DNA of 43,653 bases from Collinsella tanakaei YIT 12063. GTDB taxonomy: Bacteria; Actinomycetota; Coriobacteriia; Coriobacteriales; Coriobacteriaceae. Shown here one piece after another: positions 1 to 43,653 of the stretch. A model generated the notes under the pieces. It did not search any database. It worked only from the letters and a program-made list of their open reading frames with translations, and was not told where the DNA came from. Numbering within the stretch: position 1 is the stretch's first letter; every line of letters begins with the position of its first letter. The stretch lies in assembly GCF_000225705.1 (NCBI RefSeq), contig NZ_JH126467.1, forward strand, positions 139,440 to 183,092, given 5' to 3'. Both the position numbers and the translations under genes were made by a program.

Positions 1-340
1 ACACCTCGACGATGTTGCGGGTGGCGAGCAGGCGCGCCGGGAAGGCGGCGTCGCGCCTGTCGTTCTTGCGCCTCTTCTCGGCCGACGGCTTCTGCATCCT
101 CGAGACGGCGCCCACGACGCAGTCGACGCCCAGCGCGCGCAGCTCGCGGCACAGGGCGAAGCCAGTCGGGCCGCTCTCGTAGACCGCCTTGGGGCTCTCG
201 AAGCCCAGGATCCACTCCGCGATCTCGCCGGCGTCGGTGCCGAACCTCCTCTGGGCCGCCTCGCCGGTGAACGGGTCGAAGGCGCATGCCGAGACGGAGC
301 GCGCGTGTGCGTCGAGGCCGATGGAGGTAATATAGGTCAT
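1..340 (-). CDS. IS110-family transposase, N-terminal part (runs off the left edge)
   Basis: Reading the minus strand from the ATG at 340 gives an open frame of 113 codons to the window edge. It begins MTYITSIGLDAHARS, where the Asp of GLD is the first residue of the DEDD RuvC-like catalytic set. Further on it has VYESGPTGFALCREL and then KNDRRDA, the paired aspartates typical of IS110 recombinases. A GGGAGGAGG-type ribosome site lies just before the ATG. The serine-dependent C-terminal domain is outside the window. The gene is in the same orientation as the transposase end at the right edge, so the two may be copies of one element; the two visible pieces do not overlap, so this cannot be tested here. 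Confidence 0.88.
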   Translation of the reverse strand, partial: MTYITSIGLDAHARSVSACAFDPFTGEAAQRRFGTDAGEIAEWILGFESPKAVYESGPTGFALCRELRALGVDCVVGAVSRMQKPSAEKRRKNDRRDAAFPARLLATRNIVEV

Positions 341-540
341 GGGAGCCTCCTCCCATACGTGCGGTACGGCGGCACCGCAGGTTGACGATACACAACCATT
401 GTTCCCGCCCAGCCCGCGACCCCGTATGCCGCGGGGAGGCTTTCCCTTCAATGGCTTTCTCATATCGTCTCGTGCGCGTAAGCTCGCGATGACTGAGCTT
501 ACCGGTTTTCATTGCTCCTCTGCTGGATTGGGCCAACACG
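341..540 (-). ncRNA. Candidate bridge RNA / left end of the IS110 element
   Basis: This gene-free stretch lies directly upstream of the transposase start, where IS110-group elements encode their bridge RNA (established for that group). It is rich in short perfect hairpins: GTAAGCTC/GAGCTTAC at 478-502 with a 9-nt loop, CCCCG/CGGGG at 420-436, and TGCGGT/ACCGCA at 360-379. I infer transcription on the minus strand, in the transposase direction. The outer boundary of the element and the RNA ends cannot be set from sequence alone, and no donor or target guide was assigned. Confidence 0.35.
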
Positions 541-585
541 TGACCTGGCGCAGCGCTTCGGGGGTTTCCTGGCGGAATCCAGTTG

Positions 586-890
586 GGACAAAAAGTGAGT
601 TAGTGCGGAGGTTTGGCCAAATAATGCGTTAGTGCGGTCTCTAGCGTGACAAATAATGGTTTAGTGCGGGATGATGATGGTTCGTCAAGGTACCATGTGA
701 ATATTGAGTTTGCATCATACGAGGTAAATGAGTTGCGTCGATTTGTATGATGCATAAGAGCGACGACCAGAAGCGCCTTCAAACCGCACTAACTCAATAT
801 TTGTCCAAATCTCCGCACTAAGCGATTATTTGGCACGGCTCCGTTACTACACCAGGCGATTATTTGGCGCTCGTTCAGATTATTTGGCGA
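586..890. mobile_element. Mini-element or IS remnant built from seven copies of one 23 bp repeat
   Basis: Three direct copies of a repeat (core CCAAATAATG then TTAGTGCGG) sit at 586-608, 615-637 and 647-669. Four inverted copies face them at 784-806, 813-835, 847-869 and about 870-890. The outer pairs give an imperfect inverted repeat of about 41 bp. The middle (670-783) holds no convincing gene but has a perfect 10 bp palindrome, TGCATCATAC (711-720) with GTATGATGCA (745-754). Clusters of repeats at both ends are a feature of IS21-like elements, so this may be a deleted or non-autonomous relative. The family is a guess; the repeat structure is directly visible. Confidence 0.6.
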
Positions 891-993
891 TGAGGTGTTT
901 CGAGCCGGCGTCGATCTGATCCGTGCCGGCCGCGACCTTGGATACGCTGCATGCATGATGCAAGAGCTGCTGCAATCAAAATCACTCTGCTAA
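889..993 (+). pseudogene. Possible 3' remnant of an unidentified gene
   Basis: Right after the last repeat of the mini-element, an open frame of 34 codons runs to a TAA at 991-993. It reads DEVFRAGVDLIRAGRDLG and ends QELLQSKSLC. There is no start codon or ribosome site in front of it. It could be the tail of a gene interrupted by the insertion, or chance. I do not recognise the family. Confidence 0.2.
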
Positions 994-1034
994 CAAAAGC
1001 GGGCGCCCGCAGCCAGTTTGATGGCTGCGGGCGC
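994..1034 (-). terminator. Terminator of the ilvDBNC unit
   Basis: A perfect 13 bp stem (GCGCCCGCAGCCA with TGGCTGCGGGCGC, 1003-1015 and 1022-1034) with a 6-nt loop lies about 105 bp after the ilvC stop. On the minus strand it is followed by a U-rich run (CTTTTGTTAG), as expected for intrinsic termination. Confidence 0.85.
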
Positions 1035-1138
1035 ACGGTGCTCGGTACAGATAAGATGGGGAGGAGGCGTCGATCTGTTTAATAGAAGCCTTTGCAAGAA
1101 GATAGAGGGCATCAAGCAGGAGATGCGGATTCGAGCTT

Positions 1139-2134
1139 CTATTTCTTGATCCAGCTGAACATTGAACGGATCTTCTCACCGGTGGTCTCGATGGGGTGCG
1201 TGTTGATGGCTTCGCGCTGCTCAAGGAGCCACTTGTGGTTGTTGTTGCAATCGTCCACAAATTCCTGGGCAAAGCTGCCATCCTGGATGCGGGCCAGGAT
1301 CTGCTTCATGGCGGCGCGGCTCTCATCGTTGATGACCTTGGGGCCGGCGTAGTACTCACCGTACTCGGCGGTGTTGGAGATGGAGTAGTTCATGAAGTGG
1401 ATGCCGCTCTCATACATGAGGTCGACGATCATCTTCATCTCGTGATAGCACTCGAAGTAGGCGAGCTCCTCGGGGTAACCGGCCTCGGTAAGGGTCTCGA
1501 ATCCAGCCTTGACCAGCTCGACCAGGCCACCGCAGAGAACAGCCTGCTCGCCAAAGAGGTCCTCTTCGGTCTCCTGGGCAAAGGTCGCCTTGAGGATTCC
1601 GGAACGGCCGCCGCCGACACCCCAGCAATAGGCCAGGGCGATATCCCAGGCATCGCCGGTAGCGTCTTGGGCCACGCAGGCCAGATCGGGCACGCCGGAG
1701 CCCTCGGTGAACTGACGGCGAACGATATGTCCGGGTCCCTTGGGGGCGCACATGATGACGTTGACGTCCTCGGGAGCCTTGATGTAGCCGTAGTGGATGT
1801 TGAAGCCATGGGCGAAGGCCAGGGTATCGCCGGCCTTGAGGTTGGGAGCGATGAACTCTTCGTAGACCTTGGGCTGGGTCTCATCGGGGGTGAGGATCAT
1901 GATGACGTCGGCCTCGGCCGCGGCCTCTGCCATGCCCATGACCTTGAGGCCGGCCTCGGCAGCCTTCTGAGCGGACGAGGAACCCTCGCGCAAGCCGACG
2001 CGGACGTCGCAGCCGGAGTCCATGAGATTGAGCGCGTGGGCGTGGCCTTGAGAGCCGTAGCCGATGATGGCGATTTTCTTTCCCTGGATGACCTCGGGCT
2101 TGCAATCCTGGTCGTAGTAAACGGTAACTGCCAT
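1139..2134 (-). CDS. ilvC: Ketol-acid reductoisomerase
   Basis: Converts acetolactate or acetohydroxybutyrate to the dihydroxy acid with NAD(P)H and Mg2+, the second common step of valine, leucine and isoleucine synthesis. The protein is 331 residues, the length of class I enzymes. The nucleotide-binding motif GYGSQG is at residues 25-30 and is followed by VGLREGSSS; the helical domain contains the [14 protein letters not shown] and ECYHEMKMI blocks. The frame is open further upstream, but the ATG at 2134 is chosen because AAGGAGAA precedes it and [10 protein letters not shown] is the usual beginning. It is the last gene of the ilvDBNC block, 111 bp after ilvN, and is followed by a strong terminator. 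Confidence 0.96.
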
Positions 2135-2245
2135 TTCCTTGTTCTCCTTACATACGTACCTGCTGGTGTTTGTGTGTGCATGGCTTGCGTTAAGCCTATT
2201 TCTCATAAGCGCGGGCGCGCTTGGTGAGACGGTTGGCGAGGGCGC

Positions 2246-2731
2246 TTACTGATCGTGCGCGCCGCGCGACATGGCGATCTTGCCGGTTCGGGTGAGCTGC
2301 TTGATGCCGTAGCTTCGGAAGAGGTCCTCCATGGCATCGAGTTTGCTGGCGGTTCCGGTCGCCTCGATGGTGAGCGTGTTTTTGCCCACGTCGACGATGT
2401 TGGCGCGGAAGATGCCGGCGATCTCGATGATTTCGTGGCGACGCTCGGGCGGGGCCTGAACTTTGAATAGAACGAGCTCGCGCTCGATGGCATCGGAATG
2501 GGTGAGGTCGGAGATCTTGTACACCGCGACGAGCTTGTGAAGCTGCTTGGTAATCTGCTCGAAGCTCACCTCGTCCGCTTCCACAATGATGGTCATGCGA
2601 GAAAGGGTCTCGTCCTCGGTGGGGGCGACGGTCAGCGATTCGATGTTGAAGCCGCGACGGCTGATCATGCCCGTGACGCGTGACAGAACGCCGCTTTTGT
2701 TCTCGACGAGAACGGAGAGGATGTGAATCAT
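2246..2731 (-). CDS. ilvN: Acetolactate synthase, small regulatory subunit
   Basis: Regulatory subunit of acetohydroxyacid synthase, which activates the large subunit and confers feedback control by valine in known systems. It has 161 residues. An N-terminal ACT domain begins at once (HILSVLVENKSGVLSRV, then GFNIESL), and a second half carries EIAGIFRANIVDVG, as in other IlvN/IlvH proteins. The start lies 2 bp after the ilvB stop, so the subunits are probably translationally coupled and made in step. Confidence 0.95.
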   Translation of the reverse strand: MIHILSVLVENKSGVLSRVTGMISRRGFNIESLTVAPTEDETLSRMTIIVEADEVSFEQITKQLHKLVAVYKISDLTHSDAIERELVLFKVQAPPERRHEIIEIAGIFRANIVDVGKNTLTIEATGTASKLDAMEDLFRSYGIKQLTRTGKIAMSRGAHDQ

Positions 2732-2733
2732 GG

Positions 2734-4602
2734 CTACTCGTCCTCCTTATTTGCAAATGGAGAGGGCGTTGAACCAAAGCCCTTTTCGCTGACGCGCACG
2801 CCGCCTAGGGTGACGTCGAGCGCGCCGATGATGTCGTCGAGCGCGGCGCCGGGGGCGACCATGGGGTAGACGGTCTGCTCGGTTGGGATGATGACGTCGA
2901 GCAGGAACGGGCCGTCGGAGGCGAGCATGGTATCGAGCGCCTCGTCGACCTGGTCTGGATGCTCGATGCGCATGGCCTGCCAGCCATATGCGTCAGCCAG
3001 CTTCACGAAGTCCGGGTTGGCATCCAGTTCCGTGAAGGAGAAGCGATGGTCATAGAAGAGGCTCTGCCACTGGTGGACCATACCGAGCGCACGGTTGTCG
3101 ATGATGACTACCTTAAGGGGTACGCGGTTGATGGCGGCCGTGGCCATCTCCTGCGAGTTCATCTGGAAGGAACCGTCGCCTGCGATGCAGACCACCTGGT
3201 CTTGCGGACAGCCGATCTGAGCGCCGATGGCCGCGGGGAAGCCAAAGCCCATGGTGCCCAGACCGCCCGAGGAGATGAAGGTGCGGGCGTGCTCGCGATG
3301 GATATTCTGGTGCGCCCACATCTGGTGCTGTCCTACTTCGGTGGTGACGATAGAAGCCTCCGGATCTAGCTTATCGGACAGTTTGGAGAGGACGATCTCA
3401 GGTGCGATCTTGTCCGGATAGTCAGCGAAGTCTGCGGCGTAGAACGGCCAGCGATCGCGCCAAGAAAAGACGGTCTTCTCCCACTCTTGATCGATGGGCG
3501 CGGCGCCGTCTTTTGCAAGGCGATCGCAGATTGCGCCAAGCACCACCTTGGCATCGCCCACGATGGGGACGGCCGGGTCGATGATCTTGCCGATCTCCGC
3601 CGGGTCGATGTCGATGTGGATGATCTTGGCGTGCGGCGCGAACTCGGAGACTTTGCCGGTGACGCGATCGGAGAAGCGCGCGCCCACGGCGATGAGCAGG
3701 TCGCATTCGGTGACCGCCATGTTGGCGTACTTGGAGCCGTGCATGCCCACGGGTCCCAGGTTGAGCGGATTGGAGCAGCGCATGGCGCCCTTGCCCATAA
3801 GCGAGGTGACCACCGGGATGCGCATGTGCTCCGCCAGCTGCGTCAGTTCGGCGCAGGCGTGGCTTGAGACAATGCCGCCGCCAGCGTAGATCAACGGGCG
3901 CTTGGCGGACTCTATCAGGTTCGCGGCCTGGCGCACTTGCTTGGCGTTGCCCTTGTAGGTGGGCTTGTAGCTGGGAATGTTTATGGAATCCGGGTAGTGG
4001 AAGACCATTTGGGAGCCCGAAAGGTCGCTGGGGATGTCGATCAGCACGGGGCCGGGGCGACCGGTGGAGGCGATGTAGAAGGCCTCGCGGAATGTGCGGG
4101 TGAGGTCGTCGCAAGACTGCAGCAGGAAACTGTGCTTGACCACGGGCATGGTGATGCCGACAATGTCGGATTCCTGGAATGCGTCCGTGCCGATGACGCC
4201 GCGTGTGACCTGGCCGGTGATAACCACCAGGGGCACGGAATCCATAAAGGCGGTTGCGATGCCGGTTACGGTGTTGGTGGCGCCCGGCCCGCTGGTGACC
4301 AGGACTACGCCGACTTTGCCGGTTGCGCGCGCGTAGCCGTCCGCCATGTGCGTGGCGCCCTGCTCGTGGCGGGCCAGCACGTGGCGAATCTTCTTTGAGT
4401 CATACAGCGCGTCGTAAATCTTGATGGCCTGGCCGCCGGGATAGCCAAAGATGGTGTCGACGCCTTCGGCCTCAAGGCTTGCGATGATGGCCTGCGCGCC
4501 GGACATGGTCTTGCCCTCATGCTCCGTGGCGCTGCCCGGCCCAAAGGGCTTGCCCTCTATAGCGCGCTGGCGGCGGGCGAGTTTTTCATCCAGGTTTGTC
4601 AT
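2734..4602 (-). CDS. ilvB: Acetolactate synthase, large catalytic subunit
   Basis: Thiamine-diphosphate enzyme that joins two pyruvates, or pyruvate and 2-ketobutyrate, at the entry to branched-chain amino acid synthesis. It has 622 residues. GYPGGQAIK and the TPP-activating glutamate E80 in RHEQGATHM are present, with the central FAD/Rossmann part and the C-terminal TPP-Mg motif [12 protein letters not shown]...NR. The first 32 residues before MSGAQAII are an extension beyond the usual family start. The ATG at 4602 overlaps the ilvD stop (ATGA), supporting it, though the ribosome site is distant. Its partner ilvN follows directly. Confidence 0.95.
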
Positions 4603-6263
4603 GAGAGGTACGCCCCCTTATCTGCGCTGGTTACCAGTTTGGCATAGCGTGAGAGTACGCCGGTGGTGTACTTGGGTGCGGGCGGCTGCCAAGCGGCGCG
4701 GCGAAGCGCCAGCTCGTCCTCGTCCACCTCAAGGGTGAGCGTGCCCGCATCGATATCGATGGTGATAACGTCGCCGTCTTGCACCAGGGCGATGGGGCCG
4801 CCCGCTGCGGCCTCTGGGCTCACGTGGCCAATGGCTGGGCCCTTGGTGGCGCCGGAGAATCGACCGTCGGTGATGAGCGCACAGGATTTGTCCAGGCCCA
4901 TGCCGCATATGGCGCTGGTGGGGGTGAGCATCTCCCGCATGCCGGGGCCGCCGGCCGGTCCCTCATAGCGAATGACCACTACGTCGCCGGGGTTGATCTG
5001 GCCGCCAAAGATGGCGGTGCAGGCTTCTTCCTCGCTCTCGAATACGCGAGCGGGCCCCTGGTGGTAGTGCATATCCTGGGAGACGGCGCTCTTCTTGACC
5101 ACGCCGCAGTCCGGTGCGAGGTTGCCGCGCATAACCTTAAGGCCGCCGTCGGGAGAGTAGGGGTTTGCGTGGCTGCGGACCACCTCGCCATCCGCCTGCG
5201 GATAGGTTTGGACGATGTCTGCGAGCGGCCCCATGCAGGTGAGTGCGCTGGTGTCGAGCACGCCGGCGCTCCAAAGCTCGTGCATGATGGCGGGAACACC
5301 GCCCACGTTGTTAAGGTCCTGGATGTGCAAGGGACCCGCCGGGGCGATGCGGACGATATTGGGCGTGGTCGCTGAAACACGGTCCCAATCGTCCATGGTG
5401 ACGGGGCAGCCTGCCGCGTGGGCGATAGCCGTGAGATGGAGCATGGTGTTGGTAGATCCGCCAAAAGCCATATCGAGCGCCATGCCGTTATGAATGGATG
5501 CGGGGTTTATAAGGTCGCGAGCGCAGATGCCCTGTTCTAGAAGGTCCATCACCTTCATGCCGGCGCGCTTTGCCAGGCGGATGCGCTCGGAGTAGACGGC
5601 CGGAACGGTGCCGTTGCCGGGAAGCGCGAGGCCAAGGGCCTCGGACAGGCAGCAGATGGAGTTGGCGGTGAACATGCCCGAACAGCTTCCGCAGGTGGGG
5701 CAGGCGGTCTCCTCGAGCCAATGGCATTCCTCCTGCGTCATGGTTCCGGCGGTTACCTGGCCCACGGCATCAAAGAGCGTGTTGAGGTCGGTCTGCTCGC
5801 CACAGCGGCCGCGGCCGGCAAGCATGGGGCCGCCGGAGATGAGAACGGTGGGGATGTTCAAGCGGCACGCCGCGATAAGCATGCCGGGAACAATCTTGTC
5901 GCAGCTGGGGATGAGGACCATGGCGTCGAACTGGTGGCCCTGCACGGCGCATTCGACCGAGTCCGCGATGACCTCGCGGCTGGTGAGCGAATAGTGCATG
6001 CCCTCGTGGTTCATGGCGATGCCGTCGCATACGCCAATGGTGTTGACCTGCAGGGGGGTGCCGCCGGCAAGGCGAACGCCCGCTTTGACGGCGTCTGCGA
6101 TCTGCTGCAGGTGGATGTGCCCGGGAATGACTTCGTTTTGGGACGAGACAACGGCGACCAGCGGTCGATCGAGTTCTTCATCCGTCAATCCATCGGCCTT
6201 GAGAAGGCTGCGATGCGGCGCTCTGGCCAGCCCCTTCTTGATGGCATCGCTTCTCAGCTGCAT
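4599..6263 (-). CDS. ilvD: Dihydroxy-acid dehydratase
   Basis: Fe-S dehydratase that makes the 2-keto acids of valine and isoleucine. It has 554 residues, normal length. Cluster and metal motifs are intact: CDG at 79-81, PSCDKIVPG around 121, and [12 protein letters not shown] with cysteines 188, 191 and 194. The C-terminal block [20 protein letters not shown] is also present. It is the first gene of the minus-strand ilvDBNC unit and overlaps ilvB by 4 bp. A promoter candidate lies about 285 bp upstream, leaving a long untranslated leader. The Fe-S cluster of this enzyme family is oxygen-sensitive, which suits an anaerobe. Confidence 0.96.
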
Positions 6264-6546
6264 CCTTGTCCTCGCTCTCTTCCAAAAAACGCCTGCGCGC
6301 TATTGCGGGTGGGAGAAATGCGAGGCCGCGGAGGTGCGCGTCGCTCGATGCCGGTAACGGTGGCGGCCGGTCTTGGGTACTGGCGAGTCCGTCCTTCGCG
6401 GGGATGACCGCGGGCGACGGCTGCGTTGCCAAGACTGCTCGAGGGTCTTTTCTTCGCCGTCCACCGCGGGTTCTCAAACTGCCCGCTTGCTGTGGGATGG
6501 ATGCGGCGCGTACTCGCCCTGTCCTCGCATTTGCTCATTGGGGCAA
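6264..6546 (-). other. Long leader of the ilvD transcript
   Basis: About 280 bp of gene-free sequence lies between the ilvD promoter candidate and its start. On the minus strand it can pair GTCTTGG with CCAAGAC, and has GC-rich repeats around CCGCGG. I found neither the T-box signature (AGGGTGGNACCGCG) nor a leader peptide rich in Ile, Val or Leu codons. It may be an attenuator of an unrecognised kind or just a leader. Confidence 0.3.
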
Positions 6547-6575
6547 ACTTTACAGGGCGCTTTAGCGTGGTGCAA
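6547..6575 (-). promoter_or_regulatory. Candidate promoter of ilvDBNC
   Basis: On the minus strand TTGCAC (6575-6570) and TAAAGT (6552-6547) are spaced 17 bp apart. The -35 element touches the T-run of the upstream ilvA terminator, so one site ends one transcript and begins the next. Confidence 0.45.
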
Positions 6576-6618
6576 TAAAAAAGACCCAGCGGACACTTCT
6601 TTGTAACAAAGTGTCCGC
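6575..6618 (-). terminator. Terminator of ilvA
   Basis: The stem GCGGACACTT (6589-6598) with AAGTGTCCGC (6609-6618) is perfect. On the minus strand it is followed by CTTTTTTATT. It separates ilvA from ilvD, so the two are probably transcribed independently. Confidence 0.8.
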
Positions 6619-6650
6619 CGGCCGAAAAATAACACTGCCTACCGAAGAGA

Positions 6651-7871
6651 CTATAGCGATGTTTGGACGATGGACGGGTCGAAGCCGCCTGCCTCGAGCG
6701 CGTCGACAATCTGCCTTTTGTGATCCTCGCCGAATGCCTCGACCGTGACGCGCAGCTCGACGGCGGCGTTGCGGTTGGTGCCGACGAACTGGTTGTGCTC
6801 GAGTTTGATGACGTTGCCGTTCTCACGCGCGATGATGCTCGCCACGCTTAAGAGCATTCCGGGTCGATCGGGCAGCAGCACGCAGACCGTGAAGATGCGC
6901 CCGCGCTGGATCAGGCCGTGCTGCACCACGGAGGACATGGTGATGACGTCCATGTTTCCGCCGGAGAGGATGGAGACAACGCGCTTGTTCTCGGGAGGGA
7001 GGTGCTTCAGCGCCGCTACGGTGAGCAGGCCGGAGTTCTCCACCACCATCTTGTGGTTCTCGACCATATCCAGGAACGACACGATGAGTTCCTCGTCCTC
7101 GACCGTGATAATCTCGTCAACGTTGTCGCGGACATACGGATAGACCAGGTCGCCGGGTTCAAGGACCGCGGTTCCGTCCGCGATGGTGCTCGCTGCGGGG
7201 AGCTTGACCACATGGCCCGCTTCCACGGAGGCCTTCATGCACGCCGCGCCCGCTGGCTCAACGCCGATGACGCGGATTTTGGGGTTGTAGAGCTTGGCGA
7301 AGGTGGAGACTCCGCAGGAGAGCCCGCCGCCGCCGATGGGGACCAAGATGGTGTCGACAAGCGGCAGCTCCTGCACGATCTCCATGGCGATGGTGCCCTG
7401 GCCGGTGGCGACAACGGGGTCGTTGAAGGGGTGGATAAAGGTGTAGCCCTCGGTCTCGGCCAGGTGCATGGCGTATTCGCAGGCCTCGTCATAGACGTCG
7501 CCGTGAAGAACGACCTCGGCACCGTAGTCCTTGGTGCGCTCGACCTTGATGAGCGGCGTGGTGGTGGGCATGACCACTATGGATTTCGCGCCCGCGCGCG
7601 TGGCGGCGAAGGCGACGCCCTGGGCGTGGTTGCCGGCGCTGGCGGTGATGATGCCGCGCGAGAGCTCTTCGGGCGTAAGGGTGGAAATCTTGTAGTACGC
7701 GCCGCGAACCTTGTAGGCTCCGGTGCGCTGCATGTTCTCGGGCTTGAGCCATACGCGGTTGCCCGTTGCGGCAGTAAGGTAGGGGCTCTCGACCAGCTTG
7801 GTCTCCTGCGTAACTTCCTTGACCTTGATCGAGGCCTCTTCAAACGCCTCTAAGGTGAGCATTTCTGACAT
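6651..7871 (-). CDS. ilvA: Threonine ammonia-lyase (threonine dehydratase)
   Basis: PLP enzyme that turns threonine into 2-ketobutyrate and ammonia, the isoleucine-specific entry reaction. It has 406 residues. The PLP lysine is K54 in AYKVRGAYY, the substrate loop is SAGNHAQG (78-85), and the phosphate-binding glycine loop is GGGGLSCG (180-187). A single C-terminal ACT-like domain (GRIFTVCVLLPDRPGML) makes it the short type. That type includes both biosynthetic and catabolic (TdcB-like) enzymes; location beside ilvDBNC favours biosynthesis. The ATG at 7871 is preceded by AAAGAAG; a second ATG three codons in is possible. Confidence 0.9.
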   Translation of the reverse strand: MSEMLTLEAFEEASIKVKEVTQETKLVESPYLTAATGNRVWLKPENMQRTGAYKVRGAYYKISTLTPEELSRGIITASAGNHAQGVAFAATRAGAKSIVVMPTTTPLIKVERTKDYGAEVVLHGDVYDEACEYAMHLAETEGYTFIHPFNDPVVATGQGTIAMEIVQELPLVDTILVPIGGGGLSCGVSTFAKLYNPKIRVIGVEPAGAACMKASVEAGHVVKLPAASTIADGTAVLEPGDLVYPYVRDNVDEIITVEDEELIVSFLDMVENHKMVVENSGLLTVAALKHLPPENKRVVSILSGGNMDVITMSSVVQHGLIQRGRIFTVCVLLPDRPGMLLSVASIIARENGNVIKLEHNQFVGTNRNAAVELRVTVEAFGEDHKRQIVDALEAGGFDPSIVQTSL

Positions 7872-7955
7872 GGTTAACTTCTTTCGCGCGGAGGTTGTGC
7901 CATAAGGTTAGGGGTAAGATAGCAGACAACTCATTACAACTTGGGGGAGGGCTTC

Positions 7956-8759
7956 ATGTTGACTCAGGCCGGCAGCTGCGCATCTGCGCCGTTGTTCCAG
8001 ATTCGCGACGCCGAGGTGGTGCGTGCGGGCAAGACCATTTTGCACGTTGCTGACTTTTCATTGGACGAGGGCGAGCATGTGGCGCTGCTTGGTCCCAACG
8101 GCGCGGGCAAATCCACGTTTATCCAACTGCTTACGCGCGAGGTGTTCCCTTTGTTTCGCGAGGAGCCGCCGGTGAGGTTTCGCGGCCAGGCGCGCCCGTT
8201 GCTTGAGGACATCCGTTCTTCGCTGGGCATTGTCAGTGCCACCATGCACGATCAGGTTCGCGTCCACCTGCCCGCGATCGAGATCGTTATGGGCGGCGTG
8301 TTTGGTACGCTTGGCCTGCCCATGCGCGTCAGCGTGGATGGCGAGGTTCGCGATCGCGCGCGGGACGCTCTTGAGCGCCTGGGTATAGGCGACCTTGCGA
8401 ACCGCGACATCATGACGCTCTCTACCGGCCAGGTTCGCCGCGTGCTGGTGGCGCGCGAGCTTGTTCGCGACCCCCAGGTGCTGGTGTTTGACGAACCCTG
8501 TACCGGTCTTGACCCGCAGGGCATGTACCACCTGCGACAGATTATGAGCACCCTGGCGGAAGATGGCCGCTCCATCATTTTGGTGACCCACTATCCAGAG
8601 GACATCGTCCCGGAAATCGATCGCATTCTGCTGATAAAGGACGCCGCAGTGTTTGCTAATGGCTCCAAAGAGCGGCTGCTTACCAGCGAAGTTATGAGCG
8701 ACCTGTTTAGCGTTCCTTTGACGGTGGCAAAGCACGACGGCTGGTATTCGCTCTACTAA
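7956..8759 (+). CDS. Stand-alone ABC transporter ATP-binding protein (ModF/YlmA-like)
   Basis: A 267-residue ATPase with Walker A GPNGAGKST (46-54), signature LSTGQ in place of the common LSGGQ (155-159), and Walker B VLVFDEP. The LSTGQ signature and general layout resemble the ModF/YlmA group of soluble ABC proteins. There is no membrane partner next to it. The ATG at 7956 is chosen because GGGGGAGG ends 5 bp upstream. It is divergent from ilvA and 98 bp before a ferrochelatase on the same strand. What it transports or acts on cannot be told from sequence. Confidence 0.8.
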   Translation: MLTQAGSCASAPLFQIRDAEVVRAGKTILHVADFSLDEGEHVALLGPNGAGKSTFIQLLTREVFPLFREEPPVRFRGQARPLLEDIRSSLGIVSATMHDQVRVHLPAIEIVMGGVFGTLGLPMRVSVDGEVRDRARDALERLGIGDLANRDIMTLSTGQVRRVLVARELVRDPQVLVFDEPCTGLDPQGMYHLRQIMSTLAEDGRSIILVTHYPEDIVPEIDRILLIKDAAVFANGSKERLLTSEVMSDLFSVPLTVAKHDGWYSLY

Positions 8760-8857
8760 CGCTGCGCACATTACGGACGGGCCGGCTGCGAGAGGCCTGC
8801 CGCCTGTACGCCGCCATATGGAAAAGGGACCGCGCTATGGCCTAAAAGGGAGCCGTT

Positions 8858-9919
8858 ATGATTCAAGAAAAGACAGGTGTTTTGCTGGTGAATACGGGTT
8901 CTCCGGCCGCTCCGACGCCCCAGGCGGTGGGCGCCTATCTTTCCGAGTTCCTTATGGATGGCGCGATACGTCCCCTGCCAGCGCTGCCATGGTGGCTTAT
9001 CTTGCACGCGTGCATATTGCCTTGTAGAAAAAAGACCTCGGCGGCAAAGTATCGCGAAGTCTGGCTAGATAAAGGCTCGCCGCTTGTTGTGTATGCGCAA
9101 TCGCTTTCGCGCGGCGTGCAACGCATGTTTGATGATGACCGCGCGGTTTTTCCAGAGGGGTGTCGCGTGGTTTGTGGCATGTCATATGGCGATCCCTCCA
9201 TTCGCGATGCGCTCGAGCGCTTGCGGCAGGAGGGCTGCCAGCGCCTGGCGGTTATCCCCCTGTATCCGCAAAGCGCCCATTCAACCACGGGGTCGGCCCT
9301 TCGAAGGGTACGCTCGTGTCTTAAAGAGATGGGCTGGTCTCCAGACGTGCGCGAGGTTGAATCCTACGGGTCTTACCAAGTATATGTGGACGCGATTGCC
9401 TCCTCGGTCGCCGCTGCCGGGTTCAACGTGGCAAAAGACCGCGTTGCATTCTCTTTCCATTCCATTCCGTTGACGGACGTTGAGGCCGGCGATGCTTATT
9501 CTTCTCAGGTTGAGGCGACGTGTGAGGACGTTGCGCGATTGCTGGGGATTCCTCGAGAACGTTGGTCGCTTTCTTATCAATCGCCCTTTGAGGACAACAG
9601 GACATGGCTCGGCCCCTTCACCACAAGTCGGCTTGGTGAACTCGCGCGCGAGGCTCGGCAAGACGGGGGAGACGTATACTGCATTTGCCCTGGATTCGCA
9701 TTTGATTGCCTGGAGACGCTCTATGACGTTCCCCATGAGCTAGCGCCTGCGTTTCTCGCGGGTTTGTCAGACGCAGACCGAGCCGACGCTGAGCCCGCGC
9801 AGTTATTTGAGGCCCGTGCGCTTTTACCCCGCTTGGTGTACGTTCCTTGTTTGAACGACTCCCATGCACATGCGAGGGTTGTCCATGGTCTGGCCTGCCA
9901 GGCTCTTTTGGCAGGCTAG
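8858..9919 (+). CDS. hemH: Ferrochelatase (protoporphyrin or coproporphyrin type)
   Basis: Inserts ferrous iron into a porphyrin; some family members are thought to work in reverse, releasing iron from haem. It has 353 residues. It begins GVLLVNTGSP, has the metal-site histidine H201 in FSFHSIPL, and the CPGFAFDCLETL block with the conserved glutamate. AAGGGAG precedes the ATG. No other haem-pathway gene is in the window. Coproporphyrin and protoporphyrin types cannot be separated here by eye. The upstream neighbour is an orphan ABC ATPase, which could be co-transcribed. Confidence 0.88.
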   Translation: MIQEKTGVLLVNTGSPAAPTPQAVGAYLSEFLMDGAIRPLPALPWWLILHACILPCRKKTSAAKYREVWLDKGSPLVVYAQSLSRGVQRMFDDDRAVFPEGCRVVCGMSYGDPSIRDALERLRQEGCQRLAVIPLYPQSAHSTTGSALRRVRSCLKEMGWSPDVREVESYGSYQVYVDAIASSVAAAGFNVAKDRVAFSFHSIPLTDVEAGDAYSSQVEATCEDVARLLGIPRERWSLSYQSPFEDNRTWLGPFTTSRLGELAREARQDGGDVYCICPGFAFDCLETLYDVPHELAPAFLAGLSDADRADAEPAQLFEARALLPRLVYVPCLNDSHAHARVVHGLACQALLAG

Positions 9920-9946
9920 CGCAAGAAATGCAAGAAAGGGCTTGCT

Positions 9947-10294
9947 GTGAATTACGTTGATAGCTGGCTAAAACAGACGAGCATCTCAAGGCTCGGAGCG
10001 CTTGCAGCCGCCGCGATCGCTCCTGCCGCCCTTGCCGGGTGCGCGCCCGCAGCGCAAAGCGGGTCGCCAGCGCCCGGCTCTTCCTCTCCCTCGTCCACTT
10101 CTTCTTTCACTGCTTCTGTCGCCTCTTCTGGCGCTTTGAGCGACGCACCCGGCTCTTCGCAGGCAGAGTCGCCTACGCAGCTTTTGGCCAACATGAGCTT
10201 GGAGCAGCGCGTGGGCCAGCTGTTCATGGTGCGTCCGGAGCAGCTTGCGGGCGAGGCGAGCCGGCCTGCTTGGGCATTAGGGCTCTATCAATAG
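9947..10294 (+). pseudogene. Truncated lipoprotein glycosidase, GH3 (NagZ-like) N-terminus
   Basis: A GTG start behind AGAAAGGG opens a 115-codon frame. It has a lipoprotein signal peptide (positive head, Ala-rich core, lipobox LAGC around residues 29-32), a Ser/Pro/Ala-rich linker, and then LLANMSLEQRVGQLFMV, the characteristic beginning of family 3 beta-N-acetylhexosaminidases. The frame stops soon after, and nothing resembling the remaining roughly 300 residues of a GH3 domain follows. It is therefore a 5' remnant, or at most encodes a short surface lipoprotein. A 66-nt palindrome begins 15 bp later. Fusing of a GH3 domain to a lipid anchor is common in Gram-positive NagZ-like enzymes. Confidence 0.75.
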
Positions 10295-10308
10295 CTCCCC
10301 GTGTTCAT

Positions 10309-10374
10309 GAGACCCACAAAAAGGACGCTTCTCCAGCCTTTTTGATCTGGAAAAGCGTCCTTATTGCGGGTCTC
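10309..10374. terminator. 66-nt imperfect palindrome, likely bidirectional terminator
   Basis: Arms of 28 nt (10309-10336 and 10347-10374) pair with about four mismatches around a 10-nt loop. The arms hold AAAAAGGACGCTT and AAGCGTCCTTATT, so each side offers a short A or T run. It lies between the convergent glycosidase remnant and the alcohol dehydrogenase. Confidence 0.6.
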
Positions 10375-10479
10375 AAGGTGTAGGGCTCGCGCTGGAAGCC
10401 GGCGGCGGGTCCTCGGACGGCGCCCGCGCAGCGTCGTCCCGGGGTTACGGCGCGGTGCCGTCTGCAAAAACGGGGGCGC

Positions 10480-11712
10480 TTACAGTGCGCTGCGGTAGAT
10501 CTCGCGCGCATCGTCCAGCGTGAGCTTCATAAAGCTGCCAAAGCTCTCGCCGCGGTTGATCTTAAGGCCGGGCATCATCTTCTCGATGTCGTCTTCGGTA
10601 ACGCCAAACTCGGACAGCGTGCGGGGCATGCCCAGCGAGACAAAGAATTCCTGCAGCTCATCGATGGTGGCCTCGACCGCATACTCAACGGCCTGCCCGG
10701 GCGTGACCTCCACGTCGAGCTCGTCCACTTCCGGATCGACCGGCTCGATGCCAAAGACCTGGGAGCCAAATTCCAAGAAGCGCTCGGGGTGCTCGCGCCA
10801 CACATAGCGCATCCAGGCGGGGAAGATCACGGCCAGGCCGGCGCCGTGGGTGATCTTGGTGTCCAGTGCGGACAGCTCGTGCTCAAGGCCGTGGCAGGTC
10901 CAGTCGCCGTCGCGCAGACCGGGGATGCCCAGGCCGCAGCCGGCAAGACCGTTATGGGCGAGCGTGCCCACCCACATGATCTCGGCGCGGGCGTCGTAGT
11001 CCTCGGGGTTCTCCATCACCTTGGGCGCGGCGTCCATGGCGGCGCGCACCAGCCCGCATGCGATGTTGTCGGTTGCGCCCACGGCGGGCTCGCCGGAGAA
11101 GAAGCGCTCCATGATATGGGCGATCATATCGGTCACGCCCGCGGCGGTCTGGTAAGCGGGCAGCGTGAAGGTAAGCTCCGGATCAAGGATGGCGATAACC
11201 GGACGGTTAAGGTCCGTGTTGATACCGCACTTAAGATGCTCCTCGTCGTTGCTGATAACGCAGGAATTGGAGGCCTCGGAACCGGATGCCGGGATGGTCA
11301 CCACGCAGGCGACGTCGACACGTGCGGCGGGCGTGGCTCGCTTGCGGAAGAAGTCCCACACGTCGCCGTCGTAGACCGCGCCCAGGGCGATAGCCTTTGC
11401 GCAGTCCATGGCAGAGCCGCCGCCAACGGGCAAGATGACGTCGACGCCGTGCTTGCGGGCAAGCTCGACGCCCTCGCGGACCAGGCCAATCTCCGGGTTG
11501 GGGCGCACGCCGCCCAGCTCAACGTGCTCCACGCCCGCGGCGTCAAGCGATGCCACCACGCGGTCCAGCGTGCCCAAGCGAGCCACGGATCCCTGGCCGT
11601 AGACGATGAGCGCGCGGCGGTATCCGGAGGCGGACAGGGTCTCGCCAACCTTATCGGTCGCTTTTCGTCCAAAAACAAAGCGGGTGGGGGAGTAGAAGGA
11701 AAAATCGTTCAT
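10480..11712 (-). CDS. Iron-containing alcohol dehydrogenase
   Basis: Group III (Fe-dependent) alcohol dehydrogenase of the butanol dehydrogenase/YqhD type, probably reducing aldehydes with NAD(P)H during fermentation. It has 410 residues. Motifs seen are GGGSAMDCAKAIALGA (nucleotide binding), TIPASGSEASNS, and the iron-site region with DMIAHIMERFF, CHGLEHELSA and THGAGLAVIFPAWMRY. The ATG at 11712, before NDFSFYSPTRFVFG, is chosen over an in-frame start 16 codons upstream because GGAG sits at the right distance and this is the family's usual beginning. It lies on the minus strand downstream of flavodoxin; a hairpin between them suggests its own transcript. The substrate is not predictable. 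Confidence 0.9.
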   Translation of the reverse strand: MNDFSFYSPTRFVFGRKATDKVGETLSASGYRRALIVYGQGSVARLGTLDRVVASLDAAGVEHVELGGVRPNPEIGLVREGVELARKHGVDVILPVGGGSAMDCAKAIALGAVYDGDVWDFFRKRATPAARVDVACVVTIPASGSEASNSCVISNDEEHLKCGINTDLNRPVIAILDPELTFTLPAYQTAAGVTDMIAHIMERFFSGEPAVGATDNIACGLVRAAMDAAPKVMENPEDYDARAEIMWVGTLAHNGLAGCGLGIPGLRDGDWTCHGLEHELSALDTKITHGAGLAVIFPAWMRYVWREHPERFLEFGSQVFGIEPVDPEVDELDVEVTPGQAVEYAVEATIDELQEFFVSLGMPRTLSEFGVTEDDIEKMMPGLKINRGESFGSFMKLTLDDAREIYRSAL

Positions 11713-11823
11713 AAGGCTCCAATCTGCAGGTTCGCCCGTCGGCTCGCCTTTTGCCTGCACGGGTGTTTGGCGTGCGGGTTTTTGGACGAGTTTTTAGAGC
11801 ATGGCCCGTGCGTTCAAAACACA

Positions 11824-11869
11824 GCGCGGGCGCGCACCGCTTGCAAGAAGACGGTTGGTGCGCCCGCGC
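11824..11869. terminator. GC-rich hairpin after the flavodoxin gene
   Basis: GCGCGGGCGCGCACC (11824-11838) pairs with GGTGCGCCCGCGC (11857-11869), leaving a 2-nt bulge. GGGTTTTATTG follows on the plus strand and GTGTTTTG on the minus strand. It lies in a 276 bp gap in which nothing else was seen. Confidence 0.55.
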
Positions 11870-11988
11870 GGGTTTTATTGTAGCGCCGGCGTTTCCCTCT
11901 TGGCCCGTGCGCTTATATTTGGGGCCTCTTTTGACCGTTGTTTGACAGCCTCTTGACGGCAGTCCGGCAGCCTTTTGGCAGCCTTTGG

Positions 11989-12408
11989 CTATGCCAGCGC
12001 GGCACCCAGTGCCTGGCAGGCGGCCTGCTCCTGCGGGCCGGGGGCGTCGTAGACGGCAAGCGAGTCGACAACGTTTACGCTCGCGTCCTCCGCATCCGCC
12101 TTCCAGTTCTCAAGCCACTCGCCATCAGCCCATTCATAGCTGCCAAACAGCACAACCTTGCGCTCGCCAAGATGGTCTTTTACCTCGTCCCACAGCGGCT
12201 GGAACTCCTCGGACTCAAGCTCCTCCGATCCCATGGCGGGACAGCCAAACGCCAGAGCGTCATAATTCTCCAGCATCGAGGCGTCAAAATCGGAAACCTG
12301 GAACAGGTCCACCTCGGCTCCCTGCTCGCGCGCCCCGTCCGCAACCGACGCGGCCATGGACTCGGTATTGCCGGTGCCGCTCCAATACACAACTGCGATC
12401 TTGCTCAT
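11989..12408 (-). CDS. Flavodoxin
   Basis: Small FMN protein that carries electrons at low potential. It has 139 residues, short-chain size. The FMN phosphate loop is WSGTGNTES (residues 9-17), followed by LAFGCPAMGSEELE and GSYEWADGEW around the isoalloxazine. It is 39 bp downstream of the DUF3793 gene and probably co-transcribed with it. Its redox partner is unknown; the iron alcohol dehydrogenase follows on the same strand after a hairpin. Confidence 0.93.
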   Translation of the reverse strand: MSKIAVVYWSGTGNTESMAASVADGAREQGAEVDLFQVSDFDASMLENYDALAFGCPAMGSEELESEEFQPLWDEVKDHLGERKVVLFGSYEWADGEWLENWKADAEDASVNVVDSLAVYDAPGPQEQAACQALGAALA

Positions 12409-12447
12409 GGTTTGTTCTCCTTCTTCTCGCCCCGCATCGGGGGTTTC

Positions 12448-13140
12448 CTACATGGCGGCGACCGCGAGGGATCCCAGGTCGCGGCCGCTGCGGTACGCGG
12501 ATGTGGTGTCTGCCGTGCACCGCTTGTACCGCGCGAACGTTTCCAACGCGCTGCTGACGTTCGCGTAGACTTTCCACTGGCCAAACGCCAGGTAGCGCTC
12601 GCCCTTGTGGCGGATGAAACCGGCGACGTCTTCATAGGGGTATCCCAAGAAGTAGCCGATCTCATGGGGGAAGTCTTTCTTGCAGCGGCCGCCGGCGTGC
12701 TTGCAGGTCATGGGGCAGTCCGCTTTCTCGCCGCGCGGTGCTGCCTCGCCTCCCAGGCGCTGCGCCAGGCGGTCAAGGTCGCGCTCGAGGTCGCTTGCGG
12801 TGTAGCCCATCTCCCTTAAAGGGCGCGCCGCATGCGGGTCCGCGATCCAGCGCCTAAGCATGGCCGGTCGGTAGACGTACACCAGCGCCCCGCATGATCT
12901 CCAGGTGAGAACGCGCAGCGAGATGCCGCTTGGTGCGAGCGCCTTGGCGCATGGTTTCAGCTCTTCAAGGAGCCTCGTGCGGTTCGAGCGTGCCAGCCCT
13001 TGCTTATCGACGTGCTCGCCCTGCGCCAAAAAGACGCCGGGAAACGTGAACAGGCATGCCGGCTTAAGGCCGGCGAGCATGGGCGAGCAGTTGCGAACGA
13101 TCGCGGCTTCAAGTGCCTGCTTGGTGATCTCGCGCGTCAT
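12448..13140 (-). CDS. DUF3793 family protein
   Basis: A 230-residue cytoplasmic protein with no signal peptide or membrane segment. The C-terminal half carries the family pattern: CPMTCKHAGGRCKKDFPHEIG, GYFLGYPYEDVAGFI and FGQWKVYAN. There are several cysteines (CPMTC, GRC, RSCG) that could bind metal or serve redox chemistry. DUF3793 genes are commonly found beside flavodoxins in Clostridia and Coriobacteriia, as here, but the function is not known to me. A ribosome site AGGGGG precedes the ATG. A short palindrome 22 bp upstream may be an operator. Confidence 0.8.
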   Translation of the reverse strand: MTREITKQALEAAIVRNCSPMLAGLKPACLFTFPGVFLAQGEHVDKQGLARSNRTRLLEELKPCAKALAPSGISLRVLTWRSCGALVYVYRPAMLRRWIADPHAARPLREMGYTASDLERDLDRLAQRLGGEAAPRGEKADCPMTCKHAGGRCKKDFPHEIGYFLGYPYEDVAGFIRHKGERYLAFGQWKVYANVSSALETFARYKRCTADTTSAYRSGRDLGSLAVAAM

Positions 13141-13161
13141 GGTCCCCCTTTGGTCGCATGC

Positions 13162-13181
13162 AAGTTAGACAGGGATAACTT
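13162..13181. promoter_or_regulatory. Palindrome upstream of DUF3793-flavodoxin
   Basis: AAGTTA and TAACTT are separated by 8 bp, starting 22 bp before the DUF3793 start codon. The shape suits a dimeric repressor. The rest of the gap (13141-13345) shows nothing else clear. Confidence 0.35.
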
Positions 13182-13345
13182 AAATGAGAGCAATGTCTCC
13201 GTTAAGAAGAAAGCTAGATAAAGCAAACAAATCTTTCTGGATGAGAAGCCAGTGGAGACCGTAAGCCACGGCGCTGCATAATACGACGGCTTGTTTATGT
13301 CCGTTGCGGGCTGCCGCGACGGGGGATAAGAGACGCGCGGGACGC

Positions 13346-13714
13346 CTATTCGGAGCGGCCTACGATCTCTACCGAGAGCACGTCCGCAAAGGGAATGTCC
13401 ATATGCTCCAGCCGCATCTTTCTCAGCGTCGCATCGATTTGACGGACGATGTCTGTTCGTGATACATAGCCGTCGCGCTCGTAGTAGCGCACACGCACCA
13501 GGTCCCCGCGGTGAACCTGCGCCAGCACGTTGTCAAGCTCGGCGGCTTCCTCGTCCGTAAGCTCATGGCGCTCCTCGATCACGCGTTGCATCTCGCGAAT
13601 CATCTGGTAGTAGCCCGTGAGCGCTGCGAAGGGCATAAACTGCTGGGCGCGGTCCGCACGCGGTCTGCCGCCGCGGGTGTGGCCCGGCTGCTCGCGGTCT
13701 AAGCTATTAGGCAC
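13346..13714 (-). CDS. YolD-like protein
   Basis: A 122-residue partner of a Y-family polymerase. The GTG at 13714, with GGGAGG five bases before it, overlaps the polymerase stop by 8 bp, implying coupled translation. The sequence has the RADRAQQFMPFAALTGYY block and then IEERHELTDEEAAELD, which mark the YolD/DUF1642-like family placed after uvrX-type genes in Bacillus and its phages. Its role in mutagenic repair is not defined. It would be SOS-controlled through the shared promoter. Confidence 0.8.
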   Translation of the reverse strand: MPNSLDREQPGHTRGGRPRADRAQQFMPFAALTGYYQMIREMQRVIEERHELTDEEAAELDNVLAQVHRGDLVRVRYYERDGYVSRTDIVRQIDATLRKMRLEHMDIPFADVLSVEIVGRSE

Positions 13715-15119
13715 GGTGTCCTCCCACCTGTTCGTTGCGCTCGCGCCCGGTGGCACCTTGTTTAAAGCTGGTTCCCTTAAGCAGGGCGTTCTTGCCGTAG
13801 CGCTGCTTCACGCTCAGCACCGCCTCCTGCAGGCTGCGCTCCTCCGCCTCGGCCTCGAGGTCCGTAAACAGGTTATAGGTTGCAAATTCCTCCGGCAGCA
13901 GGTTGCCAAAGCCTATGTTTACCCGGCGAATGGCGCGCCTGGGGTCGATGGTTTGGTCAAACAGCTGTTCAAAGCAGGGCATGAGGCTTTTGAACGAGCT
14001 TGTCCTCTCGCTTAGTTTTCGCTGCCCGCCGCCGTGCTCGAAGGCGCCGTAGCCCGCCGCCGGCCTGGTCCCGTGCTCTCCGCGGAACAGAGGTCCTCCC
14101 TGCATGCGGCCGCGCCCCTTTCCGATCATGACCGTGTCGTCCAGCGCGCTATGCGTCTTGAAATCGATACAGGTAGAAGGGATATTCCGGTTGGGCGCCT
14201 CGTCGCGGCCGTAGCCCACGTAGAGCGAGATCTGGTCGCACACCACCTTACGCTCCACCAGGTCGAGCACGGAGGTGTCCACCATCTCGCGCATCACGGT
14301 GCGGGCTTCTTCAAAACTGTAATCGCGTGAGAGCACCTGTCCGTTCATCAGCGAGGTTGCCTGGGGTCGGTAGGCGTGTATCTGGGCGATGGTGCACGGC
14401 TCGATGCCGTGAGCGTGGTCGATGAGGTATTCCGCGTTGACGCCAAGCTCGCGGTAGAGGATGCTCTCATCCAGCGCGGCTACGCCCATAAGGTCCTCTA
14501 CATGGTATTTTGCCAGCCGTGCCGCGATGCCGGGGCCAATACCCCAGATATCGGTGATGGGGCGGTGCCGCCAAATGGTGCGCCTGAACTCGTCTTGGTC
14601 AAGTTCCCCTATGCCATCGTCCACGTGCTTGGCGGTGATATCCAGCGCGACTTTCGCGAGAAACAGATTGGGGCCTATGCCGGCTGTGGCGTAGATGCCC
14701 GTGCGCGACCGCACGGTGTCCATAAGGGTCTTGGCGAACCCGCGCGCGGTTTGGCGATAGAGCTTAAGGTAGGGGGTCGCATCGATGAAGCACTCGTCCA
14801 CCGAATAGGCATGGATGTCTTCCGGGCTCACGTATTCCAGGTAAATGCCGTAGATCTGCGCCGAGACCTCCATGTAATGGCGCATGCGCGGTTTGGCCAT
14901 TATGTAGTCGACTCCGGGCGGAATCTCAAATATACGGCAGCGGTTGTGAATGCCCAGCCTTTTCATGGCGGGGGTGATGGCCAGGCAGATGGTGGTGTGG
15001 CTGCGGTCCGGGTCCGCTACCACTAGGTTGGTGGTAAAGGGGTCGCACCCTCGGTCGACGCATTCGACCGAGGCGTAGAACGTTTTGAGGTCAATACATA
15101 TATAGGTCTTCTGTGCCAC
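13707..15119 (-). CDS. Y-family (UmuC/UvrX-like) DNA polymerase
   Basis: Error-prone translesion polymerase of 470 residues. Catalytic residues are present: D10 in CIDLKTFYASVE, and D108-E109 in AYSVDECFID. The helix-hairpin-helix region reads DIWGIGPGIAARLAKY. The length and DQISLYVGYGRD region match the Gram-positive UvrX/YqjW type rather than DinB. The start chosen is a GTG at 15119 preceded by GGGAGG; an ATG eight codons upstream is open but lacks a site. Two LexA-type boxes lie 16-44 bp upstream. It is followed by an overlapping YolD-like gene. Confidence 0.9.
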   Translation of the reverse strand: MAQKTYICIDLKTFYASVECVDRGCDPFTTNLVVADPDRSHTTICLAITPAMKRLGIHNRCRIFEIPPGVDYIMAKPRMRHYMEVSAQIYGIYLEYVSPEDIHAYSVDECFIDATPYLKLYRQTARGFAKTLMDTVRSRTGIYATAGIGPNLFLAKVALDITAKHVDDGIGELDQDEFRRTIWRHRPITDIWGIGPGIAARLAKYHVEDLMGVAALDESILYRELGVNAEYLIDHAHGIEPCTIAQIHAYRPQATSLMNGQVLSRDYSFEEARTVMREMVDTSVLDLVERKVVCDQISLYVGYGRDEAPNRNIPSTCIDFKTHSALDDTVMIGKGRGRMQGGPLFRGEHGTRPAAGYGAFEHGGGQRKLSERTSSFKSLMPCFEQLFDQTIDPRRAIRRVNIGFGNLLPEEFATYNLFTDLEAEAEERSLQEAVLSVKQRYGKNALLKGTSFKQGATGRERNEQVGGHRA

Positions 15120-15134
15120 GGCGCCTCCCTTACA

Positions 15135-15149
15135 CGAACACATGTTTTG
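15135..15149. promoter_or_regulatory. LexA (SOS) box 1
   Basis: CGAACACATGTTTTG matches the Gram-positive LexA consensus CGAAC-N4-GTTCG in all but one or two places. It is 16 bp before the polymerase start. Confidence 0.7.
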
Positions 15150-15151
15150 TA

Positions 15152-15163
15152 GAACTACTGTTC
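15152..15163. promoter_or_regulatory. LexA (SOS) box 2
   Basis: GAACTACTGTTC is a perfect GAAC-N4-GTTC box, followed by G as in the consensus. It is 2 bp from box 1, giving a tandem operator between the polymerase and the divergent PAP2 gene. Confidence 0.75.
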
Positions 15164-15286
15164 GATAGTACTCTTATACGCGTGGAACGTCAAAGCCTTT
15201 TGCTACAATGCCCTGCAACGTATACGACCCTTAGGCTGCGGAGCGGTTGGCGCTTAAACCGATCCCGCATTTACAAGGAGCTGTCT

Positions 15287-15997
15287 ATGAAGCAATTTGA
15301 CGAGCAGAGCCCGTTGGCGCCTCGCGAGCGCGAGAAGATGGCGGGTCGCGTGGCGAGCGCTGCGAGGAATAACAAGACGATTCTCTTGGTGACCGCATGC
15401 GCCGCGATCTTTTTAGGCCTGCTCTCATATGTCCTGCGAGGCGAGGTGATGAAGCTCGACCAGATGGCCTACTGGCTTGTGGTCGAAACCCTTCGTTCAG
15501 ACTGGTTGACGCCCATCATGGAGTCGTTCTCCGCGCTGGCGACCCCGGTCTCGCTTATCGCCATGCTCTTGGTAATCGCCGCCTTTGCACCGGGTAAGCG
15601 TCCCGGTTGGTTTTGCACGGTCAACCTTGCTCTTGCGGTTTTGCTGAACGTGGTGCTCAAGACATTGATACAGCGCCCGCGGCCCGAAGGATTCCGTTTG
15701 GTGGTAGAGTCGGGCTTCAGCTTTCCCTCGGGCCACTCCATGGCAGCTATGGCGTTCTTTGGGCTGATCGTCTGGATGGTGTGGCACTACGAGCAGGACC
15801 GTCGCCAGCGCCTTCTGCTGACGGTCGCGTTCAGCGCGGTGATCGTTATGATCGGCATCAGCCGAATCTACCTTGGCGTCCACTACGCTTCCGACGTGCT
15901 TGGAGGCTTTTGCGCATCGATCATCTGGCTGGTGTTCTATACCAAGTTGGCGGCGCCCGCGTTTCTGGGCGAGGACGGGCTGCGCGAGGTGCAATAG
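15287..15997 (+). CDS. PAP2-family membrane phosphatase
   Basis: Integral membrane phosphatase, likely acting on undecaprenyl pyrophosphate, phosphatidylglycerol phosphate or phosphatidic acid. It has 236 residues with about five or six hydrophobic segments (for example 31-50, 85-103, 110-127, 153-167, 177-192). The three-part active site is complete: K125 to R130-P131, PSGH at 147-150, and SR at 192-193 with H199 and D203. AAGGAG precedes the ATG at 15287. A TGCTACAAT extended -10 at 15201-15209 is a promoter candidate. It is divergent from the SOS polymerase, and LexA could affect it too. Confidence 0.9.
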   Translation: MKQFDEQSPLAPREREKMAGRVASAARNNKTILLVTACAAIFLGLLSYVLRGEVMKLDQMAYWLVVETLRSDWLTPIMESFSALATPVSLIAMLLVIAAFAPGKRPGWFCTVNLALAVLLNVVLKTLIQRPRPEGFRLVVESGFSFPSGHSMAAMAFFGLIVWMVWHYEQDRRQRLLLTVAFSAVIVMIGISRIYLGVHYASDVLGGFCASIIWLVFYTKLAAPAFLGEDGLREVQ

Positions 15998-16100
15998 GGA
16001 TACAATAGAGATGTTGGACATTCGGCCTCGTACGGGAGGGCCGTCCAGCGGGGCGGGCGCCTGAGCCTGCTCCATCGCGTCCATTACAAGGAGGAAGCAT

Positions 16101-17795
16101 ATGACAACCGTCTCCGCGCCCATCGATGCGACCAAGACCCCCGCGTGGGCTGCGTTGCAGAAGCATCATGACGAGCTGGTCTCCCAGGGTATCAGCCTGA
16201 AGGATTGGTTCGCTGCCGATCCCGATCGCGTGGCCAAGCTGAGCTATGACCTGGGCGATCTGCACTTCGACCTTTCCAAGAACCTCATTACCGACGAGAC
16301 CGTCAAGCTTTTGCTCGACCTTGCTTCCGAGCTGGGCATCGAGGCCCGTCGCGACGCCATGTTCGCCGGCGAGCACATCAACACCACTGAGGACCGCGCC
16401 GTTCTCCATACCGCGCTGCGCCGCCCCGCAAGCGATGCCGGCACCTTGATGGTTGACGGCCAGGACGTCGTTGCCGACGTGCACGAGGTCCTCGACCGCA
16501 TGTATGCCTTCGCAGAGCGCGTCCGCTCCGGTGAGTGGAAGGGCGTCTCCGGCAAGCGCATCGAGCATGTGCTGTCCATCGGTATCGGTGGTTCCGACCT
16601 TGGCCCGGTCATGGTGTACGAGGCCCTGAAACCCTATGCTGACGCCGGCATCGATTGCACCTACGTCTCCAATATCGACCCCAACGACATGGCCGAGAAG
16701 GTCAAGGGCCTCGACCCTGAGACCACGCTGGTGATCGTCGTCTCCAAGACCTTCACAACGCTCGAGACCCTTACCAACGCGCGCGAGGCTAAGACCTGGA
16801 TGCTCAAGAGCTTGCGCGACGCCGGCGTTATCGACGGCACGCCCGAGCAGGACGCCGAGGCGATTCGCCGTCACTTTGTCGCCGTGTCCACCGCGCTTGA
16901 CCTGGTTGCGGATTTTGGCATCGATCCCGAGAACGCTTTTGGTTTTTGGAGCTGGGTTGGCGGTCGCTACTCCGTCGACTCCGCTGTGGGCCTGTCCCTT
17001 ATCGTTGCACTGGGGCCGGAGCGCTTCCAGGGCTTCCTCGAGGGCTTCCATGAGGTGGACCAGTACTTTGTCAACACCCCGTTCGACAAGAACGTTGTTG
17101 CGCTCATGGGCCTTTTGAACGTTTGGTACGTCAATTTCTTTGGCGCCGAGAGCCACGCCGTTTTGCCGTACAACCAGTACCTGCACCGCTTCCCGGCTTA
17201 CCTGCAGCAGCTGACCATGGAGTCCAACGGCAAGCATGTCCGCTGGGACGGCACCCCCATCACCACCGCTACCGGCGAGATCTTCTGGGGCGAGCCGGGT
17301 ACCAACGGCCAGCACGCCTTCTACCAGCTTATCCACCAGGGCACCCGTATGGTCCCCGCTGACTTCATCGCGTTTGTGAATACCCCCAACGCGGTCGAGG
17401 ACAACGGCCAGGACGTCCACGAGCTGTTCCTGGGTAACTTCCTTGCCCAGACAAAGGCCCTCGCTTTTGGTAAGACCGCTGACGAGGTACGCGCCGAGGG
17501 CACTGCCGAGTGGATGGTTCCCGCCCGCTGCTTCGAGGGCAACCGTCCCACAACGTCCATCTTTGGCGTCGACCTCACCCCGCACGCGCTGGGCGCCCTT
17601 ATCGCCCTGTACGAGCACATTACCTTTATCGAGGGTACGGTCTGGGGAATCGATTCTTACGACCAGTGGGGCGTTGAGTTGGGCAAGCAGCTTGCCAAGC
17701 AAATCACCCCTGCCTTTCATGATGATGAGGCCCTGGATACCCAGGATGCTTCTACTAAGGCTTTGATTGAGTTCTATCGCGCAAATCGCCGCTAA
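16101..17795 (+). CDS. pgi: Glucose-6-phosphate isomerase
   Basis: Interconverts glucose 6-phosphate and fructose 6-phosphate in glycolysis. It has 564 residues, typical of the long Pgi family. Signature blocks include [40 protein letters not shown], the catalytic glutamate region, and [12 protein letters not shown] near the end. An AAGGAGGAA site precedes the ATG. Codon use is strongly biased, as expected for high expression. It stands alone between PAP2 and a terminator. If the neighbouring PTS-deglycase system releases glucose 6-phosphate, Pgi would take it into glycolysis. Confidence 0.96.
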
Positions 17796-17827
17796 TACGT
17801 CTCAAGACTGCATAGTTTAACCAAAAA

Positions 17828-17868
17828 GGGCAACGGTGCCAGAATTATCGGTACCGTTGCCCTATTTA
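17828..17868 (+). terminator. Terminator of pgi
   Basis: GGGCAACGGTGCC (17828-17840) pairs with GGTACCGTTGCCC (17850-17862), one mismatch, 9-nt loop, followed by TATTTA. Confidence 0.7.
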
Positions 17869-17881
17869 GTATGGACAACAT

Positions 17882-17915
17882 TACATAGTACGTTATCTTA
17901 TTATGTATTATGTTA
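17882..17915. promoter_or_regulatory. Candidate operator region of the first GntR regulator
   Basis: AT-rich stretch with TACATAGTACGTTA and, further on, GTATTATGT (17905-17913). The same 9-mer, or one mismatch from it, occurs before the EIIA gene and before the deglycase. Its position just before the regulator start fits autoregulation. Confidence 0.4.
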
Positions 17916-17936
17916 AATCTTTCCATAGGGGTTGCT

Positions 17937-18776
17937 GTGATAACTTCAGCCAGTGCGGTCCCTCTGTATTTGCAGGTTGCAAGGGACTTGAAAAATCGAA
18001 TCGAAAAAGGGGAGTTCTCCGCAAATGGAGCGATTCCCTCCGAGACCGTTCTTTGTTCCGATTATGACGTCAGCCGAGCGACGGTGCGCAAAGCGATTCA
18101 AACGCTTATCGATGATGACGTTTTGGATGTTCGTCATGGTAAGGGTGTTTTTGTCAGGCAAGCAAAGGTCACATCGAGTTTGAGCACGTTTAAGGGCTTT
18201 AGTCATTTCTGTAACATTAACAATATAGAGTTATCCTCAAATGTCTTGGTATTAGCCCTTATCGATCCCCCGTCTACGGTCTCCCATTACCTTCGTCTTA
18301 AAGAAGGGGAGAAGACCGTATATCTTAAACGCATCCGATCCATTGACCGCATCCCTGTGATGATCGAGCACATCTTTCTTCCCGCATCCCGTTTTTCCTT
18401 TTTGCTGGATATCGATATGAACGATGCTTCCCTCTACTCGGTTATAGAACGGGAAACCGGCCTTAAGCTGGAGGATAATTGTTTCCCATCCATTGTCTTG
18501 GAGGCAGGGCTCGCCACTGAAGAGGAAAAGGCCCTCCTTGGCGTGCAGGGCGAAGCCGCGATGTTCATATTAACCGAAACCGTATATATGAGCACCGGGT
18601 CCCCTGTTCATTATTCCAAACAAGTGATGCTTGGCGATTATTTCAAGTTTTTTTCTCAAATAAGGCTAACCAACTGGGTGTTAACTGGGAAAGCCTTGAG
18701 GAACGCGAAGGTAGAAAGTAGATGTCATCATGGTGAAGGCGATGAGTGCAGTCCCTCTATACAAGCAGATTGTTAA
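17937..18776 (+). CDS. GntR/UTRA transcriptional regulator, first copy
   Basis: A 279-residue sugar-sensing repressor of the HutC/FrlR subfamily. The N-terminal winged helix has VPLYLQVARDLKNRIEKG, the recognition part YDVSRATVRKAI and the wing HGKGVFV. The UTRA effector domain follows to about residue 240. The GTG at 17937 with AGGGG five bases ahead is chosen; an ATG nine codons upstream falls inside the operator-like region. The last 35 or so residues after QIRL extend past the usual UTRA end and overlap the next gene by 47 bp, as if an earlier stop had been lost. It likely controls the adjoining PTS genes. Base composition is poorer in G+C than the flanks. Confidence 0.85.
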   Translation: MITSASAVPLYLQVARDLKNRIEKGEFSANGAIPSETVLCSDYDVSRATVRKAIQTLIDDDVLDVRHGKGVFVRQAKVTSSLSTFKGFSHFCNINNIELSSNVLVLALIDPPSTVSHYLRLKEGEKTVYLKRIRSIDRIPVMIEHIFLPASRFSFLLDIDMNDASLYSVIERETGLKLEDNCFPSIVLEAGLATEEEKALLGVQGEAAMFILTETVYMSTGSPVHYSKQVMLGDYFKFFSQIRLTNWVLTGKALRNAKVESRCHHGEGDECSPSIQADC

Positions 18777-19434
18777 CGATCTTATGGAAAAGATTGACGG
18801 CGGCGTGTTCAAAGAGGGAGACAAACTACCTACGGAAACTGACCTTATGGATCAGTATGACGTTAGTAGAATCACGGTGCGCGCTGCCATCAAGGAACTC
18901 GAAGATGCTGACATGGTTGAAAGGACCAGGGGAAAGGGTACTTTTGTGACCATGAAGCGCGATACGTATGCCGCTGACGATAGGGAGAGTTTTACCCATT
19001 CTTGCATGTTGTCCGGAAAGAAGCCCTCTACCAAAGTGCTCCAAGCTGGATGGGTATACCCGTCTCTTAAGGACATGCGCTTCCTAGGTGTGCGTGAGGA
19101 CGAGAACATTCTTCAAACAAGAAGGCTTCGTCTGGTCGATGGCGTTCCGACTGTTTTGGAAACCAACAGTTATGCCCCATCCCTTTCCTTTCTTGATCAC
19201 GAGGATTTATCCGGCTCGCTTTTGGAGGTTCTTGAAAGTCATGGGGTATCGCTCGGATCGAATGAGAGAACTTTACAGGTCTGCTTTGCCAACGGTTATG
19301 AGGCGGAGAATCTTAATGTTGAGACTGGTGCCGCCTTGCTTTTGTTTGTCGACAAGCGATGTGATTCAGAAGGACAGCCGATTTTTCTTTCACGACAGGT
19401 GTATTGCACTGAGCGTTTGAAATTCTATCTTTAA
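18730..19434 (+). CDS. GntR/UTRA transcriptional regulator, second copy
   Basis: A 234-residue relative of the preceding gene, with the same layout: VPLYKQIVNDLMEKIDGG, YDVSRITVRAAI, RGKGTFV, then a UTRA domain ending in QVYCTERLKFYL, the normal end. The two are diverged tandem paralogues. The start is uncertain: the ATG at 18730 overlaps the first regulator, and neither it nor the ATG at 18742 has a good ribosome site. Two regulators could sense different ligands, such as substrate and phosphorylated product; that is inference. A terminator follows. Confidence 0.85.
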   Translation: MVKAMSAVPLYKQIVNDLMEKIDGGVFKEGDKLPTETDLMDQYDVSRITVRAAIKELEDADMVERTRGKGTFVTMKRDTYAADDRESFTHSCMLSGKKPSTKVLQAGWVYPSLKDMRFLGVREDENILQTRRLRLVDGVPTVLETNSYAPSLSFLDHEDLSGSLLEVLESHGVSLGSNERTLQVCFANGYEAENLNVETGAALLLFVDKRCDSEGQPIFLSRQVYCTERLKFYL

Positions 19435-19456
19435 GCAGTATTTATAGTTGCTTGTG

Positions 19457-19489
19457 GGCGCGTTTTGCTTGTTGCATACGCGCCTTTTT
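19457..19489 (+). terminator. Terminator of the GntR pair
   Basis: GGCGCGT (19457-19463) pairs with ACGCGCC (19478-19484) and is followed by TTTTT. Confidence 0.75.
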
Positions 19490-19490
19490 G

Positions 19491-19500
19491 CCGTTTACGG
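19491..19500. promoter_or_regulatory. Palindrome CCGTTTACGG, copy 1
   Basis: A 10 bp palindrome found again, identical, at 20824-20833. Both copies lie upstream of the promoter candidates of the two PTS transcription units (40-85 bp before the -35), a place that suits an activator site. Confidence 0.3.
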
Positions 19501-19539
19501 GTAATTGCTTGCCATTTGCGGATGATGAAAAGAACGAGA

Positions 19540-19598
19540 TTGACCTCATAAAAAATATTTGCATACTACTAATAACAATACAAAATAATACGTAGTAT
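19540..19598 (+). promoter_or_regulatory. Candidate promoter and operator of the EIIA-EIIB unit
   Basis: TTGACC (19540-19545) and CATACT (19562-19567) are 16 bp apart. Downstream lie AAATAATAC (19583-19591), one mismatch from the 9-mer at the other sites, and the palindrome ATAC-GTA-GTAT (19588-19598). A repressor there would block elongation. EIIA starts at 19634. Confidence 0.45.
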
Positions 19599-19633
19599 AC
19601 ATTTAAGTAATTGAAGAAAGATGAGGTTGCTAT

Positions 19634-20050
19634 ATGAGGAAATTGCTTCTCGCCAGTCATGGTCCCCTAGCGAGAGCCATGCGAGAAACCGTTCAGATGT
19701 TCTGCGGAGAGGATTCGCGAATCAATGTCCTTTGTGCATATGTTGATTCCGAATCCATGGATGTAGAGGCGCTGATAGATTGTTGGGAAGAGGGCCGCGA
19801 GGACGGGGACGAATGGGTCATCGTTACTGATATTTATGGAGGGTCGGTCAACAACGCGTTCATGAGTCGTCTTGGCGACCAGTCGATTCGCCTCGTTGCC
19901 GGTATGTCTCTCCCATTGGTACTCGAGGTTCTTGTAAGTCTCGACTCGCTCGATGATAAGGGGCTGGAAGATTTGGTAGATAGGATAGGTAAGAGCGGAA
20001 CTAAGTTATGCGTTGTTCCAAAAGAAGCTGAAGCAGATGATGAGTTCTAA
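19634..20050 (+). CDS. PTS mannose-class EIIA
   Basis: Cytoplasmic phosphocarrier of a mannose-family PTS, accepting phosphate from HPr and passing it to EIIB. It has 138 residues. The phosphorylated histidine is H9 in LLASHGPLA, and DIYGGSVNN is the domain's conserved loop. It is a free-standing domain 15 bp before EIIB. The gene is less G+C-rich than most in the window. Substrate is inferred from the neighbouring deglycase to be an Amadori compound. Confidence 0.93.
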   Translation: MRKLLLASHGPLARAMRETVQMFCGEDSRINVLCAYVDSESMDVEALIDCWEEGREDGDEWVIVTDIYGGSVNNAFMSRLGDQSIRLVAGMSLPLVLEVLVSLDSLDDKGLEDLVDRIGKSGTKLCVVPKEAEADDEF

Positions 20051-20065
20051 TAAGGAAGGTTAACA

Positions 20066-20527
20066 ATGATTACTCTGCTTAGGGTTGATTATCGACTGAT
20101 TCATGGTCAGGTTGCGATGACGTGGACGCAGGAACTCGGCACCGATTGCATCCTTGTCGCCAGCGACGCTGTTGTAAAAGATGACGTTCGCAAAAATACG
20201 CTTAAATTGGCACGTCCGTCGGGCGTGAAGCTCGTTATCAAATCTATCGATGATTCCATTAAGGCGCTATCAAGTGGCGTAACCGATAAATATCGGCTGT
20301 TCATCGTTGTTGAGAGCATTGAGGATGCTTATAGGCTCGCTAAGGGTTTTGATGCGATAACCCATATAAATATCGGAGGCACTAAGCCGCGCAAAGAGGC
20401 GATACATCGACTTTCTCCAACGGTGTTTGCGAGCGACGCCGATCTCGAGATGATAGATGAGCTCAAGTCGGCGGGAATCGAGATGGAGATCAGGCAGGTT
20501 CCGAGAGACCAGAAAATCGAGCTGTAG
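20066..20527 (+). CDS. PTS mannose/sorbose-class EIIB
   Basis: Transfers phosphate from EIIA to the sugar during transport. It has 153 residues and begins with the family signature RVDYRLIHGQVAMTW, the phosphorylated residue being H13. The C-terminal part has HINIGGTKPRKEA. It follows EIIA in the same transcript; a strong terminator lies 83 bp after its stop, so EIIC and EIID are expressed from another promoter. Confidence 0.93.
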   Translation: MITLLRVDYRLIHGQVAMTWTQELGTDCILVASDAVVKDDVRKNTLKLARPSGVKLVIKSIDDSIKALSSGVTDKYRLFIVVESIEDAYRLAKGFDAITHINIGGTKPRKEAIHRLSPTVFASDADLEMIDELKSAGIEMEIRQVPRDQKIEL

Positions 20528-20609
20528 TCCATTGCCTTTCGTGATATTTGCCCCCCGGCTCTTGAACGGGGCGGTATCGTAAGATTGTTCTGACCAGATT
20601 TACAAAGTT

Positions 20610-20656
20610 CCGTCCCGTCTTTTGCGTTAGGCAGAAGGCGGGACGGTTTCGTTTTT
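20610..20656 (+). terminator. Terminator after EIIB
   Basis: CCGTCCCGTCTTTTGC (20610-20625) pairs with GCAGAAGGCGGGACGG (20631-20646) with G-U pairs, followed by TTTCGTTTTT. It splits the PTS genes into two transcription units. Confidence 0.85.
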
Positions 20657-20728
20657 CTATATGCGCATTGAAAAGAGCGGCCAAAAATAAAAATCTGGGC
20701 GATAAAAGATACGGTGGTTGCCGGTCGC

Positions 20729-20833
20729 ATATTATGTGCCATCTAGTTACGTACTGCAGATGGTTTAAAAAGATCTATATAACTATTACGACTATATGTC
20801 TTTCTGTGTTTTGCAACGATATACCGTTTACGG
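20729..20833 (+). promoter_or_regulatory. Upstream control region of the deglycase gene
   Basis: The 376 bp between the EIIB terminator and the deglycase holds no gene. It is AT-rich and contains ATATTATGT (20729-20737), one mismatch from the shared 9-mer, and the second CCGTTTACGG palindrome (20824-20833). Confidence 0.3.
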
Positions 20834-20916
20834 CAAGTTGAGACAATTGAAATATGCAGGTAAATGCGTTGGTAGGAATAATGAACACCGTTCGCGGAAC
20901 TAATAGTATTACAGCT

Positions 20917-20946
20917 TTGATATCGATACGTTATATTACATAATAC
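20917..20946 (+). promoter_or_regulatory. Candidate promoter and operator of the deglycase-EIIC-EIID unit
   Basis: TTGATA (20917-20922) and CATAAT (20939-20944) are spaced 16 bp. The -10 lies inside ACATAATAC (20938-20946), the reverse complement of the GTATTATGT motif at the regulator gene. TACGTTAT, just upstream, is also shared with the regulator site. Confidence 0.45.
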
Positions 20947-21032
20947 AGACAACGAAGAGCCCACCAGAACAGAGAAAGAAGCAGGGGTGGGGGATTCAAA
21001 GGCAAGGCAGCACAAATAAAGGAGGAAATGCC

Positions 21033-22067
21033 ATGTTCAACTTTGATGTTCCGCGTTATGAGAAGGTTGTCGGCGATGCACTCGCCCTTCGTCCCCGGAT
21101 CGACAAGGCCGTGGATGAGATCTGCGAGCAGGGTTATTCCAACATCTTCTTCATCGGCTGCGGTGGCACCTGGGCCCACACCCTTCCCATGCAGTACTGG
21201 TTCGATACCACCACGTCCAAGATCGAGACCCACTGCGTAATCGCTGCCGAGTTCCTTGCTATGGGCCACAAGCGTTTCAACAAGGATTCCGTTTGCGTCT
21301 TCTCCACTCGTACCGGCACCACGCCCGAGATCATCGAGGCGGCGAAGTACTGCCAGGAGCACGGTGCCCGTACCGTGATGTACGTTTCCAACGATAATAC
21401 CCCCGCGACTGAGTACGCCGATTATAAGTTCTTCAGCTTTGCCGAGGACGACGTGCTGTGCGAGGCGATTTACACCTATCAGATCACCATGCTCGCACGC
21501 TTCCTCAAGAACGCCGGCGACTTCGCTGACTACGACACCTTTATGGATGAGTTCGCCCAGATCACTCCGTACCTCATCAAGGCCAAGGAGACTTACGAGG
21601 CTCCTGCCAAGGCCATGGCCGAGGACTTCAAGGACGTTGACTACCACATGGTCGTTGGCTCTGGAATGCTTTGGGGCGAGGCCTACGATTACGCCATGTG
21701 CATCCTCGAGGAGATGCAGTGGATCAAGACCAAGTCGATTCACGCGGCTGAATTCTTCCACGGCACCATCGAGCTGTGCGAGAACGACACCAGCATCATC
21801 ATGCTCTATGGCGAGGATGAGACCCGTCCGCTGATGGACCGTGTTATGAACTTCACCAAGTTGCTTGAGGACGAGAAGGGCGTTAAGGTTAAGGTCAACA
21901 CCTTCGACACTTCCACCGTCGAGCTGCCTTTCTCCAAGCCCGAGTTCCGCAAGATCGTCTCCCCGCTGGTTATCTACACCATCACCGAGCGTCTTAGCTG
22001 CCACCTGGAGAATGTGCGAAACCACCCGCTGACCACTCGCCGCTACTATCACCAGATGAATTACTAA
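21033..22067 (+). CDS. SIS-domain sugar-amine 6-phosphate deglycase (FrlB/GfrF-like)
   Basis: Predicted to split a phosphorylated Amadori compound, such as fructoselysine or glucoselysine 6-phosphate, into hexose 6-phosphate and the free amine. It has 344 residues with two SIS domains. The sugar-phosphate sites are FIGCGGTWAH (41-49) and STRTGTTPE (91-99). HAAEFFHGTIEL carries E240 and H243, matching the catalytic Glu/His of FrlB and FraB deglycases, and the C-terminus RRYYHQMNY closely follows the FrlB ending. AAGGAGG precedes the ATG. Codon use is far more biased than in the adjoining PTS genes, suggesting very high expression. Co-location with a mannose PTS resembles the gfr locus of Salmonella. 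A glucosamine-6-phosphate isomerase-like role is the main alternative. Confidence 0.85.
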   Translation: MFNFDVPRYEKVVGDALALRPRIDKAVDEICEQGYSNIFFIGCGGTWAHTLPMQYWFDTTTSKIETHCVIAAEFLAMGHKRFNKDSVCVFSTRTGTTPEIIEAAKYCQEHGARTVMYVSNDNTPATEYADYKFFSFAEDDVLCEAIYTYQITMLARFLKNAGDFADYDTFMDEFAQITPYLIKAKETYEAPAKAMAEDFKDVDYHMVVGSGMLWGEAYDYAMCILEEMQWIKTKSIHAAEFFHGTIELCENDTSIIMLYGEDETRPLMDRVMNFTKLLEDEKGVKVKVNTFDTSTVELPFSKPEFRKIVSPLVIYTITERLSCHLENVRNHPLTTRRYYHQMNY

Positions 22068-22088
22068 GGCAGGCGTCATCCAATCGTT

Positions 22089-22136
22089 GGTCCGGGTTTG
22101 AAGGGTTCTCTTCAATCCGGGCCATCGGTGTTTTTT
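22089..22136 (+). terminator. Hairpin between the deglycase and EIIC, possible partial terminator
   Basis: GGTCCGGGTTTGAA (22089-22102) pairs with TTCAATCCGGGCC (22111-22123) with one bulge; six T residues follow at 22131-22136, 7 nt beyond the stem. Partial read-through or RNA end protection would yield more deglycase than transporter. Confidence 0.55.
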
Positions 22137-22148
22137 AAGGGGATCAAA

Positions 22149-22919
22149 ATGGTCGTGCAATATATACTCATTGCGCTGGTCGCGTTTGTCGCGTCGATGG
22201 ACGAGCAGCTATTCGGAATTACCATGCTCGGTCGTCCTCTGTTCACCAGCCTTTTCGTCGGCCTTATTCTTGGTGATGTTCAGACGGGCTGCATCGTCGG
22301 CGCCGCTTTGGAATCGATGTTCATGGGCGCCATTATGGTCGGTGCCGCAGTGCCTCCCGAGGTCTACGCATCCGGCGTTCTTGGCTGCGCATTTGCCATT
22401 ATTACGGGTGCGGGTACCGCAGCCGCCGTGGCACTTGCCTTGCCTGTTTCGGTTTTTCTCCAGGTCTGGAGGAATTTTTGCTATGCGGTTCCGGGTGCTT
22501 TCGCGAGCAAAAAGATTGATGCAGCACTCGCGGATAGGAATCTAGCGAAGGCGAATTTCTACCATCTCACTATCGTTCCGCTTTCCATCGGCATCCCATC
22601 CGCCCTTCTGGTTTTCGGTTCGCTCTTTTTTGGCGCCGATCTTATCAACAACGCCCTCAACGCTATCCCGCAGTTCGTCATGGATGGTCTTAACGTTGCC
22701 TCAGGTGTCCTTGCTTGCGTTGGTTTCGCTCTGCTTATCAGAACCATGTCGAACGCAAAGCTGCTTCCGTTTTTGTTCATCGGCTTCATCATGGTGGTCT
22801 ATCTGAACATGGACGTTATCGGCGTTGCCGCTGCTGCCACGTGCATCGCTCTGCTCATCGTATTTAACAAGAGCGCCGATAGGTCTCAGGCTACCGAGGT
22901 GGAAGAGGAGGATTTCTAA
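22149..22919 (+). CDS. PTS mannose/sorbose-class EIIC
   Basis: Membrane permease half of the mannose-class PTS. It has 256 residues with many hydrophobic segments; the family regions LFVGLILGDVQTGCIVGAA and EVYASGVLGCAFAIITG are recognisable. The ATG at 22149 is chosen because AAGGGGATC precedes it; an in-frame ATG 17 codons earlier lies within the hairpin region. Its stop overlaps the EIID start (TAATG). EIIA and EIIB are in the upstream unit. Confidence 0.92.
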   Translation: MVVQYILIALVAFVASMDEQLFGITMLGRPLFTSLFVGLILGDVQTGCIVGAALESMFMGAIMVGAAVPPEVYASGVLGCAFAIITGAGTAAAVALALPVSVFLQVWRNFCYAVPGAFASKKIDAALADRNLAKANFYHLTIVPLSIGIPSALLVFGSLFFGADLINNALNAIPQFVMDGLNVASGVLACVGFALLIRTMSNAKLLPFLFIGFIMVVYLNMDVIGVAAAATCIALLIVFNKSADRSQATEVEEEDF

Positions 22920-23776
22920 TGTGCGGCTACGAGAACGCCACCGGGGCGAGGGATCATTCCGGTCAAGATAAGATCATGACTCCGGATATATACCGCAGTA
23001 TGTTCTTAAGGCAATTTACCAGTCAGTGCTCCCAATCCTACGACAAGATGATGGCCTACGGCTTCATGTTCACATTGGAGAAGCCGCTTCGCAAGATTTA
23101 TCCCGATGATGACGATTATTACGCCGCCCTCGACCGGCATACGGAGTTTTTCAACATGACTCCGCACATTCTGCCCTTTGTCGCCGGCTTGTCGGTGTCT
23201 ATGGAGGAACAGGCGGCCAAGGATCCCACTTTCGATACATCATCGATCAATGCGATTAAAGTGGGACTGATGGGCCCCCTATCGGGTATTGGCGATTCAT
23301 TTTACTGGGGCACGTTCCGTGTCGTTGCCGCTGGTATAGGTATTGGTCTTGCCGCTACCGGCAATCCCTTGGGACCGATTATCTATGCATTGATCTACTC
23401 CGTTATCAATATCGCTACGCGAATCGGAACGGCGCATCTCGGCTACAATGTCGGAACCAAGTTTCTCCAGCAGTCCGCAAGCGGCAATCTGATGGACAAC
23501 CTTACCTATGGAGCGGGCGTCCTTGGCATGACCGTTGTTGGGGCGATGATTGCCACCATGGTTTCCCTCAGCACCTCTATGGTGTTCAACATCGGAGGAT
23601 CTGAAATCGAGCTCCAGTCTTTGTTTGACGCCGTGTTCCCGGGCATCCTGCCTTTGATTGCAACGTTTACCTGTGTATGGCTCTATAAAAAGGGAGTCAA
23701 GACCATTTGGATTATCCTCGGCATTTTTGCAATCTGCATTTTGGGTACTTGGCTCGGAGTCTTCGCTGCAGCCTAA
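22919..23776 (+). CDS. PTS mannose-class EIID
   Basis: Second membrane component found only in mannose-class PTS, forming the channel with EIIC. It has 285 residues. The N-terminal cytoplasmic part has SMFLRQFTSQCSQSYDKMMAYG in outline (positions about 22-43), then VGLMGPLSGIGDSFYWGTFR, the most conserved stretch. The C-terminal third is hydrophobic. It starts on the last base of the EIIC stop codon. It carries about 19 more residues ahead of the usual start MTPDIYRSMF; that internal ATG (22976) is an alternative. No clear terminator was found in the following 240 bp, which hold no gene. Confidence 0.92.
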   Translation: MCGYENATGARDHSGQDKIMTPDIYRSMFLRQFTSQCSQSYDKMMAYGFMFTLEKPLRKIYPDDDDYYAALDRHTEFFNMTPHILPFVAGLSVSMEEQAAKDPTFDTSSINAIKVGLMGPLSGIGDSFYWGTFRVVAAGIGIGLAATGNPLGPIIYALIYSVINIATRIGTAHLGYNVGTKFLQQSASGNLMDNLTYGAGVLGMTVVGAMIATMVSLSTSMVFNIGGSEIELQSLFDAVFPGILPLIATFTCVWLYKKGVKTIWIILGIFAICILGTWLGVFAAA

Positions 23777-24016
23777 CCCATTTATAGTGGTCAGGGTGCT
23801 TAAACCCTTCGCGCATCATCTTTCGAGATTTTAATGCCTTCTATTAGTTATATGGGCGGCACGTATCGTCTCGAGAGTTGATGCGCTTGCTTTCGCTGTA
23901 AAGGTAAGGATAGGTTTACGGGTGCATATGTGCGTCGGGCTTTAGCGAACTCGCGCAATTATGTAGAATCGAAACAAAGTCTTGGAACGTACTAAAAGGG
24001 GAGAAGAGAAGCATCT

Positions 24017-24853
24017 ATGGCTATTCGCGCGATCGCGCTCGATATTGATGGAACGCTGACAAACGATCAAAAGGTCATCACGCCACGCACTAAGAAGGCG
24101 CTGATGGATGCGCAGGAGGCGGGTATAAAGCTCATCCTCTCTTCCGGTCGTCCCGTCCACGGCCTGCGTGCGCTTGCGCACGAGCTCGAGCTCGACCGTC
24201 ACAATGGCTTGCTGGTCGCGTTCAACGGCGCGCAGGTACGCGATGCCAGCACGGGCGAGGTGCTCTATGATCAGGCTATTTCTGCTGACCTTGCACGCGA
24301 GGTGCTGGTTCACATGAAGAAGTTCGACGTCATCCCCATGCTGGTCGATGGCGACCGCCTCTACATTGAGGATGCGTATAACTGCACCATCTACAGCGGC
24401 GGCGAGCCCAAGAACATAATCAAGTACGAACGCGATGCATGCAACCTTCGCCTGCATGAGGTGCGCGATCTGGCAGAGTGGTGCACGGTTCCGCAGAATA
24501 AGATTCTCACCGCCGGAACGGGCGAGTATCTTCAGAAGAACTACCAGGAGATGGCGGCGCCCTTTAGCGATCGTTTGAGTTGCATGTTCACGGCCGAGTG
24601 GTATTTTGAATTTACCGACCGGGGTATCGACAAGGGCCGTGCGCTCTCGTTTGCCCTGCCGCGCTGCGGTATCGACCCCAGCGAGATGGCGGCGTTTGGC
24701 GATGGCCAAAACGATCGAGCCATGATTGAGCTCGCCGGCGTGGGTGTTGCTATGGGTAACGCCATTGATGAGCTCAAGAGCGTGGCGGATATGGTTTGCG
24801 GCACCAACAACGAGGATGGCATCGCGGGTGCTCTTGAAGAGCTTTTGGCATAG
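24017..24853 (+). CDS. Cof-type HAD phosphatase
   Basis: Cytoplasmic HAD-superfamily hydrolase of the Cof/YbiV type (IIB cap), 278 residues, probably acting on sugar phosphates or nucleotide-like substrates. Motif I is DIDGTLTND near residue 9, motif II LILSSGRP, motif III the lysine in RGIDKG, and motif IV FGDGQNDRAMIELAGVGVAMGNA. GGGGAGAAGAG precedes the ATG. A second HAD gene follows 33 bp later. Substrate cannot be assigned. Confidence 0.9.
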   Translation: MAIRAIALDIDGTLTNDQKVITPRTKKALMDAQEAGIKLILSSGRPVHGLRALAHELELDRHNGLLVAFNGAQVRDASTGEVLYDQAISADLAREVLVHMKKFDVIPMLVDGDRLYIEDAYNCTIYSGGEPKNIIKYERDACNLRLHEVRDLAEWCTVPQNKILTAGTGEYLQKNYQEMAAPFSDRLSCMFTAEWYFEFTDRGIDKGRALSFALPRCGIDPSEMAAFGDGQNDRAMIELAGVGVAMGNAIDELKSVADMVCGTNNEDGIAGALEELLA

Positions 24854-24886
24854 CGGCGATATCTGTTTGACGAGTACAGAGGATGG

Positions 24887-25555
24887 ATGGCAATGGCTGA
24901 CAAGACGTTTCCCTACAAGGCCGTTATCTTTGATATGGATGGCGTGATCGTCGATACCGAGGCGTACTATCAGCGCGAGCAGCGCAGGTTTGTGAACGAG
25001 ATGGGGCTGAACGTTTCCGACCAGGAGATTTTGGACCTGGTTGGCCAGTCGCACCAAACGTTTCAGCGCGTGCTGGCGGACTGGTGGTCGCGCGCAGGTC
25101 GCGAGCTGACTTTGGACGCCGCGGAGCAAACGTATAGGGACTGGGAGGCGCTGCATCCTTGCGACTACAAGGCGATTTTGAACCCCGGCGTCGCCGACAC
25201 CATTGACGAGCTGCGCTCGCGGGGTGTTCGCGTGGCGCTGGCTTCGTCTTCGCCCATGGACAGCATCTTAGCCGTTCTTGAAGCGTGCGATCTTTCTGAT
25301 AAGTTCGAGCTTATTGTAAGCGGCAGGGACTTCCATGAGAGCAAGCCCAACCCCGCCATCTATCTCTACACTATCGAGAAGCTTGATCTCGATGCATCCG
25401 AATGCTGCTGCATCGAGGACTCCGTACCCGGTATCGCCGCTGGTAAGGCGGCGGGCCTTACCGTGTTCGCCAAGCGCGAGGATCGCTTTGGGTTCTCACA
25501 GGATAGGGCGGATGCCATCATCGACCAAATTTCGGATATCCTGGGTATCGCTTAG
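24887..25555 (+). CDS. HAD hydrolase, beta-phosphoglucomutase/phosphatase type
   Basis: A 222-residue HAD protein with an alpha-helical cap (IA). Motif I is DMDGVIVDTE, motif II SSSPMD, motif III KPNPAIY and motif IV CIEDSVPGIAAGKAAG. It may be a sugar-phosphate phosphatase or mutase. AGAGG stands 4 bp before the ATG used and 10 bp before a second ATG two codons in (24893), so the start is uncertain by two residues. Probably co-transcribed with the preceding HAD gene. Confidence 0.88.
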   Translation: MAMADKTFPYKAVIFDMDGVIVDTEAYYQREQRRFVNEMGLNVSDQEILDLVGQSHQTFQRVLADWWSRAGRELTLDAAEQTYRDWEALHPCDYKAILNPGVADTIDELRSRGVRVALASSSPMDSILAVLEACDLSDKFELIVSGRDFHESKPNPAIYLYTIEKLDLDASECCCIEDSVPGIAAGKAAGLTVFAKREDRFGFSQDRADAIIDQISDILGIA

Positions 25556-25577
25556 CCCTATCGCTTGCATTCTCAAG

Positions 25578-25641
25578 GCACTAATTTTCATCTCAGCCGC
25601 CCTTGCTCTAGTTGTGGAGTAAGGGCGATTTTAATTAGTGC
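25578..25641. terminator. Nested palindrome after the HAD pair
   Basis: An inner stem CGCCCTTGCTC (25598-25608) with GAGTAAGGGCG (25617-25627) is followed by ATTTTAATT. It is enclosed in a second perfect 9 bp repeat, GCACTAATT (25578-25586) with AATTAGTGC (25633-25641). Confidence 0.6.
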
Positions 25642-25714
25642 TGCAAAAACACAGAACAACATAGGATGAATCTACGCCATACTATCCGCATTCAGATGAT
25701 CGATAGGAGGCGTT

Positions 25715-26524
25715 ATGCGATTCGTCAACATCAAGGCAGAGGTTGACCCGGCGGATTAGCTGTGGTTCCGCGCCGTTTTGTGGGTCATCTTTACCGCTGT
25801 GGGCATTGCCTGGACCATGCGCTACGCGTGCCGCGTTAAGCTCGATCCCAAGTCCTCGATAACGTATGAGGACGATAAGCAGAAGCGCATCGAGTTCGCC
25901 GTCGCCGATGCTTCCGCTGAGGAGGACGGAGACCGTATCTTCCTTGGGTCTAATGAGGACGGTATCCGCGGTGATATGCGTTACGTGATCGACCGTTTCG
26001 CCGCCGAATACGTTCGCGGCTTTGATTTGGTGCACAGCGGAAGCTGATGCTTCACCGAGCGAGAGCTGCCTAAGATCAAAGCTGCCGGCGTGCCTATCAG
26101 CTTCGATTTCTCCGATGACTCGACCGATGAGTACTTCGAGCAGATAGCGCCGTTTGTGACCTATGCCTTTATGCCGATGGGCGATGCGTCCCTGGAGGAT
26201 ATCAAGTCGAAACTCGAATGGGTGAAGGCTCTGGGTCCCCAGATAGTATGCGCGTCGCGCGGCAGCAAGGGCTCCGTTGCATACGATGGAGAAAACTTCT
26301 ACGAGCAGGGCATCAAGCCCGTCGCGCCCGAGGACCTCAAGGATGCCATGGCGGCCGGCGACTCGCTGCTAACGGCGTTCTTGGTTACCTACCTCTCAAA
26401 GCAGAAGGCGGGCGAGGGCGGCGCGGACGCGATTCGCGAGAGTCTGGACTTCGCTGCGAGCTTTGCTGCCGAGACCTGCAAGGTCGAGGGCAGTTGGGGC
26501 CATCCGCTGGTATACGAGAACTAG
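25715..26524 (+). pseudogene. Broken FrlD-like (PfkB family) sugar-amine kinase
   Basis: From about 25890 the frame matches the C-terminal two thirds of fructoselysine 6-kinase FrlD: GDRIFLGSNEDGI, FDLVHSGS, ISFDFSDDS, FVTYAFMP, VCASRGSKGSVAYDG and AAGDSLLTAFL with the catalytic Asp. The sugar-binding N-terminus is absent. It is replaced by an unrelated beginning with its own ribosome site and a hydrophobic segment (LWFRAVLWVIFTAVGIA). In-frame stops interrupt it at 25757-25759 (TAG) and 26045-26047 (TGA). A deletion that joined the front of a small membrane protein gene to the rear of frlD would explain this. A kinase would be unnecessary where the PTS phosphorylates the substrate on entry. 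Confidence 0.85.
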
Positions 26525-26536
26525 GTTGCTCGCCGA

Positions 26537-26567
26537 GCCCGACCACGTTGCGTGGTCGGGCATTTTG
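26537..26567 (+). terminator. Terminator after the kinase pseudogene
   Basis: A perfect 11 bp stem GCCCGACCACG/CGTGGTCGGGC with a 3-nt loop, followed by ATTTTG. Its intactness suggests the unit was once, or still is, transcribed. Confidence 0.85.
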
Positions 26568-26654
26568 CTTATGCGCACTCGTTCCGGTCGCGCTACCATT
26601 GGCGGCGTGTTACGGTTTCATTCATGTGCTGATCCTTGTTGCGAGGAGGAGCTT

Positions 26655-27331
26655 ATGGCTATTAAAACGGTACTGTGCTTTGGTGACAGCAACACCTTTG
26701 GATATGACCCTCAGGGTGTAGCGAGCGGTACAAGGTTTCGCTATCCGGTCGATGTGCGCTGGCCCGGAGTTCTACAAGGGCTGCTGGGGCCTGATTGGCG
26801 GATTGTCGAGGAGGGGCTTTGCGGCCGCACCACGGTGCATCGAGATCCCTTTGAAGGCGGCCTGTGCGGTTTGGACGAGTTGCCGGTGGCGCTCGCCAGC
26901 ACCCAGCCTATAGACTGCATTGTTTTGATGCTGGGCACCAATGACATGAAGACCTGCTTCAATCTTGCCGCGAACGACATCGCCCGCGGTGTCGAGTCCC
27001 TTGTGCTTGCCATCAAGCGTTTTCCCTGGGCGGTCGGCTGCCGGGAGCCAATGATCCTCGTTGTGTCTCCGCCGCATATCGGCGAAGGCGTTCGCAACGT
27101 GGTCCTTTCATCTTTTGGCGAGCATTCGGTGCGCGTTTCGCATGAGGTTGCGGAAGCGTATCGCGCGCGGTTGCGGATGAGCAGGGGTGCGCATATCTGG
27201 ATGCGTCCAAGGTGTGCGAGCCCAGTCCTATCGACCATATCCATATGACCCCTCAAGGGCATGGGGAGCTGGCTCGCGAGGTCGCTAAAGCTATCGGGGA
27301 GATGTTCTCGTCCTTATGCGCCGCGCCGTGA
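26655..27331 (+). pseudogene. Frameshifted SGNH/GDSL hydrolase
   Basis: An esterase-type SGNH hydrolase starting behind GAGGAGG. Block I is CFGDSNTFG with the nucleophile S12, and block III is LGTNDMK. The open frame goes astray at 27162-27169, a (CG)4 run, and ends at 27248 with unrelated residues. In the frame two bases over, the sequence continues through ADEQGCAYLDASKV and IDHIHMTPQGHGEL, which holds the catalytic Asp-His pair, to a TGA at 27329-27331. Removing one CG unit would restore a protein of about 225 residues. It is a pseudogene, a phase-variable gene or a sequencing error. It converges directly on tatD. Confidence 0.8.
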
Positions 27332-28102
27332 TTATCCTAGGAGCTCCTGGCTGGTTTGCGCTATGCTGCCGGCTAGGAGCTCTTTTCGCTCTATTCGGAT
27401 ATCGTCCAATACATCGAGCGTCTGCGTTAGCTCACCGGCAAGGGCCTGCGCGTCGCCCTGGTCTCCAAGCTCCTTTGGCGCATCGGTTTCAAGCAGCAGC
27501 TTGTCCAGCGGAATCTGCCGTGCGTATTCGCGCCCGCGCTTGGTGGCGAGCATGCGCGCATTGACGGAAAAGTAGCAGCCCAAAGCGCGGGCTCGGGCAA
27601 GCTCGTCGCTGGTGCCCGAGAACCAGTGGAAGATGCATGTCGAGTTGTGCGGCATGTCAAAGCGCTGCAGGGTGTCGAGCGCCTCGCTTGCCGCGCGTAC
27701 GGCATGGATGGAGATGACTCGTCCCGTCACGGGATGCTCTGCGCAAGATTGGATGATCCAGTCGAATGCTTCTTGCTGCTGCGGTGCGGTCGCCATGCGC
27801 CCGCCGCTGAAGTCGAGACCGATCTCGCCCACAAAACGCGACGCGGCGCACATGAGCGCCGCCCGTGCAACGTCCTCTTCACCGCAGGCTCCGTTAGCGA
27901 TCCACCAGGGATGCAGGCCGCATGCGGTGCGTACGTTGGCGTGATGATTCAGCCGCGCGGACCCGTTGGCATCGGTAGGGGAGACCGTCACGTTGAGCAG
28001 GACAAGACCTAGCTGCTCTGCCCGTTTCGCTACCTGGTCCGCGTTCGGCATGGAACCAAGGTGGCAGTGCATGTCATACAAATGCTCCATGTCGCGGATC
28101 AC
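27332..28102 (-). CDS. TatD-family metal-dependent hydrolase
   Basis: A TIM-barrel deoxyribonuclease/amidohydrolase-like protein of 256 residues. The metal histidines H12 and H14 are in DMHCHLG, then GLHPWW, the metal-bridging glutamate in VGEIGLDFSGG, histidines in ISIHAV and IFHWFSG, and the final aspartate in LLETDAP. It starts at a GTG overlapping the tcdA stop (GTGA); an ATG four codons in is possible. It is shorter in the central part than E. coli TatD. The pairing of tatD with tcdA is maintained by overlap, so the two are coupled. Confidence 0.87.
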   Translation of the reverse strand: MIRDMEHLYDMHCHLGSMPNADQVAKRAEQLGLVLLNVTVSPTDANGSARLNHHANVRTACGLHPWWIANGACGEEDVARAALMCAASRFVGEIGLDFSGGRMATAPQQQEAFDWIIQSCAEHPVTGRVISIHAVRAASEALDTLQRFDMPHNSTCIFHWFSGTSDELARARALGCYFSVNARMLATKRGREYARQIPLDKLLLETDAPKELGDQGDAQALAGELTQTLDVLDDIRIERKELLAGSIAQTSQELLG

Positions 28103-28968
28103 GACTTCTTTTTGGACGATGGCCCCTTGCGCCCCGCAAGCGCCCCGCGCCGCGCGGCATCATGCATGGCGAGTGCTGCGGCGGTATCGGACTGCGTGCC
28201 TACGCCGGATATTTGGCGAATGACCTCGCCCGCGATCATCTGGCCCATGATGGGCGGCATGAAAGACGCCGTGCCCAGGTCGCTGCGCTCGCTGCGTGCC
28301 GCGCCCTCGCGCGCCTTGAGGTGCATGGGCTCTTCGCAAGAGTAGAGCACTTTAAGATGGCGGATTCCGCGCTTTCGGCACTCTTTGCGCATGATGCGCG
28401 AGAGCGAGTCGTTAACCGTTTTATGGACGTCGGCGATGCGCAGACATTCTGGGTGCAACTTGTTGGCGCCCCCCATGGAGCTTATGAGCGGCAGGCTTCG
28501 CTCTTGGGCGAGCTTGGCGATGGCGAGCTTGGTCGAGACGGTATCGATGGCGTCCACAATGTAGTCAAAAGGTCCGCCGCATTCGCGTTCCAGCTGAGCC
28601 AGGAGTTCCTCAATGTTATCCGCGAGCACAAATGAATGGCGGGCTATCACGCGGCAGCGCGGGTTGATGTCGCGGATCATCTCTTCCGTCACGTCGATTT
28701 TGCGACGGCCGATGGTGCTGTGGTATGCGATTGCCTGGCGGTTGATGTTGCTGGGGGCCACCACGTCTTTGTCGACGATGGCGAGAGTGCCCACGCCGCC
28801 GCGCGCCAGGGCTTCAATGCAGTTGGAGCCCACGCCGCCGCAGCCAAAGACCGCTACGCGGGCTTGGTTTAAACGCTTGACGCCGTCTTCGCCCAATATG
28901 ACCTCGAGCTTGGTGGTCATGGTCTCTGCGGGCTGGTTGTCGGCTTGCGTTGTTTGCTGCTGCGCCAT
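28099..28968 (-). CDS. tcdA: tRNA threonylcarbamoyladenosine dehydratase (TcdA/CsdL)
   Basis: E1-like enzyme that uses ATP to cyclise t6A to ct6A at position 37 of tRNAs. It has 289 residues. The nucleotide-binding motif is FGCGGVGSN (42-50), followed by DKDVVAPSNINRQ, DAIDTVSTKLA and the C-terminal VLYSCEEP and MPPIMGQMIAGEVIRQISG blocks of the family. The first 16 residues, Gln-rich, precede a second ATG (MTTKLEVILG), which may be the true start. Upstream 195 bp hold the divergent promoters with ettA. Confidence 0.9.
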   Translation of the reverse strand: MAQQQTTQADNQPAETMTTKLEVILGEDGVKRLNQARVAVFGCGGVGSNCIEALARGGVGTLAIVDKDVVAPSNINRQAIAYHSTIGRRKIDVTEEMIRDINPRCRVIARHSFVLADNIEELLAQLERECGGPFDYIVDAIDTVSTKLAIAKLAQERSLPLISSMGGANKLHPECLRIADVHKTVNDSLSRIMRKECRKRGIRHLKVLYSCEEPMHLKAREGAARSERSDLGTASFMPPIMGQMIAGEVIRQISGVGTQSDTAAALAMHDAARRGALAGRKGPSSKKKS

Positions 28969-29163
28969 CGGCTTCCCTTCGTAGCGAATGCTTATTGGAA
29001 AACAATATAGGTAAGAGTCGTTCCACCATTATGCGTCAATCCGGGTTTTGCTGACTGTTCCGTGGGTGGTGCCAGCAGAATTCATCAAGATTTTCCGCAG
29101 GGTTTTGTTTCATGCGACAATAAACCCGTATGACTGAGGAGCCCCTTATGAAACGGAGCTTAT

Positions 29164-30843
29164 ATGGCCGAGTTTATCTACCAGATGTATCAGGCGCGCA
29201 AGGCGCATGGCGACAAGGTGATTTTGGACGATGTCACGCTGTCGTTCTACCCCGGCGCTAAGATCGGTGTGGTTGGCCCCAATGGCATGGGCAAGTCAAC
29301 CCTGCTCAAGATCATGGCAGGCATCGAGGAAGTCTCCAATGGCGATGCCCGTCTTACCCCCGGTTACACCGTGGGCATCCTTCAGCAGGAACCCCCGCTG
29401 GACGATGACAAGACCGTGATCGAAAACGTCCGCATGGCGTTTGGCGACATCCTTGCCAAGGTCGACCGCTTCAACAAGATCGGCGAGGAGATGTGCGACC
29501 CCGATGCCGATATGGACGCCCTGATGGCCGAGATGGGCCGCCTGCAGGACGAGATCGATACCGCCGACGGCTGGGATATCGACTCCAAGCTGGGCGTCGC
29601 CATGGACGCGCTGCAGCTGCCCGATTCGGATATGCCCGTCAACGTCCTTTCCGGCGGCGAGCGCCGTCGCGTCGCGCTGTGCAAGCTGCTTCTCGAGGCT
29701 CCCGACCTGTTGCTTTTGGACGAGCCCACCAACCACCTGGACGCCGAGTCCGTACTGTGGCTGGAGCACTTCTTGAAGAACTACCCCGGCGCCGTGCTCG
29801 CCGTCACCCATGACCGCTACTTCCTGGATAACGTCGCCGAGTGGATCTGCGAGGTGGACCGCGGCCATCTGTATCCCTACAAGGGCAACTACTCCACCTA
29901 CCTGGAGACCAAGGCAGCCCGCATCGCCGCCCAGGGCCAGCGCGACGAGCGCCTGGCAAAGCGCATGGCTGCCGAAATCGAATGGGTGCGCTCCAGCCCC
30001 AAGGCTCGCCAGGCCAAGAACAAGGCCCGTCTTGCCCGCTACGAGGAGATGGAGGCGGAGGCCCGCGCCAGCCAGAAACTCGATTACACCGATATCCGTA
30101 TTCCCGTGGGTCCGCGCCTGGGCGCCAAGGTCCTGGTTGCCGAGCATCTGCACAAGGAGTTCGACGGCCGCGTGCTGATCGACGACCTCTCCTTCACCCT
30201 GCCGCGCAACGGCATCGTGGGCGTCATCGGCCCCAACGGCGTCGGCAAGTCCACGCTGTTCAAGTGCATCGTCGGGCTCGAGGAGCTATCCGGCGGCAAT
30301 CTGGAGATCGGTGAGACCGTAAAGATTTCCTACGTCGACCAGAACCGCTCCGGAATCGATCCCGATAAGAACCTGTGGGAGGTTGTCTCCGACGGTCTGG
30401 ACATCATGCAGGTGGGCGAGAGCGAGGTTCCCAGCCGCGCCTACGTTGCCAGCTTCGGCTTCAAGGGTTCCGACCAGCAGAAGCGCGCCGGTGTTCTCTC
30501 TGGTGGCGAGCGCAACCGCCTGAACCTCGCCCTCACCCTCAAGCAGGGCGGCAACCTGCTGCTTTTGGACGAGCCTACCAACGACTTGGACGTCGAGACC
30601 CTGTCCTCCCTGGAGTCCGCGCTGCTTGAGTTCCCCGGTTGCTCCGTGGTCATCAGCCACGACCGCATGTTCCTCGACCGCGTCGCCACGCATATCCTGG
30701 CGTGGGAGGGCACGGATGAAAATCCGGGTAACTGGTATTGGTTCGAGGGTAACTTCGAGGCGTACCAGGAGAACCGCGTCGCGCGCTTGGGCGAGGACGC
30801 CGCTCAGCCCCATCGCATTCGTCGCAAGCTCACCCGCGACTAG
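29164..30843 (+). CDS. ettA: Energy-dependent translational throttle protein EttA (ABC-F)
   Basis: Ribosome-binding ABC-F ATPase that gates early elongation in response to the ATP/ADP ratio. It has 559 residues and two ATPase domains: Walker A GPNGMGKST, signature LSGGERRRVAL and Walker B LLLLDEPTNHLD in the first; GPNGVGKST, LSGGERNRLNL and LLLLDEPTNDLD in the second. The arm and linker region (NYSTYLETKAARIAAQ and the KARQAKNKARLARYEEM helix) identify EttA among ABC-F proteins. Codon use is strongly biased, as in pgi. CGGAGC precedes the ATG. A strong terminator follows. Confidence 0.95.
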   Translation: MAEFIYQMYQARKAHGDKVILDDVTLSFYPGAKIGVVGPNGMGKSTLLKIMAGIEEVSNGDARLTPGYTVGILQQEPPLDDDKTVIENVRMAFGDILAKVDRFNKIGEEMCDPDADMDALMAEMGRLQDEIDTADGWDIDSKLGVAMDALQLPDSDMPVNVLSGGERRRVALCKLLLEAPDLLLLDEPTNHLDAESVLWLEHFLKNYPGAVLAVTHDRYFLDNVAEWICEVDRGHLYPYKGNYSTYLETKAARIAAQGQRDERLAKRMAAEIEWVRSSPKARQAKNKARLARYEEMEAEARASQKLDYTDIRIPVGPRLGAKVLVAEHLHKEFDGRVLIDDLSFTLPRNGIVGVIGPNGVGKSTLFKCIVGLEELSGGNLEIGETVKISYVDQNRSGIDPDKNLWEVVSDGLDIMQVGESEVPSRAYVASFGFKGSDQQKRAGVLSGGERNRLNLALTLKQGGNLLLLDEPTNDLDVETLSSLESALLEFPGCSVVISHDRMFLDRVATHILAWEGTDENPGNWYWFEGNFEAYQENRVARLGEDAAQPHRIRRKLTRD

Positions 30844-30875
30844 CGCTTTATTCGCGAGAGATTCGCTAAGACAAA

Positions 30876-30910
30876 CGGCTCCCACGCAGGTTAGGCGTGG
30901 GAGCCGTTTT
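30876..30910 (+). terminator. Terminator of ettA
   Basis: Perfect 12 bp stem CGGCTCCCACGC/GCGTGGGAGCCG followed by TTTT. Confidence 0.9.
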
Positions 30911-30919
30911 GTATTGGGT

Positions 30920-30962
30920 GTTACCCTACAAATGATGCTATATCATCCAAATGTAGGGTAAC
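30920..30962. promoter_or_regulatory. Perfect 11 bp inverted repeat before the DUF2200 gene
   Basis: GTTACCCTACA (30920-30930) and TGTAGGGTAAC (30952-30962) are exact complements with a 21 bp spacer, in which GATG and CATC are again symmetrical. There is no T-run after it. It could be an operator for the next gene or an RNA hairpin. Confidence 0.45.
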
Positions 30963-31018
30963 GGGCGTTGTGGTGGCTACGCGCGCCGTCCCAAACTTTG
31001 AAAGGGGGCACGCCAAGA

Positions 31019-31360
31019 ATGAACGTGTTTGAGATGCCAACAAGTAAGGTTTTGCCGCTGCTTAAGGCCAAAGCGCTCAAAAAGGGGAGGACGCAAGACG
31101 AGTTTCATGCGGTCGTTTCCTGGCTGACCGGCTACGGCGCTGAAGATATCGAGGCTATGATGGATGAGGATGTGCCCTACGGAGATTTCTTTCGCAACGC
31201 GCCCTGCCTTAATCCCAACCGCGCTCTCATTACCGGCAAGGTCTGTGGGGTCGCGGTGGAATCGATTGAGGACCCCCTTATGCGGGAGCTACGCTATCTC
31301 GACAAGCTTGTGGACGAGTTGGCAAAAGGGCGCCCCCTGGAGAAGATCTGCCGTGCATAA
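31019..31360 (+). CDS. DUF2200 family protein
   Basis: A 113-residue cytoplasmic protein. Family features are the beginning VLPLLKAKALKKGRTQDEF, VVSWLTGY, and the strongly conserved NPNRALITGKVCGVAVE, IEDPLMRELRYLDKLVDELAKG. The function is unknown to me. The ATG at 31019 is behind AAGGGGG, somewhat distant; an upstream in-frame ATG lies within the palindrome region and is less likely. It stands alone between two terminators. Confidence 0.85.
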   Translation: MNVFEMPTSKVLPLLKAKALKKGRTQDEFHAVVSWLTGYGAEDIEAMMDEDVPYGDFFRNAPCLNPNRALITGKVCGVAVESIEDPLMRELRYLDKLVDELAKGRPLEKICRA

Positions 31361-31369
31361 AGATTGCTG

Positions 31370-31408
31370 CAACAAACAAGAGCGCCCTGCTGTAATGGCG
31401 GGGCGCTC
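31370..31408 (-). terminator. Terminator of the minus-strand LOTUS-like gene
   Basis: GAGCGCCC (31380-31387) pairs with GGGCGCTC (31401-31408), with further pairing inside. On the minus strand it is followed by TTGTTTGTTG. It may also serve the DUF2200 gene from the other side. Confidence 0.6.
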
Positions 31409-31492
31409 CCGGTCTATTGGTGCGAACTGTTCGCGACTGGTTTACAGCCACGCGGCATCGTCCATATAAATGGGCTCAAAACGATGAGCGGG

Positions 31493-33106
31493 CTACTCTG
31501 CGTCATCGCTATCTGCGACGGTGACTGAGTCGATGGCCCACGCGGCCCCCATGCCGTCGTCGCGACGCCTGCGAATGACTACATCCGCGGTCGCGCGTTG
31601 GCCGTTTTGCAAGTAGCAGATCGAAAACGTCGCCTTGCTCCTGCTCGCCTCGATGCTTCCGCGTTCGCGCGCGATAAGGCAGTATTCCGAAACAATGCCC
31701 ATGACGTCGGCGCCATAAGGGTAGAGCATGGTAAGGGAGTGCAGCAGGGGACCGGGGCAGAAGACCTCGCTGCTAAAGTCCAGCGGAAAATCGCTTGGTA
31801 GCGCGGGTGCTACCGGTGCGGGTTCAGGTGCGGGCGTGGACGAGGAGTCGGCGGCGGGTGCGAGGGGCTTTGCCGCTGTCGCGGAGGGATCTGCTCCCTC
31901 TTGCGGCGTGGGCAGGGAGGCGTCTCCCTTTGGCGTCTTGTCGGCGGCCTCCTGGTGAGAGATCTCGGCGTTGGGGGCATCGTCGGCCTCCTGCTCCAGA
32001 ACGGGCTTTTCGCTTGGGGCCGTCTCGTTTTGCGCGGCATCGTCTTGGTGCTCGGCGTCCTCCATGGCGGCCATGTCCGCTTCCGCCTCTGCGCGGGCGC
32101 GGGCTTCCGCTTCGGCGAGTTCCCGTGCCGCCTCGGCTTCCTTTTGCGCGGCGCGCTCCGCGATGGCGGCGGCGATAACGGCGGCGCGGCGCTCGCGCGC
32201 GATCTGCGCGGCGCGTGCTGCGGCGGCGGTAGCTTCTTGCGCGGCGCGGCGGGCGGCCTGCGCGGCGGCTTTTTCGGCGGCGCGCTTGGCTAGCTCTTCG
32301 GGCGTGGCTACCAGGGACGATTCGCCCTGCTGGCCCGTATAGGGGTCATAGGTGACGGTGAGGGCGATACGGGGGGAGTCCGCAGCGCGCTCTTCGGCGT
32401 CTTGCGCTGCGTTGTCGCCGCCGGGTGCGGCTTCAGACTCGGAAGCGTTTGCCTCTGCTGCGGTATCGTCCGCTTCGCCTTCGCCCTCGTCCTTTGCGGT
32501 ATCTGCCTGGTCGGCTTCGATGCCTTCAAGCGAGAAGTTGGCATTGCGCAGGCGCGGGTCGCGGGCGGCGGCTTTCTGTGGTGCTGTGGGCATTGAGTCG
32601 GCCGTCGCTGCATTGGACAGGGCGGCGTCTGACGCAGAGGCGCTGCCTTCGGCGGCGTTGCGATCGGGGAGGGCTGGCGCATCGTCCTCGTCCGTCATTG
32701 CGGCGGGGGAGTCGGATGGGGCCTCGTCGCGCTTCACGCGCTTGGGACAGCTTGGCTTGATCGATTTGTCGCCCTTCTTTTTCTTCCAGGGCTTGTTTCC
32801 CTTTGCGGGAGTCTTGATCTCGGGGGCGGCAAGTGCCTTGTCCCAATCCTCGCGGGGTAAAACGGTGGCGTAGGCGCGGCCGCCTTTAAACAAGGTGATC
32901 TTCACCACGTCGGCGCCAAGCGCCTCTAGAAGTTGCAAGGTGGAGTCAAACCCCAGGTCTTCGGCGGTCAGGCGGTCTTGCGCTAAAACCTCGTCCACAC
33001 GGGTGATAAAGGTCTGCTTGCCGCAACCAAGCTGGTCGCGAAGCAGGCGGTACATAAAGAGCTTGTTGGCCTCGGTGAAGCGAGGCGATGTGGATGTGCG
33101 CGGCAT
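31493..33106 (-). CDS. LOTUS/OST-HTH-like protein with long alanine-rich coiled middle
   Basis: 537 residues with no recognised enzyme. Residues about 10-90 resemble a LOTUS/OST-HTH RNA-binding winged helix (YRLLRDQLGCG ... LGFDSTLQLLEALGADVV ... GGRAYATV). A Lys-rich patch (PWKKKKGDKSIKP, about 105-117) follows, then a long acidic, Ala-rich, low-complexity stretch. Around residues 270-350 there is a charged Ala/Glu/Arg helix likely to be a coiled coil. The last 100 residues form a second apparently folded domain beginning FPLDFSSEVFCPGPLL. The ATG at 33106 is chosen because AAAGAAG precedes it. It may bind RNA or DNA; this is inference from the head and the basic patch. Confidence 0.6.
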   Translation of the reverse strand: MPRTSTSPRFTEANKLFMYRLLRDQLGCGKQTFITRVDEVLAQDRLTAEDLGFDSTLQLLEALGADVVKITLFKGGRAYATVLPREDWDKALAAPEIKTPAKGNKPWKKKKGDKSIKPSCPKRVKRDEAPSDSPAAMTDEDDAPALPDRNAAEGSASASDAALSNAATADSMPTAPQKAAARDPRLRNANFSLEGIEADQADTAKDEGEGEADDTAAEANASESEAAPGGDNAAQDAEERAADSPRIALTVTYDPYTGQQGESSLVATPEELAKRAAEKAAAQAARRAAQEATAAAARAAQIARERRAAVIAAAIAERAAQKEAEAARELAEAEARARAEAEADMAAMEDAEHQDDAAQNETAPSEKPVLEQEADDAPNAEISHQEAADKTPKGDASLPTPQEGADPSATAAKPLAPAADSSSTPAPEPAPVAPALPSDFPLDFSSEVFCPGPLLHSLTMLYPYGADVMGIVSEYCLIARERGSIEASRSKATFSICYLQNGQRATADVVIRRRRDDGMGAAWAIDSVTVADSDDAE

Positions 33107-33231
33107 ATGTGCTTCTTTCCAAACGGTACGATTGGAAAGAATCTTAACATCCACGGGCCATAGCAGGGCGCATCGCGGGCGATAAAAGCGACGCGAGCGC
33201 CTGTGGCGTTACATATTGTTGCTTGCGGCGC

Positions 33232-34194
33232 TTATTCGGCGGTGGTTCCGCTTGAGGTGCTCGCGCCGTCGGTGGTGCCGCTGCCGTTGGTGGTGGACGA
33301 GTCCTGCTTTTGAGAGTCAGACGAGGTTCCGCCTGCGGTGGAGTCCTGCTGGCTGGAGCTTCCGGTGTTCGTTGTGCCGTTGGTTGAGTCGCTGGACGAG
33401 GAATCGCTGCCGGTTTGCGCGGAGTTGTCGATCGATTCCTGGCCCTGCGAGCTATCGGCGGAGTCATCGGCCGCCCCGTTGGCGGTAGAGCTGGAATTGC
33501 TCGAAATGTCCGTCGTGGTGCCCGTTGCGGTCGAGGAGCTTGCCTCGGAATCGCTTTGCGTGCTCGCATCGGTTGAGGTGGTGCTCTGCGTAAAGATGGG
33601 GTTGGGGCGAGTGCCTAGACCCTCGCCCGCCGTGGCGAGCATGATGGCGCCGCTCACCAAGGCAAGGCTTAGGGCGGCGATGATTATGGAGGCTACGATC
33701 ACCTTGCGCTGGGTGCCGGCTCGTTGCGCGGCGGCGCGTGCTTGCAGTTTTGTGGGGGCGACGCGGGCGCTGCGCGCGCTCGTGTATGCCTGTGCATAGG
33801 GGGTGTGCGCTTTCATCTGCGTGGGCTCGGGCGCGCCGTAGGCGCCCGCCGGTTTATGAACGGCGTCGAACGTCGCGTTTTGGAGCTTGCGAGCCCCCGC
33901 TGATAGCGCGCGTCGATACAGCTGCGTGGCCACAATGGTGACCGCAGAGCTCACGGCGGCGCCAATGACCGAGCCTGCGATGCCTATCTTTGATGCTAGC
34001 AGCATGGAGGTTGCCGCAGCGGCCGCGCTCGCGGCTATCTGGCCTATAGAGATGCCGTCGAACAGCCCCTTTTTTTTCGCGATGGGTTGCGTGCTGCCAA
34101 TAGAGGCGTTCTCGCGCGGCCTGGTGTAGACGCTGTCGCGCTCGATCACGCGGGTTCTTTTCATATCGGTATATGTAGGAAAGTCGTTTGCCAT
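33232..34194 (-). CDS. Membrane protein with long Ser/Thr-rich tail, function unknown
   Basis: 320 residues. A hydrophobic, Ala/Gly/Ser-rich pair of segments spans about residues 49-90, and a clear single membrane helix (KVIVASIIIAALSLALVSGA) lies near 163-185. The last 120 residues are almost wholly Ser, Thr, Asp, Gly, Asn and Gln and would be outside the cell, like a flexible stalk. The N-terminus and the loop 90-160 are basic and probably cytoplasmic. AAGGGGGATTA precedes the ATG. I do not recognise a family. The 33107-33231 gap holds the start region of the LOTUS-like gene and nothing else seen. Confidence 0.75.
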   Translation of the reverse strand: MANDFPTYTDMKRTRVIERDSVYTRPRENASIGSTQPIAKKKGLFDGISIGQIAASAAAAATSMLLASKIGIAGSVIGAAVSSAVTIVATQLYRRALSAGARKLQNATFDAVHKPAGAYGAPEPTQMKAHTPYAQAYTSARSARVAPTKLQARAAAQRAGTQRKVIVASIIIAALSLALVSGAIMLATAGEGLGTRPNPIFTQSTTSTDASTQSDSEASSSTATGTTTDISSNSSSTANGAADDSADSSQGQESIDNSAQTGSDSSSSDSTNGTTNTGSSSQQDSTAGGTSSDSQKQDSSTTNGSGTTDGASTSSGTTAE

Positions 34195-34372
34195 TAATCC
34201 CCCTTATGAGTCGGGCGCCGTGTGCGGGCAATGAGGCAGCCCGGAAAAATCGTCCATATATTTTGTTACCGCTTGCACGAAATCTGAACGCCCCGCGCCC
34301 AGACAACAAAAAGAAGCGACACACAAGGAGAGCCTGTGGAGAATGCATTTCATTCCGCCTGCGCCTCGTGCG

Positions 34373-34378
34373 TATAAT
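34373..34378 (+). promoter_or_regulatory. -10 element of nadE
   Basis: A consensus TATAAT 33 bp before the nadE start. The matching -35 is weak (TTCATT at 18 bp). Confidence 0.45.
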
Positions 34379-34410
34379 GAGTGGAGCTGATTATCTAGAT
34401 GGGAGCCATC

Positions 34411-36492
34411 ATGGACGAGTTGATCTTTGCAGGCGTGAGCGGGGCCGCGGGCGCCGGCGATGGTGACGGGTTCTTTCGCATAGCCGCGGCGACGCCCAAG
34501 ATTCGCGTGGCCGATGTCAAAGGCAACGCGAAGGCGGCTCTTGACGCTGTACGCGAGGCTGCGGCGGCGGGCGTGGGCGCGCTGGCGCTGCCCGAGCTGA
34601 ACCTTACCGGTTACACCGCGGGCGACCTGTTCCATGATCGGACGCTCTTGCAAGCGTGCGAGCGCGCACTGGCATGGTTGCTGGCCCAAACCCGTGACCT
34701 ACCCATCTTCTTCACCGTCGGCCTGCCCTGGGCTCAGGGCGAGAACGTCTACAACGTCGTGGCTGCGTGCTGCCGCGGCCGGCTGTTGGGCCTTACCGTC
34801 AAAAAGCATCTTCCCAACCACAGCGAGTTCTACGAGCGGCGCTGGTTTGCCCCCGCGCCGTTAAACGTCTCCTTTGTTCAGGTTCCTGCGGACATTGCCG
34901 GTGGACGTTGCGTGCCGTTTGGGTCCGGCATTGTGTATCGCTGCGCGGATGACGGGTGCTCGGGCGTGGTCATCGGTGTCGAGATCTGCGAGGACCTGTG
35001 GGTGCCCGAACCTCCGTCGACATCGATGGCGCTGGCGGGCGCGACCGTTATCTTGAATCCCAGCGCCTCGGACGAGGTCATCGGGAAGGCCGGTTACCGC
35101 CGCGATTTGGTGTGCGGTCAGAGCGCGCGCCTTTATTGCGCCTACGCGTACGCGGACGCAGGGGAGGGCGAGTCTACAACGGACCTTGTTTTTGCGGGCG
35201 ATAACATCATTGCCGAGAACGGCAGCCTTCTGGCCCGTAGCGAATTGTTTTCCACGGGGATGGTAGCCGCCGACGTCGATCTTGACCGATTGGCGGCGGA
35301 ACGCCGCTCCTCGTCCACATGGACGCGCCCGGTATTTGCGACCGGAGCGGTTCAGGAAGTCTCGTTCTCCTATGGCGCCGCGAGGCCTCGCTGTGATGAG
35401 CGTGCATGCGATGCCTCCGCGCCCGAGATCCATGAAGCGCCGTCGCTCTTGTATTCAGCGCTTGAAACCCTGCGAGTGGCGCCGCGTGCGCCGTTTGTTC
35501 CCGCGGACGACCGCGACTTGGCGCAGCGTTGCGAGACCATCCTCGACTTGCAGACGGTTGGCTTGGCCACGCGCCTGGCAAATACGCCTTCCCAAAACGC
35601 GGTCATAGGGCTTTCCGGCGGCCTTGACTCCACGCTTGCCTTGCTGGTGTGCGTGCGCGCCTTCGATAGACTGGGCCTTGCTCGCACCGGCATCATGGCC
35701 GTGTCCATGCCCGGCTTTGGCACCACGGGCCGCACAAAGTCCAATGCGCAGCGCCTGGCCGAGCAGCTGGGCGCGTCCTTCCGCGAGATTCCCATCGGTG
35801 AGGCCGTGCGCCTGCACTTCTCCGATATCGGCCATGATCCGGAGGTCCAAGACGTAACCTATGAGAACTCGCAGGCGCGAGAGCGCACTCAGATTCTGAT
35901 GGATTTGGCAAACGAGCTGGGCGGCTTTGTTATTGGTACGGGCGACCTCTCCGAGCTGGCGCTGGGCTGGGCCACTTACAACGCCGACCACATGAGCATG
36001 TACGGCGTCAATGCCAGCGTGCCAAAGACACTTGTTCGCCACCTGGTTCGCTACGCCGCCGACGTGTTTGGGGGAGAGATCGCCGAGGTGCTGCTTGACG
36101 TGCTCGACACGCCGGTATCGCCGGAGCTTTTGCCGCCCACGGGCGACGATGAGATCGCACAGCGCACCGAAGACCTTGTTGGCCCCTATGAACTACACGA
36201 CTTCTTCCTGTACCACATGCTGCGCTTTGGGTTTGCGCCGTCAAAGATCTTCCGTATGGCATGTCGCTCTTTTGAGGGCGTTTACAATCCAGCGACCATT
36301 CATGTATGGCTGCGCACGTTCTACCGCCGCTTCTTTGCCCAACAGTTCAAACGCAGCTGCCTGCCCGATGGTCCCAAGGTGGGCAGCGTGACGTTGTCGC
36401 CGCGCGGCGATTGGCGCATGCCCAGCGATGCCTCTTCACGGTTGTGGCTGGACGAGGTCGATGCCATAGACGTCGACGGTATCGAGCTGTAG
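34411..36492 (+). CDS. nadE: Glutamine-dependent NAD+ synthetase
   Basis: Final step of NAD synthesis: amidates nicotinic acid adenine dinucleotide with ATP, taking ammonia from glutamine. It has 693 residues, the large two-domain form. The N-terminal nitrilase-type amidase has the triad E62 (LPELNLTG), K131 (VKKHLPNHSEFYE) and C193 (GVEICEDLW). The C-terminal synthetase has the ATP loop LSGGLDSTLAL and the GTGDLSELALGW block. The ATG at 34411 is preferred to one four codons upstream because GGGAG lies 7 bp ahead of it. It converges with the RpiR regulator gene, 4 bp away. Confidence 0.95.
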   Translation: MDELIFAGVSGAAGAGDGDGFFRIAAATPKIRVADVKGNAKAALDAVREAAAAGVGALALPELNLTGYTAGDLFHDRTLLQACERALAWLLAQTRDLPIFFTVGLPWAQGENVYNVVAACCRGRLLGLTVKKHLPNHSEFYERRWFAPAPLNVSFVQVPADIAGGRCVPFGSGIVYRCADDGCSGVVIGVEICEDLWVPEPPSTSMALAGATVILNPSASDEVIGKAGYRRDLVCGQSARLYCAYAYADAGEGESTTDLVFAGDNIIAENGSLLARSELFSTGMVAADVDLDRLAAERRSSSTWTRPVFATGAVQEVSFSYGAARPRCDERACDASAPEIHEAPSLLYSALETLRVAPRAPFVPADDRDLAQRCETILDLQTVGLATRLANTPSQNAVIGLSGGLDSTLALLVCVRAFDRLGLARTGIMAVSMPGFGTTGRTKSNAQRLAEQLGASFREIPIGEAVRLHFSDIGHDPEVQDVTYENSQARERTQILMDLANELGGFVIGTGDLSELALGWATYNADHMSMYGVNASVPKTLVRHLVRYAADVFGGEIAEVLLDVLDTPVSPELLPPTGDDEIAQRTEDLVGPYELHDFFLYHMLRFGFAPSKIFRMACRSFEGVYNPATIHVWLRTFYRRFFAQQFKRSCLPDGPKVGSVTLSPRGDWRMPSDASSRLWLDEVDAIDVDGIEL

Positions 36493-36496
36493 GGAG

Positions 36497-37360
36497 CTAC
36501 TCCATCTCCTTATCCGGTTGGATAAGCTCTTCGTATCCGCTGATGGCGTCTCGTGCGTGCGGGATGACCGTCAGCAAGAAGCTGTAGATGACCTCGATGA
36601 TGAGGGTCGCGGATATTTTAGAAAACGTGAAGTCCACGGTGGTGAGCAGGGCTTCATAGTTGACTGCCCTAAGGACTATGTCTGACATGCGGGCGAGGGG
36701 AGAGGTGGCGTCGCCGGTGATGAGGATCGCCGTGGCGCCGCCTTGCTTCGCAGCATGAAGTATTTTTTCAAGTCGCTTGGACTTGCCTGAATTTGAGATG
36801 AGAAACAGCACGTCGCCCTTGCGCATGCTGAGCGCCAACGACGTAGAGCTTTCGGTGATGGTGGTGGCGACGCTGCGCAGGCCCAGCTGGCCAAATTTGA
36901 TAGCCGCGTCGATGGCGACGGCGTTGGTGTTGCCAACCGCCGCAAACAAGATCATGTCGGCACGGGCAAACAGGTCCACGACGCGCCTTAGGGTCTTCTC
37001 GTCCAAATAGTCGAGGGTCGATTCTATTTCGCGTATCTTCGCGTGCTTGATGTTGGCAATCGACTGCGGGACGTCGTCCAAAGAGACCTCGCGGGTAATC
37101 TGCGTGTTGCCGCCTTGAATTGCAAGGTCATGGGCTAGCGAGAATTGAAAGGCGCGGTAGTTTGCAAAGCCCAGTCGCCTGCAGAAACGCGATACCGACG
37201 CCTCGGAGGTGGAGCTTGCCGCAGATAGCTGCGCGCTGGTCATGCGGGGCGCTCTATCAGGGTTGGCAAGGATGAAATCAACGATACGTTGCTCACTGTC
37301 CAGAAAATCCCTGGTTGAGGTAATGAGCGCGAGCGCGCTTGGTTGGTCTGCAGTCGACAC
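36497..37360 (-). CDS. RpiR-family transcriptional regulator
   Basis: A 287-residue regulator with an N-terminal HTH_6 domain (LDSEQRIVDFILANPD, STSEASVSRFCRRLGFANYRAF) and a C-terminal SIS domain (ILFAAVGNTNAVA, VLFLISNSGKSKRLEKIL) that binds a phosphosugar. The GTG at 37360 is chosen because AAGGAGAGAATC precedes it; the frame extends 18 codons upstream without a site. It is divergent from fruA, so it probably controls the fructose PTS with fructose 1-phosphate or a related ester as signal; this is inferred from location. Confidence 0.9.
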   Translation of the reverse strand: MSTADQPSALALITSTRDFLDSEQRIVDFILANPDRAPRMTSAQLSAASSTSEASVSRFCRRLGFANYRAFQFSLAHDLAIQGGNTQITREVSLDDVPQSIANIKHAKIREIESTLDYLDEKTLRRVVDLFARADMILFAAVGNTNAVAIDAAIKFGQLGLRSVATTITESSTSLALSMRKGDVLFLISNSGKSKRLEKILHAAKQGGATAILITGDATSPLARMSDIVLRAVNYEALLTTVDFTFSKISATLIIEVIYSFLLTVIPHARDAISGYEELIQPDKEME

Positions 37361-37469
37361 GATTCTCTCCTTACAATCTCCCTGTCTACAGCATAGCCCC
37401 AAAGTGCAGCACAATTGCGAAGGAGTAATGAAGCAACCTTACATAACCGCTCGCAGGTGTAAAAAAGCC

Positions 37470-37495
37470 TTTCACGGATGATACACTACGTGAAA
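37470..37495. promoter_or_regulatory. Candidate operator between the RpiR gene and fruA
   Basis: TTTCACG (37470-37476) and CGTGAAA (37489-37495) are exact complements with a 12 bp spacer, in the 211 bp divergent gap. No strong promoter was assigned. Confidence 0.45.
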
Positions 37496-37571
37496 GAAAC
37501 CCATCAAATGTGCTCATGTAAAGTAGGGTTATTAGATGCACCGCCGGTGCATGGAAGTTAAGGGAGGGAAC

Positions 37572-39626
37572 ATGGCAGAGAAGTACGACATTATTGCTGC
37601 CACGGGCTGCCCAACGGGTATCGCCCACACCTTCATGGCGAAGGAGGCGCTTGAAAAAGCCGCGGCCGAGCGAGGGCTCACCATCAAGGTCGAGACCCAT
37701 GGCCAAGTCGGTATCGAGAACGCGCTGACCCCCGCCGAGATCGCCGCGGCTCGCGCCGTGGTGGTCGCCGCCGACAAAGACGTCAACGCCGAGCGCTTCG
37801 CCGGTAAGCCCATGGTTTCCGTGGGTGTTTCGCGCGCCATTTCGCAGGAGGCAGCGGGCAGGCTGATCGACGACGCCCTGGCCGCCAAGGCGGACCCCAA
37901 TGCCGTCGCCGCCGTTGCGCAAGAGGCTCTCAGCGCGGAGAAAGAGAGCTTCGGCCATCAGCTCTACAAGCACCTCATGAACGGCGTTTCCCACATGCTG
38001 GTGTTCGTCGTCGCCGGCGGCGTCCTTACCGCCGTCTCCTTCCTGTGGGGCATCACGTCTTTTGATTCCACCGCTTCGGATTACAACACGTTCGCCGCCA
38101 TGCTTAAGACCATCGGCGGTATCGCTATGAACCTTATGGTTCCCGTGCTGTCCGCTTATATCGCCGAGTCCATCGGAAAGCGTCCTGCTCTGGTTCCTGG
38201 TTTTGTCGCTGGTATGATCGCCATCCAGGGCCTGCCCGTTTCTGCTGAGACCGGTCTTATCGATGCCGGAGGTTCCGGCGTGGGCTTTGGTTTCCTGGGC
38301 GGAATCGTTGGCGGCTTTCTTTCCGGTTACGTCATTTTGCTGCTGGAGAAGATATTCGCTAAGCTGCCCGCTAACCTGAACGGTCTCAAGGCGATCTTCC
38401 TGTACCCGCTGTTCTCCACGCTCATTGTTGGCCTTGTGATGCTGGGCATCTCCGGCCCCATGGTCACCATCAACAACGGCATGATGGACTTCCTTCGCAG
38501 CCTGCAGCACGCCGGCGCTATTCCCCTGGGCATCGCCATTGGCTGCATGTGCGCGGTCGACATGGGTGGTCCGGTCAACAAGGCTGCCTATGTAACCGGC
38601 ACCATGCTGCTGGGTGTCGGCCTTGAGGCTGGCGTCGGCACGTCCGAGTACGCTGACGGCACCGCGTTCATGGCCGCCGTCTCCGCCGCCTGCATCGTTC
38701 CGCCGCTGGTTACCAGCTTCGCGGTTATCGCCGGCAAGAAATACTTCTCCCAGGAAGATCATGACGCCGGTATCGTCAACATCATCCTTGGCTGCACTCA
38801 CATCACCGAGGGCGCCATCCCGTTCATGACTAAGAACATCTGGCCCGTCATGCCCATCATGATGGTCTCCTCTGCCATCGCCTCCGTGCTCACCTTGCTG
38901 TTGGGCGTCCACGTCCCCGCTCCCCATGGTGGCTTCCTGGTGCTTCCCGTGGTTGACGGCGGCCTCCAGTGGGTTCTCGCCATTCTCGTCGGCACCGTTG
39001 TGGGCGGCATTCTGTTCACGGCATTCAAGAAGCACGAGTGGACTCGCGAGCAGGCTTCCATTTCCGCCGAGCCCGCCGCCCCTGCTTCTGTCGCCGAGCC
39101 CGTTTCCGCCGAGGTTGATTCGGTTAAGCCCCAGCAAGTCGACGAGACCAAGGCCGACGAGGCAGAAGTCGCCGGTGGATTCGTCAAGGCGTCCAACGTC
39201 TTCTGCGACCAGAAGGTCGATGACCGCGATGCCGCGCTGAAGTTCATTTCCGACAACGCCGTCGCCGCTGGCATCGCTGACGATGCCGATGCCCTTCTCG
39301 CCGCGTTCCTTAAGCGCGAGGCGGAGGGTACTACGGGTATGGTCGATGGCTTCGCGATTCCGCATGCCAAGACCGATGCCGTCAAGCAGGCTTCCGTCAT
39401 GGTCCTTAAGGCCCCCGAGGGCGTCCCCGGATGGGATACCATGGACGAGGCGCCCGTCACCTGCGCCATCGCCCTGCTTGTTCCCGAGGCCGAGGCTGGT
39501 ACTTCGCACCTGCAGATCCTCTCCAAGGTTGCCATGGCGCTCACGGACGATGATTTCCGCGCCGCCTGCAAGGACGCGACCGATCCCGCTGCGGTCGCTT
39601 CCCTTATCAACGAGCGCCTGGTCTAA
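37572..39626 (+). CDS. fruA: PTS fructose-specific EIIBCA fusion
   Basis: Transports fructose with phosphorylation to fructose 1-phosphate. It has 684 residues in the order EIIB-EIIC-EIIA. The EIIB cysteine is C13 in AATGCPTGIAHTF; EIIC spans roughly 130-490 with many membrane helices and MGGPVNKAAYVTG and HITEGAIPF; an Ala/Glu/Val-rich linker follows; EIIA at the C-terminus has its histidine in GFAIPHAKT. The ATG at 37572, behind AAGGGAGGG, is chosen over one 12 codons upstream. fruK follows after a hairpin. Codon use is strongly biased. Confidence 0.95.
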   Translation: MAEKYDIIAATGCPTGIAHTFMAKEALEKAAAERGLTIKVETHGQVGIENALTPAEIAAARAVVVAADKDVNAERFAGKPMVSVGVSRAISQEAAGRLIDDALAAKADPNAVAAVAQEALSAEKESFGHQLYKHLMNGVSHMLVFVVAGGVLTAVSFLWGITSFDSTASDYNTFAAMLKTIGGIAMNLMVPVLSAYIAESIGKRPALVPGFVAGMIAIQGLPVSAETGLIDAGGSGVGFGFLGGIVGGFLSGYVILLLEKIFAKLPANLNGLKAIFLYPLFSTLIVGLVMLGISGPMVTINNGMMDFLRSLQHAGAIPLGIAIGCMCAVDMGGPVNKAAYVTGTMLLGVGLEAGVGTSEYADGTAFMAAVSAACIVPPLVTSFAVIAGKKYFSQEDHDAGIVNIILGCTHITEGAIPFMTKNIWPVMPIMMVSSAIASVLTLLLGVHVPAPHGGFLVLPVVDGGLQWVLAILVGTVVGGILFTAFKKHEWTREQASISAEPAAPASVAEPVSAEVDSVKPQQVDETKADEAEVAGGFVKASNVFCDQKVDDRDAALKFISDNAVAAGIADDADALLAAFLKREAEGTTGMVDGFAIPHAKTDAVKQASVMVLKAPEGVPGWDTMDEAPVTCAIALLVPEAEAGTSHLQILSKVAMALTDDDFRAACKDATDPAAVASLINERLV

Positions 39627-39670
39627 GGCCTCGCCGCGGGCTCGCGTTAGAGCCGTCCGCTGACGTTTCG

Positions 39671-39707
39671 CCCGGACCGGTGGTTTCCATCGGTCCGGGT
39701 TCTCTTT
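39671..39707 (+). terminator. Hairpin between fruA and fruK
   Basis: Perfect 9 bp stem CCCGGACCG/CGGTCCGGG with an 11-nt loop, followed by TTCTCTTT. It may reduce read-through into fruK or stabilise the fruA message. Confidence 0.65.
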
Positions 39708-39735
39708 ATCACCTGTATGTGACGGGAGGACTCAC

Positions 39736-40668
39736 ATGATCTACACCCTCACGGCCAACCCCGCGATCGACTACAACGTTTCTTGCGACCACTTGGATGC
39801 CAACACGGTCACCCGTACCCGCGATGCGGTTTATTCGCCCAACGGCAAGGGCCTCAACGTGTCCTTTACGCTCGACCACTACAACGTGCCCACGACCATC
39901 TTGGGTTTCTTCGCCGGCTTCTCCGGCAGGTTTATTGTCGAGGGCGCGCGCGAGCGCGGTGTTGAGGTGAAGCCCGTTTGGACCGAGGGCATCACGCGCG
40001 TCAACGTCTTCCTTAATGCCGGCGAGGGCGTTGAATACAACATGGTTAATGCCGGCGCCGCTATCACGCCTGCAGACGAGGACGCCATGGTCGGCCTCAT
40101 CTCCTCGCTCGAGGACCTCGACTGCCTGGTCATCTCCGGCTCCCTGCCCCCTAATACCTCCAATGGTTTTTTGCGCCGTGTCCTTGAGACCGTTCGCGCC
40201 AAGGGCTCCCGCTTTGTTCTGGATATCTCAAGCACGCAGCTTGTCGATTTGCTTGAGCTCGAGCCCCTGCTTATCAAGCCCAACGACGACGAGCTTCGCG
40301 ATATCTTCGGCCTGGACGTGCAGCCTGGTGACGATGGTTCCGCCGTCTCCGCCCTAGCGGATCTGCACCGTCGCGGCGCCCAAAACGTACTGTTCACGCT
40401 GGGTGGCGCGGGCGCGTACTTTTCCAACGGCGAGCACGTGTGGTTCGCGCACAACACCCACAAGGTGAAGGTGCTCTCCACCGTTTGCGCCGGTGACTCC
40501 TCGCTCGCTGCGTTCCTTTCCATCTGGGGTTCCGAGCCCGACCGCGTGGAAGACGCCCTTAAGCGCTCCATGGCCACCGGTGCCAACGTGGTCGAGTGTC
40601 CCGGCCTGGGTGATTTTGCCCATGTGGACGAGTATCAGGGCTATATCGACGTGCGCCTGGTCAAGTAG
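39736..40668 (+). CDS. fruK: 1-phosphofructokinase
   Basis: PfkB-family kinase making fructose 1,6-bisphosphate from the fructose 1-phosphate produced by FruA. It has 310 residues. It begins IYTLTANPAIDY, has SPNGKGLNVS at the substrate site, VISGSLPP, KPNDDEL and the anion hole/catalytic segment STVCAGDSSLAAF, where the usual GAGDS reads CAGDS but the Asp is kept. GGGAGG precedes the ATG. Hexose 6-phosphate kinases of the same family (LacC type) are the alternative, but the fruA neighbour decides. Confidence 0.93.
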   Translation: MIYTLTANPAIDYNVSCDHLDANTVTRTRDAVYSPNGKGLNVSFTLDHYNVPTTILGFFAGFSGRFIVEGARERGVEVKPVWTEGITRVNVFLNAGEGVEYNMVNAGAAITPADEDAMVGLISSLEDLDCLVISGSLPPNTSNGFLRRVLETVRAKGSRFVLDISSTQLVDLLELEPLLIKPNDDELRDIFGLDVQPGDDGSAVSALADLHRRGAQNVLFTLGGAGAYFSNGEHVWFAHNTHKVKVLSTVCAGDSSLAAFLSIWGSEPDRVEDALKRSMATGANVVECPGLGDFAHVDEYQGYIDVRLVK

Positions 40669-40706
40669 TTCGCAAAGCATCGCGCGCCGCGATTGGTTTC
40701 CATATG

Positions 40707-40731
40707 GGCCGCCTTGCCAAGTGCGGCGGCC
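40707..40731. repeat. GC-rich hairpin after fruK
   Basis: GGCCGCC and GGCGGCC pair around an 11-nt loop. No T-run follows on the plus strand, so a terminator role is doubtful. Confidence 0.35.
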
Positions 40732-40804
40732 TACGCCTTGACGCAGGTGCATAATGGGGAGGATGTATAAATGTCGATATCCCATCATGAGAGGGGATGT
40801 TTCC

Positions 40805-41971
40805 ATGCAATTCTCTTCCAGGCTCGATCGTTTTGGTGACGAGGTGTTCGCTGCCCTCAATGCACGTAAGGTTGCTCTCGAGGAGGCGGGCCACACTATC
40901 TACAACCTATCCGTGGGAACACCCGATTTCGCTCCGTATGATCATGTCGTTGACGCGCTCATCGATGCTGCGCGCGATCCCCAGATGTGGAAGTACAGCC
41001 TGCGCGATCTGCCGGAGATGAAGCAGGCGGTGTGCGACTACTACAAACGTCGTTTTGACGTTGATGGGATCACGCAAGACATGGTCTGCTCGGTCAACGG
41101 TACCCAGGAGGGCGTGGGGCACTTTGCGCTCGCCTTGCTCGATCCGGGCGATGTTGTGCTGGTCCCCGATCCCTGTTACCCCGTCTTCGAGGCGGGCGCC
41201 AAGCTCGCCGGCGCCGAACTCTCGTATTATCCGCTTAATGCCGAGCACCATTTCTTGCCCTACGTCGCCGGCATCGATCCGGCCGTTGCCGATCGCGCCA
41301 AGTACATGATCGTGTCGTTGCCCGCCAATCCGGTTGGTAGCGTGGGTACCCCGGAGCTATACGAGGAGATCATCGCATTCGCGCGCGAGCACGACCTTCT
41401 CATCGTCCACGACAACGCTTATTCCGATATCACCTACGATGGTCCGCGCGGAGGAAGCTTCCTTTCGTATCCCGGCGCGCTTCAGGTTGGAGTCGAGTTC
41501 TTCTCGCTTTCCAAGTCTTTCAACGTCACCGGCGCTCGCATTGGTTTTCTTGTGGGCCGAGCTGATGTTGTCGCCGCGTTCTCTAAGCTCCGCAGCCAGA
41601 TTGACTTTGGTATGTTCTTGCCGTTGCAGAAGGCCGCCATCGCTGCGTTAACAGGTCCTCTCGAGCAAGTTGAGGATCAACGCCTGGCATATCAGGAGCG
41701 TCGCGATGCGCTCTGCGCCGGTCTTGAGTCCTTGGGTTGGGAGCGTCCCAACGCGCATGGTTCCATGTTCATCTGGTGCAAGTTGCCGGGCGGTCGCACG
41801 GACTCCATGGCGTTCTGCGAGGAGCTTATGGACAAAGCGGGTGTCATAGTTACTCCGGGGGCCAGCTTTGGGCCTTCGGGCGAGGGGTACGTTCGTATGG
41901 CGCTGGTGCTTCCGCCCGACCGGATTGCGCTTGCTGTCCAGGCGATACGCGATGCTGGTATCGTTGGTTAA
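40805..41971 (+). CDS. Class I/II PLP aminotransferase
   Basis: A 388-residue fold-type I aminotransferase of the aspartate/LL-diaminopimelate aminotransferase-like group. Seen are NLSVGTPDF, NGTQEGVGHFA, PDPCYPVF, SLPANPVGSV, the PLP aspartate and tyrosine in VHDNAYSDITYDG, the PLP lysine K237 in FSLSKSFNVTGARIGF, and the carboxylate-binding arginine near GYVRMAL. The ATG at 40805 has GAGGGGATG ahead; an upstream in-frame ATG lacks a site. The amino donor and acceptor cannot be fixed; a link to the branched-chain pathway is possible but not shown. Confidence 0.85.
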   Translation: MQFSSRLDRFGDEVFAALNARKVALEEAGHTIYNLSVGTPDFAPYDHVVDALIDAARDPQMWKYSLRDLPEMKQAVCDYYKRRFDVDGITQDMVCSVNGTQEGVGHFALALLDPGDVVLVPDPCYPVFEAGAKLAGAELSYYPLNAEHHFLPYVAGIDPAVADRAKYMIVSLPANPVGSVGTPELYEEIIAFAREHDLLIVHDNAYSDITYDGPRGGSFLSYPGALQVGVEFFSLSKSFNVTGARIGFLVGRADVVAAFSKLRSQIDFGMFLPLQKAAIAALTGPLEQVEDQRLAYQERRDALCAGLESLGWERPNAHGSMFIWCKLPGGRTDSMAFCEELMDKAGVIVTPGASFGPSGEGYVRMALVLPPDRIALAVQAIRDAGIVG

Positions 41972-42020
41972 TGTCAGCTTCAAACATAAGATCTATTGTC
42001 AATAAAAAATCGGTGTACGG

Positions 42021-42051
42021 CACTGATAAACCAGTGTAAGCGCGTTAAAAT
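42021..42051 (+). promoter_or_regulatory. Candidate promoter and operator of ldh
   Basis: CTGATA (42023-42028) and TAAAAT (42046-42051) are 17 bp apart. The palindrome CACTG-N6-CAGTG (42021-42036) covers the -35 element. It is not the known Rex site pattern. Confidence 0.45.
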
Positions 42052-42140
42052 ATTCATTGTCTACTGTTGCAGGAATTCGCGGCTCGCTATCTCACAGTCT
42101 ATGCTTGCCTTAGTTTCTGCTTGAAGGGAAGGAATCTCCC

Positions 42141-43091
42141 ATGGTTAATGACAGGAAAGTCGCTATCGTCGGTTGCGGTTTCGTTGGTTCGTCCTCCGCG
42201 TTCGCGTTGATGCAGAGCGGTCTGTTCAGCGAGATGGTGCTCATCGACGTCGATCGCGATCGCGCTGAGGGCGAAGCCCTCGATATAAGCCACGGCGCCC
42301 CCTTCGCCAGCCCCATGAAGATCTATGCGGGCGACTATAAGGACGCTGCTGACGCCGCCATCATCGTAGTCACCGCCGGTGCCGCCCAAAAGCCCGGCGA
42401 GACCCGTTTGGATCTGGTGAACAAGAACGTCAACATTTTTAAGTCGATTATTCCGCAGATTCGCGAGGTCGGCTTCGAGGGCATCCTGCTCATCGTCTCC
42501 AACCCCGTCGACGTTCTCACCTATGCCGCCATCAAGATGAGCGGTCTGCCCGAGAGCCGCGTTATCGGTTCCGGCACCGTGCTCGACTCCGCTCGTCTTA
42601 AGGACGCCCTGGGCGCGCACCTTGGCGTCGACCCCCGCAACGTTCACGCCTATATCATCGGCGAGCATGGTGACTCTGAGCTCGCTGTTTGGTCCAGCGC
42701 CAACGTCTCCGGTGTGCCGCTGCATGATTTCTGCGAGATGCGCGGCCACTTCGATCACGAGGCTTCCGAGAAGCGCATCGCTGACGAGGTCAAGAACGCT
42801 GCGTACGAGATCATCAACAAGAAGCACGCAACCTACTACGGAATCGCCATGTCCGTGAAGCGCCTCTGCACCGCCATCATGCGCGACGAGAAGCACATTC
42901 TGCCCGTTTCGAGTCTGATGGTCGGCGAGTACGGTTTGGAGGATATCGCTATCTCCATGCCCACCATCGTTGGCCGCAACGGCGTCGAGTGCCGCGTGCC
43001 CGTCTCCTTGGACGAGGACGAGCTCGCCGAGCTGCATCGCTCGGCCTCCGCTTTGAAGGACGTTATCGACCAGGTCGACTTTAACGCGTAA
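42141..43091 (+). CDS. ldh: L-lactate dehydrogenase
   Basis: Reduces pyruvate to L-lactate with NADH, regenerating NAD+ in fermentation. It has 316 residues. NAD binding is GCGFVGSSS (11-19). Q83 in AGAAQKPGETR marks lactate rather than malate specificity; R89, R152 (VLDSARL) and H176 (IIGEHGDSE) complete the active site. GAAGG sites precede the ATG. Codon use is biased to highly expressed type. A single-gene unit with its own promoter candidate. Confidence 0.94.
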   Translation: MVNDRKVAIVGCGFVGSSSAFALMQSGLFSEMVLIDVDRDRAEGEALDISHGAPFASPMKIYAGDYKDAADAAIIVVTAGAAQKPGETRLDLVNKNVNIFKSIIPQIREVGFEGILLIVSNPVDVLTYAAIKMSGLPESRVIGSGTVLDSARLKDALGAHLGVDPRNVHAYIIGEHGDSELAVWSSANVSGVPLHDFCEMRGHFDHEASEKRIADEVKNAAYEIINKKHATYYGIAMSVKRLCTAIMRDEKHILPVSSLMVGEYGLEDIAISMPTIVGRNGVECRVPVSLDEDELAELHRSASALKDVIDQVDFNA

Positions 43092-43123
43092 ATCGTTTAG
43101 AACTGCATTAAAATGCCCTTGCA

Positions 43124-43157
43124 AGACTCCGTTGCGTTCGTGCGGCGGTCTCTTTTT
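43124..43157 (+). terminator. Terminator of ldh
   Basis: An imperfect stem beginning AGAC and closing with GGTCT is followed by TTTTTAA, 33 bp after the ldh stop. Confidence 0.5.
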
Positions 43158-43173
43158 AATATGAGTTGAACAT

Positions 43174-43229
43174 TGTCAAGTGGCAAAACGTCCCCGCCCC
43201 CCGGGGAGCTACCGCGGGGGGCGGGGACG
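43174..43229 (-). terminator. Very strong GC hairpin with adjoining TTGACA, possible IS110 right-end region
   Basis: CGTCCCCGCCCCCC (43189-43202) and its exact complement (43216-43229) form a 14 bp stem. On the minus strand GTTTTGCC follows, which fits a terminator for the transposase entering from the right. Just beyond lies TTGACA (43179-43174, minus). In circularised IS110-group elements a -35 box at the right end joins a -10 in the left end; whether this one does is unproven. Confidence 0.45.
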
Positions 43230-43469
43230 ACCTATCTTCACCCGGGGGACGCGCCGCTTGAGGGCGTGTCTGCTCGACGCACGTTCGGCACTCTAATATC
43301 CGCGGGTCGGAACCGCATTTCGTTGCTACGGCTGGGGGCCTCCGGCTTCATCGCAGTCTCGTGGCGGGCGTGGCGGTCCCCCGCTGCCCAGAAAAAGGAA
43401 CTGGAATGGCCTCCCAACGGCCTCGAGCGCGGCGCGCCCCGGGGTCGGACTCCTATCTCGCCGCGGGCG
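43230..43469. other. GC-rich stretch without a recognised gene, 3' flank of the IS110 transposase
   Basis: About 240 bp between the hairpin and the transposase stop. It probably holds the right end of the element and its junction with host DNA. No open frame with recognisable features was seen on either strand. Confidence 0.35.
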
Positions 43470-43653
43470 CTACCGGACCATGAGCGCTATCGCCCAGACC
43501 CAGCAGGCCATCTCGCGGGCCGTCGCGCAGTTCGCCACGCAGGGCCTCTTTCCCGCCTGCGACATGGCGTCGCGCCTGTCCTGCAGGCGGCGGTTGCACT
43601 TCGCGGCGTGCCTCGACGCCGCCGGCGCGACCCCGTGGCCCGGCCTCGGCTTC
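43470..43653 (-). CDS. IS110-family transposase, C-terminal end (runs off the right edge)
   Basis: The minus strand is open from the window edge to a TAG at 43472-43470, giving 60 residues. It includes CNRRLQDRRDAMSQAGKRP and then ATAREMACWVWAIALM, the closing helix pattern of IS110/IS116/IS902 transposases. Orientation equals that of the transposase start at the left edge. With 113 N-terminal and 60 C-terminal residues visible, roughly 230 residues of a usual 400 are out of view. Confidence 0.82.
   Translation of the reverse strand, partial: KPRPGHGVAPAASRHAAKCNRRLQDRRDAMSQAGKRPCVANCATAREMACWVWAIALMVR

What the first reader, a model, noticed from the sequence alone, without database searches (positions are those of the whole stretch)
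1..540. IS110 copy with a likely bridge RNA in its left end
IS110-group recombinases use a bridge RNA encoded beside the transposase. Here the 200 bp upstream of the transposase start is gene-free and holds three perfect short hairpins, one with an 8 bp stem and 9-nt loop. This could be a bridge RNA from a Coriobacteriia element.
Basis: partly seen in the sequence, partly recalled or inferred. Interest (0 to 1): 0.6.

Follow-up and report, generated by a model that had tools for sequence, protein, structure and literature searches.

The report
RNA-guided jumping element targeting terminators

Summary
The transposase fragment (window 2-340, minus) is real and belongs to the IS110 family. The left end is only 130 nt (341-470), so the 8-bp hairpin at 478-502 lies outside the element. 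I found no guide signal in the left end. Copies in Collinsella and other Coriobacteriia have long subterminal inverted repeats (17 bp here) and a non-coding right end of about 280-340 nt encoding a structured RNA with strong covariation. Two of its segments match each copy's own flanks. One pairs with the right flank (26 guides, 0 of 20,000 shuffles as good). The other pairs with the left flank in one register (z = 7.3 at one of 341 positions; left end at most 2.0 of 119). A third covaries with the right terminus. The window element's RNA lies 460 bp beyond the window, but a related copy's RNA is inside it (43313-43418). Right flanks start with an A-run (50 of 57), followed by a terminator-like hairpin more often than controls (26 of 57 strict). 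Organisation and guide order are IS1111-type, but the transposase (366-372 aa) falls outside both the IS4321/IS5708/IS1492 and IS621 clades. The left end holds a conserved leader that probably occludes the transposase ribosome-binding site.

The parts
2..340 (-). N-terminal 113 residues of the IS110-family (DEDD) transposase; the gene continues beyond the window into an assembly gap
   Evidence: full-length relatives
341..470 (-). Left end and leader of the element (first base of AGACG at 470, transposase ATG at 340-338)
   Evidence: alignment of left ends of copies with different flanks; coordinates checked
449..465 (-). Left subterminal inverted repeat ATATGAGAAAGCCATTG, 17 of 17 matching the right-end copy (outside the window at G000:C1, about 138691-138707)
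435..441 (-). Upstream arm (AGCCTCC) of a leader stem that would pair with the ribosome-binding-site region
   Evidence: best stem of this left end; by itself not unusual against shuffles, 10% as good
344..350 (-). Downstream arm (GGAGGCT) of that stem, overlapping the transposase ribosome-binding site
471..472 (-). Left-flank bases CG abutting the element, the part of the target matched by guide 2 (RNA ...CG|AGAC)
478..502 (.).
43473..43653 (-). C-terminal part of the transposase of a second, related copy (subfamily S2); stop codon at 43470-43472
43313..43418 (-). Guide RNA (target-binding domain) of the S2 copy, inside the window
   Evidence: covariance model R1, E = 5.5e-18 at G000:C1:182752-182857; read
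43391..43401 (-). Guide 1 of the S2 copy (GUUCCUUUUUC), pairs with the top strand of its right flank
43360..43364 (-). Guide 2 of the S2 copy (CCACG), directly 5' of the conserved AGAC (43356-43359), pairs with the bottom strand of the left flank
43293..43301 (-). Donor-matching segment GGATATTAG of the S2 copy (matches its right terminus ATATTA)
43185..43228 (-). Hairpin plus T-run at the 3' end of the S2 non-coding region, terminator-like
   Evidence: read from sequence
43159..43175 (-). Right subterminal inverted repeat CAATGTTCAACTCATAT of the S2 copy
43107..43156 (-). Right flank of the S2 copy: A-run and a weak hairpin (it does not pass the strict stem score)

Best explanation
The window begins inside the left end of a 1.5-1.6-kb RNA-guided insertion sequence of the IS110 family with IS1111-type organisation. 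The transposase gene and a structured guide RNA are on one strand, the RNA lying between the transposase stop codon and the right terminus. The RNA folds as an outer stem enclosing guide 1, an apical stem, then guide 2 followed by a fixed AGAC. Guide 1 pairs with the top strand of the right flank. Guide 2 pairs with the bottom strand of the left flank, abutting the insertion point; the AGAC repeats the first four bases of the element. A further segment (AUAUNN) matches the element's own right terminus. The transposase and RNA would form a complex that excises a circle and inserts it, without duplication, into an A-run (5'-..CG|AAAAAGG-3' for the window's subfamily in this genome). Such A-runs are often the T-tract of an intrinsic terminator on the other strand, so insertion would leave the terminator intact. 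The left end is a leader whose folding probably occludes the transposase ribosome-binding site. Shown by computation: element ends, RNA fold, guide-flank matches, terminator enrichment. Inferred from published IS1111 work: transcription, RNP formation, circle intermediate, catalysis, and the leader's effect.
For: Ends: a 17-bp perfect inverted repeat in the window element, and a repeat score of 14 or more in 47 of 57 loci (2 too short to test, 8 lower), plus 13 loci taken, 12 of them from outside Collinsella. Empty sites for one insertion show insertion inside an A-run with no evident gain or loss, to within the varying A-run length. RNA fold: 94.0% of cells paired against 74.5% shuffled; 62 double-change cells against 17.5; slid controls at most 44.3%. 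Guide 1: 26 unique guides, own score 7.73 against 6.73, 0 of 20,000 permutations; 12 dissimilar guides, 8 of 20,000. Unguided scan of 484 tests: the top two are guide 1 with the right flank, top strand; the third lies in the guide 2 region with the left flank, bottom strand. Guide 2: z 6.4, 0 of 20,000, while the eight neighbouring registers reach at most 2.0. Left-end control negative. Donor segment: AUAUCA with ATATCA (L148), AUAUGA with ATATGA (L150, S5). Terminators: right-flank folding z mean -2.04, 24 of 57 at or below -2, against 1-7 of 56-57 in each of five control windows; strict stems 26 of 57 against 4.9% of random positions; against AAAAAG[GC] sites 7/12 vs 9/35 (p 0.046) and 6/13 vs 17/123 (p 0.0095).
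Against: No transcript, RNP or transposition data. My first location for guide 2 (3' of AGAC) was not significant (559-4266 of 20,000 by window length). Four of 57 copies do not match at the first left-flank base even with wobble (L033, L078, L079, L095). In the window element guide 2 matches only two contiguous bases. One scan hit outside the proposed guides (left flank, top strand, column 428) reached 0 of 1000 and 1 of 1000, third rank; it is unexplained. 31 of 57 insertions lack a strict terminator stem, and a lenient hairpin test did not discriminate (49 of 57 against 1390 of 2000 random). With the longer motif [CT]GAAAAAG[GC] the G016 comparison is not significant (only 3 control sites, p 0.45). 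S4 copies sit in a repeated GTCCC motif, not clear terminators. Copies share ancestry, so permutations overstate independence; the RNA structure was drawn by me from the same alignment it was counted on.
Confidence: 0.88

Rival explanations
1. The left end encodes the bridge RNA, as in IS621-type elements; the right-end RNA is something else.
For: The left end (116-130 nt from repeat to ATG) has a conserved structured leader.
Against: No position of the left end matches the flanks better than permuted pairings at 0 of 1000 (168 tests; fixed-register maximum z 1.97 of 119), whereas the right end does. In the 29 copies with an unbroken frame the right end is longer, 278-342 nt.
Confidence: 0.03
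2. The right-end RNA is the guide, but terminators are not recognised as such: the guide needs only an A-run plus G/C, and intergenic terminators remain because insertions into genes are lost.
For: Guide 1 is mostly CCUUUUU-type sequence. Motif-matched AAAAAG[GC] sites already carry stems in 9/35 and 17/123 cases. S4 and S5 guides match other sequences.
Against: Stems are more frequent at insertions than at motif-matched sites in both genomes, but counterselection in genes would give the same bias.
Confidence: 0.45
3. The left-end hairpins are only a translation-control leader (occluding the ribosome-binding site), comparable to that shown for ISPpu9. This is compatible with the best explanation and explains what the first reader saw.
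For: The best stem between the post-repeat region and the last 30 nt before the ATG is 6-14 bp in the 24 left ends tested and begins at left-end position 21-37 in 22 of them; mean score 23.6 against 15.8 with the upstream part shuffled. ISPpu9 has an experimentally supported 5'-UTR fold over its RBS (PMC8450116, abstract and passages).
Against: In 10 of 24 left ends, including the window's, at least 10% of shuffles do as well. A best stem always exists by construction. No pair-by-pair covariation count was made for it.
Confidence: 0.6

Closest known systems
IS1111-type elements and their seekRNA (ISEc11, ISKpn4, ISPa11; PMC11187229)
   Same: Subterminal inverted repeats, long non-coding region downstream of the transposase, top-strand guide 5' of bottom-strand guide, no evident target duplication, GL-P----SG motif in the C-terminal domain (GLTPSEHSSG).
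   Different: Transposase 366-372 aa rather than 330-350; falls outside the IS4321/IS5708/IS1492 clade; inverted repeat up to 17 bp here rather than usually 11-13; targets terminator-like A-runs; guide 2 runs directly into a copy of the left terminus (AGAC).
IS621 and IS110-group bridge RNA (PMC11208160)
   Same: DEDD transposase, structured RNA with two target-matching strands, and a donor-matching segment.
   Different: RNA in the right end, not the left; guide order reversed (order for the IS110 type as reported in PMC11187229); long inverted repeats; distant protein (IS621 matched only by profile, E = 7.7e-11).
ISSso6 / ISEc45 and related elements (plasmid records of Shigella, E. coli, Labrenzia, Paracoccus, Pseudonocardia)
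   Same: Closest named transposases seen in the plasmid collection (34-45% identity over 96-99% of the query for the four compared), one supported clade with ours; ISEc45, Labrenzia and Pseudonocardia also have TATG... inverted repeats of 9-10 bp and a 250-320-nt right end.
   Different: Guides and targets of these were not examined; ISSso6 and Paracoccus showed no clear TATG repeat.
ISPpu9 of Pseudomonas putida (PMC8450116)
   Same: Small RNA encoded downstream of tnp, orphan RNA copies elsewhere in the genome, 5'-UTR fold over the ribosome-binding site.
   Different: Inserts in REP sequences; its RNAs were described there as regulators.

Membership tests
IS110 family (broad sense) | DEDD_Tnp_IS110 (PF01548) and Transposase_20 (PF02371) domains | tested here: met
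   Full-length relative L066: 45.3 and 72.4 bits, both above cut-off; NF033542 205 bits. The window fragment alone is below cut-off.
IS1111 group | Subterminal inverted repeats of sufficient length | tested here: met
   17/17 bp in the window element; score 14 or more in 47 of 57 loci, S1-S5
IS1111 group | Terminal extensions of 7 (or 6) bp left and 3 bp right | tested here: inconclusive
   5 and 2 bp outside the full 17-bp repeat, equal to 6 and 3 if the repeat is trimmed by one base; A-run makes the right edge uncertain
IS1111 group | Long non-coding region downstream of tnp that encodes the guide RNA | tested here: met
   Right end 278-342 nt in 29 unbroken copies against left end 116-130 nt; covarying RNA; guide matches
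IS1111 group | Top-strand guide precedes bottom-strand guide | tested here: met
IS1111 group | Transposase of 330-350 aa within the IS1111 cluster | tested here: not met
   366-372 aa in S1-S5; tree places it with ISSso6/ISEc45, apart from IS4321/IS5708/IS1492, 100/99 support; the program warns of long branches among the outgroups, and ISEc11 and IS1111 themselves were not in the tree
IS110 group (IS621 type) | Bridge RNA in a long left end, very short inverted repeats | tested here: not met
seekRNA / bridge RNA system | RNA co-purifies with the transposase and is essential for transposition | not testable with these tools
   needs experiment
Known Rfam family | Match at gathering score | tested here: not met

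The most novel reading that the evidence does not exclude
A separate lineage of RNA-guided IS110-family elements, outside the IS4321-type and IS621 transposase clades, has settled in gut Coriobacteriia by programming its guide RNA against the T-tracts of intrinsic terminators, so one guide offers many low-cost sites. Its left-flank guide continues into a copy of the element's own first bases, so one RNA strand reads the flank-element junction and could license both excision and insertion.
Probability: 0.4. Interest if true: 0.65.

Novelty: new variant of a known kind. Interest (0 to 1): 0.5.

Why it matters
It gives a statistically readable guide-target code for RNA-guided insertion elements in a lineage apart from the well-studied ones, with natural changes of guide and flank together (for example L087, L097, L098, L099). 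If terminators are the real target class, it shows an RNA-guided element using transcription terminators as safe harbours, and it supplies compact recombinases with short weak A:U guides to test how little pairing is enough. It also corrects the search rule: look at both ends before calling a bridge RNA.

Tried and rejected
Left-end bridge RNA: rejected. Rfam identification: no family. Guide 2 placed 3' of AGAC: not significant, replaced by the segment 5' of AGAC after the unguided scan. Lenient hairpin test: not discriminating, replaced by a strict stem score and motif-matched controls. Gene context: a right-hand gene ends towards the insertion within 200 nt in 33 of 51 cases, against 630 of 1500 random positions and 66 of 144 motif sites; weak, not used. 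Empty site for the window element: none found in 43 genus genomes, nor for L021; empty sites for L087 used instead. A left-donor guide in the conserved GCGUCGA: considered by eye and dropped, because it fails in S5 and in the window type. PDB by single sequence: no hit; by profile, ISCro4 and IS621.

Rows dropped: of 57 loci, 46 entered the element set; left out were L019, L034, L065, L086, L089, L091, L096, L101 (an end not found) and L081, L090, L093 (wrong right end picked). Of the 80 loci, 47 were tested and 13 taken. L100 and L102 were dropped as duplicate sites, leaving 57 copies. Alignment A2 used 25 of the 28 stretches (L097, L098, L149 left out). The leader test used 24 of the 25 left ends (L130 left out, start codon unsure).

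Papers on terminator targeting: searches showed none in the listings or passages I saw; that library lacks most subscription papers. Papers seen: PMC11187229, parts 1-5 of 9 and passages; PMC11208160, PMC8450116 (with abstract), PMC1525189, PMC10969869, PMC5896051, passages only. That IS5708 and IS1492 are IS1111-group is recalled; that IS4321 and IS5075 are comes from a reference title seen.

Full report
What is there. The window is G000:C1:139440-183092 of a 2.49-Mb draft genome. Its first 340 bases encode, on the minus strand, the N-terminal 113 residues of an IS110-family transposase. Seventeen places in this genome match it: two at 100%, fourteen at 69-72% and one 32-residue remnant. In the genus, 18 of 43 genomes, this one included, have a match. 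The assembly has an N-gap inside the transposase just outside the window, so the copy cannot be read through.

Ends. Copies with different flanks share AGACG-ATATGAG... on the left and ...CTCATAT-TA on the right. The window element has a perfect 17-bp subterminal inverted repeat, ATATGAGAAAGCCATTG. The repeat score is 14 or more in 47 of 57 loci; 2 were too short and 8 scored lower. I group the elements as S1 (window type), S2 (ATATGAGTTGAACATTG), S3 (C. aerofaciens), S4 (ATATGAGCAGGACAT) and S5 (TATGACCCAATCCG). The left end of the window element runs from 470 to 341. For insertion L087, related genomes give uninterrupted sites: 8 matched nearly the whole joined query, and 11 loci spanned the joint in the alignment. 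They show insertion within an A-run with no evident gain or loss, to within the varying A-run length.

The RNA. Downstream of the transposase lie 278-342 nt, measured in 29 copies with an unbroken frame, of conserved non-coding DNA. In 25 diverse sequences an outer stem and an apical stem, drawn by me on the alignment, are paired in 94.0% of cells (shuffled 74.5%). There are 62 double-change cells (shuffled 17.5), and slid versions reach at most 44.3%. A covariance model finds the RNA in 17 of 43 genus genomes and at 18 places in this one. The window element's RNA is at C1:138871-138980, 460 bp outside the window. The RNA of an S2 copy at C1:182752-182857 is window 43313-43418. The window therefore starts in one element and ends in another, both on the minus strand. 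Rfam has no matching family.

Guides. I took 57 copies with distinct right flanks, representing 26 distinct guide-1 sequences. The 11 nt before the apical stem pair with the top strand of the right flank: mean own score 7.73 against 6.73 permuted, 0 of 20,000 permutations as good; with 12 dissimilar guides, 8 of 20,000. L087 scores 11 of 11 (GGCCUCUUUUA with TAAAAGAGGCC); the window element scores 10 of 11. A scan of positions along the RNA, both flanks and both strands (484 tests), put guide 1 first and second, and the left flank, bottom strand, near the conserved AGAC third. At the register that abuts AGAC, the RNA matches the left flank with z 6.4 and 0 of 20,000 permutations. The eight neighbouring registers reach at most 2.0. 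Examples: L087 ACAAA|AGAC; L097 GUC with GTC; L099 CCUCGAC with CCTCAAC (one wobble). Four of 57 fail at the first base (L033, L078, L079, L095). The same scan on the left end gives no test at 0 of 1000 (168 tests), and its fixed-register maximum is 1.97 over 119 positions, against 7.33 at one of 341 in the right end (next best 3.04). One right-end position outside the proposed guides (column 428, left flank, top strand) reached 0 of 1000 and 1 of 1000 and is unexplained. The segment GGAUAUUAG matches the right terminus ATATTA; where the terminus is ATATCA (L148) or ATATGA (L150, S5) the RNA has the same change; L144 has one mismatch here. The order, top-strand guide before bottom-strand guide, is that reported for IS1111-type seekRNAs (PMC11187229, parts read).

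Target. The right flank has an A-run within its first 8 nt in 50 of 57 copies, often followed by a hairpin, which on the other strand is a hairpin followed by a T-tract. The folding z of right flanks averages -2.04 (24 of 57 at or below -2); left flanks (5 of 57) and four further control windows (1-7 of 56-57 each) do not show this. A strict stem occurs in 26 of 57 against 4.9% of random positions. Against sites with the same AAAAAG[GC] motif it is 7 of 12 against 9 of 35 (p 0.046) in G016, and 6 of 13 against 17 of 123 (p 0.0095) in G000; with the rarer motif [CT]GAAAAAG[GC] the control sites have it in 1 of 3 (p 0.45) and 0 of 14 (p 0.006). So terminators are enriched beyond the motif, but loss of insertions in genes could explain that. 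S4 copies sit in a GTCCC repeat instead. Seven searches found no paper describing terminator targeting by this family; the library is partial.

Left end. The leader is conserved. The best stem between the post-repeat region and the ribosome-binding-site region is 6-14 bp in the 24 left ends tested and starts at position 21-37 in 22 of them; the mean score is 23.6 against 15.8 shuffled, though for 10 single sequences, including the window's, at least 10% of shuffles do as well. A comparable 5'-UTR fold lowers transposase translation in ISPpu9 (PMC8450116, abstract and passages).

Kinship. A full-length relative carries PF01548 and PF02371 and the GLTPSEHSSG motif. The S1-S5 proteins are 366-372 aa long. 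A tree of 34 proteins groups them with ISSso6, ISEc45 and proteins of Labrenzia, Paracoccus and Pseudonocardia (100/99), apart from IS4321, IS5708 and IS1492 and from IS621; the program warns of long branches. ISEc45, Labrenzia and Pseudonocardia also have TATG-type repeats and long right ends. The organisation is IS1111-type; the lineage is not shown to be. ISEc11 and IS1111 were not in the tree.

Verdict. It is a new variant of a known kind.

Noticed in passing
window 583-888: A repeat with several 20-27-bp units at each end in inverted orientation (CCGCACTAA.../TTATTTGGC) around a variable middle. The search listed 82 matches in this genome (pieces and itself included), the longer ones about 67-75% identical over about 250 bp: an abundant unclassified interspersed repeat.
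   Followed up: partly
L033 (G000:C4, near 87216-87431): Deletion derivative of about 520 bp that keeps both ends and the guide RNA but only about 32 transposase residues: a non-autonomous element carrying its own guide.
   Followed up: partly
L211, L216, L217, L222 (G010, G003, G008, G020): Guide-RNA matches at places where no transposase match was listed, possibly orphan RNAs or decayed copies.
   Followed up: partly
window 43185-43228 (minus) and equivalents in other copies: The non-coding region ends in a strong hairpin with a T-run just before TTGACA and the right inverted repeat: a terminator-like 3' end for the RNA, followed by a -35-like box that could form a junction promoter in the circle.
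   Followed up: no
G016 (Collinsella phocaeensis-type genome): Vacant YGAAAAAG sites occur at about 18 per Mb (7 in 400 kb) while a dozen copies occupy such sites, so this target class may be partly saturated.
   Followed up: no
L078, L079: Copies whose guide 2 (UCA) does not match their left flank (TG, CG), as if inserted by another copy's RNA or changed after insertion.
   Followed up: no
window 1 and window 43653: Both ends of the window fall inside insertion elements in the same orientation, at or near assembly N-gaps; about 44 kb lie between two related repeats.
   Followed up: no
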